Source: Patescibacteria group bacterium AH-259-L05 (GTDB lineage Bacteria; Patescibacteriota; Patescibacteriia; UBA2591; UBA6264). From it: a DNA stretch of 57,841 bases. Shown piece after piece: positions 1 through 57,841 of the stretch. The stretch spans positions 1 to 57,841 of the forward strand of contig JALLOO010000005.1 in NCBI GenBank assembly GCA_027717985.1, in the 5' to 3' direction. Position numbers and translations under genes: made by a program. The notes beneath the pieces are model-generated. The model was not told the DNA's origin. It saw only the letters and a list, made by a program, of their open reading frames with translations, and made no database searches. The number at the start of each line of letters is the position of its first letter. Within the stretch, counting starts at the first letter, position 1.

Positions 1-637
1 TTTCTATTGCATCTTTAATCTCATGAAACTGCAAAATAGAAAACACGGCTAACGCAGAAAAAATAATGCCAATTAAATTAAAGAAAAATAATCCTAACGA
101 TCCCGCAATCATTTCCCATTGAAAAAGTGAGATAGCAATACCCAAGACTGAGAGCGGAGGAATCAATGCTACTGTAATTGCCACGCCCGGAAGAACCTCG
201 GATTCTGAAGGGCGGCTCAGGGCATACGCAGCTGCCGCGCCTGAAAACAATGCAATCAAAAAATATGCCAAATTAGACGATACGCGGGAAACAATTTCAG
301 GAGTTACTTCTTTATTAATAAACATCAAGGAAATAAGCGCGGAAATGATCACTACCAGCCCTGCCGATCGAGCAATAACAATTCCTCCCCGCTTCATAAG
401 CTTTCGATCGCCTACCACCACACCCATAGAAAGACTTAAAATCGGGAACAAAATTGGCGCCACCAACATGCCACCAATAATAACAGCAACATTATCCAAT
501 AATAAACCAAAGGTAACAATGGCGGAAGAAAGAACCAACATTAAGAAAAAATCATAGCTTGGCGTACTTTCTTCAAACAATTCATGAAACACTTTTTTCT
601 TGTGTGTTTTAGTAATTTTTATTGGTTTTAAAAACAT
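1..637 (-). CDS. DUF389 family integral membrane protein (partial)
   Basis: The first 212 residues of a membrane protein are visible; the C-terminus lies beyond the left edge. After a charged N-terminus (about residues 1-28) come alternating hydrophobic helices. The stretch LLLDNVAVIIGGMLVAPIL followed by PILSLSMGVVVGD is the pattern of the DUF389 (TIGR00341-like) domain: a conserved Asn, GGM and AP. Further helices near residues 90-205 include the second conserved block with a Pro-rich ALIPPLSVLG turn. The family is conserved but of unknown function, perhaps transport or stress related. The start ATG at 635-637 has no obvious Shine-Dalgarno. A palindromic repeat lies directly upstream. Family assignment is confident, function is not. 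Confidence 0.85.
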   Translation of the reverse strand, partial: MFLKPIKITKTHKKKVFHELFEESTPSYDFFLMLVLSSAIVTFGLLLDNVAVIIGGMLVAPILFPILSLSMGVVVGDRKLMKRGGIVIARSAGLVVIISALISLMFINKEVTPEIVSRVSSNLAYFLIALFSGAAAAYALSRPSESEVLPGVAITVALIPPLSVLGIAISLFQWEMIAGSLGLFFFNLIGIIFSALAVFSILQFHEIKDAIE

Positions 638-647
638 AGATCTATTA

Positions 648-706
648 TAAGAACCTGCTCACTGCGTCCCGATAAATCGGAACTCCGTTCACAGAACCTT
701 GAAATT
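648..706. repeat. Palindromic repeat family A, copy 1 with nested palindrome
   Basis: The copy starts with AAGAACCTGCTCACTGCG and ends with CAGAACCTTGAA. Two simpler copies occur at 5751-5785 and 11437-11470. In this copy a second small inverted repeat (CCGATaaATCGG) sits in the middle of the unit. All three copies lie just upstream of a minus-strand start codon. Confidence 0.75.
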
Positions 707-795
707 ACATCGGGCCTCATAAATATGAAAATATTATTTTCCTATTTATTCACCCCTCGTAATTATACCATACTAAATAAATTATACCATATAAT

Positions 796-829
796 AAAAA
801 AAGCGAAATAATAATTACTCCGCTTTTTT
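796..829 (-). terminator. Rho-independent terminator of the 151-aa gene
   Basis: AAAAAGCG and CGCTTTTT form a stem overlapping the stop codon of the minus-strand gene. The loop is AT-rich, about 15 nt. Confidence 0.6.
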
Positions 830-1283
830 ATGCCTCTATCTCCCAAAGGTCCCACCACCTGTCTTTGTTTTTAGGAGAATGAACACACAAAGGAATTTTC
901 CCTTCAAACGTAATCTCCATTAAATGTGTGTCGTTTGCGCCTCGTATCATTGACTCTTTAACGGGCGGTAGAGTCTTATCATCTGGATTAATGCCTGTGG
1001 GCAAAACAGTCCCGATGTCTCTAAAATATGCTATGGCAGTCTTTTTGTCCCGATCACAGCTTATATTATACAAAAATACTTCTTTGCCATCAATGACAAT
1101 TGATAAACCATCATCAGTCTCTAAAATATCTAGCGCCTTGTCTTTTAAATCTTCTCGTACCACGGTTTTTTGACCCATTGAATCCTTAGTCCAACGGATA
1201 AAAATACGCGTTGGCGTAAAATGATCTAATGCTTTTCTAATATTTTCATAACTTACTGACGGATCAATCTCGTATTGCTCCAT
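828..1283 (-). CDS. Hypothetical protein, 151 aa
   Basis: No family is recognised. The protein is soluble and acidic, with no signal peptide or membrane helix, and ends in a tryptophan-rich patch (RWWDLWEIEA). The start ATG is preceded by AGGAGG at ideal spacing. It lies directly downstream of a 40-residue open frame whose final codons contain this Shine-Dalgarno, so the two are probably co-transcribed and translationally coupled from the promoter at 1447-1474. A terminator overlaps the stop. Confidence 0.8.
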   Translation of the reverse strand: MEQYEIDPSVSYENIRKALDHFTPTRIFIRWTKDSMGQKTVVREDLKDKALDILETDDGLSIVIDGKEVFLYNISCDRDKKTAIAYFRDIGTVLPTGINPDDKTLPPVKESMIRGANDTHLMEITFEGKIPLCVHSPKNKDRWWDLWEIEA

Positions 1284-1284
1284 A

Positions 1285-1407
1285 TCATCCTCCTTTCTTT
1301 CTTTGTTTGGTTATATTTTTAAGATAACGCCGTACTTTTACTTTTCTCTCACTATCAAAAACATGAGGACTAATGCCTACTCTCACGTTCAGTTCAAACT
1401 TTTTCAT
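1285..1407 (-). CDS. Small basic hypothetical protein, 40 aa
   Basis: An ATG preceded by AAGGAGG opens a 40-codon frame: MKKFELNVRVGISPHVFD, then a very basic tail ending KQRKKGG. The last codons GGA GGA TGA form the Shine-Dalgarno of the next gene, leaving only 1 nt between this stop and the following ATG. It is the first gene after the minus-strand promoter at 1447-1474. The start signals and coupling support translation. No family is recognised; a leader peptide role is possible. Confidence 0.6.
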   Translation of the reverse strand: MKKFELNVRVGISPHVFDSERKVKVRRYLKNITKQRKKGG

Positions 1408-1446
1408 GTTTCCTCCTTGTCAAAGTACATATATTTCTATACCCCT

Positions 1447-1474
1447 AGTTTACTAGATATAAAAATTTTGTCAA
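1447..1474 (-). promoter_or_regulatory. Sigma-70 promoter (minus arm of divergent pair)
   Basis: TTGACA at 1469-1474 and TAAACT at 1447-1452 on the minus strand, 16 bp apart. The first 24 bp resemble the promoters at 2585-2612 and 3553-3580. Confidence 0.7.
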
Positions 1475-1482
1475 AAATGTAT

Positions 1483-1510
1483 TTGACAGATTATATCACT
1501 GTGCTAAAAT
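1483..1510 (+). promoter_or_regulatory. Sigma-70 promoter (plus arm of divergent pair)
   Basis: TTGACA at 1483-1488 and TAAAAT at 1505-1510, 16 bp spacer. The two -35 boxes of this divergent pair are only 8 bp apart. Confidence 0.75.
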
Positions 1511-1546
1511 AATAAAGGATATTTTGATCCATTAAATGGAGGAACT

Positions 1547-1693
1547 ATGGACAAAGAAAAAAGAGAACGCCCTGAAAAGAAAGGCTGGAGAAAGGGCACC
1601 GTAGCCGAATTTCTCGGTCTTTCCCCAAAAGAAGAGGCTGAAATAGAGCGCAGACTTGAACAAGAAAGGGCTCGTGATGACAATGATAGGTAG
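1547..1693 (+). CDS. Small hypothetical protein with FLGLSPKEE motif, 48 aa
   Basis: ATG follows ATGGAGGAACT and opens a 48-codon frame between a strong promoter and a strong terminator. The protein is highly charged. Its middle, TVAEFLGLSPKEEAEIERRL, resembles the short N-terminal segment found in XRE/HigA-type antitoxins (FLGLSxEExAxIExRL), but the helix-turn-helix that normally follows is absent. No toxin gene is adjacent. The transcription unit is complete, so expression is likely; function is unknown. Confidence 0.65.
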   Translation: MDKEKRERPEKKGWRKGTVAEFLGLSPKEEAEIERRLEQERARDDNDR

Positions 1694-1706
1694 TCCTCTC
1701 CTCATA

Positions 1707-1737
1707 AAAAAGTGATGTTATGCAACATCACTTTTTG
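1707..1737 (+). terminator. Rho-independent terminator
   Basis: A perfect 13-bp stem AAAAAGTGATGTT/AACATCACTTTTT with a 4-nt ATGC loop. Confidence 0.9.
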
Positions 1738-1739
1738 CT

Positions 1740-1815
1740 TTACGTATATTCTCTCTGCAATTGGTTAAACTCTTCTGCTGCTTTTTCTTCAAATTCTTCA
1801 ACTAACTTTTGTGTT
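1740..1815 (-). pseudogene. Out-of-frame coding-like tail of the downstream HExxH gene
   Basis: Just past the stop of the HExxH protein (1816), the minus strand stays open in the +1 frame for 25 codons. It reads a charged helical segment (KLVEEFEEKAAEEFNQLQ) before TAA at 1740-1742. It lacks its own start signal. It could be the original C-terminus displaced by a frameshift, or chance. Confidence 0.3.
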
Positions 1816-2541
1816 TTACAAATGTGGATTTAATTTCTTAATCAACTTTGCAAACCCTTTTGCATAGTTATCTTGATAATTGCCAGGGTAATAAGGATGG
1901 GATTTCTTTTCTCTTTCATATGCATCTTTTATTACCTGCGGCAGAAGAAAGTAGACCTCAAGCGCTGTTTGAATCAAATGCAATGATTGCTTTGAAAACT
2001 TCAATGGCAGCTTTATTGTATACACGCTCCCAATATTTAAACAACCAAGGAGATGCGCCTCTACTAAATCCCTAGAAGTTAAACCAGCTGCTAAAAGCTC
2101 GCCGTCAGGGAAATCCTGCATAACATATTCACATCCAACTTTTACTGCAATTGCCTCACGCATATCAATCTCTTCGCTGTCATCAAAACAATGGGTAATC
2201 TCATGTACAATTCCATAACAGAACCATGTCATTGCAGAAACAGTTACTTTTTTACCAGAATACAAATCAAGCTCATACTCTAAACCTAACTTTGCTCTCT
2301 CAACTTCTCTTGTAGGAAACCGTACCATATGCCACGGTATTTCTTTGCCTGATTCATATTTTACCCCCTTAGTATAAGAGGGGGTAGATGCTTCTTCTGA
2401 AACAACCAGCATATATTCATCACAATTATTAGTTTTGAGCCGCTCCCAATACTTTTTAAAAATAGGCAACATCCATTGGTACAATTCTTGCTCCTTATAC
2501 GTAGCGCCTTGCAAAGGTACTCTATCCTCTTGCTGCTCCAC
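1816..2541 (-). CDS. HExxH metallopeptidase-like protein, 241 aa
   Basis: The best start is GTG at 2541, because GAAAGGAGGATAGC places the Shine-Dalgarno 6 nt upstream; an in-frame ATG at 2565 lies 5' of that site. The core carries HEITHCF at about residues 113-117 followed by acidic residues (SEEIDMREA), the layout of a gluzincin-like zinc site with a later Glu ligand. There is no signal peptide or membrane helix, so it is probably cytoplasmic. It is controlled by its own promoter with an inverted repeat at 2576-2592. No named family is recognised; protease activity is inferred from the motif alone. Confidence 0.75.
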   Translation of the reverse strand: MEQQEDRVPLQGATYKEQELYQWMLPIFKKYWERLKTNNCDEYMLVVSEEASTPSYTKGVKYESGKEIPWHMVRFPTREVERAKLGLEYELDLYSGKKVTVSAMTWFCYGIVHEITHCFDDSEEIDMREAIAVKVGCEYVMQDFPDGELLAAGLTSRDLVEAHLLGCLNIGSVYTIKLPLKFSKQSLHLIQTALEVYFLLPQVIKDAYEREKKSHPYYPGNYQDNYAKGFAKLIKKLNPHL

Positions 2542-2575
2542 GCTATCCTCCTTTCTAAGGTACAAATAGTTATAT

Positions 2576-2612
2576 GCTAACTATAGGTTAGCACAAATCA
2601 AAATTTTGTCAA
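2576..2612 (-). promoter_or_regulatory. Promoter with operator-like inverted repeat
   Basis: Minus-strand TTGACA at 2607-2612 and TAACCT at 2585-2590 (16 bp). The inverted repeat GCTAAC/GTTAGC at 2576-2592 covers the -10 region. Confidence 0.55.
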
Positions 2613-2632
2613 AATGAGACTTTATAAATTCA

Positions 2633-2664
2633 AAAAGCCAGCGGTCTGTTCCTGCCGGCCTTTA
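2633..2664 (-). terminator. Imperfect terminator of the proline dehydrogenase gene
   Basis: A GC-rich stem with bulges (GCC, GC, GG arms) flanked by AAA/TTT overlaps the stop codon; on the minus strand a T run follows. Confidence 0.4.
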
Positions 2665-3513
2665 TAATTGAGTGAGGTTCCTTTTTATTTCCATCAGTCT
2701 TCGCTTAATATAAGGGAGATAATGTACTCCATACGGAACATATACCCTGACTTGATATCCCTGTTTTACTAATCTTTTCTGGAGTGACTTTCTCCTTCCC
2801 AAAAGCATTTGAAATTCAAACAAACTTTTTAGGATTTTATATTTACCAACCATATGCTTGGTAAATTCTATAATCTCTTCATCAGCACTGGTAGCGATAG
2901 CTGGACTTCGTCCCCTGAGTAAGACAAAAACTATTAAATCTTTAAAACTATTGCTAATATCTTTTTTAGATTGATGCGAAATATGTTTTAATTCTACGTA
3001 AGCACCCTTGCATAGTCTGATAGGAATTTGCCTTTTACAAAGCAGGGCAACATCTTTTCTGCTCTTAAAAAGTGCGGCCTGCATGGCTAGTCCCATATTG
3101 TCATAATACGTATTGAGTTCAAGTACCATATCTAAAATTGTTTGATTATATTCTGAACTCTCCATATCAACCCAGACAAACATACTAAAACTACGTGCTT
3201 TTTTTAAAATCTGATGCATATTACTTACACAAACTTCCCTACCCTTTTCTGGAAGTGATAGTCCGAGATGAGTAAGCTTTACAGAAATACACGCATCTAA
3301 TTGGTGTGCGTTGATGTTATCCAAAAGATGACAGTATTCCTGCGCTGCTTTTTGTGCGTGAGCCACTGATGTTACTTCCTCATCCAAAATATTGATTTGA
3401 GCCCTGATTCCCTTTTTATTAAGGCCTTTTACAACATTAATTGCTTCTTTTGCTGTTGCGCCAGCAACGTAGCCAGGAAAATATTTTAGAATTCTTGCCA
3501 AAAATCTCAGCAT
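2662..3513 (-). CDS. Proline dehydrogenase (PRODH domain)
   Basis: A single-domain FAD-dependent proline dehydrogenase of about 283 aa, near the 300 aa of stand-alone bacterial enzymes. Family motifs are visible in order: RLCKGAYVE in the second half, FEFQMLLG, and RVYVPYG close to the C-terminus, all part of the TIM-barrel substrate/FAD site. It oxidises L-proline to pyrroline-5-carboxylate. ATG at 3513 follows AAAAAGGAGTTGCAA, so the upstream in-frame extension to 3564 is rejected. No P5C dehydrogenase gene is nearby. It is transcribed alone from the promoter at 3553-3580. Confidence 0.88.
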   Translation of the reverse strand: MLRFLARILKYFPGYVAGATAKEAINVVKGLNKKGIRAQINILDEEVTSVAHAQKAAQEYCHLLDNINAHQLDACISVKLTHLGLSLPEKGREVCVSNMHQILKKARSFSMFVWVDMESSEYNQTILDMVLELNTYYDNMGLAMQAALFKSRKDVALLCKRQIPIRLCKGAYVELKHISHQSKKDISNSFKDLIVFVLLRGRSPAIATSADEEIIEFTKHMVGKYKILKSLFEFQMLLGRRKSLQKRLVKQGYQVRVYVPYGVHYLPYIKRRLMEIKRNLTQL

Positions 3514-3552
3514 TTGCAACTCCTTTTTGTTAAAAAACCATAGACTACATAT

Positions 3553-3580
3553 AGTATAGCACAAATCAAAATTTTGTCAA
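3553..3580 (-). promoter_or_regulatory. Sigma-70 promoter of proline dehydrogenase
   Basis: TTGACA (3575-3580) and TATACT (3553-3558), 16 bp apart, on the minus strand. Nearly the same 24 bp occur at 2585-2612. Confidence 0.8.
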
Positions 3581-3589
3581 AAATTTCAT

Positions 3590-3618
3590 TTGACAAATCC
3601 TTATACCATGTATACAAT
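3590..3618 (+). promoter_or_regulatory. Sigma-70 promoter, plus arm of divergent pair
   Basis: TTGACA (3590-3595), 17-bp spacer, TACAAT (3613-3618). The architecture copies that at 1447-1510. Confidence 0.8.
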
Positions 3619-3659
3619 AATAAAGGATATTTAATCCCTTAATTTTAAAGGAGGAAATC

Positions 3660-3845
3660 ATGAGTGAAAAAGAAAAAGATACTGAAGGTGGAGCCAGTCA
3701 AGAACACGAGCTTAAACCAGAAGATTTTATAAGAAAACCATCAACGGAACGGCTTAAGAAAAAAGCTGAAGGATGGCAAAATGATTTTCTGGTCCACGGC
3801 GCTCGACAAAAACAATGCAAATGCGAATGCCGCCAGCAAGACTAA
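3660..3845 (+). CDS. Small hydrophilic hypothetical protein, 61 aa
   Basis: ATG follows AAAGGAGGAAATC. The protein is lysine/glutamate-rich and probably disordered for most of its length, ending in a short cysteine patch (CKCECRQQD). It has its own promoter (3590-3618) and terminator (3854-3888). It occupies the same position relative to the copied divergent promoter as the 48-aa protein at 1547. No family is recognised; the Cys tail could bind metal. Confidence 0.7.
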   Translation: MSEKEKDTEGGASQEHELKPEDFIRKPSTERLKKKAEGWQNDFLVHGARQKQCKCECRQQD

Positions 3846-3853
3846 CATAAAGT

Positions 3854-3888
3854 AAAATACGGATATACCGGGTATCCGTATTTTTCTT
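3854..3888 (+). terminator. Rho-independent terminator
   Basis: AAAATACGGATA pairs with TATCCGTATTTT, followed by a T-rich run. Confidence 0.85.
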
Positions 3889-3899
3889 TTTACATACAA

Positions 3900-4262
3900 T
3901 TAGCAGGTTGTATGAATCAAAGCATTGACTCGCTTTCCTTGCTTAACGTTCTCATTATATACCTGTATTGCTTGTGGCGTAATATCAGCAATAATTTCAA
4001 TATTATGTTTCTTCGCCGCCTTAATCACATTGCCTGGTTCAAGACATCCTTGCTGTCCTGTACCAACAACAATAATCTCTGGATTATTTTTTTCTAATAA
4101 TGCTTTTATTTCCCAATCGCCTACTTTATGAAACGTACCAAATAATTGTTTTAATTTTTCAGACTCCCGTTCTTTTACCTCATCACCCATAATTAAAACC
4201 TGGAAATATTTTTTTCCGTCAATGGTCACACTACCAAATTTTGTCCCTTCAATATATGGCAT
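3900..4262 (-). CDS. MTH938/NDUFAF3-like domain protein
   Basis: A 120-aa single-domain protein of the MTH938-like (DUF498, PF04430) fold. The N-terminal FGSVTIDGKKY strand pair, the central PEIIVVGTGQQGCLEPG loop and the segment IIADITPQAIQVYNE match the family pattern. The fold is conserved in bacteria, archaea and mitochondrial complex I assembly factors, but has no known enzymatic activity in bacteria. ATG at 4262 follows a weak AGGATTT. It sits 45 bp downstream of the 321-aa HExxH gene and may share its transcript. Confidence 0.8.
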   Translation of the reverse strand: MPYIEGTKFGSVTIDGKKYFQVLIMGDEVKERESEKLKQLFGTFHKVGDWEIKALLEKNNPEIIVVGTGQQGCLEPGNVIKAAKKHNIEIIADITPQAIQVYNENVKQGKRVNALIHTTC

Positions 4263-4307
4263 AAATCCTATTTAAAGTTTTGTAGTTATTCTTTTATTTC
4301 TTTACCT

Positions 4308-5273
4308 TTACTTTGCTCGACGCTCTTGAGCACTCTTTGCAGTTTTCTTGCCCAATCCTCTAAAACTCCCTTTTTCATATGTTTTTTCTATTAATCGGGC
4401 AAGCGGCAATAATCGACCTGTCAATACAGCCTTAGCAAAAACAGTAAACACATCCTCTCTTGATTTAAATGAGTCCTTATTCTTTTTATAGGCCTCATCA
4501 ATTAAATCATTTAAGTCATCTCTTTCAAATTCATACTCATATCTCGAAATAAGTTTACGCCGTGTCGTGGATGATATAAGGTGATAAAGTTGATTCTCTT
4601 TTTCTAATTCTTTGGAAAGCGCATCTATTTGAGGAAAATATTTTTCAGAAAATCTAATCGTAAGTTCTTCAATCACGGCTTCATCTAAATATTTAAAATA
4701 TGTATCTCTTTCTTTAGTAAAAACCTTTAAACCACTCCTTCTCCTTCGCAGCAAAATATCTTTTTCATCGTTTTCTGTTTGTATACAAAACAACAGATCC
4801 TCAGGCCTCTTATTTGCCAAATCTTCACTTTCTTCATATACAAAAAAGGAATTAAAATGCAACATCTCATGAGTAAGTAAAGTGCCAAGTTCTAATTTTT
4901 TATCTTCATCATACTCCTCCCATATGACTACTCCTTGAGCCTGGGGGGCAAAAACAGCCATGAACCCCTTAGCGCGTGCCTTATCTATTTTCTTTTTTTT
5001 GTTCTCTGTGGCCTTGGATCGATCTATAAAATATATATGTTTATCTTTAATATCAACAGGGGTAGTGCCGTATTGAGCAACAAATTCGCCCATATAATCA
5101 TTAATATTTTTAATAAGCTCTTGTATAAACGGGGTTTTCTCTTTCTCTGGTATATCATGAAACTGTCGATTTTCAAACATATCTTTAAAATATTGTAAAA
5201 ATTCCTGTTCATCTTCAGTTTTCACAATCCGAGAAACACTTGATTCTCTTCTATCTAATTTTGCTTTCTCCAT
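4308..5273 (-). CDS. HExxH metallopeptidase-like protein, 321 aa
   Basis: A soluble, highly charged protein with LTHEMLHFNSF at about residues 134-144, a zincin-type HExxH motif. The acidic helix YLDEAVIEELTIRF some 60 residues later could supply the third ligand. There is no signal peptide. The C-terminus is basic (KKTAKSAQERRAK). The overall layout differs from the 241-aa HExxH protein at 1816 and the lipoprotein at 6280, so these are not simple duplicates. Peptidase function is inferred only from the motif. No recognised family name. Confidence 0.72.
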   Translation of the reverse strand: MEKAKLDRRESSVSRIVKTEDEQEFLQYFKDMFENRQFHDIPEKEKTPFIQELIKNINDYMGEFVAQYGTTPVDIKDKHIYFIDRSKATENKKKKIDKARAKGFMAVFAPQAQGVVIWEEYDEDKKLELGTLLTHEMLHFNSFFVYEESEDLANKRPEDLLFCIQTENDEKDILLRRRRSGLKVFTKERDTYFKYLDEAVIEELTIRFSEKYFPQIDALSKELEKENQLYHLISSTTRRKLISRYEYEFERDDLNDLIDEAYKKNKDSFKSREDVFTVFAKAVLTGRLLPLARLIEKTYEKGSFRGLGKKTAKSAQERRAK

Positions 5274-5284
5274 AATGTATTTGC

Positions 5285-5386
5285 TTAAATTTTTAAATTA
5301 TTTTCCCGCAGCTTCATCCAAATTTTCCCCATCTCATCATAAAAACCAATGACCTCCCCAGATGTTTCTAAAAGCGGATCTCTCAT
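5285..5386 (-). CDS. Putative small protein, 33 aa
   Basis: A 33-codon frame begins 7 nt after the stop of the MazG-like gene and runs to TAA just before the next gene. It starts MRDPLLETSGEVIGFYDEMG and looks protein-like, with an amphipathic helix. There is no clear Shine-Dalgarno; it would rely on reinitiation. It could be a displaced C-terminal tail of the MazG protein. Confidence 0.35.
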   Translation of the reverse strand: MRDPLLETSGEVIGFYDEMGKIWMKLRENNLKI

Positions 5387-5393
5387 ATGTATT

Positions 5394-5708
5394 TTACTTT
5401 CGTTCAAATCTTTTATTATCCCGTTTATATTTTTTATCTATTGCCTTTTGCAATGCTTCATCTAGATCTATATCTAGGGCATTTGCTATACAAATAAGAC
5501 TAAAAAGCACATCACCGATCTCATCTCCTATTTCTTTTATTCCTTCAGTGGATTTTTTCCTTTTCGGGCCAAAACAATGATTCACTTCTCGCGCCAACTC
5601 CCCTACTTCCTCTACTAAAGCAGTAATCTGTTCTGTTGGCTTCCAATAACCCTCCTTAAACTGTCCAATCCACTCATCAACTTGTTTTTGAGAATTTTGT
5701 AATGACAT
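5394..5708 (-). CDS. MazG-like nucleotide pyrophosphohydrolase
   Basis: A 104-aa all-alpha NTP-PPase of the MazG-like superfamily. The metal-binding ExxE motif appears as LVEEVGELAREVN (about residues 31-43), and the second acidic helix as EIGDEIGDVLFSLICIAN (about 61-78). These single-domain enzymes hydrolyse (d)NTPs to NMP and pyrophosphate, acting as house-cleaning enzymes. No clear Shine-Dalgarno precedes the ATG. A family A palindromic repeat lies 43 bp upstream. Confidence 0.88.
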   Translation of the reverse strand: MSLQNSQKQVDEWIGQFKEGYWKPTEQITALVEEVGELAREVNHCFGPKRKKSTEGIKEIGDEIGDVLFSLICIANALDIDLDEALQKAIDKKYKRDNKRFERK

Positions 5709-5750
5709 ATGTTTTTATTATAGTAACTTTAAACTCCCAGTCAAATAGAT

Positions 5751-5785
5751 AAGAACCTGCTCACTGCGTTCGCAGAACCTTGAAG
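5751..5785. repeat. Palindromic repeat family A, copy 2
   Basis: AAGAACCTGCTCACTGCG, then TTCGCAGAACCTTGAA: the simplest copy of the family, without the nested palindrome of copy 1. It lies in the presumed 5' untranslated region of the MazG-like gene. Confidence 0.75.
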
Positions 5786-5819
5786 TCTGTAAGGAGTAAT
5801 ATTTGTATCCAAACTTTAA

Positions 5820-5839
5820 GCGGGGATAAAAATCCCCGC
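5820..5839 (-). terminator. Hairpin downstream of the 104-aa gene
   Basis: GCGGGGAT/ATCCCCGC, 8-bp stem with AAAA loop. No T run follows on the minus strand, so terminator function is uncertain. Confidence 0.4.
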
Positions 5840-5853
5840 CATTAACATATGTA

Positions 5854-6168
5854 TTAGTCAGTTAGCAAGACAGCTTCCAAAAAATTTTCAGCACGTTTCT
5901 TGATCTCTGGAGTAGCAAAATCAAAAATGATTTCACCTACTCCTGCGGTCTTAAAAACAAAATCCTCTCCATATTCAAGTCCATCTCCTCTCAGAATGCT
6001 GGTCACCTTAAGGGCGGTATCAACAGTCCTATAATCAGCATTTAATCCGCCGCCTTCACCGTATGCCTCGTTGATTTCTTGTGAAAACGTTTCACGATCT
6101 GAGAACTGAAACGTTTTTACAGCCAAAGAGCATCCTTCCTTTTTCCAGGGTTTGACTTCATATGCCAT
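5854..6168 (-). CDS. Hypothetical protein, 104 aa
   Basis: No family is recognised. A soluble mixed alpha/beta protein beginning MAYEVKPWKKEGCSL, with a glycine-rich turn (YGEGGGLNADY) and a C-terminal helix. ATG follows GAAAGGAGGATATCTT. It is a complete single-gene unit, with the promoter at 6204-6231 and a hairpin after the stop. Confidence 0.75.
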   Translation of the reverse strand: MAYEVKPWKKEGCSLAVKTFQFSDRETFSQEINEAYGEGGGLNADYRTVDTALKVTSILRGDGLEYGEDFVFKTAGVGEIIFDFATPEIKKRAENFLEAVLLTD

Positions 6169-6203
6169 AAGATATCCTCCTTTCTTTTGATGGTTCCTTT
6201 AAT

Positions 6204-6231
6204 ATTATACCATGCTTTATATTTTTGTCAA
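6204..6231 (-). promoter_or_regulatory. Sigma-70 promoter
   Basis: TTGACA (6226-6231) and perfect TATAAT (6204-6209), 16 bp apart, minus strand. Confidence 0.88.
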
Positions 6232-6238
6232 TAGCAAA

Positions 6239-6260
6239 TGAGCCCCTTAAGGGCTCATTC
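6239..6260 (-). terminator. Terminator of the 202-aa lipoprotein gene
   Basis: TGAGCCC/GGGCTCA stem with short loop, downstream of the minus-strand stop at 6280. Confidence 0.6.
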
Positions 6261-6279
6261 AATATCACATAACAGTACT

Positions 6280-6888
6280 TCATCTGGTACTTGATTTGCC
6301 AAGACCTTCTGTACAATCTGGATGGAGCAGCATGCCGTAAAAAAAGTACTCCCTGACTGCATTTGCTTCACATTCAGAAAATCCTTTTCCTGCGCGTTCT
6401 TGATAATAGTGCACTAACTCATGCACTAATATCCACCCTGATACCCACAACAGTCCTTTCATGTCATCGCCATTATATTGGTCAAACGCATCCAGCTCCC
6501 ACCACACGCTTACGCCAGCAGTTTTTTCTACCCGGATATAGATTCCTCGTGCCGTAACATCTTTGTCATGCCACTGATTAATGTAATCCTGGCTGGCAAA
6601 CAAAACACCCAGATCTGGGCTTGAAAGATATTGCTGGTCATATCCAAGGCTATCGTGCAATATGTTTTGTACTTTTCGATTCCATGTATCAATCATGTTC
6701 CCTAACGAGTCAGTGTCGACATTCAAGCGCACGAGCATCTCATCAGCATATTCACTCATGACAGTAATCCCATCTTGGGTTATAAACCAGGTATCAGGCA
6801 GTGGCGGCGGCCCATCTTCACTTGAAAACGGATTGCTGCACCCATCTGTGATAACACAAAGTGCGGTTATGATTAAAAATCGTCTCAC
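6280..6888 (-). CDS. Putative lipoprotein with HExxH zinc-site motif
   Basis: The gene starts at GTG (6888) because AAGGAGGG sits 6 nt upstream. The N-terminus MRRFLIITALCVITDGC is a short signal sequence ending at a Cys at residue 17 (atypical lipobox TDGC), followed by a Pro-rich linker. Near residues 156-160 lies HELVHYYQE, with later glutamates (SECEANAVREY), the arrangement of a zincin. It is therefore probably a membrane-anchored extracellular metallopeptidase. It has a consensus promoter at 6964-6992 and its own terminator. No specific family was recognised. Confidence 0.75.
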   Translation of the reverse strand: MRRFLIITALCVITDGCSNPFSSEDGPPPLPDTWFITQDGITVMSEYADEMLVRLNVDTDSLGNMIDTWNRKVQNILHDSLGYDQQYLSSPDLGVLFASQDYINQWHDKDVTARGIYIRVEKTAGVSVWWELDAFDQYNGDDMKGLLWVSGWILVHELVHYYQERAGKGFSECEANAVREYFFYGMLLHPDCTEGLGKSSTR

Positions 6889-6963
6889 GGTATACCCTCC
6901 TTGTTAAAAAGATCTCGCAGCACAGTGCTACGGGTATGATTACAATCCTTTATTGTTATCTAT

Positions 6964-6992
6964 ATTATATCACACTTTTTTACCCTTGTCAA
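6964..6992 (-). promoter_or_regulatory. Consensus sigma-70 promoter
   Basis: TTGACA (6987-6992), 17-bp spacer, TATAAT (6964-6969) on the minus strand. The spacer resembles those at 29353 and 29811. Confidence 0.9.
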
Positions 6993-7001
6993 GAGAGCCG
7001 C

Positions 7002-7331
7002 TTACGACAGCTGATCAATCTTGGCAGCCATGATAAAATCGTTTTCTGAAAGACCACCAATGGCATGGGTGGTCAACTCAAACCAAACCTTGTTATAGGT
7101 AATGGAGATATCAGGATGATGCCCTTCATCTTCAGCAAGCTTTGCAATAGAATTAACAAATTTCATTGCCTGTTTAAAATCTTGAAACGTGAACAGCTTT
7201 TTGATTTTTGTATCATCAGCCAGCTCCCAACCAGAAACTTGTTTAAGGGCACGTCTTGCTTCATCCCTACTCATCGGCAGGACACCACCTTCACACGGCA
7301 CACAATGTTTTTGTGTAAATTTCGTTCCCAT
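7002..7331 (-). CDS. 4a-hydroxytetrahydrobiopterin dehydratase (PCD/DCoH)
   Basis: A 109-aa pterin-4a-carbinolamine dehydratase. The family motif EDEGHHPDISITYN contains the two active-site histidines, and the C-terminal half (LTTHAIGGLSENDFIMAAKID) matches the conserved helix. The reaction is dehydration of 4a-hydroxytetrahydropterin, normally alongside an aromatic amino-acid hydroxylase. No hydroxylase is in the window, so the substrate here is open. The N-terminal CVPCEGG segment is typical of bacterial members. No Shine-Dalgarno is visible before ATG. Confidence 0.9.
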   Translation of the reverse strand: MGTKFTQKHCVPCEGGVLPMSRDEARRALKQVSGWELADDTKIKKLFTFQDFKQAMKFVNSIAKLAEDEGHHPDISITYNKVWFELTTHAIGGLSENDFIMAAKIDQLS

Positions 7332-7367
7332 ATATTTATTTAATTAAATGTAAATTAATTTAATCTC

Positions 7368-7841
7368 TTATGTACGTAATACTTTTAAATCGTTCAGTAC
7401 TTGTTGGGCATGCTCTTTTGGTTTAACTGTTTTATAAATCTTTGCGATGTTTCCATCAGGATCAATTAAAAACGACATGCGCTTGATCCCCATAAACTCT
7501 TTTCCTACAAATTTTTTCTTTCCCCATACCCCATATGCTTTTACCGCTTTTTTATCCTCATCAGCGAGCAGTGGAAACGGCAAATTATATTTATTCGCAA
7601 ACCTTTCATGGCTTGTAACTGAATCCGCGCTTACGCCTAAAACAACCGCATTGGATTTGTTAAATTGAGAAAATGTATCTCGTATTCCACATGCTTCAGT
7701 CGTACACCCTGGCGTATTATCTCTCGGATAAAAATATACCAACACCCACGTGCCTTTATACTCACTAAGATTATGTTTTTTATTGTTCTGATCTAATAAC
7801 GAAAATACTGGTGCTTTATTCCCTAATGATAGCTTTGCCAT
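7368..7841 (-). CDS. bcp: Thioredoxin-dependent peroxiredoxin (Bcp/PrxQ)
   Basis: A 157-aa atypical 2-Cys peroxiredoxin. PRDNTPGCTTEACGIRD carries the peroxidatic Cys46 and the resolving Cys51 with the PrxQ spacing of four residues. It reduces hydrogen and organic peroxides using thioredoxin. It lies 36 bp upstream of the pterin dehydratase gene and 10 bp downstream of the 136-aa membrane protein gene, so the group is likely one minus-strand transcript. Confidence 0.93.
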   Translation of the reverse strand: MAKLSLGNKAPVFSLLDQNNKKHNLSEYKGTWVLVYFYPRDNTPGCTTEACGIRDTFSQFNKSNAVVLGVSADSVTSHERFANKYNLPFPLLADEDKKAVKAYGVWGKKKFVGKEFMGIKRMSFLIDPDGNIAKIYKTVKPKEHAQQVLNDLKVLRT

Positions 7842-7851
7842 AAATATTTAT

Positions 7852-8262
7852 CTACTTTTTTGCTTCTTTTTTAATCACACCCCAGTGATATAAATAAAGC
7901 GGCAGACCAATTAAAATGAGGGCCAGATTAGTTGACGCATTACGATGTCTTCGCGAGGTAATTGGATCAATGTCTTGTCTTTGCTCTTCCCACTGTTTAT
8001 AGTTCCCAATCATGCGTCTAATCTCTCCTTTTTCCTGCTCAGATAATCCCTCCTCACCTGCTTGAACCTTTTCTAATCTCTCTACGGGATAATAAATTGG
8101 AGGCCGCTTATACTCTAATCTCCGCTCTCCATCAGCAAGAGTAAACACGAAGGTTCTCAAACCCATATCAACAAAGCGAACGCTGCCAATCGTCAAAAGG
8201 ACTAATCCAAGTAACGCAAACACATATAAATAAATTGTACGTACTAAACTATGACTTTTCAT
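7852..8262 (-). CDS. Membrane protein, two TM helices, 136 aa
   Basis: One helix near residues 8-30 (TIYLYVFALLGLVLLTIGSV) and a second near 108-126 (NLALILIGLPLYLYHWG) flank a hydrophilic region with PPIYYPVERLEK and an acidic helix. ATG at 8262 is preferred over an in-frame TTG at 8280. The layout recalls CPR two-helix proteins of the DUF5671 type, but this is not certain. It is probably in the bcp transcript. Function unknown. Confidence 0.7.
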   Translation of the reverse strand: MKSHSLVRTIYLYVFALLGLVLLTIGSVRFVDMGLRTFVFTLADGERRLEYKRPPIYYPVERLEKVQAGEEGLSEQEKGEIRRMIGNYKQWEEQRQDIDPITSRRHRNASTNLALILIGLPLYLYHWGVIKKEAKK

Positions 8263-8317
8263 ATATTTATTACTGATCAAATTTTTATGCTATTTTTTAA
8301 ATCGCTTACCTACTGCA

Positions 8318-8710
8318 CTATTGTATCGTATCCATAACGATGCCAACGAGTAAAGCAACGACCGATAAGAGAAAAATAAATAGTGAATTCCATCGTGCTT
8401 TAGAGGTTAAGGTGGTTTTAACTGTATAGTGAAGCGCTTGCTTTTGCTTTTTTTCTAAATGTTGTATTTTTTCTACTGCTTCAATTAATTTATAATCCAG
8501 GACAATATCTGCACGCTTTTTTTGAATATCAAAGCGATGCCAAAAGTAAATAATAAATCCAATCGTGCCAATATACCACGCAATCTTCACCCACACGGGA
8601 CTGTAGAAATTAAGCACAATAATAATCCTGTATGAGAGCGTGGCAATAATGCCTGCCCAAAAGAAAAATAAACGAATAGGTTTTGCATGGGGTTTGATTG
8701 CTTCTTCCAT
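8318..8710 (-). CDS. Membrane protein, three TM helices, 130 aa
   Basis: Hydrophobic helices near residues 12-32, 40-58 and 108-126 surround a charged cytoplasmic segment with a short coiled coil (KIQHLEKKQKQALHY). Aromatic residues are abundant in the first helix. No family is recognised. The gene is 55 bp upstream of the two-helix membrane protein on the same strand, suggesting one envelope-related transcript. Confidence 0.7.
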   Translation of the reverse strand: MEEAIKPHAKPIRLFFFWAGIIATLSYRIIIVLNFYSPVWVKIAWYIGTIGFIIYFWHRFDIQKKRADIVLDYKLIEAVEKIQHLEKKQKQALHYTVKTTLTSKARWNSLFIFLLSVVALLVGIVMDTIQ

Positions 8711-8785
8711 AATTATAAATTTTTCAGATTTTATTTCATTATAGTATTAAAAGATGCCAAACAAAACTATCAAATTATTTTGGTC

Positions 8786-10963
8786 TTATGTCGTTTGATT
8801 TCTCAAGTGATTAATCAACCCTCCGGCAAGTACAATTGCGCGTTCGCGCTCGTTAAACATGTGTTGAACTAAAAATTCTTGATTGCCCAGTACCAGCGTT
8901 ATCGTTTCACTTTCTGAAGCAAGCTCCTCTCGGACTTTGGGCAACGTCACTGTTTGGCCGGATCGAACATGAGGCGTCTGGCGTTTCCCTTCAGATGCTT
9001 CCTCCGCCCACAATACAGCATCATAGAGCTCATCGGAAATGATAAGCGGTAGAACACCCTGCTCAATAAGGTTCGTGCGATGAATTCTCGCGAAGGACTG
9101 TGCGCAGACAGCATGCACGCCAAGCTCAACCATGACCATCGCAGCCGCCTCGCGACTTGAGCCCTGCCCGTAATTGCGCCCGGCAAAAACAAATCCTTTC
9201 ACGCCCTTATGCTGCGCTTCTTTCGCAATACGATAAAACTCGGAAGCGCCCTCATCTCGTGAGGGCATTTCCTTCTCAAAAGTATGCTTGGCAATATCCC
9301 CCACGTGAGATCTCTTTCCCATTACAATCACTCCGTCGGGAGAAATCGATCCTGTTGAAATGTTATCTTCAAATTTGGCGATTACCATTCCTCGAAGCAT
9401 CTCCCTCATTACGCCCTTCTGCGGAGGAGAAATAATATGAGGGCCTCTCACAATCGTTACGGCCCGCCTTTTTTGAACGGACCTGATTGGCTTCACGAAC
9501 AAATGATCGGTAAAATCGTCATCTTGAACTTCATACGTACCAATCTCGGGATATTTTCCAAGCCGTCTCGGATCGGTGATGACACCATGGAGTACTGATG
9601 CCGCCGCGGTTTCGGGGCTTACAAGGTACACCCGATCCTCTTTTGTTCCGCTTCGGCCGGGAAAATTACGGTTCATGGTGCGTAGAGAGTTCGTCCCACT
9701 GGGAGGAGCTCCTCCCATACCAACACACGGCCCACAGGCTGATTCAAGAATAACCCCTCCGGCCTCCCGCAAATCTTTCAAGAATCCTTTGCGCTCCATC
9801 ACGTTAAAAATCTGATGTGACCCAGGACTTATTAAAAGCTGAAGCAGGCGCTTCCCGTCTGGCGTATCAACAAGAGGCACGCGCCGTCCTTCAAGCATCT
9901 TTGCAATGATGGCGAGATCCTCATACCATGAGTTCACCGAACTGCCGACACACACCTGCGCGACCGGCGTTCCTTCAACCTCCCGCACGCTCACCACATT
10001 GTCAGGATTGGAAGGGCAGGCAATAAGGGGCTCAAGTGTCTCAAGATTGACGTCCACCGTCATATCGTACTGTGCTCCTTTATCCGCTCTCATTGGCCGA
10101 TACTGTTTCTCTCTTTTCTGGATACGAAGAAACTCACGCGTTCTTTCATCTGAAGGAAAGAGGGCGGTGGCATTTAATTCTGCCGCCATATTGGCAATTG
10201 TTGCGCGCTGAGACACGCTCAGCGCCCCAACCCCTGAACCATCAAACTCAAGAATAAGAGTACCACCGATTCCAGCGACTTCCGTCCCCCAGTTGACGCT
10301 AAAACGGCGTAACAGCTCAAGGATAATATCCTTTGCCGAAACCCATGGCCGCAGATGTCCCGTCAGATGAACCTGGACTACCTTTGGCGTACGGATCCAC
10401 AAAGGATGGCCGGCAAGGAGCACTGCGACGCCCAGCCCACCAGCCCCAAGAGCGATAGCTCCCATGGCTCCCGAGGTTGTCGTATGGCTATCTGAACCAA
10501 CCACAATTACTCCGGGCTTTGCGAACCGCTCCACATGAACCTGATGGCAGATGCCATTGCCCATGGGGGAATACCATATCCCATATCTCATGGCAAACGA
10601 AAGCAAAAAAGCATGATCGTCGGCGTTGCGCTCGTCAATTTGCTTTATGTTGTGGTCAACATATTGGACCGCAAGCGGAACCTGAACCTTATCAAGCCCG
10701 AACTTCTCAAACTGCAAAAGCGGCGTCATTCCATCCTCGAGCGCCTCGTCAATAACAAGCTCTTTGTTCTCCCACGATCCGGGCTTCAAGGACGGACGCC
10801 CTTCTTTTGTCTCAAGAAACCGCTCAAACTGCATGCAGGCCTGAGTGCCCGTGGCATCCTGCATCAAGACCTGATCTACCTGAAGTGCGATATCGCCGCC
10901 AGAAATAAAAGACCCTTCAACCAGGTGTTTCTCAATGATTTTTTGAGCAAGATTTTTCCTCAT
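8786..10963 (-). CDS. Aconitate hydratase, Aquifex-like type
   Basis: A 725-aa aconitase with the four-domain layout: N-terminal VVGSDSHTTTSGAMG (about 155-168), Fe-S ligands in ESACGPCVG (Cys410 and Cys413), and a C-terminal swivel domain with GRNYGQGSSREAAA and ARIHRTNLIEQGVLPL. The usual third-ligand motif GSCTNS is GSSVNS here, with a Cys three residues before the glycine-serine pair's end (CVGSSVNS, Cys338). It isomerises citrate to isocitrate. The GC content is clearly above that of every neighbour and no other TCA-cycle gene is in the window, suggesting recent transfer. It could act on another hydroxy acid. Confidence 0.9.
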   Translation of the reverse strand: MRKNLAQKIIEKHLVEGSFISGGDIALQVDQVLMQDATGTQACMQFERFLETKEGRPSLKPGSWENKELVIDEALEDGMTPLLQFEKFGLDKVQVPLAVQYVDHNIKQIDERNADDHAFLLSFAMRYGIWYSPMGNGICHQVHVERFAKPGVIVVGSDSHTTTSGAMGAIALGAGGLGVAVLLAGHPLWIRTPKVVQVHLTGHLRPWVSAKDIILELLRRFSVNWGTEVAGIGGTLILEFDGSGVGALSVSQRATIANMAAELNATALFPSDERTREFLRIQKREKQYRPMRADKGAQYDMTVDVNLETLEPLIACPSNPDNVVSVREVEGTPVAQVCVGSSVNSWYEDLAIIAKMLEGRRVPLVDTPDGKRLLQLLISPGSHQIFNVMERKGFLKDLREAGGVILESACGPCVGMGGAPPSGTNSLRTMNRNFPGRSGTKEDRVYLVSPETAAASVLHGVITDPRRLGKYPEIGTYEVQDDDFTDHLFVKPIRSVQKRRAVTIVRGPHIISPPQKGVMREMLRGMVIAKFEDNISTGSISPDGVIVMGKRSHVGDIAKHTFEKEMPSRDEGASEFYRIAKEAQHKGVKGFVFAGRNYGQGSSREAAAMVMVELGVHAVCAQSFARIHRTNLIEQGVLPLIISDELYDAVLWAEEASEGKRQTPHVRSGQTVTLPKVREELASESETITLVLGNQEFLVQHMFNERERAIVLAGGLINHLRNQTT

Positions 10964-10979
10964 ATATATTCAATATTTT

Positions 10980-11411
10980 TTATTGTTTAGGACAAGATAA
11001 TAATTTTAAACCGATATCTTTTGAAAATTCTCTTTGCAACTCGCCGTCAAATTTTTTAAGATATAGCTCAAGTGTTGGGCCAACTACCAACGCATTAATA
11101 TGGCCGCCAAATGTTTTCATGTTTTGATCTCCAAAAACTCCATGAGCATGGATAATTAATTCTTTCCCAGATACAGCAACATTACCAATAATATTTAAAA
11201 TCTCTACTGGCCGTTTAAATTTCTTACTTTGATACTTTTTCTTGCCTAAATGATAGTATGCGATCTCACCCTCCAATGCCGCACCTAACCCATAGAAAAA
11301 CCCGGCTTGAATATCATGCTCTTTACAAAAATCCTTTAACAATGGTATAAACTCGTCTCCTTTATTAAATCGCAAAACACTATTATATTGACTTGTAAAT
11401 ATTTGCTCCAT
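10980..11411 (-). CDS. PPC/DUF296 domain protein
   Basis: A 143-aa single PPC domain (plants and prokaryotes conserved, PF03479). The central beta-rich core shows LIIHAHGVFGDQNMKTFGGHI and VVGPTLELYL, the conserved His/Gly pattern. Prokaryotic members are trimeric and of uncertain function; plant relatives (AT-hook proteins) bind DNA. ATG at 11411 has no clear Shine-Dalgarno; family A repeat copy 3 lies 26 bp upstream. Probably co-transcribed with the aconitase gene 16 bp downstream. Confidence 0.85.
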   Translation of the reverse strand: MEQIFTSQYNSVLRFNKGDEFIPLLKDFCKEHDIQAGFFYGLGAALEGEIAYYHLGKKKYQSKKFKRPVEILNIIGNVAVSGKELIIHAHGVFGDQNMKTFGGHINALVVGPTLELYLKKFDGELQREFSKDIGLKLLSCPKQ

Positions 11412-11436
11412 AATGCTTATTTAGTATTTTCATTAT

Positions 11437-11470
11437 AAGAACCTGCTCGCTCCACTCGCAGAACCTTGAA
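11437..11470. repeat. Palindromic repeat family A, copy 3
   Basis: AAGAACCTGCTCGCTCCACT, then CGCAGAACCTTGAA: the same ends as the copies at 648 and 5751 with a different centre. Confidence 0.75.
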
Positions 11471-11530
11471 ATTTAAAAAGTTTATTATTTTACTGCTAAA
11501 TTATAGCAGGTTTTAGGGGTTGCTCAAGAC

Positions 11531-11556
11531 AAAAGAGGGGCATGCCCTCTTTTTTG
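11531..11556 (-). terminator. Rho-independent terminator
   Basis: AAAAGAGGG/CCCTCTTTTTT around GCATG; it serves the minus-strand gene ending at 11574. Confidence 0.88.
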
Positions 11557-11573
11557 AATGGAGTCAGTTACCG

Positions 11574-11975
11574 TTAGCTCTGGTCCTGGCGTTTCTTATC
11601 TTCAGCGCAACAACAACCGCATTCAGCATCTTCATAATATATGCCATACACATCATTGCTAAATCCCTGATACAATTTTCTAACATAAGGATCTACTCCC
11701 CCCTCTATACGACTCGAAACAGGATTTTCAAAATACGCAATCAATACATCAAGTTCAGCATGAGTAAACGTATTGTAATATAGTTCAATTTCTTTTTTAG
11801 TATAATCCTGATACGCATTTCTAAATCTTTTTGTAAACTCAAAAACTGTTTCCTTTTCGCCATACTTCTCAACTGTCTCATTGTAGTACTGTGTTATTAA
11901 AGAGCTTAATTCCTGTTCATCAACCATTGAACCTCTTATCCTTAAAAGCTTTTCAACTTTTTCTCTCTTGGTCAT
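11574..11975 (-). CDS. DUF2059-like protein, 133 aa
   Basis: ATG at 11975 follows GGAGGGTCAATCA, so the longer upstream frame is not used. After MTKREKVEKLLRI comes an all-helical domain with FTHAELDVLIAYFENPV (about residues 84-100), the signature region of DUF2059-like proteins, but no signal peptide, unlike periplasmic members. The C-terminus has a cysteine cluster (CGCCCAED). It resembles the three tandem proteins at 28966-30213 in its MTKxEK start, length and helical layout. Function unknown. Confidence 0.75.
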   Translation of the reverse strand: MTKREKVEKLLRIRGSMVDEQELSSLITQYYNETVEKYGEKETVFEFTKRFRNAYQDYTKKEIELYYNTFTHAELDVLIAYFENPVSSRIEGGVDPYVRKLYQGFSNDVYGIYYEDAECGCCCAEDKKRQDQS

Positions 11976-12119
11976 TGATTGACCCTCCTTGTTTTTGCGG
12001 GTAAAAGAACAGTATAATAGTAGCAAACTATATACTAGAGTCAAATCTATACTATGCCTTTTTAACTAAAAAAACAAGGGCTAGCTTATTTTTTAGTGGG
12101 AGCGTAAGAGATTAATTTA

Positions 12120-12860
12120 TTATAATAATTTAGAAAAGGCGGTAGCTAATGTTTGTATATCTTCACGCGACTTTTTAACATCTTTGGGGTCCCTAAGCTC
12201 ACTTCGTATAGGGTGTGGACCTCTTTTCTCTGCCCTTTGCACACCAGTTGCTTTATATTTCAAATACAAACTGCTTGCTCCTGTCATGCCAATTGATCCG
12301 TATATAGCATCTCTCGCGGGATTCATTTTATACTTTAACGGCTCCTGCCCGAGCGAAACAGTTGCGATATCAAAATTAATACCATGCGCCTTTAAAATGT
12401 TTGCTAAAAATTTAATAGTGCTTCCGGTCTCTATATACTCGGTTACTAATAATGTTCTTCCAAGCGTATTTTTCTTTTCAGATATAAAATCATTAACATC
12501 ACGTTCTGCTTTAGGGTGTCGGCTCCGGCCTCCCGCAATAAAATAAATGGGAGCCTTTTCTTTGCCCTCTTGCTCTTTTTTTACATTGACAAGTTCATGT
12601 AAAAGTCGGGAAACCAATCTTCCGCTTGCCTCATCACTTACCACGGTATCATAGTTAATAAGTTTATTTTTAAGCTTGGCAACTAAGCATGCTAATGACT
12701 CAAGTAAATCGCTATCCTGAAACACCTCAGATTTCATTTTTGTTTTTAGATTTTCAATATCAAGAGTATTTTTTACCCTTTCACGTATTGTTTCATCTCT
12801 TGCCTTATAGGCCTGTTCAAAAACCTCTTTATCAATTTTTTTTAAACCTATTATTTCCAT
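12120..12860 (-). CDS. Phosphoribosyltransferase-like protein, 246 aa
   Basis: A helical N-terminal part (1-65) is followed by a type I PRTase-like core: NYDTVVSDEASGRLVSRLL (about 68-86) and the PRPP-loop-like TLLVTEYIETGSTIKFLANIL (about 135-155), where the acidic pair of the classic DD/ED-xxTGxT loop is E-Y-I-E. The C-terminus is basic. Such stand-alone PRTase-like proteins occur in CPR genomes without a known substrate. It could bind PRPP or nucleotides, or act as a regulator. No Shine-Dalgarno is obvious before ATG. Confidence 0.7.
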   Translation of the reverse strand: MEIIGLKKIDKEVFEQAYKARDETIRERVKNTLDIENLKTKMKSEVFQDSDLLESLACLVAKLKNKLINYDTVVSDEASGRLVSRLLHELVNVKKEQEGKEKAPIYFIAGGRSRHPKAERDVNDFISEKKNTLGRTLLVTEYIETGSTIKFLANILKAHGINFDIATVSLGQEPLKYKMNPARDAIYGSIGMTGASSLYLKYKATGVQRAEKRGPHPIRSELRDPKDVKKSREDIQTLATAFSKLL

Positions 12861-12950
12861 AAAATAGTGATATAAAAGTGGCTAAGGAGATTGGGCTCGC
12901 CATGTCATCCGACTTTATTACATGACCTATTAAAATGCCTCAAGTGGTGG

Positions 12951-13718
12951 TTAATGATTTTTTGGTTTATACGTTTCTTCTATTTTTAACGTCTTCATCA
13001 GTTCTTCATCAACAGGTTCTTTTATCATAATAATAAACTTCCAGTTAGGATGTTCCTTATTGATTTTCTTGAGAATTCTCTCAACCGGCTCAAGAAATAA
13101 CCCAATCTCTTTTGAGTAAAACACAACACCAAATTTCTCACTGAGCTTTTCCAGATCTAAAGGGCTAATCGTTTTTCCCCACTTTTCTGTATATATCTTA
13201 TCGAGAAAAAATATTCCACCGGGCCTTAGAGTGCGCGCCACCTCTTCTAATGCTTGAACTAATGCATCGGAGTCAATTTCTTCACGTAAAGAAATTGAAT
13301 GATGAGAATATGCCAGATCAATCGAGTTATCTTTAATAGGCAGCCGCATCATATCGCCCACGACTTGATGTAATCCTTCTTTATTCTGCCCTGTTGCAGT
13401 CAAATCTAGATTAAAAACCTGAACACGATCATCGTGTTTACTTCCGAACGTGTCAGCAATGTCACCGGCCGATCGTGCCTTAATTCCGCCGCCAATATCA
13501 AGTATCCTGATTACTTCTTCTCGCGGTTTTATTTTTTTCAATTCTTTAATGGTGCGTGACGGAAGATTAGAAAAAAAATGATCGATCTCCTCAAATGATC
13601 GATTGGTAAGGAAATACCATTCTCCTGTTTCTTTATCAATTAACTTATCTGCCGCATGCCCTGACACGGTTTTGTCGCCCGATTTAATTTTATATTTTTC
13701 TGGTACGTATTCTGCCAT
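12951..13718 (-). CDS. SAM-dependent class I methyltransferase
   Basis: A 255-aa protein. Motif I is ILDIGGGIKARS (about 71-82), the acidic strand-2 end appears at VFNLDLT, and motif GDMMRLPIKDNSIDLAYSHH (about 121-140) is the PF08241/PF13649 pattern, followed by LRPGGIFFLDKIY. The substrate cannot be inferred. The N-terminal 70 residues are variable and may confer specificity. No promoter of consensus type is seen. Confidence 0.85.
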   Translation of the reverse strand: MAEYVPEKYKIKSGDKTVSGHAADKLIDKETGEWYFLTNRSFEEIDHFFSNLPSRTIKELKKIKPREEVIRILDIGGGIKARSAGDIADTFGSKHDDRVQVFNLDLTATGQNKEGLHQVVGDMMRLPIKDNSIDLAYSHHSISLREEIDSDALVQALEEVARTLRPGGIFFLDKIYTEKWGKTISPLDLEKLSEKFGVVFYSKEIGLFLEPVERILKKINKEHPNWKFIIMIKEPVDEELMKTLKIEETYKPKNH

Positions 13719-13782
13719 ATAAATTAATTAAACGCGGAAGCTAAAATTTTAATCTGAGGTAAAAATTGGCTCTCCACACAGA

Positions 13783-14223
13783 TCATTCTGAATCTTCCTT
13801 TTCATAATACTGTTTTTGTAGATATGCCTGATACTTTGCCTTTCGCTCGAGCAAACTATTTAAATGCCGTGCTGTGTGCCAATCATATTTAGCAACAACA
13901 CTAAGCAATAACATAGTCACTTCTATTTTTTCTTTAAGTTTAGGAACGGATCTCAATGGATCGTATTTCTTTTGCTCGGCATCTCTGATCTGTTCTCTCA
14001 GGTCTTGAATGATCCTATCTAATTGTTGTGCGGTCTTTTCTCCTTCAAAACTATAAAGGTTATGATATTCAATAAAAAACTCCTGAGGGTAAGTATATAA
14101 CTTTTCAATTATTTCAAAATCCTCAGGCCGTATATTCCTCATCTTAATAAAATCTTTAACGTCCTCATCTTCTAAAATAGATTGCCTTTTTTCTCTTGAT
14201 TGTTCTTTCTTAAACTGTTCCAT
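13783..14223 (-). CDS. Hypothetical helical protein, about 146 aa
   Basis: A soluble all-alpha protein rich in Lys, Glu and Arg with long helices; the region around LDRIIQDLREQIRDAEQKK looks like a coiled coil. No family is recognised. The start is uncertain: ATG at 14223 gives the helical protein from its first residue, and in-frame upstream starts (ATG 14271, TTG 14277) would add up to 18 residues. No site has a good Shine-Dalgarno. Its neighbours on the same strand are the methyltransferase and the HEAT/kinase fusion. Confidence 0.6.
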   Translation of the reverse strand: MEQFKKEQSREKRQSILEDEDVKDFIKMRNIRPEDFEIIEKLYTYPQEFFIEYHNLYSFEGEKTAQQLDRIIQDLREQIRDAEQKKYDPLRSVPKLKEKIEVTMLLLSVVAKYDWHTARHLNSLLERKAKYQAYLQKQYYEKEDSE

Positions 14224-14341
14224 AAAAGTGATACAATGTGGCGGGGAATCGTGGACGACATTAGAACCCATTTTCAACAGTCAAACAAGTACATTTATGC
14301 CCCAGACCTAAATTCAAATAAATACTAATTTAAAAATAATG

Positions 14342-15556
14342 CTATGTTTTGCCTTGGGGAGAGGCCGCAAAGTCAAAATCAATTAAATAAATACGGGGCT
14401 TTCTTCTAAGATCAGCCCTGCCGTCTTCATCTCTAAAGAATCTCAGGACGAAATTAGCATCATGCGTATGACCATGAGAAATTCCTTGACTATCTAAAAC
14501 CTTAAGAATTTTTTCTCTATCAGACGCTAACTTTTCCTCAAACCATCCAAAATTTATCGACCACTTATTTAAATTTAAGTCCAAAACGCCGCTATAAACG
14601 TCAACAAAGCCTTCTTTATTTAGCTTGTATGACTGTATTGGCTCTATTGGAACATAATCAAAGCCATTACTTTTCCATAATTGGTAATTTTCATACAGTT
14701 CCTGCCACGCTAAGAAAGCTCTTGGTTTTATGTGCCTAATTATCGTTTTTTCTTTTAAAGACCCTCCTACAAGCGTTGTCTCCGAGCCGCTTTTTTCAAA
14801 TTCCTGCCTTGAAAATCTTTCTTCACTAATGTCTTTCTCTTTATACAATGGAGATTCTATTAATATATTATTTAGCCCTTTTTTCATGAATAGCTTAATA
14901 AGGGACCTTTTTTCTCTTTCTGGCATATCCCAAATAATTTCAGCGCACGCTTTTTGAACTTCAACATTATCACTGGCAAGCCCTTTTGCAATAAGTGAGG
15001 ATTGTTCATTTTTGGGAGCACCCCAAATCATATCAGCACACGCTTTTTGAACCTTGATATCATCACTGGCAAGGCCTTTTGCAATAATCTTAGATACCAT
15101 TTTTCTAAGTGAGGGTCGTTCATTTATAGGAACATCCCAAATAACTTCAGCATAAGCGTTTTGCACGTCAACATTACCACTCTCAAGGCCTTTTGCAATA
15201 AGTGAGGATCGTTCGCTCACAGGAGCATCCTTAATCATTCTAGCACACTCTTTTCGAACATCTATGTTGTCACTGGCAAGGCCTTTTGCAATAAGTGAGG
15301 ATCGTTCATTTGCAGGAGCGTCCGATATCTTTACTTCTAAAGGATCCTGGATCATTCCCTTGATCATTTCATCCTGTTCCTTATCTTTTATATACCTTGC
15401 CAAAGAATGTGATGTGATCCTGTCTTGACCGGAAATTTCATACATTTCAAGCGGTATCTTTTGCCTGCTTTCCAACGAAATGCCTGATTTTTCCATGCTT
15501 CTCTTTGGCTCTAAGCCGCCACTTTTATCTAAACTATATTTTATTTCTTTGTTCAT
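14342..15556 (-). CDS. HEAT-like repeats fused to a kinase-like (APH fold) domain
   Basis: 404 aa in two parts. Residues about 75-225 contain four or five copies of a roughly 31-residue alpha-helical repeat (SSLIAKGLASDNxxVQKACA), resembling HEAT repeats. The C-terminal part carries SHGHTHDANFVLRFF (His361-Asn368) and IYLIDFDFA (392-396), matching the catalytic loop HGDxHxxN and the metal-binding DxD of aminoglycoside-phosphotransferase-like kinases. The usual Asp after HG is His here. The N-lobe is short. No signal peptide. Substrate unknown; a small-molecule or protein kinase, or a pseudokinase, are all possible. Confidence 0.7.
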   Translation of the reverse strand: MNKEIKYSLDKSGGLEPKRSMEKSGISLESRQKIPLEMYEISGQDRITSHSLARYIKDKEQDEMIKGMIQDPLEVKISDAPANERSSLIAKGLASDNIDVRKECARMIKDAPVSERSSLIAKGLESGNVDVQNAYAEVIWDVPINERPSLRKMVSKIIAKGLASDDIKVQKACADMIWGAPKNEQSSLIAKGLASDNVEVQKACAEIIWDMPEREKRSLIKLFMKKGLNNILIESPLYKEKDISEERFSRQEFEKSGSETTLVGGSLKEKTIIRHIKPRAFLAWQELYENYQLWKSNGFDYVPIEPIQSYKLNKEGFVDVYSGVLDLNLNKWSINFGWFEEKLASDREKILKVLDSQGISHGHTHDANFVLRFFRDEDGRADLRRKPRIYLIDFDFAASPQGKT

Positions 15557-15614
15557 CTTAATATGACTTAAAAAAAATTAAAAACAGGCTGTAAAGCTCA
15601 AACGATTATTTTTA

Positions 15615-15688
15615 TGGCTGCCGGGCAGGGACTCGAACCCCGATACTCAGATCCAAAATCTGATGTCCTGCCGTTAGACGACCCGGCA
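15615..15688 (-). tRNA. tRNA-Gln (anticodon TTG)
   Basis: The minus strand folds as a full cloverleaf: acceptor TGCCGGG/CCCGGCA, anticodon stem TCAGA/TCTGA with loop TTTTGGA (anticodon TTG), T-arm with TTCGAGT, discriminator G and an encoded CCA. It reads CAA codons, and CAG by wobble. Confidence 0.97.
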
Positions 15689-15741
15689 CTATATCTCCTT
15701 ATTATACTCAAAATTTTGGGGATTGTCAAATTGGGTAGGGA

Positions 15742-15770
15742 TTGACACCCTTTACTATATCTTCTATTAT
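15742..15770 (+). promoter_or_regulatory. Sigma-70 promoter
   Basis: TTGACA (15742-15747), 17-bp spacer, TATTAT (15765-15770), ahead of the 91-aa gene. Confidence 0.85.
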
Positions 15771-15811
15771 ATATACTGTAATAGTTCTTAACTTAAAAAA
15801 GGAGGTTTAAA

Positions 15812-16087
15812 ATGGCACAACCACTCATACCATGGGATTCAGAAGAAACAGATCACCCTACTCTTATATGGCGTGCTAAATTTGACGACCGCTATCTTGC
15901 TGAGGTCCATCGCACCGGAAACTATATCGGGACCTTATATGTTTTTGATCATAACAAGAATGATAAAGAAATCGCTTCCTGGGACGTGAGCCTAGCATAT
16001 GGCGCACAATTTGGCCCTGATGCAGCAGATGTTTATGAATGGCAAGAAGAAGTTACTGATTTTATTGATAATACGTATGAGCAATAA
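15812..16087 (+). CDS. Hypothetical protein, 91 aa
   Basis: ATG follows AAAGGAGGTTTAAA. A small acidic, aromatic-rich protein (ESWDVSLAYG-like strands, YVFDHNKNDKEIASW) likely to be a compact beta-rich domain. No family recognised. It has its own promoter at 15742-15770. Confidence 0.75.
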   Translation: MAQPLIPWDSEETDHPTLIWRAKFDDRYLAEVHRTGNYIGTLYVFDHNKNDKEIASWDVSLAYGAQFGPDAADVYEWQEEVTDFIDNTYEQ

Positions 16088-16110
16088 CGAAGCTAAAGTT
16101 ATCCACAAAC

Positions 16111-16140
16111 TTGACTGTTGATTTTTTTTATGAATATGAT
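16111..16140 (+). promoter_or_regulatory. Promoter of a candidate small RNA
   Basis: TTGACT (16111-16116), 18-bp spacer, TATGAT (16135-16140); an overlapping TATAAT follows at 16140-16145. Confidence 0.6.
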
Positions 16141-16146
16141 ATAATA

Positions 16147-16229
16147 ATACTTGCTGCTCTCTAGAGGATTTCCGAGAGCATATCCAAAGGAGGGCGTAAG
16201 GCGCAGGCTGTCTCGGCAGCCTGTTTTTC
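16147..16229 (+). ncRNA. Candidate small RNA or attenuated leader
   Basis: Between the promoter at 16111 and a strong terminator (CAGGCTG 16204-16210, CAGCCTG 16217-16223, then T5) lie about 80 nt without a credible open frame. An upstream hairpin GCTCTC/GAGAGC occupies 16156-16179. A second promoter follows the terminator, so this is a separate short transcript. It matches no riboswitch or small RNA family known to me. A Shine-Dalgarno-like AAAGGAGGG lies before the terminator without a usable start codon. Confidence 0.4.
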
Positions 16230-16246
16230 TATTCTGTCTCATCGTC

Positions 16247-16274
16247 TTGACAGGAATCGTAAAATACGTAATAC
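16247..16274 (+). promoter_or_regulatory. Promoter of the HAD operon
   Basis: TTGACA (16247-16252), 16-bp spacer, TAATAC (16269-16274). Confidence 0.65.
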
Positions 16275-16298
16275 TTAAGGTAAGATCATTGACATTCA

Positions 16299-16354
16299 CC
16301 TTGTTAAATGCCGCAAAGCGGCAATTTCGCTGAAAGCGAAATTATTTAACAGGG
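16299..16354 (+). promoter_or_regulatory. Three-way-junction leader RNA
   Basis: In the 5' leader of the HAD gene, CCTTGTTAAAT (16299-16309) pairs with ATTTAACAGGG (16344-16354; 11 bp, one G-U). Enclosed are GCCGC-AAA-GCGGC and AATTTCGCT-GAA-AGCGAAATT. The three stems follow each other with no unpaired base. The ribosome binding site AAGGAGG starts 6 nt downstream. Confidence 0.8.
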
Positions 16355-16371
16355 TAAACAAGGAGGAAAAC

Positions 16372-17013
16372 ATGCACAAAACCGTTATTTTTGACTGGAA
16401 TGGGACCCTGCTTAATGACACAAAAATCTGGTGGGATTCAATAATGGAAATATTCCGCGTATCTAACGCCACGCCGCCAACCGTAGAAGAGTATTTTACC
16501 GAGCTTGATAGTGATGGTAGTTTTCACAACATTTACCAATCTCGAGGAATTACTGCAAGCCTTGACAAACTCAATGAGATCTACGAGGCATACTATAGCG
16601 CCCATATGTATGAAACTAAACTTTACCCTACAGCCCGCGCCACACTTGAACTACTTGAACAAAACAAAACAATGCTCGGACTTATGACTGCACAAAAAAG
16701 CAACCTGGTTCTTCCTTTACTTGAAACCTTTGATATTGTAGAATTTTTCTCTACAATGCACTTTCATATATTTAAAAAACCACAAGTTATCACTGAAATT
16801 GTTGACCAACACAACCTTGATCCTCAAACATGCTTTTATATTGGCGACACCCCTTCTGACATAAAACATGCAAAAAAAGCAGGTATTAATGCAATTGCAT
16901 TTTTAAACGGATTTGTCCCTGAAAATCTGGTTCTCAAACAAAAACCAGACTTTAACGTGAAAGTGTTACAACATGCTGCTGAACTTGTTAATGCATACAA
17001 GGAGAAAAAATAA
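16372..17013 (+). CDS. HAD superfamily hydrolase
   Basis: 213 aa. Motif I is VIFDWNGTLLND with nucleophile Asp8 and Asn10 at the usual second Asp position. Motif II is in LGLMTAQ, the Lys of motif III in FKKPQV, and motif IV is FYIGDTPSDIKHAKKAG. The helical cap between motifs I and II places it in the phosphoglycolate-phosphatase-like subgroup. It probably dephosphorylates a small metabolite. ATG follows AAGGAGGAAAAC. The stop overlaps the next start (TAATG), so the two genes are translationally coupled. Confidence 0.87.
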   Translation: MHKTVIFDWNGTLLNDTKIWWDSIMEIFRVSNATPPTVEEYFTELDSDGSFHNIYQSRGITASLDKLNEIYEAYYSAHMYETKLYPTARATLELLEQNKTMLGLMTAQKSNLVLPLLETFDIVEFFSTMHFHIFKKPQVITEIVDQHNLDPQTCFYIGDTPSDIKHAKKAGINAIAFLNGFVPENLVLKQKPDFNVKVLQHAAELVNAYKEKK

Positions 17014-17792
17014 TGGCAAAGGTACAAGAGTTATTTAGTAATCTCATACTTGATCGATCGCCTGCCTATCCCATTGGGCGCCGTGTTCAACTATTGGAAG
17101 GTAAACAAAAGGATTTAGAAGCAATTCACATCTATATTGAGCTAGCAGACCCTTCAACGTATCGTAAGAAAAAATATTTTCATATCTCACGACTCCCTGT
17201 CCGGTCATGGCTGGATTCATGGATCTATGAAAATCTAGTCAATGATGAAGAATATGAACACTATTTAGAAAAATATAAAGGAAGGATTGGACCTGATGAT
17301 ATTGACAATTACATCTTAGCAAAGCTTTATCGCCAACAAGCAATTGAACTCCTCTCAAAAACAAAAAAATCTTTTAATCTAGATGAATGGACAAAGCCGC
17401 GACTTCGGTACTGGTATAGACGACGAACAAATCTGTATTTAAAAGATGGTACAGAACTTCCCTTTGACTCTGGAACGAGTGTTATAAGCCTCTTTATCCT
17501 TAAGCAAGGACACGACAAACATATTTTAGCAATTGGCGCAGGCGGGAATTCCCGCGCAAGAGAAGAATATACAATATTTACTACTGCATTTTACTTGCTG
17601 GGAAAGGAAAAACCAATACTGCACCATTTGGTAAGATATGACTCGCATAACACATACCACTACATTCCTACGTACCAAAAGCCAATTATTACAAATACGT
17701 TAGGATCCAACTATGAACTTGACAGTAAATTGGAGAAAGAGATGAGAGAAAACAGCATATGGCTAAACGATGTATTAAAAAAGATCCCCTAA
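17013..17792 (+). CDS. Hypothetical protein, 259 aa
   Basis: No family is recognised. A soluble protein rich in Tyr, Arg and Lys: KPRLRYWYRRRTNLYL is strongly basic and aromatic, followed by a beta-rich part (VISLFILKQGHDKHILAIGAGG). The gene begins inside the stop codon of the HAD gene, so the products are probably made together and may act on the same substrate. A strong terminator overlaps its 3' end. Confidence 0.75.
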   Translation: MAKVQELFSNLILDRSPAYPIGRRVQLLEGKQKDLEAIHIYIELADPSTYRKKKYFHISRLPVRSWLDSWIYENLVNDEEYEHYLEKYKGRIGPDDIDNYILAKLYRQQAIELLSKTKKSFNLDEWTKPRLRYWYRRRTNLYLKDGTELPFDSGTSVISLFILKQGHDKHILAIGAGGNSRAREEYTIFTTAFYLLGKEKPILHHLVRYDSHNTYHYIPTYQKPIITNTLGSNYELDSKLEKEMRENSIWLNDVLKKIP

Positions 17793-17808
17793 TACGAGGA
17801 TCTTTTTT
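17777..17808 (+). terminator. Rho-independent terminator of the HAD operon
   Basis: AAAAAAGATCC/GGATCTTTTTT. Confidence 0.9.
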
Positions 17809-17829
17809 GATTGCTTTTATATTATTATC

Positions 17830-19056
17830 TTAATACAATACGCGGAGTTTGATGGTATGAGGGATGGTTTGTAAATCTTTGATTACATCTTTGTTATATT
17901 TTTTACTAATATCAGTGATTGCATACCCCAGCTCTTCATTGGTTTTTAAATATTGGCCCACAATATTAATATTTTGCTTTGCTAAAATAGAGTTAATCTG
18001 TGCTAAAATCCCTGGCACATTTTTATGAATGTGGATTAAACGATACGCATTTTCAAATTCAGGTAATTGTACATTAGGAAAATTCGCACTCAACATTGTG
18101 CCCCCTGTCTTTATATAATCAATTAATTTATTCTGAACAAACTCAGAAATATTTTTTTGCGCTTCTTGGGTAGATCCACCAATGTGAGGAGTTAAAATCA
18201 CATTATCTAATCCTTGCAGTTCAGATTTAAATTTTCCCTCATTACTTTTTGGCTCTTTTGGATATACATCAATACCAGCGCCTTTAATTTTTTTATTTTT
18301 AATATATTTTTTCAAAGCAGATATATCTACCACAAATCCACGGCTTAAGTTTAAAAATATCACGCCGTCCTTCATAGCTTTAAATTCCTTTTCAGATATC
18401 AGATCTTTGTTTTCAGGCCTGCCATCAACATGAATGGTTACAATATCTGCAACCTGTAATACTTGTTCCATGGATTCACACTTTTTTGCATTGCCTAATG
18501 CTAATTTGTCCGCAATATCGTAATAATAAACCTCCATACCTAATGACTCTGCAATCACTGATAATTGCGATCCAATATTGCCATAGCCAATAATACCAAG
18601 CTTTTTCCCGCGTACTTCTGAACTTCCGGTAACTGATTTATCCCATTGCCCATATTGGTGAAGCTTTACGCTTTTGTCAAATACACCTCTCATTAACATA
18701 ATAATCTCACCAAGCACTAACTCCACCACACTTCTCGTGTTGCTATACGGCGCATTAAATACGGCAATGCCTTGCTTCAGGCATGCATCAAGGTCAATTT
18801 GATTTGTGCCAATACAAAATGCGCCAATAACCATAAGATTCGGCGCTGCATTTACTACATTTCTGGTAATATTTGTACGCGACCGTATTCCCAAAAGAGA
18901 GACATCCTGTATCCTACTACATAACTCATCTTCGCTCAAACTTTTTTCCAGTGTCTCTACCTCATAACCCTGCTTTTCAAATAAAACAGTTGCAGAGGAA
19001 TGAATATTCTCCAACAATAGTACATGTAATTTGTTGTCTAAATGTGGATTAGTCAT
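17830..19056 (-). CDS. serA: D-3-phosphoglycerate dehydrogenase
   Basis: 408 aa, the E. coli-type SerA length. An N-terminal 2-hydroxyacid dehydrogenase substrate domain wraps a Rossmann domain with LGIIGYGNIGSQ (about 153-164), the active-site Arg region (GRPENKDLI), the Glu in PKEPKSNEG and catalytic His in LTPHIGGST, then a C-terminal ACT domain (about 335-408) for serine feedback. It makes 3-phosphohydroxypyruvate, the first step of serine synthesis. No other serine-pathway gene is adjacent. Its start codon abuts the divergent promoter at 19058. Confidence 0.92.
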   Translation of the reverse strand: MTNPHLDNKLHVLLLENIHSSATVLFEKQGYEVETLEKSLSEDELCSRIQDVSLLGIRSRTNITRNVVNAAPNLMVIGAFCIGTNQIDLDACLKQGIAVFNAPYSNTRSVVELVLGEIIMLMRGVFDKSVKLHQYGQWDKSVTGSSEVRGKKLGIIGYGNIGSQLSVIAESLGMEVYYYDIADKLALGNAKKCESMEQVLQVADIVTIHVDGRPENKDLISEKEFKAMKDGVIFLNLSRGFVVDISALKKYIKNKKIKGAGIDVYPKEPKSNEGKFKSELQGLDNVILTPHIGGSTQEAQKNISEFVQNKLIDYIKTGGTMLSANFPNVQLPEFENAYRLIHIHKNVPGILAQINSILAKQNINIVGQYLKTNEELGYAITDISKKYNKDVIKDLQTIPHTIKLRVLY

Positions 19057-19057
19057 G

Positions 19058-19086
19058 TTGACAAAATTTATTTATTATGTTATATT
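19058..19086 (+). promoter_or_regulatory. Promoter (copy 1 of a duplicated promoter-leader)
   Basis: TTGACA (19058-19063), 17-bp spacer, TATATT (19081-19086). The 60-bp stretch to the start codon is repeated almost unchanged at 19446-19508. Confidence 0.75.
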
Positions 19087-19124
19087 TATAATGTTAGTTC
19101 AATCAAAAAGAAAAGGAGGACCTC

Positions 19125-19295
19125 ATGCTAAAAAAAATAATTGGCTGGTCACTTATTGGTCTTGCCATTAGTGGAGCAGTGGGATTTTTCGGACTGATGG
19201 TAGGGTACGAGCTTGCCACGGTTATATTCGTCTCTATAGGAACGGTAGTGGTACTTGGCCTTATTGTCATTGGTGGATACCTGGCCCTTACATAA
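19125..19295 (+). CDS. Small two-helix membrane protein, 56 aa
   Basis: ATG after AAAAGGAGGACCTC opens a 56-codon frame starting MLKKIIGWSLIGLAISGAVG, with two glycine-rich transmembrane helices and no large loop. It is a complete transcription unit with its own promoter and terminator. The family is unknown. The next gene, under a copied promoter, also encodes a small hydrophobic protein. Confidence 0.75.
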   Translation: MLKKIIGWSLIGLAISGAVGFFGLMVGYELATVIFVSIGTVVVLGLIVIGGYLALT

Positions 19296-19304
19296 TCAGG
19301 GATC

Positions 19305-19337
19305 AAGGGGAAGACTTAATGTTACTTCCCCTTTTTT
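19305..19337 (+). terminator. Rho-independent terminator
   Basis: AAGGGGAAG/CTTCCCCTT followed by a T run. Confidence 0.88.
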
Positions 19338-19355
19338 GATTTCCTCGGCCTGCTA

Positions 19356-19432
19356 CCTCGGGATGACACCCCTTTTCTTGTCATCCCGCGATTTGCGCGG
19401 GATGACAAGAAGGAGTCGCGGCATGACAAGGG
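19356..19432. repeat. Palindromic repeat family B (GGGATGACA type)
   Basis: Inverted repeat TTGTCATCCCGCG/CGCGGGATGACAA at 19379-19407, flanked by partial copies (GGGATGACA, GGCATGACAA). Related units lie at 20521, 36015, 50335, 53440, 54264 and 57593. Confidence 0.85.
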
Positions 19433-19445
19433 CGGATAAGCCATA

Positions 19446-19474
19446 TTGACAAAATGTATTTATTATGTTATTTT
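19446..19474 (+). promoter_or_regulatory. Promoter (copy 2 of a duplicated promoter-leader)
   Basis: TTGACA (19446-19451) with TATTTT at 17 bp and TATAAT at 19475-19480. The following leader repeats that of copy 1. Confidence 0.65.
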
Positions 19475-19508
19475 TATAATGTTAGTTCAATCAAGAAAGG
19501 AGGACAAA

Positions 19509-19664
19509 ATGGCCATTTGGTTAGATATTTTAAAGTCCTGGGCAGTGCTCTTTATAGGAAGTATAATAATATATTTTATCCTTGCGGCACTATTACCGAT
19601 TGCAGAAAAAATTGCTCACTGGACTTCAGGAAAAATATTAAAAAGCAGGTGGGCAATGAGTTAA
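19509..19664 (+). CDS. Small membrane protein, 51 aa
   Basis: ATG at 19509 follows GAAAGGAGGACAAA; the longer in-frame extension upstream is ruled out by this site and by the copied promoter. One long hydrophobic helix (WAVLFIGSIIIYFILAALLP) is followed by a basic amphipathic tail. Promoter and terminator are its own. Function unknown; the size recalls stress-induced small membrane proteins. Confidence 0.72.
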   Translation: MAIWLDILKSWAVLFIGSIIIYFILAALLPIAEKIAHWTSGKILKSRWAMS

Positions 19665-19692
19665 ATTCAAACGAGTGTAAAAAAACGGTATG

Positions 19693-19718
19693 AAAGAACG
19701 ACTTAGGTCGTTCTTTTT
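19693..19718 (+). terminator. Rho-independent terminator
   Basis: AAAGAACGAC-TTAG-GTCGTTCTTT followed by T residues; it may also act for the convergent GT gene. Confidence 0.9.
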
Positions 19719-19730
19719 TGTTTTAAATAA

Positions 19731-20507
19731 CTACTTACCGCGCCATTTTATAAAATACTTTAATGCGCTGGTAATATGAATCCAGGTGATTTTTGAAAAA
19801 AGCGAAGCGCCAGATTGAACATCTGAAAGCCGCTGGTGAAAATGATACATTTTACTTTCAGGATAATACATCACCTTATAGCCGGCTTTTTGTATTCTGC
19901 GCGCTAAATCCACATCTTCAAAATATAAAAAGAAGCGTTCATCTAATAAGCCAATAGAATCTAGTGCACTTTTTCGTACCATAAGTACTGCGCCAATTAA
20001 CCAATCAACCTCTTTAGTTTTTTTATGGTCAAAATCAAGCATTAAATACCGATTAAGCTCTTTTTTAAACAAAGGCAGTTTTCCTAAAAATGTTCGTCTA
20101 ATTGCAGGGGTATATACTTCTGGAAATCGGCAACAGGAATATTGAATTGATTTATCCGGATTTAATAATTGCGGCCCTGCCATGGCAACATCAGGACTGT
20201 TTTCTAAAAATCCAAATAGTTTTTCTATTGATTCAGGTAATACAATAACATCTGGATTTAACGTTAGAATATATTTACCTTTAGCTAATTTTATTCCTTG
20301 GTTATTTGCCGCTGCATAACCAATATTTTCATTATTAAGAATAACTTTACATTTTAATTGTAAAAGAAACTCTTTGCTGGAATCAGTAGAATTATTATCA
20401 ACGATAATGATCTCATAATCAATGCCAATATGTGCCTCATCTATATTTCTTAGGCATTGTTTTAACAAATTTTTTTGATTGTAATTGACAATGATTATAG
20501 ACAACAT
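19731..20507 (-). CDS. Glycosyltransferase family 2 (WbbL-like)
   Basis: About 258 aa. GT-A fold: MLSIIIVNYNQ start, VDNNSTDSSKEFL nucleotide site, LTLNPDVIVL as the metal-binding variant of DxD, and FFLYFEDVDLARRIQKAGYKV with the catalytic acidic residues. This is the rhamnosyltransferase-like GT2 pattern. The preferred start ATG at 20507 gives the canonical N-terminus. An in-frame ATG 12 nt upstream lies within a palindromic repeat and would add MTKS. It is the last gene of the polysaccharide operon. Confidence 0.88.
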   Translation of the reverse strand: MLSIIIVNYNQKNLLKQCLRNIDEAHIGIDYEIIIVDNNSTDSSKEFLLQLKCKVILNNENIGYAAANNQGIKLAKGKYILTLNPDVIVLPESIEKLFGFLENSPDVAMAGPQLLNPDKSIQYSCCRFPEVYTPAIRRTFLGKLPLFKKELNRYLMLDFDHKKTKEVDWLIGAVLMVRKSALDSIGLLDERFFLYFEDVDLARRIQKAGYKVMYYPESKMYHFHQRLSDVQSGASLFSKITWIHITSALKYFIKWRGK

Positions 20508-20520
20508 ACTTTTTGTCATT

Positions 20521-20568
20521 CCGTCCCTTTTTTGTCATTCCGCGATCCGCGCGGGAATGACAAAGGGG
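20521..20568. repeat. Palindromic repeat family B
   Basis: TTGTCATTCCGCG and CGCGGGAATGACAA form an inverted repeat between two glycosyltransferase genes; one arm provides an alternative ATG for the downstream gene. Confidence 0.85.
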
Positions 20569-20571
20569 TGA

Positions 20572-21609
20572 TTATTGAAACCATTTTTTCATTTGTTTTG
20601 GACTCACTTTAGCATGCTGCATTATATATTTTCTTTTACGCAGCATTTTTTTTAATCCCATCCAAAACGAAAAACTTGCTTTTAATAGCACAAACGGCTG
20701 GGTAAAAAATAAATACAATTCTTTTACTAATTGGTAAAAGAAAATATATATGAAATGGTGAAAAAAATTCGACCAATAGATATTTTTTAACAACGTCCAT
20801 AAATGGTTGCGATATGACAAATAATTAACCAGTTTTGATTGAGAAAATCGTTTTTTAAGCGGTGCGCCTGCGCGAAAATGATACGCAACAGCTTGGGGCA
20901 CATACCGTGCTTTCCACCCTCGTAGCTGCAATCGCCACGAAAGATCAACATCCTCTTTGTATGCAAAAAAATCTTCGTCAAAATACTCTCCCCTTTTTTG
21001 ATCTGGAATCTTTATATCCTCTAAGGCGGAACGGCGGTACAATGCGCACGCGCCTGAGATGCCAAACACATCGACTTTCTTATCATATTGGCTCTTGTCT
21101 CCATCACCTTCTCCACGATTGATAACGTGCCGGGATCGCACAACGTGAATGCCGGTAGTATCAATAATAGTTGTTTTAATTTTTTCATCCAATTCCGGAT
21201 CTCCTAATTTTAGACGTAGCAGTTTACCTCCTACGCTCGCAATATTTTTATCTTTTTCAATTGATTGCACTAACACTTGTAAAAAATCTGGCGCTAATAT
21301 CATATCTGGATTCATTACTAATATAAACTCTGATTTACTCATAACAATGCCTTGATTATGCGCATATGAGAATCCTGTATTGCGAGGATTGTGCACAACA
21401 AAAAGCGGAACCGAACTATTAAATTTCTCCCCAATAAACTGCTTTGTATAGCGCTCCTTAACAAAAGAAACCGTGTCATCGCGCGATGCATTATCAATCA
21501 CTAACACTGAAAAATCCTGAAAGGTCTGTAAAAAAACCGAATCCAGACAGGATTTTATAAAACGCTGGCTATTAAACGTAACTATTTGTATTGAAACGCG
21601 TGGTATCAT
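20572..21609 (-). CDS. Glycosyltransferase family 2
   Basis: 345 aa. VSIQIVTFNSQRFIKSCLDS start, VIDNASRDDT, LVMNPDMILAPDF (DxD variant) and FFAYKEDVDLSWRLQLRGWK define the GT-A catalytic domain. A roughly 60-residue insert with DTTGIHVVRSRHVINRGEG precedes the acceptor region, as in GT2 enzymes of lipopolysaccharide clusters. The C-terminus (about 265-345) is aromatic and hydrophobic, possibly membrane-associated. It transfers a sugar from a nucleotide donor to the growing surface glycan. Confidence 0.87.
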   Translation of the reverse strand: MIPRVSIQIVTFNSQRFIKSCLDSVFLQTFQDFSVLVIDNASRDDTVSFVKERYTKQFIGEKFNSSVPLFVVHNPRNTGFSYAHNQGIVMSKSEFILVMNPDMILAPDFLQVLVQSIEKDKNIASVGGKLLRLKLGDPELDEKIKTTIIDTTGIHVVRSRHVINRGEGDGDKSQYDKKVDVFGISGACALYRRSALEDIKIPDQKRGEYFDEDFFAYKEDVDLSWRLQLRGWKARYVPQAVAYHFRAGAPLKKRFSQSKLVNYLSYRNHLWTLLKNIYWSNFFHHFIYIFFYQLVKELYLFFTQPFVLLKASFSFWMGLKKMLRKRKYIMQHAKVSPKQMKKWFQ

Positions 21610-21627
21610 TGATAATTAATTAAAGAA

Positions 21628-23061
21628 TTAATTATTGATAATTACTGCGGTGGTGAGGGTTACATAAAAAATACCAACCGGGTGGAATAAAAATGGGCCC
21701 GTAAGTGTTGCAACTGCAACACTTACCAATCCTGCTAACAATCCAATAATTAACCGTTTTTGAAATATATCTTGAGTTATAGTCTTAATTTTTTGCCACC
21801 CGGCATAAAATATGAGTGATAGTATTCCTATATATAACAAAAGCGTAATCAATCCTAATTCAGTAATAATTTCTAAATATCCCCAATCAAGATGAAATGT
21901 GGTCCGCTCTTGAGATGTCCTTGGATCAACAAATGAAACTGTTGAGCCCAGGCCGTGGCCAAAAACTGGTTCGGCTTTTATTTTATCAATTAAGTGCGGC
22001 AAAATAACCATACGGGTTTGTGAGCTTAATTCTTCCTCTGGAGAAACTACGGTTTGTATGCGTTCACCAAAAAAATCAAATCCGGCTGATACGTTTCCGC
22101 CGCTGACAATACCATAGATAATGCCAAATTCAAGAATCATACTCATGATAACAACAAGAGAAAACAAAAGCCATCGCCGCCAATGAATATGGTATGCTAA
22201 CAGCAAAAGCCCGGCTCCAATACCTAAAAAATATGCGCGGGAAAAATTTATAATAAGGACCGTTGCACTCGCCAACGCCAATAACAAAAGTAGTCTTCGC
22301 TTTTTTTGTTGAGAATCAATTAAAAAACTTAACACCACTAAAAACAACGGTAGAATAAGCAAATGCGCGGGCGAAACAATACGATAAAAATCATTTCCTG
22401 CAAACGTAGCTTTACCAATAGCGGTATTGCGCCACCACCAATAAAGGCTATCATGAACCTCAACAATGCCTGTTGAAAATAAAATAAATACTGCAATGGT
22501 TACGATTGCAATGCCAATAATACCAGCCTTGCTCATCGTAAACATATTTTTAAAAATATTTTTTTGCTTTATTACCTCAACTAAGGGAAATACTAAAAAT
22601 ATATATGAATAGTTTATAAAATCCTTCATCGCAATTATGGGCTCATTATAGGTCATACCGCGAATAGCCCCAATAAAAATAAAAAATAAAAATACTAAAA
22701 ATAACATAAGGATGGGAGGCGCTGGAATATATAATGAATGATCCTTTACAACATATTTTATTTTTTTATATAACCAAACTAACACAATAATTAAAAATAA
22801 ACTAAACCGCAAAGATAAACCAAAAAATTCAAACAAATGCCCGCCATGACCAGCAAAAAACTCAAATATCAGCACTAAAAATCCATACTCTATTTTATAT
22901 ATAGATAAAATCAACGTCCCTGCCACAATACATAAAAACACCAGCGTTTCAACTGGTGGAACATAATAGCCAAGAAGTGAAAGAGCGTGAAATAGTAAAA
23001 AAAGTGCTACAATAAACCAAATATTTTTAAAAATAGGGGGCATTTTCATACGAGCGTTCAT
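21628..23061 (-). CDS. O-antigen ligase/polymerase-like membrane protein
   Basis: 477 aa with about 11-12 transmembrane helices and one large extracellular loop (about residues 325-385) containing SSQTRMVILPHLID and GHGLGSTVSF, the features of the Wzy/RfaL (PF04932) family. It would polymerise or ligate lipid-linked oligosaccharide outside the membrane. Its place between GT2 genes and downstream of the flippase supports a Wzx/Wzy-like pathway. Confidence 0.85.
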   Translation of the reverse strand: MNARMKMPPIFKNIWFIVALFLLFHALSLLGYYVPPVETLVFLCIVAGTLILSIYKIEYGFLVLIFEFFAGHGGHLFEFFGLSLRFSLFLIIVLVWLYKKIKYVVKDHSLYIPAPPILMLFLVFLFFIFIGAIRGMTYNEPIIAMKDFINYSYIFLVFPLVEVIKQKNIFKNMFTMSKAGIIGIAIVTIAVFILFSTGIVEVHDSLYWWWRNTAIGKATFAGNDFYRIVSPAHLLILPLFLVVLSFLIDSQQKKRRLLLLLALASATVLIINFSRAYFLGIGAGLLLLAYHIHWRRWLLFSLVVIMSMILEFGIIYGIVSGGNVSAGFDFFGERIQTVVSPEEELSSQTRMVILPHLIDKIKAEPVFGHGLGSTVSFVDPRTSQERTTFHLDWGYLEIITELGLITLLLYIGILSLIFYAGWQKIKTITQDIFQKRLIIGLLAGLVSVAVATLTGPFLFHPVGIFYVTLTTAVIINN

Positions 23062-23063
23062 AT

Positions 23064-23963
23064 TTAACGAAAGCGGGTACGCCGTGGAAGCTCAAATTTT
23101 TTAGATACGCCAAAAACTTGTGTCAAATACGCTAATAAAAGACTGAGTGGTCGAAGTATAATCAATGGCCAATACGACCTTAGGGGGAAATGTTTTTTAA
23201 AATACTGCAAAGCGCTCTTACTATAAATACGCTGTTTTGACAATGAGAACATCTGCCCAAAGCTTTGCGAACCATGGTGAAGTACGCGCACTTCTGGTAC
23301 ATACATTACTTTCCACCCACTACTTTGCGCGCGTTTACAAAAATCAACTTCTTCAAACCAAAGAAAAAACTGCTCATCTAACATGTCAATTTCATCAACA
23401 ACTTTGCGCCGAATCATTAAAAATGCACCCATAACCTGATCCACCTCGGCGGTCTTTGTATAATCAAAATCATACTGAAAATAATCCTGTAAATTCTTGG
23501 CACGTGGAAATATATAATGAAGTTTTAAAAAAATCATTTCATGAGAACACACCGTAGGAAACTTGCGCACTGACGGCTGAACCTTATTATCAATGCCTAC
23601 CAGTTGACATCCGGCAACACCACAATCAGAATTTTTTTCCATAAACCGAACCATTTTTTGTAATGTCCCGCCATATACTTCAGCATCAGGGTTAAGTAAT
23701 AGTATAAACTCACCGCGCGCCATGTCTATCCCCTGGTTATTTGCCTTTGCAAATCCCCGATTTTCATTATTTAAAATAACATGTACATTATCTCTTCGCT
23801 TATCTACAACCCGTAAATACTCTTTACTCCCATCTCTTGAGTCATTGTCTATAACAATTACTTCATACTTAAGCTCTTTTCCATGATGGAAAAGAGAAGC
23901 AAGGCATCGCTCGAGGAGCGGTTTTACATTCCAATTTACAATAATAATAGATACGGTAGTCAT
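23064..23963 (-). CDS. Glycosyltransferase family 2
   Basis: 299 aa. VSIIIVNWNVKPLLERCL, VIDNDSRDGSKEYL, LLLNPDAEVYGGTL and FFLWFEEVDFCKRAQSSGWKV match the WbbL-like GT2 pattern and resemble the enzyme at 19731. The C-terminal 40 residues include a hydrophobic patch (YWPLIILRPLSLLLAYL) that may anchor it to the membrane. The start overlaps the stop of the upstream GT4 gene by 4 bp (ATGA). Confidence 0.88.
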   Translation of the reverse strand: MTTVSIIIVNWNVKPLLERCLASLFHHGKELKYEVIVIDNDSRDGSKEYLRVVDKRRDNVHVILNNENRGFAKANNQGIDMARGEFILLLNPDAEVYGGTLQKMVRFMEKNSDCGVAGCQLVGIDNKVQPSVRKFPTVCSHEMIFLKLHYIFPRAKNLQDYFQYDFDYTKTAEVDQVMGAFLMIRRKVVDEIDMLDEQFFLWFEEVDFCKRAQSSGWKVMYVPEVRVLHHGSQSFGQMFSLSKQRIYSKSALQYFKKHFPLRSYWPLIILRPLSLLLAYLTQVFGVSKKFELPRRTRFR

Positions 23964-25228
23964 AAACGCTTCACGCTTAGTTTTTTAAAAACATAATCCA
24001 TCATTGTATCTACCTTACATTCCCAATCTTCTTGTTTTGCGCGTTCAATTCTTTTTTTCTGTAATTCTATTGTATCAGATTTCATGGATAGATCAATCTT
24101 ATTACTAAAATCGTTATAATCTTTTGCAATATATAGATAATCAGAAAAACGTGCGGTATCATACGTTGCCGTGCTTATCACTGGCTTACCAAGGGTAAGA
24201 TACTCAAGCATTTTTAGCGAATACGTGTATTTAATAAACACATCAAGTTTATGAGGAATAATGCATAGATCAAACTGTTTTATATATGCGGGAACAAGGG
24301 TATATGGTTTTCTGCCTAAAAAATACACATTGGTATACGATTTTAACTTTTTAATTGCAGCTTCTTTCCAAACCGGACCAACAAATACAAATGACTTATC
24401 TTTATGTTTGCTTGCAATATATTCAATTAAGTCAATGTCGGCCCGGTTTTGAATCGTACCAACATAGCCAACAATTGGCCTGGGAATCCCTTTTATATCA
24501 TCTATGCGGTCCGACTGCATAGATTGTGTGTTGGTAGTAAAATGATCTACATCAATACCGTTGGGAACCCAATGTATATCTTTTTCTCTTCCCAACATGC
24601 CAAAAAAATCAATTAATGGTTCTGCTACGGTAAAAATTAAATTACTTTTATCAGCTATGGTTTGATAATTTTTACCCAATACGTTTTTAAAATTAACAAA
24701 TGAAGGATGTTCAATCCAATTATCAACTGCATCAAAAACCGTACAATCTGATTTTATACCATCTCCGCCCGAGGCGAGACCTCGCCCCTCTGGGGCGGAA
24801 AAGTAATTAACAAACATAGGAAAATATGACCACACCACGCTTACCAAGTCCGACCTGCCCGTCCGGCAGGCGGGCCGGGTAGGACTTATTTTCCCTAAAA
24901 CCTTGTTAACTTTTTTAATGACTAACTTGTGTGAAAAAATCGAATCAATGGTTGAGAATATATAGAGTTCTGCTGAATAATCATCTATTTTAGTACACTT
25001 CGTGGTCAAATCTCTGTATATAACTTCGCCATGAGAAGCGTGTATAATATTTTCCCCATAATTTCGTATAGCCCGCTTATAACCAAACGGTAAAAAATCA
25101 ATTGCAATAATACGCGCAACTGATGAATGCTGTAACAGATTATTAAAAATGTGATAGTTTCGATTAACCACGCCCTTTTCCCACTCAGTATAGTTAGACA
25201 TATTAAACATGACTATTTCTAACATCAT
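23960..25228 (-). CDS. GT4-type glycosyltransferase with two palindrome-derived inserts
   Basis: 422 aa, GT-B fold. The C-terminal half has the GT1/4 pattern: IVGYVGTIQNRADIDLIEYI, FVGPVW, YFLGRKPY, and the donor-site region LKMLEYLTLGKPVISTAT. The N-terminal half is interrupted by two GC-rich palindromes read in frame, at about residues 114-129 (PTRPACRTGRSDL) and 144-161 (APEGRGLASGGDG). Both lie in a variable region before TVFDAVDNW. It overlaps both operon neighbours by 4 bp. Confidence 0.85.
   Translation of the reverse strand: MMLEIVMFNMSNYTEWEKGVVNRNYHIFNNLLQHSSVARIIAIDFLPFGYKRAIRNYGENIIHASHGEVIYRDLTTKCTKIDDYSAELYIFSTIDSIFSHKLVIKKVNKVLGKISPTRPACRTGRSDLVSVVWSYFPMFVNYFSAPEGRGLASGGDGIKSDCTVFDAVDNWIEHPSFVNFKNVLGKNYQTIADKSNLIFTVAEPLIDFFGMLGREKDIHWVPNGIDVDHFTTNTQSMQSDRIDDIKGIPRPIVGYVGTIQNRADIDLIEYIASKHKDKSFVFVGPVWKEAAIKKLKSYTNVYFLGRKPYTLVPAYIKQFDLCIIPHKLDVFIKYTYSLKMLEYLTLGKPVISTATYDTARFSDYLYIAKDYNDFSNKIDLSMKSDTIELQKKRIERAKQEDWECKVDTMMDYVFKKLSVKRL
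24764..24799. repeat. GC-rich palindrome inside the GT4 gene (copy 1)
   Basis: Nested inverted repeats TCCGCCC/GGGCGGA and GGCGAG/CTCGCC, GC content far above the surrounding gene. Confidence 0.8.
24846..24887. repeat. GC-rich palindrome inside the GT4 gene (copy 2)
   Basis: AAGTCC/GGACTT ends enclosing CCTGCC/GGCAGG. The CCTGCCCG..GGCAGGCGGG unit is a common type of dispersed repeat in Parcubacteria. Confidence 0.8.
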
Positions 25229-26670
25229 AACTTTGAATGCTTAAAACGAATAAGACTTTTAAGAAATACAATATCATCTTTATTAATCAGCCCCATTATA
25301 TATGAAACACCAAAATATACCAATGCACCAATCATTGTCGCAACAAGTACATGAACCATATCTTTTATGATTAATAACACTCCGCCCATAACCAATGCTG
25401 CGGTAAAAATAAGGATAAATTTTTTTGCGAAATAATTCATATCAAGGGCAACAACTTTTTTTACCCAATACAGCTCCATACCAATCAGTAGTGCAAAACT
25501 TATCAAAACCGCAGCTGCAGCACCTGTATGAAACCATACCGGAATAAATACAAGGTTAAGGATAATAAAGATAACCGCGCCAATTCCATGAATCATCGTA
25601 TTTATTTTTTGCATCTCAACTGCATTTAAAAATACGCCCATAACATAATCTAAAAACATAAACGGAATCGCTAACGCAAACAACATTAATGCAGAAACTG
25701 CAGGCACATACTCAACCCCATAAATAAATACAATAATAGGACGCGCCAATGCAGTAATACCGAATATCAAAGGAATGCCAATAAGAAGTAAATAAAATAT
25801 GCCTTTGTGAAATAGTTGAGATAAAGTGCTTTTTGAACGGACAAAGTAATAGCTAAACGCGGGATAAAGCGCTGTGCTCATTGATCCAGCGACCAAAAGT
25901 AAAAATCCAAAACCTAATTTTTGCGCTGCCGTATAGTAGCCAACATAAATATCTTTCGTTAAATAGGATAGTAAAATCGTATCAATCGTGGCATAGAGTT
26001 TGCCAAACATAACTGCAATAAAAAAAGGCCATGAAAGGCCTAATAATGCTTTTAATACCTTTATATTAAAGCGTGGTTTAGGCAGCAATCCTAACTTTTT
26101 TTTCAAAAATAATGCTGCATTTCCCACATATGAAATACTCCCAACAATAAGGGGTATAACCATTAAAACAAGCGGCGCGCCTAATGCCATTAATATTACT
26201 CCTACAATTAACATTGTTGTTTTATGCGCCACAATCCCAATGCTTTCAAATTTTAAATTTAAATGACCACGAAAAACAGAATACATACACAGCGCTAATG
26301 AATCAAGTAATATAAATAATCCACTCAAGTACACCAATGCTTTGGTCGTGGATGGATAATTGAGGACATTTATAAGAACAGAAACTAATATCAAAACAAA
26401 TATGCCTGCTACGATATTAAATCCAAACACGGCACTAAAATATTTTTTTGTCCTTGATTTATTTCTGGCAATCTCCCGATTGAGTACTGGGAACAAGCCA
26501 AAATCGATCAATGCTGAAAACAGCGTAACAAATGAAATAGCAAAGGTATATTTTCCAAAATTCTCTGCGCCTAAATATCGTGCAAGGAGAATAAAATAAA
26601 AAAGCGCTATCACTTTTTGATAGATATAGGCAATCAAAAGATAGGCCGTATTTTTTGCCGTTGAAACCAT
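25225..26670 (-). CDS. Wzx-type flippase (polysaccharide biosynthesis protein)
   Basis: 481 aa with about 14 transmembrane helices in the MOP exporter arrangement. The N-terminus shows ARYLGAENFGKYTFAISFV and the typical LIDFGLFPVLNREIARNK between helices 1 and 3, the hallmark of the Wzx/RfbX (PF01943) family. It would move undecaprenyl-linked oligosaccharide across the membrane. It is the second gene of the operon, 11 bp after prs, and overlaps the GT4 gene by 4 bp. Confidence 0.9.
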   Translation of the reverse strand: MVSTAKNTAYLLIAYIYQKVIALFYFILLARYLGAENFGKYTFAISFVTLFSALIDFGLFPVLNREIARNKSRTKKYFSAVFGFNIVAGIFVLILVSVLINVLNYPSTTKALVYLSGLFILLDSLALCMYSVFRGHLNLKFESIGIVAHKTTMLIVGVILMALGAPLVLMVIPLIVGSISYVGNAALFLKKKLGLLPKPRFNIKVLKALLGLSWPFFIAVMFGKLYATIDTILLSYLTKDIYVGYYTAAQKLGFGFLLLVAGSMSTALYPAFSYYFVRSKSTLSQLFHKGIFYLLLIGIPLIFGITALARPIIVFIYGVEYVPAVSALMLFALAIPFMFLDYVMGVFLNAVEMQKINTMIHGIGAVIFIILNLVFIPVWFHTGAAAAVLISFALLIGMELYWVKKVVALDMNYFAKKFILIFTAALVMGGVLLIIKDMVHVLVATMIGALVYFGVSYIMGLINKDDIVFLKSLIRFKHSKL

Positions 26671-26681
26671 AATCTATTTTG

Positions 26682-27653
26682 TTAGTCAAAAAGAGCAGAT
26701 AATGATCCTCCGGAATAAGTACGACGAATTGCTTCGGCGAAAACACTCGCCAAAGAAATAACCCGTAACTTCTTGGAGTCTTCGACTTCCTTTTTTAAGG
26801 GAATAGTATCGCTCACTGCCAACCATTCTAGAGGAGAGTTATTAATCCTCTCAATAGCCGAGCCAGATAGAACAGGATGGGTGGCCATAGCAAAAATCTT
26901 TTTGGCTCCGTTTTTCGCAAGAGCCTCAGCTCCACCAGTAATTGTCCCAGCCGTATCAATTAAATCGTCAAGTATAATGCAGTATTTACCTTTAACTTCG
27001 CCTATGATATTTAAAACTTCTGCTCGATTTGGTTGCGGACGTCTTTTGTCAATAATAGCAATTGGCGTTTTTAGACGTTGGGCATAAGAACGGCACATCT
27101 TAGCAGCACTTACATCTGCCGCCACAAAAACTACATTGTCTAATCGATCCGTAAATTCATCCTTGATAAACTTCATAAAAGTAGGTCTGGCATAGATATG
27201 ATCTGAGGGTATTTTAAAAAATCCAGGAATAGCTGCTGTATGAAGATCACAGAATAAAATCCTGGTCGGCAATTGTGACTCAATCGCATCAGCCACCACT
27301 CTGGCAGAGATTGGAACCCGGGGCTTATCCTTTCTGTCCTGCCGAGCATAACCATAATAAGGGACAATCACGGCTATTTTTTCAGCTGATGATCCGCGAG
27401 CCGCATCTATTAAAAGCATTAATTCAATTAAATAAGCATCATCTGGTCCTGTGCTTTGAATAATAAAGACACATTTGTTCCTGATATTTTCTTGAAGCTG
27501 AATTTGATGTTCGCCATCAGAAAATCTCTCCCGTAAAACCTTGCCTAACTCAATGCCCAATATTCGGCACACTTTTTCTGCTAAATCATCAGCTGAACTA
27601 CCGGCAAATACTTTGATGTTATTTTTCAGATCACTAAAGGTTTTTGTAGTCAT
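26682..27653 (-). CDS. prs: Ribose-phosphate pyrophosphokinase
   Basis: 323 aa, full length. FSDGEHQIQLQENIRNK near the N-terminus, the flexible loop YYGYARQDRKDKPRVPISA, the catalytic/Mg region DLHTAAIPGFF, and the PRPP loop CIILDDLIDTAGTI are all present. It makes PRPP from ribose-5-phosphate and ATP. It is the first gene of the glycan operon, which is unusual company for prs. Confidence 0.95.
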   Translation of the reverse strand: MTTKTFSDLKNNIKVFAGSSADDLAEKVCRILGIELGKVLRERFSDGEHQIQLQENIRNKCVFIIQSTGPDDAYLIELMLLIDAARGSSAEKIAVIVPYYGYARQDRKDKPRVPISARVVADAIESQLPTRILFCDLHTAAIPGFFKIPSDHIYARPTFMKFIKDEFTDRLDNVVFVAADVSAAKMCRSYAQRLKTPIAIIDKRRPQPNRAEVLNIIGEVKGKYCIILDDLIDTAGTITGGAEALAKNGAKKIFAMATHPVLSGSAIERINNSPLEWLAVSDTIPLKKEVEDSKKLRVISLASVFAEAIRRTYSGGSLSALFD

Positions 27654-27740
27654 ATAAATTTATTAAATTAAAATTTCTCAATTAGATTGTAGGGTTATTT
27701 TTACTACTAAATTATGACAGATTTAGGAATTTATTCAAAT

Positions 27741-27768
27741 AAAAAAAACGGGAGATTCTCGTTTTTTT
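27741..27768 (-). terminator. Terminator of rpsI
   Basis: AAAAAACG, G bulge, GAG, ATT loop, CTCGTTTTTT; it lies 80 bp after the rpsI stop on the minus strand. Confidence 0.7.
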
Positions 27769-27850
27769 AGTGACTATAATATAATTATTAAATAAAAACT
27801 CTTCTTAGTGTTTCTATATACTCCAAAACTCTCTGAGAAAGTAAATGAAT

Positions 27851-28444
27851 CTACCTCTTCTGCCACTGAGGAGCGCGGCGGGCGCGTTTGAGTCCTGGTT
27901 TTTTTCGTTCTTTTTTTCGCGGGTCGCGCTTTAAGTATCCGGCTGTTTTTAGCGACTTTCGCCACTCTGGATTAAATAAAACCAATGCACGCGCAATACC
28001 TAGCCGCACTGCTTCAGCTTGCCCTCGTATGCCGCCGCCATGAGCCCTTATTCTAAAGGTAAATTTTTTATCTTGTCTTAATAGAACAAGCGGGGCAACC
28101 ACTGACTTTTGCAGCTCAAATACAGGAAAATAATCTTTTATACTCCTTTTATTAATAGAAATTTCTCCTTTCCCATGACTAAAAAACTGCACTCGTGCGA
28201 TAGAAGATTTTCTTTTTCCGGTAGCCCAAATTTCTTTTTTCTCAATTTTTTTAACAATTGGTTTGGCTGCTGATTTTTTAACAGGAGGTTTTTTAACAGA
28301 TTTCTTTGTTACAACCTTCTCTACTGTTTTCTTTGCCACCGGCTTGGTAGTCTTTTTTACCGGCTTCTTGGTCGCTCGCTTGGCTACCGGCTTTTTTGCC
28401 GGCTCTTTTGTTATTTTTTTCGCTGTTGATTTCTTAGTTGGCAT
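27851..28444 (-). CDS. rpsI: Ribosomal protein S9 with long Lys/Ala/Pro-rich N-terminal tail
   Basis: The S9 domain runs from about residue 71 (EIWATGKRKSSIARVQFF) through RAHGGGIRGQAEAVRLGIARAL to the basic C-terminal tail ending PQWQKR, in place of the common PQYSKR. Residues 1-70 are a low-complexity, strongly basic tail built of AKK/PVKK/TKK units, similar to histone H1 tails. The gene stands alone: rplM, usually just upstream of rpsI, is absent. ATG lacks a strong Shine-Dalgarno. A shorter start within the tail is possible, but none has a better ribosome site. Confidence 0.95.
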   Translation of the reverse strand: MPTKKSTAKKITKEPAKKPVAKRATKKPVKKTTKPVAKKTVEKVVTKKSVKKPPVKKSAAKPIVKKIEKKEIWATGKRKSSIARVQFFSHGKGEISINKRSIKDYFPVFELQKSVVAPLVLLRQDKKFTFRIRAHGGGIRGQAEAVRLGIARALVLFNPEWRKSLKTAGYLKRDPRKKERKKPGLKRARRAPQWQKR

Positions 28445-28525
28445 ATAATCTTTGAAATTAATTAATCGAAATTAGAAACTTGTAATAGTTATAGTAACAG
28501 GTTATTTTTTTTTGACAATACAAAA

Positions 28526-28554
28526 AGCCGGGAAAATATCTTATTTTCTCGGCT
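28526..28554 (-). terminator. Rho-independent terminator
   Basis: A 13-bp stem AGCCGGGAAAATA/TATTTTCTCGGCT (one G-T pair), then TTTTTG on the minus strand. Confidence 0.9.
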
Positions 28555-28567
28555 CTATGACTATTGT

Positions 28568-28936
28568 CTAACAAGCAAATTCAAAGCCTCGAGGCAATGG
28601 ACTCCGCTCTATTTTGGGAAAATAAGACGGCTCAATATTTAACCATGCACGAAGCCTTGATCCTGATTCAATAGTGCTGTAATACGTGATGATAGCCTCC
28701 CTTTCTTTCCGTCTAAACCACAGCAAGTAACGGGGCTTGAACCAGTTTGACAACTCAACCATATGCAAGGTGGTATTGTGAGACCTCTTTAACATGTGGA
28801 AAAAGTCAAGTCTTCTCATATCAACAAGATATATTAAAGAGGTGCCATCATTATTTTTCTCAACAATCCTTTTGCCGAACCGCAGCAAATAATTTTTCGC
28901 TACATGTTCTTCCTGATTTTCTGCTAATGTCTTCAT
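28568..28936 (-). CDS. Hypothetical protein, 122 aa
   Basis: No family recognised. It is rich in Arg, Phe and Trp (KPRYLLWFRRKEREAIITYY), suggesting a basic, possibly nucleic-acid-binding small domain. ATG follows GAAAGGAGAAATA. It lies 29 bp downstream of the first member of the tandem paralog family and likely shares its promoter at 29353. Confidence 0.72.
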   Translation of the reverse strand: MKTLAENQEEHVAKNYLLRFGKRIVEKNNDGTSLIYLVDMRRLDFFHMLKRSHNTTLHMVELSNWFKPRYLLWFRRKEREAIITYYSTIESGSRLRAWLNIEPSYFPKIERSPLPRGFEFAC

Positions 28937-28965
28937 TATTTCTCCTTTCTATCAAACAAATATGG

Positions 28966-29322
28966 TTAACGATAGAGCTGAGAAGCGCACTTTGGACAAG
29001 AAGCTAAATGATAAGCATCAGACTCCAATTGCCTTAAATCACGACGCGTAGGCATATCACCGGGGCCAAACGATGCTGGACCAACAGGACTTGAAAAGAT
29101 CAATTCAAGCGTTCTTCCAGACCATCCCCTAAAACTCTCTTCATGTCTTGCCATTTCTCTATTCTCTAATTCCTCAACCAGAGAATAATATGCATCGGCA
29201 AACATCTCTCGCTTGTCTTTATCCATCCTAGTGATTATCCTTGAAAGATTTTCGATGTAAGCCTGCTGCCGCTGTTTTTGTAAAGCTTCCAACAATTCTC
29301 CAGCCATTCTATCCTTAGTCAT
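28966..29322 (-). CDS. Tandem paralog family member 1, 118 aa
   Basis: All-helical protein. It shares with the two following genes the layout: start MTKxxx, LLEALQKQRQQAYIENLSRI, then an Asp-rich turn, FADAYYSLVEELENREMAR, F-x-G/S segment and a Ser-rich end. It differs in ending with CPKCASQLYR, a half zinc ribbon. ATG follows AATAGGAGGAATAAGC. The fold resembles the DUF2059-like protein at 11574. Function unknown. Confidence 0.75.
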   Translation of the reverse strand: MTKDRMAGELLEALQKQRQQAYIENLSRIITRMDKDKREMFADAYYSLVEELENREMARHEESFRGWSGRTLELIFSSPVGPASFGPGDMPTRRDLRQLESDAYHLASCPKCASQLYR

Positions 29323-29352
29323 TGCTTATTCCTCCTATTATTGATTATCTTT

Positions 29353-29381
29353 ATTCTATCACATTTTTTTACTTTTGTCAA
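29353..29381 (-). promoter_or_regulatory. Sigma-70 promoter (copied module)
   Basis: TTGACA (29376-29381), 17 bp, TAGAAT (29353-29358). The spacer and the following TAAAGATAATCA match the promoter at 29811-29839. Confidence 0.88.
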
Positions 29382-29422
29382 TATGTCAAAATGTAAAAGC
29401 CACACATATCAGATAACAAAAA

Positions 29423-29447
29423 TTGATGAGGTTATCAACCTCATCAA
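29423..29447 (-). terminator. Terminator overlapping a stop codon
   Basis: TTGATGAGGTT-ATC-AACCTCATCAA, 11-bp stem, followed by TTTTTG on the minus strand; the stem contains the TGA stop of the 113-aa gene. Confidence 0.88.
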
Positions 29448-29785
29448 TTATATCTTCCACGTTTTACAATGGCTTTCTGGGTATCTGTTACCGCTGATGT
29501 CAAAGCTACCATGGGCGGTAGATATTGAGCCTTAAATCCAAAGCTCGAAGAAGTTGACATAATTGCATCGAGTGCGCGCTCCTTCATTCCACTAAAACTC
29601 TGTGAAAATCTCGCCAACCATACGTTTTCAATCTTTTCAACATTCTTATAGTACTCCTCAATAAACTGCTTGCGTAGATTCTCATCAATGGTAGCATAAT
29701 TCGCCGCCAAATGCTCAACATAGAACTGGTATCGAAACTCTTTAATAATTTCCACTAGTTTCTCAATCTTTTCTTGCTTACTCAC
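29444..29785 (-). CDS. Tandem paralog family member 2, 113 aa
   Basis: GTG at 29785 is the start because AAAGGAGG sits 7 nt upstream; the open frame reaching 29875 runs through the previous gene's terminator and this gene's own promoter. SKQEKIEKLVEIIKEFRYQFYVEHLAANYATIDENLRKQF is split by the same turn as in its neighbours. The middle EEYYKNVEKIENVWLARF aligns by eye with EDAYYSLVEELENREMAR of member 1. Own promoter and terminator. Function unknown. Confidence 0.75.
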   Translation of the reverse strand: MSKQEKIEKLVEIIKEFRYQFYVEHLAANYATIDENLRKQFIEEYYKNVEKIENVWLARFSQSFSGMKERALDAIMSTSSSFGFKAQYLPPMVALTSAVTDTQKAIVKRGRYN

Positions 29786-29810
29786 GTTTGTTCCTCCTTT
29801 GATTATCTTT

Positions 29811-29839
29811 ATTCTAGCACATTTTTCTGCTTTTGTCAA
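29811..29839 (-). promoter_or_regulatory. Sigma-70 promoter (copied module)
   Basis: TTGACA (29834-29839), 17 bp, TAGAAT (29811-29816), nearly identical to 29353-29381. Confidence 0.88.
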
Positions 29840-29850
29840 GCTAAATAAAA

Positions 29851-29876
29851 ATTGACAAGGACCTTCTCTTGTCAAT
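29851..29876 (-). terminator. Terminator overlapping a stop codon
   Basis: ATTGACAAG/CTTGTCAAT, 9-bp stem followed by TTTTATTT on the minus strand; one arm contains the TGA stop of the third family gene. Confidence 0.85.
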
Positions 29877-30213
29877 TTGCTATTTTCTGACGTGAAACTA
29901 CTTTTTGAATCCCCATCATCAAGTCCATCAACTCCCGAGGTGTTGGCTCTATACTACGCTTAAACTTGGAGCCAGAAGATGAAGTAATAAGTCTATCTAT
30001 AATGAATTCGTGATAGCGATTAAACATTTTTAAATCCTTTGCCATCAATGTATCCTCGCTCCTTTCAAGTCCCTGGCAATATAATTCGGCAAACTTCTCT
30101 CTCACGCTTTCATCAATGGTAAAAAACTGAGTTTTAAAATGGTTAATATACGCTTGATATCGATTCAATCTAACAATCTCTAGTAAAATCCATATTTTCT
30201 CTACTTTTGTCAT
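29872..30213 (-). CDS. Tandem paralog family member 3, 113 aa
   Basis: ATG at 30213 follows AAAAAGGAGAGGAC. MTKVEKIWILLEIVRLNRYQAYINHF, FTIDESVREKFAELY and DTLMAKDLKMF match members 1 and 2 in order and spacing. The C-terminus is Ser-rich then helical. It is the promoter-proximal member. Residue identity between the three is low, so the duplication is old. Function unknown. Confidence 0.75.
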   Translation of the reverse strand: MTKVEKIWILLEIVRLNRYQAYINHFKTQFFTIDESVREKFAELYCQGLERSEDTLMAKDLKMFNRYHEFIIDRLITSSSGSKFKRSIEPTPRELMDLMMGIQKVVSRQKIAN

Positions 30214-30301
30214 GTCCTCTCCTTTTTTGTTAAAAAACGTTATCTCTTATTTAGAGTAAAACACAAATTGTATGATCTGTCAACCTGTGCAAAAACTATT
30301 G

Positions 30302-30330
30302 TTGACAAAACAATGAGAGCGCGATACAAT
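30302..30330 (+). promoter_or_regulatory. Sigma-70 promoter of the GAPDH-like gene
   Basis: TTGACA (30302-30307), 17-bp spacer, TACAAT (30325-30330). Confidence 0.9.
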
Positions 30331-30335
30331 GCAAG

Positions 30336-30351
30336 GGTATTGTACAATACC
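30336..30351 (+). promoter_or_regulatory. Palindromic operator at the transcription start
   Basis: GGTATTGTACAATACC is a perfect 16-bp palindrome beginning 6 bp after the -10 box, covering the expected +1. This is a typical repressor position. Confidence 0.7.
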
Positions 30352-30374
30352 ATGTTCTTTTGAAAGGAAAAATC

Positions 30375-31508
30375 ATGAAAAAGAATATCTTGGTAATTGG
30401 CACGGGAACAATTGGCGAGCCACTGATCAGCCTTATCTGTGATCTGAGAAAGAAAATGGATATACACAACGTATTGTTTCATAAAAACACTCCCCCGACG
30501 CTGTTTGAAAAAGATGATAAAGAAATAGACATGCGCGGTGATCAGCCACTAGTACAAGGACTTATTGAGCGAGGAGGAAAGCTTTGTGTCAGAGACAAAA
30601 AAACAGCTGAAGAGTTTATTAAACTGGGCTTTCAGCCCTTTATTGTAGGAACTGAAAATGCGGTTGAAGAAGCAGATATTGTCATTGACTGCACCCCTAA
30701 AGGATTTGGTCATCAGAATAAACAAGCGTACTACAAAAAATTTGAACAAAATACGTTAGGATTTATTGCCCAAGGTAGCGAAACAGGTTTTGGCAAGCCC
30801 TATGTATATGGGGTGAGCGATAAAACATTAGTGCCGGATAAAGATCGATACATTCAAGTGTTAAGCTGTAATACCCATAACCTTACTGTTCTGATCCATA
30901 CGCTCAGTCTCACCCAGCCACTCAATCCATTAGAAAAAGGAGATTTTGTATGTATGCGTCGCGCCAGTGATATTAGTCAGAGCGACCGTACTGGCAAATT
31001 TATTGCCTCTCCCACCACCACCTATCATGATGATGACCGTTTTGGCACGCACCATGCTACTGATGCCCATCGTCTTTTTTCACTTATGGGATATGACTTC
31101 AACATTTTTTCATCTGCGATAAAGCTCAACACACAGTATATGCATAGTATACGCTTTAATCTGAAATTTCAAAACAATTTTGATAAAGAGTGGATCATGG
31201 AAAAATTACAAGCAAATCCTCAGATTGCCCTAACCTATAAGGATAATATGCATCAGGTTTTCTCGTTTGGTCGGGACCATGGTCACTATGGCCGGATTCT
31301 GAATAATACGGTGGTACTAACTCCCTCACTTCATATCCGCAAACCCTCTGGCTCTGACGCTGGTAAAGAATTGATTGGGTTTTGTTTTACCCCGCAAGAT
31401 GGCAACTCTTTGCTCTCTTCTATGGCAGCAATTATGTGGTTTCTTAATCCTGAAAATTATAAAGAGCGAATGAGCATGCTTGATGATTACCTCTACCAAG
31501 AAGTGTAA
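30375..31508 (+). CDS. Type II (archaeal-type) glyceraldehyde-3-phosphate dehydrogenase homolog
   Basis: 377 aa from ATG at 30375, which GAAAGGAAAAATC precedes. The N-terminal Rossmann motif is ILVIGTGTIGEP, followed by ADIVIDCTPKGFGHQNKQAYY and FIAQGSE. The catalytic Cys165 sits in VLSCNTHNL, where archaeal enzymes have SCNTTGL. Downstream CMRRASDISQSDRTGKF, THHATDAHRL and FGRDHGHYGRI match the archaeal type II GAPDH pattern in order. It is quite divergent near the N-terminus, and the enzyme could act on another phosphorylated aldehyde. Controlled by a promoter with a palindromic operator. Confidence 0.8.
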   Translation: MKKNILVIGTGTIGEPLISLICDLRKKMDIHNVLFHKNTPPTLFEKDDKEIDMRGDQPLVQGLIERGGKLCVRDKKTAEEFIKLGFQPFIVGTENAVEEADIVIDCTPKGFGHQNKQAYYKKFEQNTLGFIAQGSETGFGKPYVYGVSDKTLVPDKDRYIQVLSCNTHNLTVLIHTLSLTQPLNPLEKGDFVCMRRASDISQSDRTGKFIASPTTTYHDDDRFGTHHATDAHRLFSLMGYDFNIFSSAIKLNTQYMHSIRFNLKFQNNFDKEWIMEKLQANPQIALTYKDNMHQVFSFGRDHGHYGRILNNTVVLTPSLHIRKPSGSDAGKELIGFCFTPQDGNSLLSSMAAIMWFLNPENYKERMSMLDDYLYQEV

Positions 31509-31513
31509 AATAA

Positions 31514-31548
31514 AAAAGGACTTATATTCATTATATAAGTCCTTTTGA
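31514..31548 (+). terminator. Rho-independent terminator
   Basis: AAAAGGACTTATAT-TCATT-ATATAAGTCCTTTT, 14-bp perfect stem. Confidence 0.93.
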
Positions 31549-31566
31549 ATTTCAACTAATACAATA

Positions 31567-32643
31567 CTACATTATAATGGTTTCGCCTTGTTTAGTTACT
31601 TCTTTTTTCTCAGCTATATTGAGCAATAAAAGAAATGATAAAATCATGCGCGCGAATATAATAATAAGGAATGAGAAAATCTTTCCGAGTAAACGAAGTA
31701 CAAAAAATAAAGCCACGGCAATACCAATAGATAATTCTTTTGCGCGCGGGCCTACAAAGTCTTTCAGCTTATCATTTACCACGCGTGCAATAAGAATATC
31801 AAATGTTTCATTTCCTTTGATGGTAATTCCTAATGATTGTTCTAATGCTTTTCGCTGTTGATTAAGAACTGAAGAAGGCATCTTCTGTGTTTGTTGGCTT
31901 AGTTGCTCTCGCACTAATGTCCCAATTTCAGGATTATTAAGCAACTCATTAATATCGAGACCTTCTAGATTCCCTATATCAATACTTTGCAACAATTCTG
32001 GAGAAATTTGATCCAATGAAAGCGATGAAGTCCCTCCGCCCTCTAACATAGATCCGGTTGTTAAGATCTCGTCAATAGTCATATTTTCATCGTAAAATGG
32101 CAAAATGCCGCTAATCAATCCGCTCGCGGGCTTTAACAAGATACGAAATACCTCAGATGGTATTTCAATTTCCTGCTGACCAATTTTTAATAAGGGATTA
32201 AAATAATAGGTCACGGCAATCATCAACGACAATCCTAAAACAAGAAAAGGCAGTCCTCGTTTCCATATTTTTCGTAAAACCATAGTTACGCGCTCCTGTT
32301 TTTCTACTAACATTCTCTCATAGGCAATAATTACCAATAATAAAAAAACAAGAGTTGCAATGCCATACATACCAAGCGTTAATTTTTCAACACCCACAAA
32401 AAACAGAAAAAAAGACTCTATGCCAAAGATAAAAGTTACAAATACTATGTTTCTTTGTTCAACTAAAAATAAAAAAGCTAAACTGAATGCTAAAAATAAT
32501 AACCAGCCAATGCCAATATATGTTAAATGGCTGAGGTCAGCAAACCCTTTGGTTAAAAACAATGATAATTGCCACCACAGAAAAACAGTGATGAGAAACA
32601 TCAAGAACGCAAAAATAATAACTTTAACTTTGGGAAGTGTCAT
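31567..32643 (-). CDS. Multi-pass membrane protein, 358 aa
   Basis: Five N-terminal transmembrane helices (about residues 5-160), an external domain of roughly 120 residues with a Ser/Gly-rich stretch (LEGGGTSSLSLDQISPELL), then two more helices near 295-340 and a charged tail. No family recognised. It starts 25 bp after the secreted DUF5667 protein gene on the same strand, so the two probably act together in the envelope. Confidence 0.78.
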   Translation of the reverse strand: MTLPKVKVIIFAFLMFLITVFLWWQLSLFLTKGFADLSHLTYIGIGWLLFLAFSLAFLFLVEQRNIVFVTFIFGIESFFLFFVGVEKLTLGMYGIATLVFLLLVIIAYERMLVEKQERVTMVLRKIWKRGLPFLVLGLSLMIAVTYYFNPLLKIGQQEIEIPSEVFRILLKPASGLISGILPFYDENMTIDEILTTGSMLEGGGTSSLSLDQISPELLQSIDIGNLEGLDINELLNNPEIGTLVREQLSQQTQKMPSSVLNQQRKALEQSLGITIKGNETFDILIARVVNDKLKDFVGPRAKELSIGIAVALFFVLRLLGKIFSFLIIIFARMILSFLLLLNIAEKKEVTKQGETIIM

Positions 32644-32667
32644 AAACTCAATTATCGCATACCATGG

Positions 32668-35190
32668 TCACGATGCGACCTCTATCACCGGCGTTGTCTC
32701 AAGTGTACCAAATCCGCACCCTTGCGGATTTGGATCAAATAAAATCGTGTTATCTGTTGAGGTGATTGCGTCGTAAATTGGATGCCAATGCTCTTTTCCA
32801 CATGCATCAGGCGCTGCTACCCGCAATGATGTTATAGAAATATACTTTCCTTGATGCTCAATCACCTTAATCTTTGGAGCTTTTATGTCAAATTGCGAAC
32901 TCACGAGGGCTTTCCCCTCTTTGTTATACGCTTTCAACGTAACTTCCTTTCCCTGCCATGATGATTGAATAAGCGGTCCATCAATACTACAGCCGGTTGC
33001 ATCACGACATGTCTCTTGAGGGCTCCCGCTAATTGTGGTCTGCCACGCAACAGTTCCATCCACCACAAGCTCAACCTTGATCGGCAAAAAGGTACGAATA
33101 TCTGGATCGCCATTGCTTGCTACAATCAAGTGCGCCCGATGCTCGGCTGGCAATGTGGATACTTTTGTCCATCCTGCATCCATATCTAATATCTCCCAAA
33201 AAATATCCCATATAGACGGCTCAGGCTCTTTTTCAACACACGTCCAACACGATACTTGTAAATCGGCCGCGCCGCTTGGATCAAGCGCACCAAACGCATC
33301 ACCGCCGCATTTCTTATCCTGCTCAGCACATACACGCTCACACTCTAAAACATCAGCAAAATACCCTTCTTTACAAATATCCTGACAGCTCCAGCACGCA
33401 CCGCCCTGAAGAAGATATTTAGCCACTTGGCAATATTGACGACCCTTACATGCTGGATCGCAGTAAGGTGGCACTATATTAGAACTTGTATTACTCGCCG
33501 GTCCTTTTGTAGTTCCTTCTGGACACTTTTCAGGAGGTGGTGGTGGAGGGAACTTAGATGGATCTGTTATATTAAGCCCAAAAAATGCTCCCCCTTCATC
33601 ACTCAATGTTTCAACTTCATCCTCTTCTGGCCAATCTTTGATCGTCGTGGCTGGAGCCTCATCTACTTCTTCTACGGTCTCTAATCCTGGTTCTTGATCA
33701 ACTGCCCCATCTACTATTATACTCACCGTCGGAATAGTTTCTTCTTCGGTGATACCTGACTCAGTTGTAGCTGGCTCTGACTCACATCCTACATTAGTGA
33801 CACTTCTACATCTAATTTTTGAACCTGGGCCCCAATCACTGGAAAACAATCCTCCAGAATCTCGAGAACATGTTTTAAGTGGATCCTCAGGAACTATAGA
33901 TTTTTTAAGACATGTCTCGGGACAACGCAACCCTGCAACAACCTCATTTATTTTTTGTTGCAATTTTTGACGTGTATTTTTACATAAATTCTCAGCAATA
34001 GCCCTGCCATCTCTACCCTTAAACCATATCCCGTCACCAGAACAATAGTTTGTGTCCGGATAGTGGATAAAATAGCTCCCGTCATAAACTATATTCCAGC
34101 CGCATCCTAAACTTTCTTGCGTGCCGTCTTTTCCAGTAATCCACCAATAATCATCATACTCTGCCCCACTTTCGGTATCATCAGATTCTGATTCATCATC
34201 TCCAAAAAGCCAACGACTAACTTCAGATAGTATACTGAGATTTGCTGTATTTTGTTCTTCATATTTTTTAGTAATCTCGGTAATATAACCTCCTCGTTCT
34301 TCTATCTTATCAATCTGCTCTAGGGCAGTATTCTTATATTTGGAATAACCTGCCAATGCCGTTTCAAAATCCTGTTCTTTTTTCTCACTCGCCATTGCTT
34401 GCGCCTCAGCAACTTTTTCAGCCGCATATGACATTGCTTTTTTTACTTTTTTCTCTGGACTAATTGTAAAGAAAAGGCTTGCCTTTTCAAAAAAGGTATC
34501 AAAAAAATAAAAGAAACTATTTGGTGTGATTCCCTGTGAGATGACTTCAGTAAAAGACGTTTGAGTAGTGGGCTCACCTTTCTCAACATCAAGCCGGTAG
34601 ATATCACCCTGTACCTCCACGAGTGGTCGAGAGGGTGAGCCAACTTGTCCGGGAGGGATATAATTAGGGTCTGGAGAAGTTGGAGACGGCTCTAGAGAAG
34701 GATCATAAGGAGGTTCATAATCCTCGCCCACACATTTGAACTTTAAATTAAGATCACAGGTCATGGTTGAACCAATAAGGAAGTTTTCATTACAATTGGG
34801 TCCCATACGCAGAAAATCAGGTTTTTCGGATGGAACGTCATACAAATCACGCTTAACAAATATTTTTTTAGAGCAACCGGCAGGACAGATAAATTTTTCA
34901 TATTCCTGAATCATCGCCTGCTCCACTTTCTTATTATTGCACAATTTTTTGCCCAAATCCTTGCGTTCTTCAAAAGCTTCACCTTCAAAAATTATGCGGC
35001 AATAATTCGTCCAATAACTTTGGGAAATGTGTCCGAGTATTATATACAAACCGCATCCATCTTCACCTGTTTCAGAACCCGGATTCGGAGGGAATACCTT
35101 TATATCCTGGGCAAACGCATGCTCTGCAGTTGCAAAGCTAAAAATCACTGAGGTAATAATGATGAGTAAACTAAAAATTATATACTTCAT
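32668..35190 (-). CDS. Secreted cysteine-rich protein with DUF5667-like domain, 840 aa
   Basis: A signal peptide ends near HAFA (residue 27). Two copies of a Cys-rich module follow at about 45-153 and 362-469: each runs GCG, NYC, LC(K/N)N, CPxxC and a terminal C pair. Between them lies a DUF5667-like helical domain (about 221-300, ITPNSFFYFFDTFFEKASL and EKVAEAQAMAS). A Glu/Pro/Ser-rich linker leads to a third Cys-rich part (about 555-660) and a beta-rich C-terminus (about 670-840) of Ig-like character. No C-terminal anchor is seen. Probably an extracellular envelope protein. Confidence 0.8.
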   Translation of the reverse strand: MKYIIFSLLIIITSVIFSFATAEHAFAQDIKVFPPNPGSETGEDGCGLYIILGHISQSYWTNYCRIIFEGEAFEERKDLGKKLCNNKKVEQAMIQEYEKFICPAGCSKKIFVKRDLYDVPSEKPDFLRMGPNCNENFLIGSTMTCDLNLKFKCVGEDYEPPYDPSLEPSPTSPDPNYIPPGQVGSPSRPLVEVQGDIYRLDVEKGEPTTQTSFTEVISQGITPNSFFYFFDTFFEKASLFFTISPEKKVKKAMSYAAEKVAEAQAMASEKKEQDFETALAGYSKYKNTALEQIDKIEERGGYITEITKKYEEQNTANLSILSEVSRWLFGDDESESDDTESGAEYDDYWWITGKDGTQESLGCGWNIVYDGSYFIHYPDTNYCSGDGIWFKGRDGRAIAENLCKNTRQKLQQKINEVVAGLRCPETCLKKSIVPEDPLKTCSRDSGGLFSSDWGPGSKIRCRSVTNVGCESEPATTESGITEEETIPTVSIIVDGAVDQEPGLETVEEVDEAPATTIKDWPEEDEVETLSDEGGAFFGLNITDPSKFPPPPPPEKCPEGTTKGPASNTSSNIVPPYCDPACKGRQYCQVAKYLLQGGACWSCQDICKEGYFADVLECERVCAEQDKKCGGDAFGALDPSGAADLQVSCWTCVEKEPEPSIWDIFWEILDMDAGWTKVSTLPAEHRAHLIVASNGDPDIRTFLPIKVELVVDGTVAWQTTISGSPQETCRDATGCSIDGPLIQSSWQGKEVTLKAYNKEGKALVSSQFDIKAPKIKVIEHQGKYISITSLRVAAPDACGKEHWHPIYDAITSTDNTILFDPNPQGCGFGTLETTPVIEVAS

Positions 35191-35265
35191 ACTATATAGT
35201 CTAATTAATTATGAATATCCTGTCTATTATATTGTACCATAAAATTCTAAAAAACCAATACTGAC

Positions 35266-35293
35266 TTGACAAGAAAAAATAAGCTTGTATAAT
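35266..35293 (+). promoter_or_regulatory. Sigma-70 promoter
   Basis: TTGACA (35266-35271), 16-bp spacer, TATAAT (35288-35293). Confidence 0.92.
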
Positions 35294-35331
35294 GCCTTTG
35301 GTTACTTATCACAAGGAAAATGGAGGAAAAA

Positions 35332-35655
35332 ATGAATACTGACCAACTTTCTGATAAAGAATACCTCGAAAAAGCGCGTAGCATGCAATTTATTGGAGCC
35401 ACTGAAGAACATTTTGAATACCTGCATCCGGATGGCAATAGATATAAGAGTAAATTTGAATTTTATTGGAATACAACTAACGGCGATATTGATGTATGCC
35501 ATCTCGGCTGTAATGGTGCTGAATTTACAGGCAAAGTAAATGAAGATGGTTCAGTCACATTTTACTCTATACCAGATGGCTATCCAGAAGAAGCAGTATT
35601 TGAAAAAGCATTCAAGAAATTGCAAGAGGAATTTCTTACAAAGCAACAGCGATAA
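35332..35655 (+). CDS. Hypothetical protein, 107 aa
   Basis: ATG at 35332 follows ATGGAGGAAAAA; the in-frame ATG four codons upstream overlaps this site and is rejected. A small alpha+beta protein: helix, antiparallel strands (EYLHPDGNRYKSKFEFYW, GDIDVCHLGCNGAEFTG), C-terminal helix. No family known. Own promoter and terminator. Confidence 0.78.
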   Translation: MNTDQLSDKEYLEKARSMQFIGATEEHFEYLHPDGNRYKSKFEFYWNTTNGDIDVCHLGCNGAEFTGKVNEDGSVTFYSIPDGYPEEAVFEKAFKKLQEEFLTKQQR

Positions 35656-35658
35656 GAT

Positions 35659-35683
35659 AAAGCGGCAACTATGCCGCTTTTTA
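35659..35683 (+). terminator. Rho-independent terminator
   Basis: AAAGCGGC/GCCGCTTTTT. Confidence 0.9.
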
Positions 35684-35707
35684 GATTCCCAAAACAAACA
35701 TTACAAA

Positions 35708-35728
35708 ATCGGGAGTTGAACTCCCGAT
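35708..35728 (-). terminator. Terminator of the 45-aa zinc-ribbon gene
   Basis: ATCGGGAG/CTCCCGAT followed by TTTTG on the minus strand. Confidence 0.75.
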
Positions 35729-35799
35729 CTATGAACATAGTCGCGTTTCGGTGGTATCGTCTCCTCGCAACGGATAGATGACGATATACCTCCTCCTCT

Positions 35800-35937
35800 T
35801 CATACAACTATCTTCCATCCTTTTTCTGTTAACTCTTTTGTACAGGATGAGCATGCATTTATTTGTTGTCCATCTCGTCTTTCTAAAGTAAATATCTTGC
35901 GCTTTCGCCCGCATGACTGACACTTTTCCTCAGCCAT
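35800..35937 (-). CDS. Small zinc-ribbon protein, 45 aa
   Basis: ATG after AAAAGGAGGAAAC opens a 45-codon frame: MAEEKCQSCGRKRKIFTLE, then INACSSCTKELTEKGWKIVV. Two CxxC pairs about 20 residues apart form a compact zinc ribbon. The same pattern (CxxCGR, then CSxC, then L-x-K/E-GW) occurs in the 58-aa protein at 37739. It could bind nucleic acid or another protein. Own terminator. Confidence 0.8.
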   Translation of the reverse strand: MAEEKCQSCGRKRKIFTLERRDGQQINACSSCTKELTEKGWKIVV

Positions 35938-36014
35938 GTTTCCTCCTTTTTAAATCTTATTGTACATCAGACAAATATAGTATATCACCTTTAAAAAACT
36001 TTATCCACATCCTT

Positions 36015-36165
36015 TTTTTGTCATCCCGCACAATTCCCCTGTCACCCCGCACTCACAAAGTGAGTGCGGGGTGACAAAAAGGAGTTGAGTGCGGGATGAC
36101 AGGGGGGTTAACGCGGAGTGCGGGATGCGGGATGACAAAGGGGGGTCTGCGGGATGACAGGGATT
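36015..36165. repeat. Cluster of palindromic repeat family B units
   Basis: This 340-bp gene-free stretch (35938-36276) contains several overlapping TGTCATCCCGC / GTGCGGGATGACA units in both orientations, separated by short G-runs. It looks like serial insertion of one repeat into another. The largest perfect arm pair is CACCCCGCACTCAC/GTGAGTGCGGGGTG. The -35 box of the next gene follows directly. Confidence 0.85.
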
Positions 36166-36192
36166 GACAAAAATTTAAAAAAAGTGTATACT
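36164..36192 (+). promoter_or_regulatory. Sigma-70 promoter abutting the repeat cluster
   Basis: TTGACA (36164-36169), 17 bp, TATACT (36187-36192). The last repeat unit ends within the bases before TTGACA. Confidence 0.82.
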
Positions 36193-36276
36193 CTATAATA
36201 GATAGCTGCACAAGGCAGTTATCAACACCGTGTCACAGTGCGTGGCATTAACTTTCAGTGCGAAAGGAGGTATATT

Positions 36277-36837
36277 ATGAAAAGACCCACTATTGATGAA
36301 CTGAGAGAATGGCTCTTAAAAGCTCTATGGATTAATGACGGAAAAATGCGGCTTGCTTTTCGTTCATCCTATGTCAACTTTGATGAACCACGAGCAGACA
36401 TTCGGCTTGATTTAGACTCATACAAAGAATATGAAATTGGCGGTCGCTATTGGATCAATGGCATTAAGCGTTATCCAACTGATAAAAAATGGAATGGGAG
36501 ACAGGTTGCGGCAGGGTCATGGGAGCGCCTCGTCTTTGATACATCAAGGATTCTCTTTGGGATACCATCTGAAGAAGAGACGATTAAAGAAAGACAAGAT
36601 AGAACAGTCAGAATAGCTGCTTTTGTAAAATTAACTGGTCATATAAGAACGGGGGAAATAAAGAAAAAGATCGGTGGAACTAAAATAACAGATACGTTTT
36701 GCGCTGTCGCTTCAGACAGAGCTATAACACTAGGATACCAAGGTTCAAGATGTATTCTCAAACAACATATGTCTAACTACTCAACCCCGATTCTCCTCTT
36801 TTGGATCGGGAGTTTGGAAAAATTGGAGGAAAAATAA
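36277..36837 (+). CDS. Hypothetical protein, 186 aa
   Basis: ATG at 36277 follows GAAAGGAGGTATATT. MKRPTIDELREWLLKALW begins a helical N-terminus, followed by a beta-rich region with many aromatic and charged residues (YEIGGRYWINGIKRY). No family recognised. The leader upstream contains short inverted repeats (CTGC/GCAG), and CTTTC can pair with the GAAAG of the ribosome site. Own promoter and terminator. Confidence 0.75.
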   Translation: MKRPTIDELREWLLKALWINDGKMRLAFRSSYVNFDEPRADIRLDLDSYKEYEIGGRYWINGIKRYPTDKKWNGRQVAAGSWERLVFDTSRILFGIPSEEETIKERQDRTVRIAAFVKLTGHIRTGEIKKKIGGTKITDTFCAVASDRAITLGYQGSRCILKQHMSNYSTPILLFWIGSLEKLEEK

Positions 36838-36845
36838 CTCTTGTC

Positions 36846-36872
36846 AAAGGCAGGAATTCCACCTGCCTTTTG
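36846..36872 (+). terminator. Rho-independent terminator
   Basis: AAAGGCAGG-AATTCCA-CCTGCCTTTT. Confidence 0.9.
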
Positions 36873-36892
36873 CTTTTATACAAAAAACTCTA

Positions 36893-36920
36893 TTTACATG
36901 TTATAACAATATGTTACTAT
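36893..36920 (+). promoter_or_regulatory. Promoter of the thioredoxin-like gene
   Basis: TTTACA (36893-36898), 16 bp, TACTAT (36915-36920). Confidence 0.6.
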
Positions 36921-36956
36921 TAAACAGGCAATCGTTCATTAGAAAGGAGGTTATTC

Positions 36957-37679
36957 ATGAGCAAAGTATACAAAACGCTTGAACAGCTACTTGCTGATGA
37001 TCCACTCGAAACATTATTTCAAAAATTATTTGCAATCTATGATAACCAAGCTCGAAAAGAAGAAAAGTATAAAGATACTGCGCTGGCAATAGAGACCATA
37101 TTCACTGATGACGAAACAGCGAAAAAACTTGATGGACTTGACTGGAGAAATGAAAAAGACCGTGAAAAAATAGAACATATTCTAAAAGTAAAAGTTAAAG
37201 ATTTACAAGCACTGAGTCGTAGTAGAACAGAAACGGAAGCCAAGGTTAAAAAAGCAGTAAATGTCACCTCACTTAAAAAATCATGGAAAATGTTATTGAA
37301 AAATTCACCTATTGAAGAAATTGATATAAATACCTTTCCGCCTGATTCTGACAGACCTTTTATCGTATTCTATTCAACCGATTGGTGTATGCCATGTCAT
37401 ATAACCAAACCAACTCTTGCGCGACTTGCACGATTCTTTACCAAAGCAAAATTGTTTTACACTTCTGATAGAGTGCTTAAACATAGAGAAGATATAGAAT
37501 TTGTTCCCTGGTTAGCTGCGTATCTGCCCAACGGCGCAAAAGTAAGCAGCGAATGTGGTGGAACCACCAAAGAGCTATGGGATAACATGAATCTTCTCAT
37601 ATCTATGGGTCAAAGCTTTGAAGGAAAGGGCACACTTGTCTGTTCTGATGATGAATGTAAAATAGAGCCAAAAAAGTAA
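36957..37679 (+). CDS. Thioredoxin-fold protein with helical N-terminal domain, 240 aa
   Basis: Residues 1-110 are helical and highly charged, without a signal peptide. From about 133 a thioredoxin core begins: PFIVFYSTDWCMPCHITKPTL with the redox pair Cys144/Cys147 (WCMPC). The cis-Pro region may be IEFVPWLAAYLPNG. Two more cysteines lie at the C-terminus (LVCSDDECKIE). It is likely a cytoplasmic disulfide reductase with its own specificity domain. ATG follows GAAAGGAGGTTATTC. Confidence 0.8.
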   Translation: MSKVYKTLEQLLADDPLETLFQKLFAIYDNQARKEEKYKDTALAIETIFTDDETAKKLDGLDWRNEKDREKIEHILKVKVKDLQALSRSRTETEAKVKKAVNVTSLKKSWKMLLKNSPIEEIDINTFPPDSDRPFIVFYSTDWCMPCHITKPTLARLARFFTKAKLFYTSDRVLKHREDIEFVPWLAAYLPNGAKVSSECGGTTKELWDNMNLLISMGQSFEGKGTLVCSDDECKIEPKK

Positions 37680-37682
37680 ATG

Positions 37683-37712
37683 AAAAGCGGCAGTGAATCT
37701 ACTGTCGCTTTT
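37683..37712 (+). terminator. Rho-independent terminator
   Basis: AAAAGCGGCAGT/ACTGTCGCTTTT with a 6-nt loop. The same sequence type recurs at 38301. Confidence 0.88.
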
Positions 37713-37738
37713 GCTTTAATTTGAATCTAGAAACCGAA

Positions 37739-37915
37739 CTACCATACACCTGGTCCTGGAACTTCTTCCCATCCTTCCTTCTTTAGGTCAGATACACACA
37801 AAGAGCATACGCACATAGTTTGTTCTTTATCAGACTCTTCTTTTCTTACTACACGAGCGCCGTGTATCCGTAGGTTACGACGGCCACACTTTTCACATTT
37901 TTCCGGCATCGGCAT
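37739..37915 (-). CDS. Small zinc-ribbon protein, 58 aa
   Basis: ATG at 37915 follows GGAGGGAAAAAAAGG; a second ATG two codons later is also possible. MPMPEKCEKCGRRNLRIHGA, then MCVCSLCVSDLKKEGWEEV: two CxxC pairs with the same framing residues (CGR, CSxC, GW) as the 45-aa protein at 35800. The two are evidently paralogs. The C-terminus is Pro/Gly-rich. Own promoter at 37963. Confidence 0.8.
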   Translation of the reverse strand: MPMPEKCEKCGRRNLRIHGARVVRKEESDKEQTMCVCSLCVSDLKKEGWEEVPGPGVW

Positions 37916-37962
37916 CCTTTTTTTCCCTCCTTGTTTTAATTTTGTTATAACGTTACTAACTA

Positions 37963-37991
37963 ATGGTAGCAGGCTTTCAATAACTTGTCAA
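37963..37991 (-). promoter_or_regulatory. Sigma-70 promoter
   Basis: TTGACA (37986-37991), 17 bp, TACCAT (37963-37968), minus strand. Confidence 0.7.
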
Positions 37992-38026
37992 TGTATATAC
38001 ATGACAGAATCTTCCTCTTCCTCCTC

Positions 38027-38055
38027 TTGACAAAAACCTTGATTTGTGTTAAAAT
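38027..38055 (+). promoter_or_regulatory. Sigma-70 promoter
   Basis: TTGACA (38027-38032), 17 bp, TAAAAT (38050-38055). Confidence 0.85.
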
Positions 38056-38112
38056 ATATATAGTGTTCATGGTGAACAATTTTATAAAACTTAACTTAAC
38101 AGGAGGGATATC

Positions 38113-38286
38113 ATGCCTATCATTAGTTTCATAACTGGCGGAATGGTCGCAATGGGGCTTACCTACTTTGGCCTAACAATAGCAGAAGCAGCTGGACACC
38201 CTAAAGCACTTGGTCTCTGTATGGGGCTCTTACTAGCAATAGGATTGATTCTCCTTGAAGCTCTTCCTCTTACCTTCATACAGTAA
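38113..38286 (+). CDS. Two-helix membrane protein resembling ATP synthase subunit c, 57 aa
   Basis: ATG after AACAGGAGGGATATC. Helix 1 is glycine-rich (GGMVAMGLTYFGLTIAEAA), a short polar loop has GHPKA where subunit c has RQPEA, and helix 2 carries a buried Glu49 in GLILLEALPL, comparable to the ion-binding GLALIEALAI. Loop Pro to Glu distance is 19, against 18 in typical c subunits. It is shorter than c (about 70-90 aa), and no other ATP synthase gene is near. Resemblance only; an unrelated two-helix protein is possible. Confidence 0.65.
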   Translation: MPIISFITGGMVAMGLTYFGLTIAEAAGHPKALGLCMGLLLAIGLILLEALPLTFIQ

Positions 38287-38300
38287 GCCAGCCATAAATG

Positions 38301-38334
38301 AAAAGCGACAGCAAGTAAACCTACTGTCGCTTTT
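38301..38334 (+). terminator. Rho-independent terminator
   Basis: AAAAGCGACAG/CTGTCGCTTTT. Confidence 0.9.
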
Positions 38335-38345
38335 GCATTACGAAA

Positions 38346-38366
38346 ATCAGGAGTCAAGCTCCTGAT
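38346..38366 (-). terminator. Terminator of the heat-shock operon
   Basis: ATCAGGAG-TCAAG-CTCCTGAT followed by TTTT on the minus strand, 17 bp past the rhodanese stop. Confidence 0.8.
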
Positions 38367-38382
38367 TCTGTTTAATTAAACT

Positions 38383-38721
38383 TTATGATTCAAATGAGTA
38401 TCCTGCTTCTTCCCAATCTTTAAGGCCGCCTTCAAAATCTTTCACATTGGTATACCCGGCCTCAACTAACTTCTTGGCCACATACGGAGAAAGTTGACAT
38501 GAAAAACTCGCACAATACACAATAACCTCTTTGTTCTTGTCAAGAATTTGCTTCTCCACCTGTTCGACAAAATCATCTTTATGCGCATCAATGCACAGAG
38601 TGCCAGGAAGATGTCGCTTCGCATACGATTCTTCTCCTAACGTATCAATCAAAATAAAATCTTCTTTGCGGTCAATTTTTTGTTTGAGCTCTTCTCTTGT
38701 TATCTCCTTAAAGTCTTTCAT
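38383..38721 (-). CDS. Rhodanese-like domain protein
   Basis: 112 aa, single rhodanese domain. FILIDTLGEESYAKRHLPG (about 22-40) is the N-terminal CH2A-like motif, and IVYCASFSCQLS contains the candidate sulfur-carrying Cys70. The loop CASFSC is typical of small single-domain sulfurtransferases. It starts 9 bp after dnaK, making it the last gene of the heat-shock operon. Role may be persulfide transfer or redox sensing. Confidence 0.88.
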   Translation of the reverse strand: MKDFKEITREELKQKIDRKEDFILIDTLGEESYAKRHLPGTLCIDAHKDDFVEQVEKQILDKNKEVIVYCASFSCQLSPYVAKKLVEAGYTNVKDFEGGLKDWEEAGYSFES

Positions 38722-38730
38722 ATGCCTTTA

Positions 38731-40620
38731 TTATTTCTCCTCCTCAAATTCGCCTTCAATTGGCTCATCTTTATCTTTTTTATCTTCTTTTGATTCTTTC
38801 TCTCCACTTGGCTGAGGACCTGCTTGAGGGCCTTGTGATTCACCTGGTGGAGGAGATTCGGCCTGCTGTCCATACATCGCACTTCCTATTTTCTGTATCT
38901 CAGATGACAATTCATCTATCGCTTTTTTTATGGCATCTACATCATCTTTGTCTTTTACATGTTTAAGATCTTTAATTTTTTTCTCAACCGCATGCTTATC
39001 ATCTTTGCTTATTTTATCTCCTGCATCTTTTAATGCTTTCTCTGAAGTATGAATAATCATATCTGCTTGATTGCGCAGATCAACTAATTCTTTTTGTTTT
39101 CTGTCTTCGGTCGCAAACTTTTCTGCTTCTTTTTTCATTTTCTCAATTTCCTCTTCTTTTAGGGCAGATGAATCTTTAATCGTAATATTTTGACTCTTAT
39201 TGGTTGCTTTATCCTTGGCAGTGACGGTTAAAATCCCATTCGCATCAATTTCAAAACTTACCTCAACTTGCGGTATGCCGCGCGGCGCAGGCGGAATTCC
39301 ATCTAGCATAAATCTACCCAAGGTGCGATTATCTTTTGCCATTGACCGTTCACCTTGGAGTACATGAATTTCAACTGACGGCTGATTTTCTGCAGCAGTT
39401 GAAAAAACTTGTGATTTTGAAGTTGGAATTGTGGTGTTTCGCTCAATCAATGGTGTCATCACATTCCCCAGCGTTTCAATGCCAAGGGTCAGTGGTATCA
39501 CATCTAAGAGCAGTACATCTTTGACTTCTTCTTCTCCGGATAAAATAGCGGCCTGGATAGCAGCACCCATAGATACACACTCCATCGGATCAACCCCGCG
39601 TTCAATTTTTTGTCCAAAAATATCTTCAATAAATTTTTGTACCATCGGCATACGCGTAGGCCCTCCCACTAATATAATTTTCTCAATATCAGTTGGTTGT
39701 AACTTTGCGTCGCCCAATGCCTGCTCAATAGAAGAACGGCACTTTTCAACAATAGGCTTAACAAGCTCTTCAAGCTTTGCTCTGGTAATTTTTAGCAACA
39801 TATGTTTTGGTCCTTCACTGGTTGCCGTAACAAATGGAATATTAATCTCAGTTTCCAAGGTAGAGGAAAGTTCGATTTTTGCATTCTCAGCTGCTTCTTT
39901 AATACGCTGAATTGCCATTTTATCAGATCCAACATCAACACCTTCTTTTTGCTTAAACTCGTCTGTAATATAGTTAACTAATACTTCATCCATATCAGTT
40001 CCGCCTAATTGCGTATCACCAGAAGTAGATCGCACCTCAAACACCCCCTGGCCAAAATTCATAATCGTTACATCTAAGGTACCAGCGCCAAAATCAAAAA
40101 CCAATACTTGCTGGTCTTTTTCTTTTATTTTATCCAAACCATAGGCCAGTGAAGCAGCCGTCGGCTCATTTACCAATCGTATTACTTCTAATCCTGCAAT
40201 TTTGCCTGCATCTTTCGTGGCTTGACGCTGACTATCATTAAAGTATGCCGGCACGGTTATGACTGCTTTTTCAATTTTGTCCCCTAAATACATTTCTGCA
40301 TCTTTTTTAATTTTTTGCAAAATAAACGCAGAAATTTGCTGCGGCGTATATTCTTTATTAAATATATTATATTTATAGTCAGTGCCCATTTTCCGCTTTG
40401 CCCCAAAAATCGTTCCTTCAGGATTTGCCATTGCTTGACGCCGTGCTGGTTCACCAACTAATCGCTGATCTTCTTTAGTAAATGCCACATACGACGGAAA
40501 TGCTTTTCCACCCACAATGGTTGTGCCTTCTGCTGAAGGAATCATTTTTGGTTTTCCTGCCTCCATATAGGCAGCAGCAGAATTAGAGGTCCCTAAATCA
40601 ATTCCAATAATTTTAGACAT
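38731..40620 (-). CDS. dnaK: Chaperone protein DnaK (Hsp70)
   Basis: 629 aa, full length. [17 protein letters not shown] (phosphate 1), [34 protein letters not shown] (phosphate 2, with GAGT for the usual GGGT), [13 protein letters not shown], the linker [18 protein letters not shown] and the substrate domain follow in order; the C-terminal tail ends EGEFEEEK. It binds unfolded polypeptides in an ATP-driven cycle with GrpE, encoded directly upstream. dnaJ is not within the window. Confidence 0.98.
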
Positions 40621-40632
40621 AATATTAATTTA

Positions 40633-41109
40633 TTAATTTATTATTACTTTTGCCGTTCTAATTACTTTGTTATGCATCATATATCCTGTTTGTACCTCCT
40701 GTACAATCACATTTTCTTTACTTTTTTCTCCGGCCTCCCCTTTTCCGATAACTTCATGATATTCTGGGTTAAATATTTCACCAACTGTTTTTATTTTTTC
40801 AATACCTTGGCCTTGTAAAAACTTCTCAAACTGAATTTTAATTTGCGCAACTCCTTTTACCCATTCGCTTTCTCCAATATCTTTGGGAATATGATCTAAC
40901 GATTGATTCAAGCTATCTAAAACGGGCAATAATTGTAAAACTAAATCTTTGTTTGCAAATTTAATCCACTCAGCTTTTTCTTTTTCAATTTCTCGCTCTC
41001 TATTAATATAGTCTGCTTTTGCCCGCTTCCATCCATTTAAATATTCTTCAGCTTGTTTTTTGAGCTGATTTATTTTCTTTTGTAACTTTTTAATTTCTTT
41101 ATCGGTCAT
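40633..41109 (-). CDS. grpE: Nucleotide exchange factor GrpE
   Basis: 158 aa. A long N-terminal coiled coil (EIKKLQKKINQLKKQAEEY) and then the core RAKADYINREREIEKEKAEW, LVLQLLPVLDSLNQSL, and the C-terminal beta domain FNPEYHEVIGKG with GYMMHNKVIRTAKV. It releases ADP from DnaK. One bp separates its ATG from the alpha/beta hydrolase stop. Confidence 0.96.
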   Translation of the reverse strand: MTDKEIKKLQKKINQLKKQAEEYLNGWKRAKADYINREREIEKEKAEWIKFANKDLVLQLLPVLDSLNQSLDHIPKDIGESEWVKGVAQIKIQFEKFLQGQGIEKIKTVGEIFNPEYHEVIGKGEAGEKSKENVIVQEVQTGYMMHNKVIRTAKVIIN

Positions 41110-41110
41110 A

Positions 41111-41968
41111 TTATATGTGCTTAGACTCTAGCGCAGTTAACGCTTGATCAGCTAATCGAGTATATTTTTTAGGTTTAAGAAAAAATTCATTATGTGTGCC
41201 TTTAACTGAATAAAATCCATCAAGTTGATCAGATTTGGCAATATCCTGAATCTTATCCATAGGAAATATTTTATCATCTGCGGCATGAATAATCGATATA
41301 CCAACGCCCTTTTTCTTTAATTCTCGTAAAAGTTCATGAATTTGAATCTTTGAAATAACTAATAATTCTTTAAAAGCTCTCACCGGACCAGAACTGATTG
41401 ACTTTCCCCCTTCTCGAAAAGACGTTAATGTAGGCCTCACAAGTTTACGATCTTTGATGCCTCTCATGATCTGCTTTACTATATCTTGTAAAAATCCAAC
41501 CGATAAACGCCATGGGTTATCGTTACCAATCATTCCCCCTGGATCGACCAGCACTATATTTCTAAACTTGTCTGGATATAACGTAGCGGCGAGAGTTAAA
41601 TAAATGCCAGCTTCAGAATGTCCTACTGCATCAACCTTATCAATATCCTTTTTTTTGAGCGTTTTAATAAGAGCAGCCACTTTTTGTAATTCTGCCTCAG
41701 GGAAATTCTCAATTTTTTCAGCCTTTATTCCGTGAGGTGATTTTATAGAGATTGTCCTTCTTCCCAATTCAGCCAATGTTAAAATATTATCTCTGAATAC
41801 TTCAGGTGTGGCTGCCCATCCTGGAGCTACCACAACAGGTATCTCGGTCTTCTTATTTTCTGGGTGTATATCAACGACCTCTACCTCTCCACCATAAAAT
41901 TCCATCACCTCCGGGGCTTCAAACTGTTCTGTTAAAGAGGGCCCTTTTTCAAACTTTTCTATGCTCAT
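41111..41968 (-). CDS. Alpha/beta hydrolase within the heat-shock operon
   Basis: 285 aa. VVVAPGWAATPEVF forms the oxyanion-hole region, VGHSEAG holds the nucleophile Ser118, IIHAADDKIFPMD the acid and VKGTHNEFF the His, so the catalytic triad is complete. The substrate is unknown; an ester or peptide is possible. It lies between hrcA and grpE, an unusual place. Its expression should rise with heat shock, which hints at a role in membrane or protein repair, but this is inference. Confidence 0.85.
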   Translation of the reverse strand: MSIEKFEKGPSLTEQFEAPEVMEFYGGEVEVVDIHPENKKTEIPVVVAPGWAATPEVFRDNILTLAELGRRTISIKSPHGIKAEKIENFPEAELQKVAALIKTLKKKDIDKVDAVGHSEAGIYLTLAATLYPDKFRNIVLVDPGGMIGNDNPWRLSVGFLQDIVKQIMRGIKDRKLVRPTLTSFREGGKSISSGPVRAFKELLVISKIQIHELLRELKKKGVGISIIHAADDKIFPMDKIQDIAKSDQLDGFYSVKGTHNEFFLKPKKYTRLADQALTALESKHI

Positions 41969-42014
41969 TGAATGATTTTTAAAATTAGCCCTCCGCCCTA
42001 AATAAATGAGGATT

Positions 42015-42734
42015 TTACTGGCCGATCAAATCTTTTACATAGTTTATAAGGCCAAGATTTTTACTGTAATCCATTCTTACCGGGCCCAATAACCCCATTA
42101 CACTATGATCACGCCGTGATGGCAATTGACAGCGTGTAAAGATTGCTCCGCATAACTCACTAAATGGATTTTTCTTTCCAATTAAAACTTCTGTCTCATC
42201 TCCAAGACTGTTAAAAATATCAGTCATAATTCTATCTAAATGATCAACAATATATGATATGTTATATACGACTTCTTGCTCAGCAAACTCAGGCTGATTA
42301 AATAAATAGGACAGCCCAGTGTAATAAAAATTGTCACCGTCAAATACTAAAATGCTTAGCTCGCCTGAAAGAGCCGCAACCTCTTGGGCAAGATATTTCA
42401 TCGCCATTTCCTGCTCTTCTTTGCTATCCTTATCTCCTGCTGCTCGTGCTTTTTGCCTGCCCTTATTCAATGCTTGCTTTTCTGTCTTAGTGGGTTTGCG
42501 TTTAACTAATAAATGCTCAATATAATATTCAAATCCTTGTACCGTAGGCGTTCTTCCTGCAGATGTATGAGGTTGAGATAAATAACCCTCTTCAGTCAAA
42601 GAAGCCATTTCATTTCTAATCGTTGCAGAACTTACCTTGAGCTTATTGGTAACACATGCTGAGCCTACTGGCTGAGCTGTTTCAATGTATTCACCAATAA
42701 TGCATTGTAATAGTTTTTGTTGACGTTTGGTCAT
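42015..42734 (-). CDS. hrcA: Heat-inducible repressor HrcA (short form)
   Basis: 239 aa; usual HrcA is about 340. The winged-helix N-terminus is complete: MTKRQQKLLQCIIGEYIETAQPVGS, SSATIRNEMASLTEEGYL and HTSAGRTPTVQGFEYYI. The C-terminal GAF-like dimerisation domain is reduced, yet retains NFYYTGLSYLFNQPEF and the final MGLLGPVRMDYSKNLGLINYV. It represses its own operon through the CIRCE operator at 42771-42797. Confidence 0.95.
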   Translation of the reverse strand: MTKRQQKLLQCIIGEYIETAQPVGSACVTNKLKVSSATIRNEMASLTEEGYLSQPHTSAGRTPTVQGFEYYIEHLLVKRKPTKTEKQALNKGRQKARAAGDKDSKEEQEMAMKYLAQEVAALSGELSILVFDGDNFYYTGLSYLFNQPEFAEQEVVYNISYIVDHLDRIMTDIFNSLGDETEVLIGKKNPFSELCGAIFTRCQLPSRRDHSVMGLLGPVRMDYSKNLGLINYVKDLIGQ

Positions 42735-42755
42735 GGTAACATTATTATTGAATAT

Positions 42756-42797
42756 ATAGTAACAAAATAATTAGCACTCGTCAAGCCCGAGTGCTAA
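42756..42797 (-). promoter_or_regulatory. CIRCE operator with embedded promoter
   Basis: Perfect CIRCE TTAGCACTC-N9-GAGTGCTAA at 42771-42797. The -35 box TTGACG (42779-42784) lies in the operator's spacer, and TACTAT (42756-42761) is 17 bp downstream, so HrcA binding blocks the promoter directly. Confidence 0.97.
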
Positions 42798-42834
42798 TTA
42801 GTTGTGGATAACTTTATATCATCTCCCTTAAGGG

Positions 42835-42863
42835 TTGACGTTGCTTAAATTCTTTAATATAAT
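42835..42863 (+). promoter_or_regulatory. Sigma-70 promoter
   Basis: TTGACG (42835-42840), 17 bp, TATAAT (42858-42863); a short inverted repeat AACGT/ACGTT follows near the start point. Confidence 0.85.
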
Positions 42864-42905
42864 GTAACGTAATAACGTTCTTTTAAAAATAAAGAGGAGA
42901 TAGTA

Positions 42906-44171
42906 ATGGAAAAAAGAAAAGAGAGAATTCCAAGGCTGGTCTTAACCGGTGGGCCGTGTGCTGGCAAAACCACTGCCCTCTCCATGCTAACAAAAAAACT
43001 GAAAGATTATGGCGTAACTCCTTTTTTAGTGCCAGAAGTTGCTACCTTGGCTATCACCAGTGGCGTGAATATTGGAGCTATAATCACCAACCGCACTGCC
43101 TATTTCGATTTTGAACAGCAACTTTTACTGGCTCAACTTGCTCTTGAAGATCAATGGGAAGAATTTCTTAGAATCCTTCCTGGAGAGAATAAAGTTTTGA
43201 TTTGCGATCGAGGGGTCATGGACGTTGCTGCCTACATGGATCAAAAAGAATTTGCCGCAATGATCCAAGACCTGGGCTTTCAACTTTCTGACTTGCGCGA
43301 CAAACGCTACGATAGCGTTTTCCATCTGGTTACCGCGGCTGAAGGGGCAGAAGAATTTTATAACTATGATAATCCTGCTCGCTATGAGACAGCAGAACAA
43401 GCTCGAGAAGCTGACAAAAAAACCTTAGCTGCCTGGACTGGCCATGAGCGCTTACGAATCATTCATAACGTTACCATTACGCGCGAAGGGGGTCAAAAAC
43501 GAAAAACATTTTCTGAAAAAATGGACGAACTCCTGCGCGCAATATGCCGGACGTTACATATCCCTGTACCTTTGGAAATAGAGCGAAAGTTTTTAATTCA
43601 TCCAAAAACAGATCCAAACAATTTTCCGGTCTCTTCTACTATAACTGACATTCGTCAAACCTACCTCTCTTCATCTGATGACTCTATAGAGACACGAATC
43701 AGGGAAAGCAGGCCCTTGGGAAAATCAAGTTTTTCGTTCTCTGATGGCGCCGTCTATACGTTTACTGAAAAAACAAGGGTTAGTTCTAGGACGCGACAGG
43801 AAACCGAGAGAATTATCAGCGCACGTGAGTATCTTGAATTCTTAAAACAAAAAGATACGCATCGTAAAACAATTGTCAAGAAACGGTATTCGTTTGCATA
43901 TAAACACCAATATTTCCAATTAGACATTTTTGTTTCGCCACAAAAATTGATCATCTTAGAGGTTGAGTTGACCGAAGAACAAGATCAACTCCTGCTGCCT
44001 TCGTTTTTGACCATCATCAAAGAAGTAACGGAAGATGAACGATATTGTAATGCGAGTATCGCTGCGGGCAACTGTCCTGGCTATCGAAACGTTTGTAAAA
44101 ATAGAGTAGGAGAAAGACTTCGCCACTCCTCCATACTATGTAAATGGTTCGCTCGGTCGAAATGTAAGTAA
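42906..44171 (+). CDS. P-loop AAA_28 ATPase/GTPase fused to a CYTH domain (Ttd14-like)
   Basis: 421 aa. N-terminal P-loop domain: Walker A LTGGPCAGKTT (about 13-23), PEVATL, NRTAYFDFEQQLLLAQ and the Walker-B-like VLICDRGVMDVAAYM match AAA_28 (NadR/Ttd14 type). From residue 224 EIERKFLI is the ExExK signature of a CYTH (triphosphate tunnel) domain, with a later strand array through ILEVELTEEQ. The order AAA_28-CYTH is that of the animal Ttd14 protein. The Cys-rich C-terminal 30 residues are extra. It probably binds a nucleotide and a polyphosphorylated ligand. Confidence 0.87.
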   Translation: MEKRKERIPRLVLTGGPCAGKTTALSMLTKKLKDYGVTPFLVPEVATLAITSGVNIGAIITNRTAYFDFEQQLLLAQLALEDQWEEFLRILPGENKVLICDRGVMDVAAYMDQKEFAAMIQDLGFQLSDLRDKRYDSVFHLVTAAEGAEEFYNYDNPARYETAEQAREADKKTLAAWTGHERLRIIHNVTITREGGQKRKTFSEKMDELLRAICRTLHIPVPLEIERKFLIHPKTDPNNFPVSSTITDIRQTYLSSSDDSIETRIRESRPLGKSSFSFSDGAVYTFTEKTRVSSRTRQETERIISAREYLEFLKQKDTHRKTIVKKRYSFAYKHQYFQLDIFVSPQKLIILEVELTEEQDQLLLPSFLTIIKEVTEDERYCNASIAAGNCPGYRNVCKNRVGERLRHSSILCKWFARSKCK

Positions 44172-44200
44172 ACTTTTACTTCTCTCTCTTCCATTTATAA

Positions 44201-44231
44201 AAATACCACCAAAAGTTTGGTGGTATTTTGC
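44201..44231 (+). terminator. Rho-independent terminator
   Basis: AAAATACCACCAAA/TTTGGTGGTATTTT, 14-bp stem with AG loop. Confidence 0.92.
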
Positions 44232-44294
44232 CTTAGAAACTGTTGGCCATACCCCCTAAATCAGTCTTTTCACCGCCCAATGTAATTTTTATTT

Positions 44295-44321
44295 AAAAAA
44301 AGCCGGGTATATATACCCGGC
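44295..44321 (-). terminator. Rho-independent terminator
   Basis: GCCGGGTATATATACCCGGC is a perfect 20-bp palindrome, followed by a T run on the minus strand. Confidence 0.9.
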
Positions 44322-44324
44322 CTA

Positions 44325-45008
44325 TTACGACAACATAGTAAGGATTTCTTCCAGCTCAAGAATTTCTAATGGTATAATAGGAATGACGAGATCAAAACGA
44401 GAAAGAATCTCCTCTGTTTGCTTATGTCTTTTGGCTGGTGCAAGAATTAACGCAAGTATTTCTTTGCCTAAAGGATGAGGGACAACAAATTCTGACGGCG
44501 TTCTGTTGGGCGCTTTTTCCATCTGGATTTTTCCCTCGGTGTCATATATTAAGAGTATGGGCCAGCCTTGCATTTTCCCTCTTTTAAGCCGATACAACAA
44601 TCCAATAATCCATAGCCCTATCCTTATTTTTATTGCTTCCTTTTTATTCACTTCCAATGTTGCTACATACCTTTGTATAATACTTCCGCTGCCAACTGTT
44701 CTGGCATGAATGCACAAATCAGGATGTTTTGTTTTCCCTCTTAGCGCAATTGCATATGCACCCAATAAACCATCTTTAAAACGTAGATCGCATACGCCAA
44801 TACGCTCTGGGTGAGACGCATTGCGCGGAGGCTTTGCGCCCAGCCCATATTCAATAATAGATTCAAGATATTCACTGGACGTGCCGTGTGCTACAGGATA
44901 TGACAATTGCTTAATCAAAAGATGAAAAAGATTTACTAATATTTGGATCTGCTCTTTCGAGGAAATACCATTTAAAATCTCTTCTGACAACCAACGAAGA
45001 TGACTCAT
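44325..45008 (-). CDS. Hypothetical protein with HGTS motif, 227 aa
   Basis: The middle carries VAHGTSSEYLESIIEYGLG (about 39-57), reminiscent of the HGT(x) and downstream GL region of ADP-ribosyltransferase-fold enzymes, but the rest is not recognisable as such. A basic hydrophobic stretch (IRIGLWIIGLLYRLKRGK) follows, then a C-terminal acidic helix. ATG follows GAAAGGAGAGAAAT. Own promoter and terminator. Function unknown. Confidence 0.72.
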   Translation of the reverse strand: MSHLRWLSEEILNGISSKEQIQILVNLFHLLIKQLSYPVAHGTSSEYLESIIEYGLGAKPPRNASHPERIGVCDLRFKDGLLGAYAIALRGKTKHPDLCIHARTVGSGSIIQRYVATLEVNKKEAIKIRIGLWIIGLLYRLKRGKMQGWPILLIYDTEGKIQMEKAPNRTPSEFVVPHPLGKEILALILAPAKRHKQTEEILSRFDLVIPIIPLEILELEEILTMLS

Positions 45009-45046
45009 ATTTCTCTCCTTTCTTTTCTATGTAAACAACTTTTATT

Positions 45047-45074
45047 AGTATATATGAATATATAATGGTGTCAA
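45047..45074 (-). promoter_or_regulatory. Sigma-70 promoter
   Basis: TTGACA (45069-45074), 16 bp, TATACT (45047-45052), minus strand. Confidence 0.85.
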
Positions 45075-45077
45075 AGC

Positions 45078-45104
45078 AAAAAAGGCGTATTTCAGCCTCT
45101 TTTT
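45078..45104 (-). terminator. Terminator of the IMPase gene
   Basis: AAAAAGAGGC/GCCTTTTTT on the minus strand with one bulged A. Confidence 0.75.
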
Positions 45105-45118
45105 AGTTCAAAATCTCT

Positions 45119-45889
45119 TTACAAATCTTTAACGATTTTTTGTACTTGAGAATGTACTTTTTTATTTGAAAAAATTAAATCACTTTGTTTCTTTTTCCAA
45201 TCCCATGGCTTACCCTTAAAATCAGTAACCATACCGCCTGCTTCTTCAACCAACAAAACGCCTGAAGCTACATCCCATGGCCTGATCTTGGTGGTCACAT
45301 ACGCATCAGCCCGTCCTGCAGCGATCCATGCACACTCAATGCCTGCTGAACCTAATTTACGCGCATCAGTAACTTTATGATACAGATCAAAAACAATCTT
45401 TGCGCTTCGCTTTCGATTGATCTCTCCCCCATCACATAAAAAAACATATGATTTTTTTAAATCACCTATATCAGACACATAAACCTTTTGATTATTAAAA
45501 TATGCGCCCTTGCCCTTCTCGGCTATATAAAACCCGTCAATGGCTGGTGCATATACTGTGCCTAATAACAGTTCATCTCCCTTTATTAGTGCGATACAAA
45601 GTGAAAACAAAGGATTTCCATATGCATAATTTGTCGTACCATCCAAAGAATCAACAATCCAGGTATATTCTGATCTCTTATCAATCGCACCTGTTTCTTC
45701 AGTTACAAGGTTATGTTTTGGATATTTTTTAGTAATTTCACGAATAATAAATCTATCAACCATAATGTCATATTTGGTCGTAATGCCTTTTACTGATTTT
45801 CTCAGCTTTACTAAAGACTTATCTTTGCGAAAATACCGTAATAAGATTTTCCCTGCATCTTTACTTAATTGTGTTATAAATTGTCTCAT
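45119..45889 (-). CDS. suhB: Inositol monophosphatase family protein
   Basis: 256 aa. The metal-binding signature is complete: TEETG (Glu64-65), WIVDSLDGTTNYAYG (Asp80, Asp83), and RPWDVASGVLLVEEAGG in the C-terminal half. The family hydrolyses inositol-1-phosphate, fructose-1,6-bisphosphate, PAP or NADP; without partner genes the substrate is open. The symbol suhB is used for the family in general. Confidence 0.88.
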   Translation of the reverse strand: MRQFITQLSKDAGKILLRYFRKDKSLVKLRKSVKGITTKYDIMVDRFIIREITKKYPKHNLVTEETGAIDKRSEYTWIVDSLDGTTNYAYGNPLFSLCIALIKGDELLLGTVYAPAIDGFYIAEKGKGAYFNNQKVYVSDIGDLKKSYVFLCDGGEINRKRSAKIVFDLYHKVTDARKLGSAGIECAWIAAGRADAYVTTKIRPWDVASGVLLVEEAGGMVTDFKGKPWDWKKKQSDLIFSNKKVHSQVQKIVKDL

Positions 45890-45919
45890 AACACTAGTTT
45901 AACATAATTTCAAAAAAAG

Positions 45920-45949
45920 AAAAGATGACTCGTTATGAATCATCCTTTT
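45920..45949 (-). terminator. Terminator overlapping the stop of the EEP lipoprotein gene
   Basis: AAAAGATGA/TCATCcTTTT across the 3' end of the coding region. Confidence 0.6.
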
Positions 45950-46808
45950 TGTCCCCGATCCATTCAAATACCGCTAGTACTGGGCTATGATCTGAAGCAA
46001 TTTTTTCATCAATAACGCGCACTTCTACCACTTTCCACATATCTTTGGGGTGGAACAAAATATAATCTATTTGCCGTTGCGGATCCGAGGATGGATGTGT
46101 TTTTAGTATTTTTCCATCACCTGCAATTGACCATACATTTCTAAAAATAGACATGGGGCGGCTATCGGGATCATCATTAAAATCTCCTGCAAGAATCATT
46201 GGACTTCCTAACAGTGGCCCAACAAGATCTTCAATAAAGTTTGCGGATATTGCCCTTTCTCGCCCAATATCACCTCCGGCCCTAAGGTGGGTACTAAAGA
46301 AGTGAAGCACCAAACTATCACCAAAACCATATTCCTGGGGTATGGCAAGATCTGTCTGCAATATACCGCGCTGGCTTCCTTTTACATGCGGAATTAAATA
46401 GTTTATATGAGAAATAATAGGGAATCGAGAAAGTATGGCATTACCATATTCTCCGCCACCAAAATACGTTATATTAGGCTCAAATACTGCCGTAAGATCC
46501 GTAAGTTTTGCAATCCGTGCCGCCTGATCAACCCATAAAGTTCGTGGCCTTCTTCGCTCCACTTCCTGAAGCGCCACAATATCAGGATTAGTTGCGTTAA
46601 TAACCTTGGCAATCCGTTTCACATCAAATTTTCTATCTGTTCCTATCCCATAATGGATATTATAGCTTAACACCCGTATCTGAGGCGCATGCGCCCCACC
46701 CTGCTGCTCTACATCTACAAACTGTTGCGAGCCAGTACAGTGAGGAATGGTAAAAAGTATAAAGAGCGAAAAAACAAAAACGAAGACTTTATACACTATC
46801 GTTCTCAT
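45933..46808 (-). CDS. Endonuclease/exonuclease/phosphatase family protein, probable lipoprotein
   Basis: 291 aa. A hydrophobic N-terminus ends FTIPHCTGS, a possible lipobox-type cysteine at residue 24. The EEP fold motifs follow: VLSYNIHYGIG, IVALQEVERR (catalytic Glu), STHLRAGGD, LAGDFNDDPDS (Asp-Asn), and KIASDHSPVLAVF (Asp-His). It therefore has all catalytic residues of an extracellular phosphodiesterase: DNase, sphingomyelinase or inositol phosphatase type. A nuclease role in nucleotide scavenging would fit a CPR cell but is inference. Confidence 0.88.
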   Translation of the reverse strand: MRTIVYKVFVFVFSLFILFTIPHCTGSQQFVDVEQQGGAHAPQIRVLSYNIHYGIGTDRKFDVKRIAKVINATNPDIVALQEVERRRPRTLWVDQAARIAKLTDLTAVFEPNITYFGGGEYGNAILSRFPIISHINYLIPHVKGSQRGILQTDLAIPQEYGFGDSLVLHFFSTHLRAGGDIGRERAISANFIEDLVGPLLGSPMILAGDFNDDPDSRPMSIFRNVWSIAGDGKILKTHPSSDPQRQIDYILFHPKDMWKVVEVRVIDEKIASDHSPVLAVFEWIGDKKDDS

Positions 46809-46868
46809 TTTATTTTTCCTCCTTTGACAATGAAATTTATCTCATCACCTATAATGTAACATATAAAA

Positions 46869-48440
46869 CTATATCGTCAACACATTTTGTACCAATTCCC
46901 TCGCTACACTATCAATATCACCTGCGCCCATGATAAGAACAAGATCATTGGATTGGATAATATCTTTAATTAGTTCTTGTGTTTGTTTCAAATTTTTGGC
47001 ATAAATGACTGATTTGTCTGGATATTTCTCTTTGATTGCAGTAACTAAATCATACGAGCTGACATCTTGATCGTTGCCTTCTTCTCGTCCTGCCACATCA
47101 TAAATTTTAGAAATGATAACAAGATCGGCGTTATCAAAACTGGAAACAAATTCATTAAATAAATTTTTAGTACGGTTGTGGTGATGAGGTTGAAACACCG
47201 CAACAATTCGTCGGTCTGGATAAAATTCTTTAGCTGCTTGAATAGTGCCATAAACCGCGGTAGGATGGTGCGCATAATCAGAAATAATAATCGCGCCTTT
47301 GTATTCTCCCACTTTTTCAAACCTTCGCCATGTGCCGGAAAATTCCTCGACTGCTTTTTTAATACTTTTTATATCAGAACCCAGATGAAATGAAACGGCA
47401 ATAGCTGCAAGTACGTTATAAATATTAAAAATACCAGGAACTTTTAATACTACTCGTGCAGGTTCAACCTGCGTGACAAGATCAGACCTTGTCACGAGAT
47501 CGAATTGTTGTTTTCCTGGTTTAATAATTATATTTTTTGCTTGAACATCTGCATCATTCTCTATGCCATAGGTAATTACGGTTGACTTTGGCTTTAGTTT
47601 TTGTAAATTTTTATCATCAGCATTCAGCACTAAAAGCCCGTCTTTGGGAAGCTTTTGTATAAATTCCTGAAATGAATCAATAATGTGGTTCAAATTCTTA
47701 TAATAATCTAAATGATCCTTTTCTAAATTGGTTAATATAATGATATGAGGGTCAAGATGGAGCATATTTGCCTGGTGCTCACATGCCTCAACCACAAAAT
47801 GCTTTGACTTTCCTACTCTTAGATTCCCTTTCCACTGAGAACCCGAGTTGCCGAGTAGGACTTTGCTACCCACAATCACCGTAGGATCTAATCCTGCTTT
47901 TTCCAGAATAAGGCCACACAGAGCAGTCGTCGTACTTTTCCCATTGGTTCCTGAAATCGCAATCGTATTTTTTTCTCTGCTTATCTCACCTAAAAACTCT
48001 GGGTAAGAAAATTGATCAATCCCTAATTCTTTTGTGCGAACTCTTTCAGGATTATTTTCTGGAACTGCAGGAGAATAAATAACTATATCTGTATCATCAC
48101 GTATATTTCCCTTTCTATGCTTAAAAAAAACTGGAATAGATAATTGTTCCAATTCGTTTGTTATCTCGCTCTCATACAAATCTGAACCTGAAATCTCTTT
48201 TCCTTGCGATTGCAAAAGTTTTGCAACCGCACTTACCCCAATGCCGCCAATACCTATAAAATGAATATAGTTGCTCGCTAATACTCGCGAACTATATTCT
48301 CCATAGGGCTTCCGCCCTCTGGCGTCGCTCATTTTATTCGCTCCTGTCACCCCGACGGGGAAACTACGTTTCCCCGACCCCCTTCCTCTTGTATCGGAAT
48401 CTTTAAATTCCGATACAAAAATATGCTTAATATTCTTCAT
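46869..48440 (-). CDS. murC: UDP-N-acetylmuramate--L-alanine ligase with repeat-derived N-terminal extension
   Basis: 523 aa. The catalytic core starts near residue 57 with YIHFIGIGGIGVSAVAKLL, continues with the ATP loop AISGTNGKSTTTALCG (about 161-176), the Mg-binding EACEHQANML region, and the C-terminal domain DYAHHPTAVYGTIQAAKEF. It adds L-alanine to UDP-MurNAc. Residues 1-56 are not part of MurC: they are encoded by three palindromic repeats (48263-48417) and read as Arg/Gly/Ser-rich peptide (SDTRGRGSGKR, MSDARGRKPYGE). An internal start at Met37 is possible. Confidence 0.94.
   Translation of the reverse strand: MKNIKHIFVSEFKDSDTRGRGSGKRSFPVGVTGANKMSDARGRKPYGEYSSRVLASNYIHFIGIGGIGVSAVAKLLQSQGKEISGSDLYESEITNELEQLSIPVFFKHRKGNIRDDTDIVIYSPAVPENNPERVRTKELGIDQFSYPEFLGEISREKNTIAISGTNGKSTTTALCGLILEKAGLDPTVIVGSKVLLGNSGSQWKGNLRVGKSKHFVVEACEHQANMLHLDPHIIILTNLEKDHLDYYKNLNHIIDSFQEFIQKLPKDGLLVLNADDKNLQKLKPKSTVITYGIENDADVQAKNIIIKPGKQQFDLVTRSDLVTQVEPARVVLKVPGIFNIYNVLAAIAVSFHLGSDIKSIKKAVEEFSGTWRRFEKVGEYKGAIIISDYAHHPTAVYGTIQAAKEFYPDRRIVAVFQPHHHNRTKNLFNEFVSSFDNADLVIISKIYDVAGREEGNDQDVSSYDLVTAIKEKYPDKSVIYAKNLKQTQELIKDIIQSNDLVLIMGAGDIDSVARELVQNVLTI
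48263..48417. repeat. Three palindromic repeats inside the 5' end of murC
   Basis: Inverted repeats GAATATAGTT/AACTATATTC (48263-48299), CGGGGAAAC/GTTTCCCCG (48356-48376), and TGTATCGGAAT/ATTCCGATACA (48390-48417) are arranged head to tail. Confidence 0.88.
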
Positions 48441-48463
48441 AATTTTAGCTATTGATATATATA

Positions 48464-48736
48464 TTAGTCAGTAACTCCTGAAGGCGAACTATCAAAACTA
48501 CCCAAAGAGGTATCAACTCTAAAATCTTCTAAATGAGAAAAAGCATCGGCAAGCTTTTCTAATTCTTCGCGTATTCCATCATCAAGATTAGCTATACCTT
48601 CAAGATCAATACCAATATAAACAGGGGCATGTGTTTCATTGGTTACTTCTTGTCCTTTTTCTAATCTTAAAGGCAGTACATAGAATACAGCTATGGCAAG
48701 AATTACAATGATTATAGCAAATGGTATTCTTTTCAT
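48464..48736 (-). CDS. Small membrane-anchored hypothetical protein, 90 aa
   Basis: A single N-terminal helix (IPFAIIIVILAIAVFYVLPL) is followed by an acidic, probably extracytoplasmic domain (IGIDLEGIANLDDGIREELEKL) ending in a Ser-rich tail. No family recognised. Placed between murG and murC on the same strand, it may belong to the cell-wall transcript. Confidence 0.7.
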   Translation of the reverse strand: MKRIPFAIIIVILAIAVFYVLPLRLEKGQEVTNETHAPVYIGIDLEGIANLDDGIREELEKLADAFSHLEDFRVDTSLGSFDSSPSGVTD

Positions 48737-48781
48737 GATTTAATTTTATTTAATAATTTATTTTAAAAATGGATAACTGTA

Positions 48782-49849
48782 CTACTTTTTAACAAAATCC
48801 AAAATAATTTTTGCTATGTTTTGAGCCACATCAGGATTTCCTAATTTAGAAATATGTAAACTTAATACTGCTCGTTTTTCATCAGAAGATAGTAACGAAT
48901 GAACTTTATCTAATAATACTTGAGAGGTCAATGTTTTTTGATCAAGTACTATTGCTGCTTTATGCTCATTAAAATATGATGCATTGTTTTCTTGGTGAGA
49001 ATCAGGGATCGGGATAATAATGGTTGGCTTGCCCAATACTGCAAGCTCAGTTAATACGCCCATGCCAGCACGAGATATTACTAAATCAGCAATCGCATAG
49101 GCATGTTTAATCTCGGTCTTTAAAAATTCATATGCATGATATCGATCTGAGGTATACGTCCCTTTATCTATTTTATTGCCCGTGATATGAATGATCTGGC
49201 AGAATTGTGCCAGATCGGGAATAATTTGCGCAATGAATGTATTTATTTTTAACGAACCAGTGCCGCCGCCAACAACTAATACGGTTGGCACATTCTCTTC
49301 TAAATTAAATACTTCGCGCGCTCGTTCTTTATTACCCTCTAAAACATGCATGCGCACGGGATTGCCTGTCAATATTGTTTTTCTTTTTGAAAAATCACTT
49401 AAAGATTTTTCAAAACTAACCGTAATCTTTTTGGCAAAAGGAGCTATCAGCTTATTTGACAGACCAGGAATAATATCTTGCTGGTGAGCAAATACAGGGA
49501 TGCGTAATAACCATCCAGCGGTTGAGATAGGAACCGCCGCAAATCCGCCTGCTGATAAAATGGCATGGGGCTTAAATTTCAACAGTATAAAAAAAGATTG
49601 GACAAATCCAATCAAAATAAAAAAAGGGTCGATAACATTTCGAAAACTTATATACCGTCTTAGTTTCCCCGAAAAAATAGATTTGAACGGAATTGTATAC
49701 ATTTTGCAAAGCGCCTTTTCTGGAATTCCTTTTTTGGTGCCAATAAACAAAAATTCTGCCTCCGGCAATTGTTTTTTTAATTCTTGGCTAATGGCGAGGA
49801 GCGGGCTCACTGACCCGCCAGTCCCCCCGCCTGCTAATACAATTCTCAT
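48782..49849 (-). CDS. murG: MurG-like UDP-GlcNAc transferase (GT28)
   Basis: 355 aa, GT-B fold. N-terminal glycine loop GGGTGGSVSPLLAIS, LSAGGFAAVPISTAGWLL and AHQQDIIPGLSNKLIAPFA match MurG, and so does LTGNPVR. In the C-terminal half VVGGGTGSLKINTF replaces the common GGSQGAxxxN, and SRAGMGVLTELAVLGKP the donor-site RSGA-type loop. The His of the canonical GGTGGH is Ser13. It would make lipid II from lipid I. Its proximity to murC supports MurG, though the substitutions leave a related GT28 role possible. Confidence 0.85.
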   Translation of the reverse strand: MRIVLAGGGTGGSVSPLLAISQELKKQLPEAEFLFIGTKKGIPEKALCKMYTIPFKSIFSGKLRRYISFRNVIDPFFILIGFVQSFFILLKFKPHAILSAGGFAAVPISTAGWLLRIPVFAHQQDIIPGLSNKLIAPFAKKITVSFEKSLSDFSKRKTILTGNPVRMHVLEGNKERAREVFNLEENVPTVLVVGGGTGSLKINTFIAQIIPDLAQFCQIIHITGNKIDKGTYTSDRYHAYEFLKTEIKHAYAIADLVISRAGMGVLTELAVLGKPTIIIPIPDSHQENNASYFNEHKAAIVLDQKTLTSQVLLDKVHSLLSSDEKRAVLSLHISKLGNPDVAQNIAKIILDFVKK

Positions 49850-49920
49850 ACTATTTATTGTACTCGAAAGCCTCCCTTATATCAATACCCTCAAGCATTT
49901 GTACCCTTTACTATAAAAGA

Positions 49921-49945
49921 AAACCAGGCTTTCTAAACCTGGTTT
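49921..49945 (-). terminator. Rho-independent terminator
   Basis: AAACCAGG/CCTGGTTT between the 94-aa gene and murG. Confidence 0.8.
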
Positions 49946-49959
49946 AACAATACTACTCT

Positions 49960-50244
49960 CTAGATAAGATACGTAACGGTAGCCGCATAGGTGACAAAAT
50001 AAAATACTGCATACGTAATTGGATATGTAATTAAATGCACGCGTTTCACTTTTTTCTCTTCAAGCTTTATCTTTACAATCTGCAGACCTAAACCTGCCGC
50101 TACCAATATACCGAGGATAACTGCTAAAACATATATCAGAGTAGCTGTCGTGCCGCTCACTTCTCCTAGTCCCCATACACGAACTGAACTAAAAGCAAAT
50201 CCAAATCCACAAACTACTGAAAGAACTCCAGAAAGTATCTTCAT
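49960..50244 (-). CDS. Small three-helix membrane protein, 94 aa
   Basis: Three hydrophobic helices (about residues 3-20, 33-56, 72-92) with a short basic loop (KLEEKKVKRVH). No family known. ATG follows TAAGGAGGAAAC. It has a complete unit: the promoter-leader module at 50245-50311, shared with the gene at 51122, and a terminator. Confidence 0.75.
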   Translation of the reverse strand: MKILSGVLSVVCGFGFAFSSVRVWGLGEVSGTTATLIYVLAVILGILVAAGLGLQIVKIKLEEKKVKRVHLITYPITYAVFYFVTYAATVTYLI

Positions 50245-50311
50245 GTTTCCTCCTTATATATGTTAAGAACGTTACCTCTTATAATATAGTAAAAATAAAA
50301 ATCTCTGTCAA
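50245..50311 (-). promoter_or_regulatory. Promoter-leader module D, copy 1
   Basis: TTGACA (50306-50311), 17 bp, TATATT (50283-50288), then AAGAGGTAACGTTCTTAA and the ribosome site. The same 66 bp occur at 51797-51866 with few changes. Confidence 0.85.
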
Positions 50312-50334
50312 GAGTTCGCCCCCCGTCCCTTTTG

Positions 50335-50416
50335 TCATCCCACATCCTTTGTCACCCCCTCTTTCATTCCGTGCAGGGCGCGGAATGACAAAAAGGGCAT
50401 GCGGGATGACAAGGAG
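50335..50416. repeat. Palindromic repeat family B
   Basis: Units TTTGTCATCCC, TTTGTCACCCC, CATTCCGTGC/GCGCGGAATGACAAA and GCGGGATGACAA in a 263-bp gene-free stretch (50245-50506). Confidence 0.85.
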
Positions 50417-50427
50417 GTACGTAAATT

Positions 50428-50462
50428 AAAAAAGAGTAGTGCGCAAGGCATCTACTCTTCTT
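50428..50462 (-). terminator. Rho-independent terminator
   Basis: AAAGAGTAG/CTACTCTT; on the minus strand a T run follows. Confidence 0.85.
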
Positions 50463-50506
50463 TAGTTAATTCGCCGAACAAGGGATGTGAACCAAGCTGA
50501 ATCCTA

Positions 50507-50983
50507 TCATATTTGCTTTGCGGAAAAGGAAGACAATTGCCGCAGCAGACAAAGGACAATTTCATCCGCAATTACTTGTATACCTTCTTGATTGATAGAG
50601 CCATCAAGAAAATAAACGTCTTTTTTGTAGATGATAATGTCTGCCTTGTACTCACCCTTTTGTGAATTAAGGGTCACATCAATGGTCACGATCTTGCCTT
50701 TATACTCGAAAAAGGCATCAACACCGTGCCAGCGATCAAGCGGACTACCAGTCGACGTATAGAGCATCAGTTCTGAGAAATCATCTTCGCCCAGGGCTAT
50801 TGCTACTAAAGCATGGAGATCATTAGCTATCCGGGGATTCGGATCAGTTGGATCCCATGGCTGAGATTCCTTGACCAAAGCCACGCTTTTGCGAAACGGA
50901 ATGTAGTCGCCATTCCAGCCACCGCTCTTACAACAGCCGAGCACTTCCAGTTCGAACTCTTCACTTGTATAGTGTTGACTCAC
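50507..50983 (-). CDS. Hypothetical protein, possibly nuclease-like fold, 158 aa
   Basis: GTG at 50983 is the start because TTTGGAGG lies 8 nt upstream; the in-frame ATG at 51013 precedes that site. The central part GVDAFFEYKGKIVTIDVTLN followed by KADIIIYKKD resembles the acidic-strand, hydrophobic-strand arrangement of PD-(D/E)xK nucleases, but the catalytic Lys is not in the standard place. Near the N-terminus GCCKSGGWNGDY is unusual. No family name. It has its own terminator. Confidence 0.7.
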   Translation of the reverse strand: MSQHYTSEEFELEVLGCCKSGGWNGDYIPFRKSVALVKESQPWDPTDPNPRIANDLHALVAIALGEDDFSELMLYTSTGSPLDRWHGVDAFFEYKGKIVTIDVTLNSQKGEYKADIIIYKKDVYFLDGSINQEGIQVIADEIVLCLLRQLSSFSAKQI

Positions 50984-51081
50984 GTTATTTTCCTCCAAAG
51001 AGCTGATTTTCAAATTGCCAAACTTTTACTTTACTTAACAACATTATAACATATTTTTGGGTAATTGTCAATAGCAGCATC

Positions 51082-51108
51082 AAAAAAGAGGGTGGTATCC
51101 CCTCTTTT
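51082..51108 (-). terminator. Rho-independent terminator
   Basis: AAAAAGAGGG/CCCTCTTTT. Confidence 0.9.
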
Positions 51109-51121
51109 CTCATATATTTTT

Positions 51122-51796
51122 TTATCCCTTGTTCTCAAACCCACAATATTTATCTCTTTGTTCTTCAGTCCCAAAATTTGTCCAGTCACTCACTTTTCTG
51201 GGCATCTTTAAACACCTGTCTTCACCATCACTACACCTAAACAACTTTGTCCCATTTCCTACCCAATATGCTTCAACACCATCGATAGAAAGAATGGTAT
51301 TTTCAACTTTTAATGTATCAATTGAAACAACATAACCATCACCGTCTTCTGTTATCCAGTCCTTATCTTGTATTATCTGATTAAGGGTTCTTTCTAAAAC
51401 AAAGCCGCGTGGATAACTTACAATACGAACATCAATACAAACCCCGCCTGGATACTTATAACTACCCTCATAATCAACACGGAACAAAACCTTACCAGCA
51501 AATGGTGATAATTTATAAAGGTCGGTAGATATCCAAGCTTGATATAGAAATTCTACCCAGGTCTGTCTATCACCTTGCTTTAATTTTTTGAGCATTTCTT
51601 CTAGACCAGTAGTAAGGTCTACTTCTACTGCTCCTCTAAAATATCCGCCTCTGATGTCACTTGTCTGTTCTGCTCTTTCCTTTACTTTTTTCAATGACAA
51701 GTTCCCTTTTAAATACGATCTCACGCCGCTAAGAAAATGCTGAATACCTTTTGCTCTTTGATCATCACGACCAATCGCGGTTCTTGCATCACTCAT
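51122..51796 (-). CDS. Hypothetical protein, 224 aa
   Basis: No family recognised. A helical N-terminus (residues 1-95, RAKGIQHFLSGVRSYLKG) leads to a beta-rich centre (AGKVLFRVDYEGSYKYPGG, VCIDVRIVSYPRG) and a Cys-containing C-terminus (LFRCSDGEDRCLKM, KYCGFENKG). ATG follows AAGAGGAGGAAGCACA. Promoter-leader module D copy 2 drives it. Confidence 0.75.
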   Translation of the reverse strand: MSDARTAIGRDDQRAKGIQHFLSGVRSYLKGNLSLKKVKERAEQTSDIRGGYFRGAVEVDLTTGLEEMLKKLKQGDRQTWVEFLYQAWISTDLYKLSPFAGKVLFRVDYEGSYKYPGGVCIDVRIVSYPRGFVLERTLNQIIQDKDWITEDGDGYVVSIDTLKVENTILSIDGVEAYWVGNGTKLFRCSDGEDRCLKMPRKVSDWTNFGTEEQRDKYCGFENKG

Positions 51797-51866
51797 TGTG
51801 CTTCCTCCTCTTATATATTAAGAACGTTACCTCTTACAATATAACAAAAATAAAAATCCCTGTCAA
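51797..51866 (-). promoter_or_regulatory. Promoter-leader module D, copy 2
   Basis: TTGACA (51861-51866), TATATT at 17 bp, then AAGAGGTAACGTTCTTAA as in copy 1 at 50245. Confidence 0.85.
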
Positions 51867-51895
51867 GAGAGGATATGGTGAGCCGTAAACTATAA

Positions 51896-51924
51896 AATCT
51901 ACGCGGATAAACCGCGTAGATTAT
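51896..51924 (-). terminator. Rho-independent terminator
   Basis: AATCTACGCGG-ATAAA-CCGCGTAGATT, 11-bp stem. Confidence 0.9.
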
Positions 51925-51929
51925 TTCAC

Positions 51930-52223
51930 TTACGCATCTGCTACTGGTTCGGCCCTCATGTCTTTTTCTAGTTCTCCGGTTTGTTCACGCTTTATTGCTA
52001 TTGCCTCTTTTTTAGAATCAGCCTCAACAACGCCAAGTGGAACATCGTTAAGTCCTACAAGCCAACGATCTGCTCCAGTATAGATTGGGGGCCTGCCGGT
52101 TGGCTTTGCAGGAAAAGATTTAACTTCCTTGGCAGCTTCTTTTAAAATCTCTTCCTCCGGAGTATCAGGACCTGCATAGACCGGCACTGTCATACCTCTC
52201 AAGAAAATCGCGTATTTTTTCAT
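51930..52223 (-). CDS. Hypothetical protein, 97 aa (paralog of the gene at 52371)
   Basis: ATG at 52223 follows AAGGAGGGAAAA. MKKYAIFLRG, GPDTPEEEILKEAAKEV, DRWLVGLNDVPLGVVEADSKKEAIAI: small alpha/beta protein. The blocks GPxxxxPEE, W-x-V and G-x-VEAxSxxEAIA recur in the same order in the 93-aa protein at 52371, which has an almost identical promoter and leader. Function unknown. Confidence 0.78.
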   Translation of the reverse strand: MKKYAIFLRGMTVPVYAGPDTPEEEILKEAAKEVKSFPAKPTGRPPIYTGADRWLVGLNDVPLGVVEADSKKEAIAIKREQTGELEKDMRAEPVADA

Positions 52224-52323
52224 TTTTCCCTCCTTGCCACGCTCAACGCGGCTTGTCAAAATTTTTGTTATATGTTATCAATGAGCTTATATATAATATA
52301 GTATACTATTTTAAAAATGTCAA
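52224..52323 (-). promoter_or_regulatory. Promoter-leader module E, copy 1
   Basis: TTGACA (52318-52323), 17 bp, TATATT (52295-52300). The leader ends in a hairpin GCCGCG-TTGAG-CGTGGC directly before AAGGAGG. About 95 of the 100 bp recur at 52653-52752. Confidence 0.88.
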
Positions 52324-52343
52324 GAAACTCATAGGATATTAAA

Positions 52344-52372
52344 AAATCTACGAGGTCGGACCTCGTAGATTT
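52344..52372 (-). terminator. Rho-independent terminator
   Basis: AAATCTACGAGG/CCTCGTAGATTT; overlaps the stop codon of the 93-aa gene. Confidence 0.9.
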
Positions 52373-52652
52373 AATTTGCTGCCTGGGCATATAAATATTT
52401 TGGATGTATTCTTGTCGCTCGACTCATCGTTGCTATCGCCTCATCTTCAGATGAAGCTTCAACTTCGCCAATCCATGCATCAGTAATGCGCACATGCCAC
52501 CATCCTCCCCTAGTCCACCATGCACCACTGATCGCTGTAGCCCTGTAGCGATCTAACTCTTTTTGAAAACGCTTTTTGAGCTCTTCTGGAGAAATATCTC
52601 GGGGCCCACGAAAAGTAAGTTCCGGGTCCCGCTTATATACTTGATATTTCAT
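52371..52652 (-). CDS. Hypothetical protein, 93 aa (paralog of the gene at 51930)
   Basis: ATG follows AAGGAGGTATA. MKYQVYKRDPEL, GPRDISPEELKKRFQKEL, GWWHVRITDAWIGEVEASSEDEAIATM: the same block order as the 97-aa neighbour. Tryptophans are frequent in the middle (AWWTRGGWW). Function unknown; the shared leader implies co-regulation. Confidence 0.78.
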   Translation of the reverse strand: MKYQVYKRDPELTFRGPRDISPEELKKRFQKELDRYRATAISGAWWTRGGWWHVRITDAWIGEVEASSEDEAIATMSRATRIHPKYLYAQAAN

Positions 52653-52752
52653 TATACCTCCTTGCCACGCTCAACGCGGCTTGTCAAAATTTTTGTTATA
52701 TGTTATCAATGAGCTTATATATAAGTATAGTATACTATTTTAAAAATGTCAA
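52653..52752 (-). promoter_or_regulatory. Promoter-leader module E, copy 2
   Basis: TTGACA (52747-52752), 17 bp, TATACT (52724-52729), with the same leader hairpin as copy 1. The -35 box overlaps the dprA start codon on the other strand. Confidence 0.88.
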
Positions 52753-53402
52753 CCATTAAATATCAAAAAATTACTCCTCAAGATAAAAACTATCCACCCC
52801 TGTTAAAAGAAATTCCTGATCCGCCGCAAGAGCTGTATATTTGGGGAGTCTTAAAACAAAAAGAAAAATATCCACTTGCAGTGGTTGGAACGCGCAAGGT
52901 GTCAAACTATGGAAAGCAAGTTACCCTTGAACTAGTTACCGAGCTTGTAAAACAAGGACTCACCATTATTAGCGGCTTAGCACTTGGTGTTGATGGAATC
53001 TCTCATCAAGCCGCGCTTGATGCAAACGGACGAACCATTGCAGTACTTGGCTCAGGATTTAATCATCTGTACCCTCAAAAGCATACAAAATTAGCTCATG
53101 ATATTGTCAAATCAGGCGGCGCAGTTATTACGGAATATCCACCTGATACTAAGCCAACGCAAAAAACATTTCCGGTACGAAATAGAATTATAGCCGGCCT
53201 TGCCTTAGGCGTTTTAGTAATTGAAGCGCCCATGCGATCAGGAGCCTTAATTACTGCCCGACACGCGTTAGAACAAAATCGTGACGTATTTGCCGTGCCC
53301 GGGAGTATATATAACAAGAATTCAGCTGGGACTAATAACCTAATTAAAATGGGCGCTAAGCCCGTCACCAAGGCAGAAGATATTTTAGAATCATTTAATT
53401 GA
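52746..53402 (+). CDS. dprA: DNA-processing protein DprA (short form)
   Basis: 218 aa, essentially the Rossmann-fold core: YPPLLKEIPDPPQELYIWG, VVGTRKVSNYGKQV, ISGLALGVDGISHQAAL, TIAVLGSGFNHLYPQKH, TEYPPDTKPTQKTFPVRNRIIAGLA split over the family order, and ALEQNRDVFAVPGSI. The N-terminal SAM-like and C-terminal winged-helix domains of longer DprA are absent. It loads RecA on incoming single-stranded DNA in transformation. ATG at 52746 has no Shine-Dalgarno. A TATACT 13 bp upstream suggests a leaderless message, but no -35 is seen. Confidence 0.93.
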   Translation: MSTIKYQKITPQDKNYPPLLKEIPDPPQELYIWGVLKQKEKYPLAVVGTRKVSNYGKQVTLELVTELVKQGLTIISGLALGVDGISHQAALDANGRTIAVLGSGFNHLYPQKHTKLAHDIVKSGGAVITEYPPDTKPTQKTFPVRNRIIAGLALGVLVIEAPMRSGALITARHALEQNRDVFAVPGSIYNKNSAGTNNLIKMGAKPVTKAEDILESFN

Positions 53403-53439
53403 CGCCGAAGTTCTGATTTTATCGGAACAAGGCGTCATC

Positions 53440-53520
53440 TCGACCGAGCCCCGCAGGGCGAGTGGAGAGATCCCTCGACTCCCCCTCGACAGGCTCGGGG
53501 TCGCTCGGGATGACAAAGGA
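53440..53520. repeat. GC-rich repeat of the CGACCGAGCCCC / GGGATGACA type
   Basis: Downstream of dprA, a GC-rich stretch with CCTCGAC, GGCTCGGGGTCGCTCGGGATGACA combines a different GC-rich unit with a family B end. Confidence 0.7.
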
Positions 53521-53529
53521 GTGAGGAAT

Positions 53530-53594
53530 AAAAAAACCGCCGCTTTAGCACGGCGGGCGTGACACCTACCCTTCCTGGATAGGGCACTTAATCT
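53530..53594 (-). ncRNA. Candidate minus-strand small RNA
   Basis: A consensus promoter (53601-53628) and a T7-tailed terminator (CCGCCG/CGGCGG, 53537-53556) on the minus strand bracket about 65 nt with no open frame. The first half can fold with GTG/CAC, CCTA/TAGG and CC/GG pairs around an AGGA loop. It is not recognisable as tmRNA, RNase P, SRP or a known riboswitch. It is read away from topA. Confidence 0.5.
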
Positions 53595-53600
53595 AAGTAT

Positions 53601-53628
53601 AGTATAACAGTATTATATAATGTGTCAA
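53601..53628 (-). promoter_or_regulatory. Promoter of the candidate small RNA
   Basis: TTGACA (53623-53628), 16 bp, TATACT (53601-53606), minus strand. Confidence 0.8.
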
Positions 53629-53656
53629 TATAAAAACTGTGGATAACTAACAACGC

Positions 53657-55771
53657 ATGAAACTATTAATAGTAGAGTCACCAACGAAATCAAAAACTTT
53701 AGCCCAATACCTTGGAGATGATTTTGAAGTTGTGTCATGTAACGGCCATATCAGGGATTTGCCCAAAAGCAAAATGGGTATTGATATTGAGCATGATTTT
53801 AAGCCTCAGTATGTCATCCCCACAAAAAAACGTAAAACTGTTACCAATCTTAAAAAAATAGCTGCCAAAGCAAAGACTGTCATTCTGGCCGTAGATGAAG
53901 ATCGAGAGGGCGAGGCAATTGCATGGCATCTTGAACAAATTCTAGAATCTGTAAACAATCCACAATTTCAACGGATTGCGTTTCATGAGATAACTAAAGA
54001 AGCAATTCAAAACGCACTTAAAAATCCGCGCGATATTGACATGAATCTCGTCAATGCACAGCAGGCCAGACGTATTCTTGATCGCTTAGTTGGATATGAA
54101 CTTTCTCCGCTTTTGTGGAAAAAACTAGTTAAAGGACTTTCAGCTGGCCGGGTGCAATCCCCTGCGGTTCGGTTAATTGTAGAACGAGAACGGGAAATCA
54201 AAAAATTTAAACCAGAAGAATACTGGAGCATTGAAGCAGAGCTTGAACAACAAACCCCTCTCTTGTCATCCCGCACCCCATCCACTGTCATCCCGCACGG
54301 AGTGCGGGATGACAAAGGGGATGTGCGGGATGACAAAGGGGTTTTTACTGTCAGGCTTAGCAAAATAGATGATAAAACACTTAAAAAATTAGATATTAAA
54401 AATAAAGAACAGGCAGATGAAATTGTTAAAAATTTAGAAAAAACTGAATATACCGTTACTGATATTAGAAAAAAGCAAACTATGAAAAATCCGTTTCCCC
54501 CCTATACCACCTCAACCCTGCAGCAAGCAGCAAGTAGAGTCCTAAACTTTTCTGCTAGACAAACCATGTTTATTGCCCAACAACTATATGAAACAGGATT
54601 GATTAGTTATCCACGGACTGATTCATTGAATCTTGCCAGTGCTTTTATCAATCAAGCACAACAATTTATCACGAATGAATATGGGAATAGATATACATAT
54701 CCACGCCACTTTAAAACCAAATCAAAATTGGCTCAAGAGGCTCACGAAGCCATTCGGCCAACCTCTGCTATAAATTCACCAGAAAAAGTGGAAAAAGGAC
54801 TTGAAAAAAAATTTTTAAAACTGTATGAACTAATTTGGCGCCAAGCCGTAGCTTCACAAATGAACCCGGCAAAAATAGATAAAACATCTGTTGATATTAG
54901 TGCAAACAACTATATGCTGCGCGCCACTGGTTCAGTAATAAAATTTGACGGCTGGCTCAAACTTTACCCCCAAAAACTCGGTGAAAAAATACTTCCTGAA
55001 TTATCAATTAATGAAATACTTAATTGTATACAAATAATACCTGCACAACACTTTACTGAACCGCCGCCGCGCTACAGCGAAGCACGACTGGTTAAAACAT
55101 TAGAAGAATATGGTATTGGCAGACCTTCTACGTATGCACCTATTATCTCAACCATACTTTCGCGAAACTATGTGATAAAAGAAGGGGGACGATTTAAACC
55201 CACTGAGATGGGGATGCGCGTAAATGATCTGCTTACCAAACATTTTCCAAACATTGTTGATTACAAATTTACGGCAAAAATGGAAGATAGACTTGATGCG
55301 ATTGCACAGGGGGAAAAAGATCAGAAAACCGTCCTTTCAAATTTTTATAAACCGTTTAAACAAACACTTATGCAAAAAGAAGAACAAATTGAAAAACAAT
55401 TTAAAGATGAAAAAACTGACAAAACCTGTCCCCAGTGCGGCAAAGACCTTGTTATTAAAATGGGGCGATTTGGGAAGTTTCTAGCGTGTACTGGATTTCC
55501 TGATTGCAGATATACTAAAAGCTTAGAGCAAAAATCATCTGATCAGCCCAATGATAAAACCGGGGTGAAATGTCCGCAATGTAAAGAGGGAGAATTTATT
55601 AAAAAAAGAACCAGAAAAGGCAAATTCTTTTATGGCTGTTCCATCTTTCCAAAGTGTAAAAATGCACTGTGGTATGAACCTACCGGCGATACATGTGAAA
55701 AATGCGGGTCATTACTAGTCAAGTTTGGCAAAGATGAAAAAATAAAATGCTCAAACAAAGAATGTAAGTAA
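53657..55771 (+). CDS. topA: DNA topoisomerase I with in-frame repeat insertion
   Basis: 704 aa, type IA. TOPRIM domain: LLIVESPTKSKTLAQYLG and AVDEDREGEAIAWH (about 79-91). Active-site Tyr318 lies in GLISYPRTDS. Further conserved blocks are HEAIRPTSA and GIGRPSTYAPIISTIL. Three C-terminal zinc ribbons follow (CPQCGKDLVIK, CPQCKEGEFIK, CEKCGSLLVK). Residues about 200-229 are encoded by a family B palindrome (54264-54335) that replaces a surface loop with SSRTPSTVIPHGVRDDKG-like peptide. It relaxes negative supercoils. Confidence 0.96.
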   Translation: MKLLIVESPTKSKTLAQYLGDDFEVVSCNGHIRDLPKSKMGIDIEHDFKPQYVIPTKKRKTVTNLKKIAAKAKTVILAVDEDREGEAIAWHLEQILESVNNPQFQRIAFHEITKEAIQNALKNPRDIDMNLVNAQQARRILDRLVGYELSPLLWKKLVKGLSAGRVQSPAVRLIVEREREIKKFKPEEYWSIEAELEQQTPLLSSRTPSTVIPHGVRDDKGDVRDDKGVFTVRLSKIDDKTLKKLDIKNKEQADEIVKNLEKTEYTVTDIRKKQTMKNPFPPYTTSTLQQAASRVLNFSARQTMFIAQQLYETGLISYPRTDSLNLASAFINQAQQFITNEYGNRYTYPRHFKTKSKLAQEAHEAIRPTSAINSPEKVEKGLEKKFLKLYELIWRQAVASQMNPAKIDKTSVDISANNYMLRATGSVIKFDGWLKLYPQKLGEKILPELSINEILNCIQIIPAQHFTEPPPRYSEARLVKTLEEYGIGRPSTYAPIISTILSRNYVIKEGGRFKPTEMGMRVNDLLTKHFPNIVDYKFTAKMEDRLDAIAQGEKDQKTVLSNFYKPFKQTLMQKEEQIEKQFKDEKTDKTCPQCGKDLVIKMGRFGKFLACTGFPDCRYTKSLEQKSSDQPNDKTGVKCPQCKEGEFIKKRTRKGKFFYGCSIFPKCKNALWYEPTGDTCEKCGSLLVKFGKDEKIKCSNKECK
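54264..54335. repeat. Palindromic repeat family B inside topA
   Basis: TGTCATCCCGCAC at 54264 and 54286, and GTGCGGGATGACA at 54302 and 54323, form two nested inverted repeats in frame. Confidence 0.95.
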
Positions 55772-55787
55772 ATTCACAATGTAATGC

Positions 55788-55817
55788 AAAATCCCTCATG
55801 AAAATGAGGGATTTTTT
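55788..55817 (+). terminator. Rho-independent terminator of topA
   Basis: AAAATCCCTCAT/ATGAGGGATTTT then TT. Confidence 0.93.
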
Positions 55818-55833
55818 GAATGAAAGAATTATT

Positions 55834-56703
55834 TTATGATCTGCGCTTGTGATTTTTAGGACCAGGTAAAGGACTTGCGCCAACCTTAACCCACCCAAAT
55901 ATATCATCTGCGTTAACAGGATATTTTAAAGATGCGGCAATACCAATACCACAATCGGGAGGGAAAGGATCGGTTTCGTGGACATAATTAATAATAATCC
56001 CACTCCTAGAAGAACCGACATAGATCTGACTAAAATCTGAAGTTCTGTCATCGCAATAGGCATACATACCGGAATCAAGATAAGCATTATTTTTTCTATG
56101 ATACAATATATGTTTAGTAACTTCTACTATTGCCCGTGGCATCTCATACATTATCGGGAGCACCTTATCTAGCTCCTTTTGCCCCCAAAGCCCTGCTGAA
56201 ACAGTCTTTTTATGTACTAAATACCATCTAAATTCGCATATACTTTCTGTTACAGGCCTCGTCCATGCAAGAGCAAATTCTTGCGGTTGAAGTATAACCC
56301 ATCTATCAAGGATCAGGGGATGTCCACGAAGCTTTTCAAGTCCAAGAAAAGCAAAATGGCATTCTTTGACTGCTTTTCCACATAGCTTACAACGCTCATT
56401 CAGAATCTCTTCATCCCACGGAAAATCAGCTATTTCGCGAAGCTGTTTTTTACTAAACTTTTCACCGTATAATGCAATCCATAATTCCGGACCAAAAAAA
56501 TTACTGCTTCCCATAATCTTGCGCGCAAGCATATAATCTATGCCTTTAAGGGGTCGGTACTTTCGAATGACTTGCATCACTTCTTCAAGACATGATGGTT
56601 CGGTACGAAGAACAGCTAAATCTTCTGGTGTTGCGACTGTACAAAGAGTCTCTATTGTCGACCACATATCTGTAGCACGCAATCTTCTTAAGTGGCTTCC
56701 CAT
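55834..56703 (-). CDS. Hypothetical protein with zinc-knuckle motif, 289 aa
   Basis: No family is recognised. The helical N-terminus (1-115) is followed by CKLCGKAVKECHF (about 115-127), a CxxC...CxH metal-binding candidate, then a mixed alpha/beta domain with many aromatics and a Gly/Pro-rich basic C-terminus (PLPGPKNHKRRS). ATG follows GTAGGAGGCCCGTT. A structured leader of about 110 nt precedes it. Confidence 0.75.
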   Translation of the reverse strand: MGSHLRRLRATDMWSTIETLCTVATPEDLAVLRTEPSCLEEVMQVIRKYRPLKGIDYMLARKIMGSSNFFGPELWIALYGEKFSKKQLREIADFPWDEEILNERCKLCGKAVKECHFAFLGLEKLRGHPLILDRWVILQPQEFALAWTRPVTESICEFRWYLVHKKTVSAGLWGQKELDKVLPIMYEMPRAIVEVTKHILYHRKNNAYLDSGMYAYCDDRTSDFSQIYVGSSRSGIIINYVHETDPFPPDCGIGIAASLKYPVNADDIFGWVKVGASPLPGPKNHKRRS

Positions 56704-56844
56704 AACGGGCCTCCTACTTTATTGTAATGAGCTCTCCTACAATTGATTGTAGGCTCGCCCGGTTAACCTGATTCCTGTCAGGCCGCAGGCTTCTTTGCCT
56801 GTCAAAGAGCAGTATAAGTATAGCAAGACTCGAGAAATTGTCAA
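56704..56844 (-). promoter_or_regulatory. Promoter and structured leader (minus strand)
   Basis: TTGACA (56839-56844), 16 bp, TATACT (56817-56822). The leader folds into CAGGC/GCCTG (56786-56801), CCTGA/TCAGG (56767-56782) and CCTACAAT-TG-ATTGTAGG (56736-56753) before the ribosome site. Confidence 0.75.
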
Positions 56845-56875
56845 TATAAAAAAATAACAAATCCAACAATTGCTC

Positions 56876-57058
56876 TTGACATTTTTGGTGTTTTTGTTAT
56901 AATAATAGTAATAAAATAAATAATACGCTCTTTATATACTCAACGTCGCGGCAGCGGAGTGGATACAATGCTTACCATGTATTGTATTTGGTCCGCTGCC
57001 GCGAAGGCAGTAAGTTAACCCTAACTGCGAACGTGAGGTTCGCGAAAGGAGGTATACA
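56876..57058 (+). promoter_or_regulatory. Promoter and structured leader (plus strand)
   Basis: TTGACA (56876-56881), 16 bp, TATAAT (56898-56903). The leader contains a 12-bp perfect stem CGCGGCAGCGGA/TCCGCTGCCGCG (56947-57003) enclosing ATACAAT/ATTGTAT, then AGTTA/TAACT and GCGAAC/GTTCGC (57027-57043) directly before AAGGAGG. Confidence 0.82.
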
Positions 57059-57490
57059 ATGAGCAAGAAGCACGATATCGTTGGAAAAGACTGGGCGATT
57101 GTTGATGTCTTGACGCAACTATTCCATAGACTTGATGTAGACGAAGGAAGGGGCCTCAATATCAACTATACCCAGATTATTGAAAAAACTGGCTGGGAGC
57201 CGACTGCCAAGGTCCGTGTGAAAGTTGTGGGATGGTACCACAAGGCATATATCTTGATCCAGCTTAAGAAACCCACAATCTCAAATACATGGCGAGCAGT
57301 TGGACATCTTGTTGTTCGCTTCGGAGGATTTGACACTATTGGTTATAATGGAAGAAGACAACTTGTCACTTTCAGTGTTGAACAGCATAGCTATCTAGGA
57401 GAACGCGGATACAAATTCAAATTCGCCAGCGACCTCGACCGTCAGACTTTCTATCGAGTACTCCCACACAAATCCGACATTGATCTCTAG
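57059..57490 (+). CDS. Hypothetical protein, 143 aa
   Basis: ATG follows GAAAGGAGGTATACA. A soluble basic alpha/beta protein (VGKDWAIVDVLTQLFHRL, then strands VRVKVVGWYHKAYILIQLKK and HLVVRFGGFDTIGYNGRRQLVTF). No family recognised. The gene has a strong promoter, an extensively folded leader and its own terminator, so it is probably highly expressed. Confidence 0.78.
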   Translation: MSKKHDIVGKDWAIVDVLTQLFHRLDVDEGRGLNINYTQIIEKTGWEPTAKVRVKVVGWYHKAYILIQLKKPTISNTWRAVGHLVVRFGGFDTIGYNGRRQLVTFSVEQHSYLGERGYKFKFASDLDRQTFYRVLPHKSDIDL

Positions 57491-57503
57491 TCCAAATCGA
57501 ATC

Positions 57504-57535
57504 AACCAGTTCTTATTACGAACTGGTTGATTTTG
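57504..57535 (+). terminator. Rho-independent terminator
   Basis: AACCAGTTC/GAACTGGTT followed by a T-rich run. Confidence 0.88.
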
Positions 57536-57550
57536 CTTCTTAAATAAAAA

Positions 57551-57660
57551 AATCTATTGTCCATTTTCCGTCTCCGGGAGACGTATTTAAATAGATTGCT
57601 TCGGGCTTACTTCGTAAGCCCTCACAATGACAAAAAGAAAAGGTCTCTGAATGACAGAGG
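57551..57660. repeat. Palindromic repeats, hairpin plus family B variant
   Basis: A hairpin AATCTATT/AATAGATT enclosing CGTCTCC/GGGAGACG (57551-57597), followed by GGGCTTAC/GTAAGCCC and ACAATGACA/GAATGACAGAG units. Confidence 0.75.
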
Positions 57661-57665
57661 GGTGA

Positions 57666-57841
57666 TTATGTATAATTCTCAGCAATGTTGTCGCACTGAT
57701 CTGAAATACGCTCTAAATTAATTAATACATCACTAAATAACGGGCCATCAGCTGCAGATACTTCTCTGCGGTAAAACCGGTCCACATGATTTTCTTGAAA
57801 CTTTCCTACTAAAACATCAACCTGGTCCTCGCGCTTAATAA
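57666..57841 (-). CDS. C-terminal end of a Na/Pi-cotransporter-type PhoU-like domain (partial)
   Basis: The last 57 residues of a protein that begins beyond the right edge are visible. ENHVDRFYRREVSA and LFSDVLINLERISDQCDNIAE match the final helix pair of PhoU-like domains (NH-x-x-R, LxxLERIxDxCxNIA), typical of the C-terminus of Na/Pi-cotransporter II-related proteins or of PhoU itself. Confidence 0.75.
   Translation of the reverse strand, partial: IKREDQVDVLVGKFQENHVDRFYRREVSAADGPLFSDVLINLERISDQCDNIAENYT

Follow-up and report, generated by a model that had tools for sequence, protein, structure and literature searches.

A palindromic repeat of Patescibacteria and Omnitrophota, often in frame within essential protein genes and bounded by the same ends as a GIY-YIG nuclease unit

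What is a perfectly folded palindrome doing immediately upstream of the ribosome-binding site of a gene for a HAD hydrolase? The question arises in a 57,841-nt stretch of DNA from Patescibacteria group bacterium AH-259-L05 ('the window', in what follows), for which a preliminary description noted a three-way junction with stems of 11, 5 and 9 bp and proposed a cis-regulatory RNA, a sensor for the HAD substrate or a folded mobile repeat. Folding reproduces the structure. Segment 16299–16354 folds at –26.2 kcal/mol, its minimum-energy and centroid structures are the same, and its stems of 11, 5 and 9 bp meet in a perfect three-way junction with no unpaired base and two triloops; shuffled versions average –10.2 kcal/mol (z = –5.84), and none of 200 is as stable. 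The outer stem is 12 bp, however, not 11, because A16298 and T16355 form an additional pair, and the unit (16298–16355) is 58 nt. Sequence conservation of the repeat runs past the stem to TTCA…TAAA (16295–16358). The placement, too, was described correctly: AAGGAGG lies directly 3' of the structure, and the gene that follows does encode a HAD-IA hydrolase. The parts are these:

16295–16358 (+): whole repeat with conserved flanking tetranucleotides (TTCA…TAAA), 64 nt, 90.7 bits with model R1
16298–16309 (+): left terminal inverted repeat ACCTTGTTAAAT, the 5' side of the outer stem, from fold and covariation
16310–16322 (+): hairpin 1, 5 bp with triloop AAA (GCCGC-AAA-GCGGC), two-sided changes in 4 of 5 pairs
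16323–16343 (+): hairpin 2, 9 bp with triloop GAA (AATTTCGCT-GAA-AGCGAAATT), two-sided changes in 6 of 9 pairs
16344–16355 (+): right terminal inverted repeat ATTTAACAGGGT, the 3' side of the outer stem, from fold and covariation
16360–16366 (+): AAGGAGG ribosome-binding site of the HAD gene, outside the repeat and present too in the sister species that has no repeat
16372–17013 (+): HAD-IA family hydrolase gene, 213 aa, ATG at 16372, host of the insertion in its 5' UTR

A protein search of 26 genomes of the order finds four HAD homologues: the gene itself, that of a sister species, G001 (74% identity), and two distant ones (47% and 29%). The 5' UTR of the G001 gene, the only close orthologue, is colinear with the window leader (…ATACGTAATACTTAAGGTGAGATCATTGAAAATATACAAGGAGGAAAAAATG), and the element is absent from it; by hand count, and assuming no other indel, the two leaders differ by a net 59 nt. 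Thus the window copy either inserted into an existing leader or has been cleanly lost from G001, and in both cases the HAD gene does not require it. The element matches no Rfam family at curated or relaxed thresholds. The one match in the window at gathering score is a tRNA elsewhere, and the relaxed scan yielded a single chance-level match, outside the element.

Copies of the element are scattered, some next to unrelated genes and some within them, in either orientation. Within the host genome (1.03 Mb in 63 contigs, 77.5% complete) a second copy, 82–84% identical, lies at C11:3681-3748, opposite in direction to the next gene, and its hairpin 1 shows a compensatory change. Further copies, again in both orientations, are present in other genomes of the order. 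Scanned with a covariance model built from 21 copies, 31 of 286 sampled genomes of the class carry the family, with up to 16 hits per genome—hits outnumber places because some places match on both strands. The exact right-end pattern is found in 71 stretches of named genomes, belonging to Sungiibacteriota, Moran-, Nealson-, Staskawicz-, Buchanan-, Jorgensen- and Gribaldobacteria and others among the Patescibacteria, and also to several Omnitrophota, and the full 64-nt model matches at those loci as well. Presence is patchy, even between sister species. The ends, TTYACCC(T/C)GTTAAAT, are inverted and enclose two hairpins. In a second subfamily the length is still 58 nt, but the interior is split 17 + 17 where the window copy has 13 + 21; here, too, the loops are triloops and no base at the junction is unpaired. 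We considered, and set aside, an integron attC site: judged by eye, the order GTTAAAT…ATTTAAC is the reverse of that of attC R boxes.

In the 21-copy alignment 91.8% of cells are paired, against 35–44% when partners are slid by 1–3 columns, a control that preserves the relatedness of the copies but is biased towards the structure, which was drawn from these very sequences. Changes on both sides are seen in 11 pairs; two-sided cells number 37, against 14.4 in shuffles, and the covariation score is 0.244, against 0.159 ± 0.010, a value reached by none of 500 shuffles, although relatedness among the copies inflates these shuffle statistics. Covariation this strong implies that the fold is maintained, as part of the repeat. 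The compensatory changes that were to reveal a regulatory leader therefore exist, but among dispersed copies and not among the leaders of one gene. That the window feature is one copy of a dispersed, mobile palindromic repeat is well supported.

Many copies lie inside long open reading frames, in frame, and 60 of 84 lie outside them. The frame is free of stops, is readable on either strand, and yields the peptide Y/H-P-V-K-S…K-L-F-N-R-V. Hosts named by Pfam are POR gamma, UvrC, a glycosyltransferase, a Mur ligase (MurE-like), TP_methylase (RsmI-like), TsaE, a radical SAM protein, a methyltransferase, PseudoU_synth_2 (RluD-like) and SHMT. The pattern recurs in a second set of copies, from named genomes, in genes that we take, from sequence motifs, to be KsgA (KsgA-like), ValRS, AtpG, uracil-DNA glycosylase and GalT. 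All 24 in-ORF copies of the first set, a number that includes orthologous copies and the window copy, have lengths of 1 modulo 3, against 34 of the 60 others; this contrast is partly circular because out-of-frame copies terminate the reading frame, but alignments with orthologues are not. Where orthologues permit measurement, net gains are exactly 60 or 54 nt. PriA, identified by its sequence motifs, has two insertions in two species, each of 20 residues relative to orthologues and one of them in the zinc-binding loop, and RsmI with the 58-nt, end-to-end version has exactly 18 extra codons; gains of 20 and 18 codons mean that the net gain is the total length minus 4. In PriA the old copies keep the frame although much of their pairing is gone. 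A transposase does not lie between the two PriA copies found 1.1 kb apart: a single PriA reading frame contains both.

Four genomes (G001, G010, G240 and G265) have the element in TsaE, in the loop flanked by SPTF and DAYR. The AlphaFold model of the G001 protein has a mean pLDDT of 88 and a confident core; the blocks that contain the insert score 51–69 and lie between two strands, where the insert is predicted, at low confidence, to form a loop. This loop is a hot spot. Elsewhere it holds other extra in-frame sequence, some of it palindromic (L110, L113, L116, L119, L121 and L125), and in the window's own genome it holds GGCCGAATCAAGTTCGGCC.

In three genomes (G006, G018 and G015) the same terminal repeats enclose one open reading frame, for a single-domain GIY-YIG nuclease, and in G093 a remnant of 122 bp contains the beginning of such a frame. 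The protein is about 85 aa long and the units about 280–295 bp; the nearest solved structures are two of UPF0213 type, with weak scores. In a class-wide protein search the homologues nearest to this nuclease (at least 62% identity, in alignments that reach the C terminus) come from 12 genomes, and in all 12 they have the terminal repeats on both sides, about 280–295 bp apart; in most of the 12 the stop codon falls within the right repeat. Several end variants—CCCTGTTAAAT, CCCCGTTAAAT, CCCTGTGAAAT, CCCCCTGAAAT and CCCTGGTAA—have both arms changed together. More distant homologues do not have these ends, but in four of their genomes (G218, G003, G188 and G023) inverted repeats of another kind stand about 280–310 bp apart. 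Short copies accompany the unit in 10 of the 12 genomes (2 × 2 table 10/2/21/253, Fisher p = 3e-9, genome ancestry ignored). Some genomes have 17 to 21 GIY-YIG matches; several with short copies, the window's own included, have only a UvrC-like match, or none.

Two further arrangements may be recorded here. GIY-YIG units end directly before start codons in L307, L308 and L290, and the genes that follow resemble, as read from sequence, pyruvate kinase (G094, G184) and ftsZ (L290). At L216 1388-1778 (G024:C124), another GIY-YIG gene, of GFTKKY type, is flanked by GTCATTGCGAGGAG repeats in inverted orientation, 368 bp from each other, a hint that the association of GIY-YIG genes with palindromic repeats may be a wider one.

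Perfect direct 4-mer repeats flank 13 of 84 copies, against 3.1 expected; inverted 4-mer matching of the flanks does not rise above shuffles. From the net gains and these direct repeats a 4-bp target duplication is likely, though most copies have none to be seen. The best explanation of the whole, and one that we hold with considerable confidence, is that the repeat is a MITE-like, protein-coding miniature palindromic element mobilized in trans, presumably by the GIY-YIG nuclease. The GIY-YIG unit would be the autonomous element, its nuclease opening the target and recognizing the DNA by its fold or its terminal repeats, and the short 58-nt form would be a non-autonomous derivative mobilized in trans. 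Insertion would leave a 4-bp duplication and hence a net gain of the total length minus 4, and the one stop-free frame on each strand (Y/H-P-V-K…L-F-N-R-V) would join both ends whenever the length is 1 modulo 3. Insertions into coding sequence would survive because, with such a frame, a tolerant loop acquires a near-neutral peptide of about 16–22 residues. The copy in the window, within a 5' UTR, is most probably selfish and neutral.

Might the palindrome serve its host instead? As a regulator of the HAD operon, whether a cis-acting RNA or a riboswitch that senses a ligand, it would be well placed, directly upstream of the ribosome site, and its fold is very stable and covaries. But the element is not kept in front of orthologues of the gene, since the single close one has this leader and no element in it; copies occur by and inside unrelated genes in either orientation, and no Rfam family matches. 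The sister leader and the scattered copies rule out a leader RNA, to which we give hardly any credence; of the three original proposals the mobile repeat stands, and the cis-regulatory RNA and the ligand sensor fall. A more general host role, such as a hairpin that stops transcription or stabilizes mRNA, or a protein-binding site, selected at many intergenic places, would suit the many copies that keep the fold and the 60 of 84 that are not within long reading frames. It accords poorly with the window stem, which has no T run 3' of it, with copies in the middle of genes and in frame, with absences between sister species, and with the old PriA copies, whose frame has outlasted much of their pairing, and we think it improbable.

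The alternative with more to be said for it accepts a mobile palindrome and changes the mover: another enzyme, a Y1/REP-type or DDE transposase for example, would act on the element, and the GIY-YIG reading frame could be a mere passenger between the ends. Four genomes (G024, G240, G164 and G025) are rich in short copies and have few or no standalone GIY-YIG matches, and the likely 4-bp duplication is compatible with a DDE transposase, too. If the nuclease is the mover, short-copy genomes of this kind would require past activity, incompleteness or transfer from neighbours. Against a passenger stands the presence of the GIY-YIG frame between these ends in all 12 of the closest-homologue genomes, its own end usually inside the right repeat; moreover, at the places examined no transposase gene lies between the repeat ends. 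We regard another mover as possible but somewhat unlikely, and we keep the GIY-YIG nuclease as the candidate.

Protein-coding palindromes were first described in 2000, in Rickettsia. The Rickettsia palindromic elements (RPEs; Ogata et al. 2000 and 2002, reviewed in PMC10969869) are about 150 bp long and form ten families, and that review names no mover for them. Like RPEs, the elements described here are short palindromes that lie in frame in unrelated, often essential, genes, where they add a conserved peptide, and that also lie outside genes. Compared with RPEs by description, they differ in size (58–64 nt against about 150 bp), in their three-way junction with triloops, in their hosts, Patescibacteria and Omnitrophota, and in sharing ends with a GIY-YIG unit. 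The lifestyle is matched, then; size, structure and phylum differ, and a candidate mover is added.

MITEs (general account, PMC10969869; ORF-bearing examples, PMC2759123 and PMC5896051) are likewise small and dispersed in many copies, with terminal inverted repeats and ends common to a larger ORF-bearing unit. Here, however, that unit codes for a GIY-YIG nuclease and no recognized transposase, and the interior consists of two hairpins of constrained total length. Dispersed palindromes tied to a small enzyme gene also recall REP/BIME sequences and the super-families of Y1 (RAYT) transposases (PMC3733652), from which these elements differ in the class of enzyme and in their frequent coding insertions; by inspection, the aligned copies have no GTAG or CGTC tag at the foot of a hairpin. 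The GIY-YIG insertions reported from rRNA genes of CPR bacteria (PMC11270868), which are not introns and do not resemble homing elements, share with the present unit the GIY-YIG frames, the bacterial radiation and the non-homing behaviour, and this unit might explain them. In open-licence literature on GIY-YIG together with MITEs or palindromes, or on palindromic elements of Patescibacteria, we found no earlier description of the element.

An RPE-like lifestyle is now apparent in ultra-small bacteria, in genes for replication, translation and tRNA/rRNA modification, and since the gene of the candidate mover lies between the same ends, the mechanism is directly testable. The element may account for the many GIY-YIG genes in these genomes, and it carries a caution: a CPR protein with an extra in-frame peptide can owe it to selfish DNA. 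Whether units of about 280–295 bp, with terminal inverted repeats and a GIY-YIG protein of about 85 aa, together with 58-nt derivatives moved in trans, constitute a new class of transposable element that adds in-frame peptides to essential proteins across Patescibacteria and Omnitrophota is a broader claim, for and against which the chances seem to us evenly divided. Were it true, the GIY-YIG clades akin to this one whose terminal repeats differ (G218, G003, G188 and G023) would make the system a general one.

The window holds other features besides. Segment 16146–16232 (+), absent from the colinear G001 leader, resembles a gene for a small RNA that ends in a terminator: a TATAAT reminiscent of a promoter closely precedes it, its fold is stable (z = –2.6), and T5 comes after a GC-rich hairpin. 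It occurs once in the genome and has no Rfam match. A second palindromic family, TGTCATCCCGC…GCGGGATGACA, has about 20 half-sites in intergenic clusters, at the following positions:

19358–19428: second-palindrome cluster
20514–20562: second-palindrome cluster
36019–36159: second-palindrome cluster
50333–50411: second-palindrome cluster
54264–54335: second-palindrome cluster

Finally, 14899–15387 (–), within a reading frame of 404 aa (14342–15556), contains internal direct repeats of 189 nt that are 76% identical, with units such as ERSSLIAKGLASDNIDVRKECARMIKDAP.
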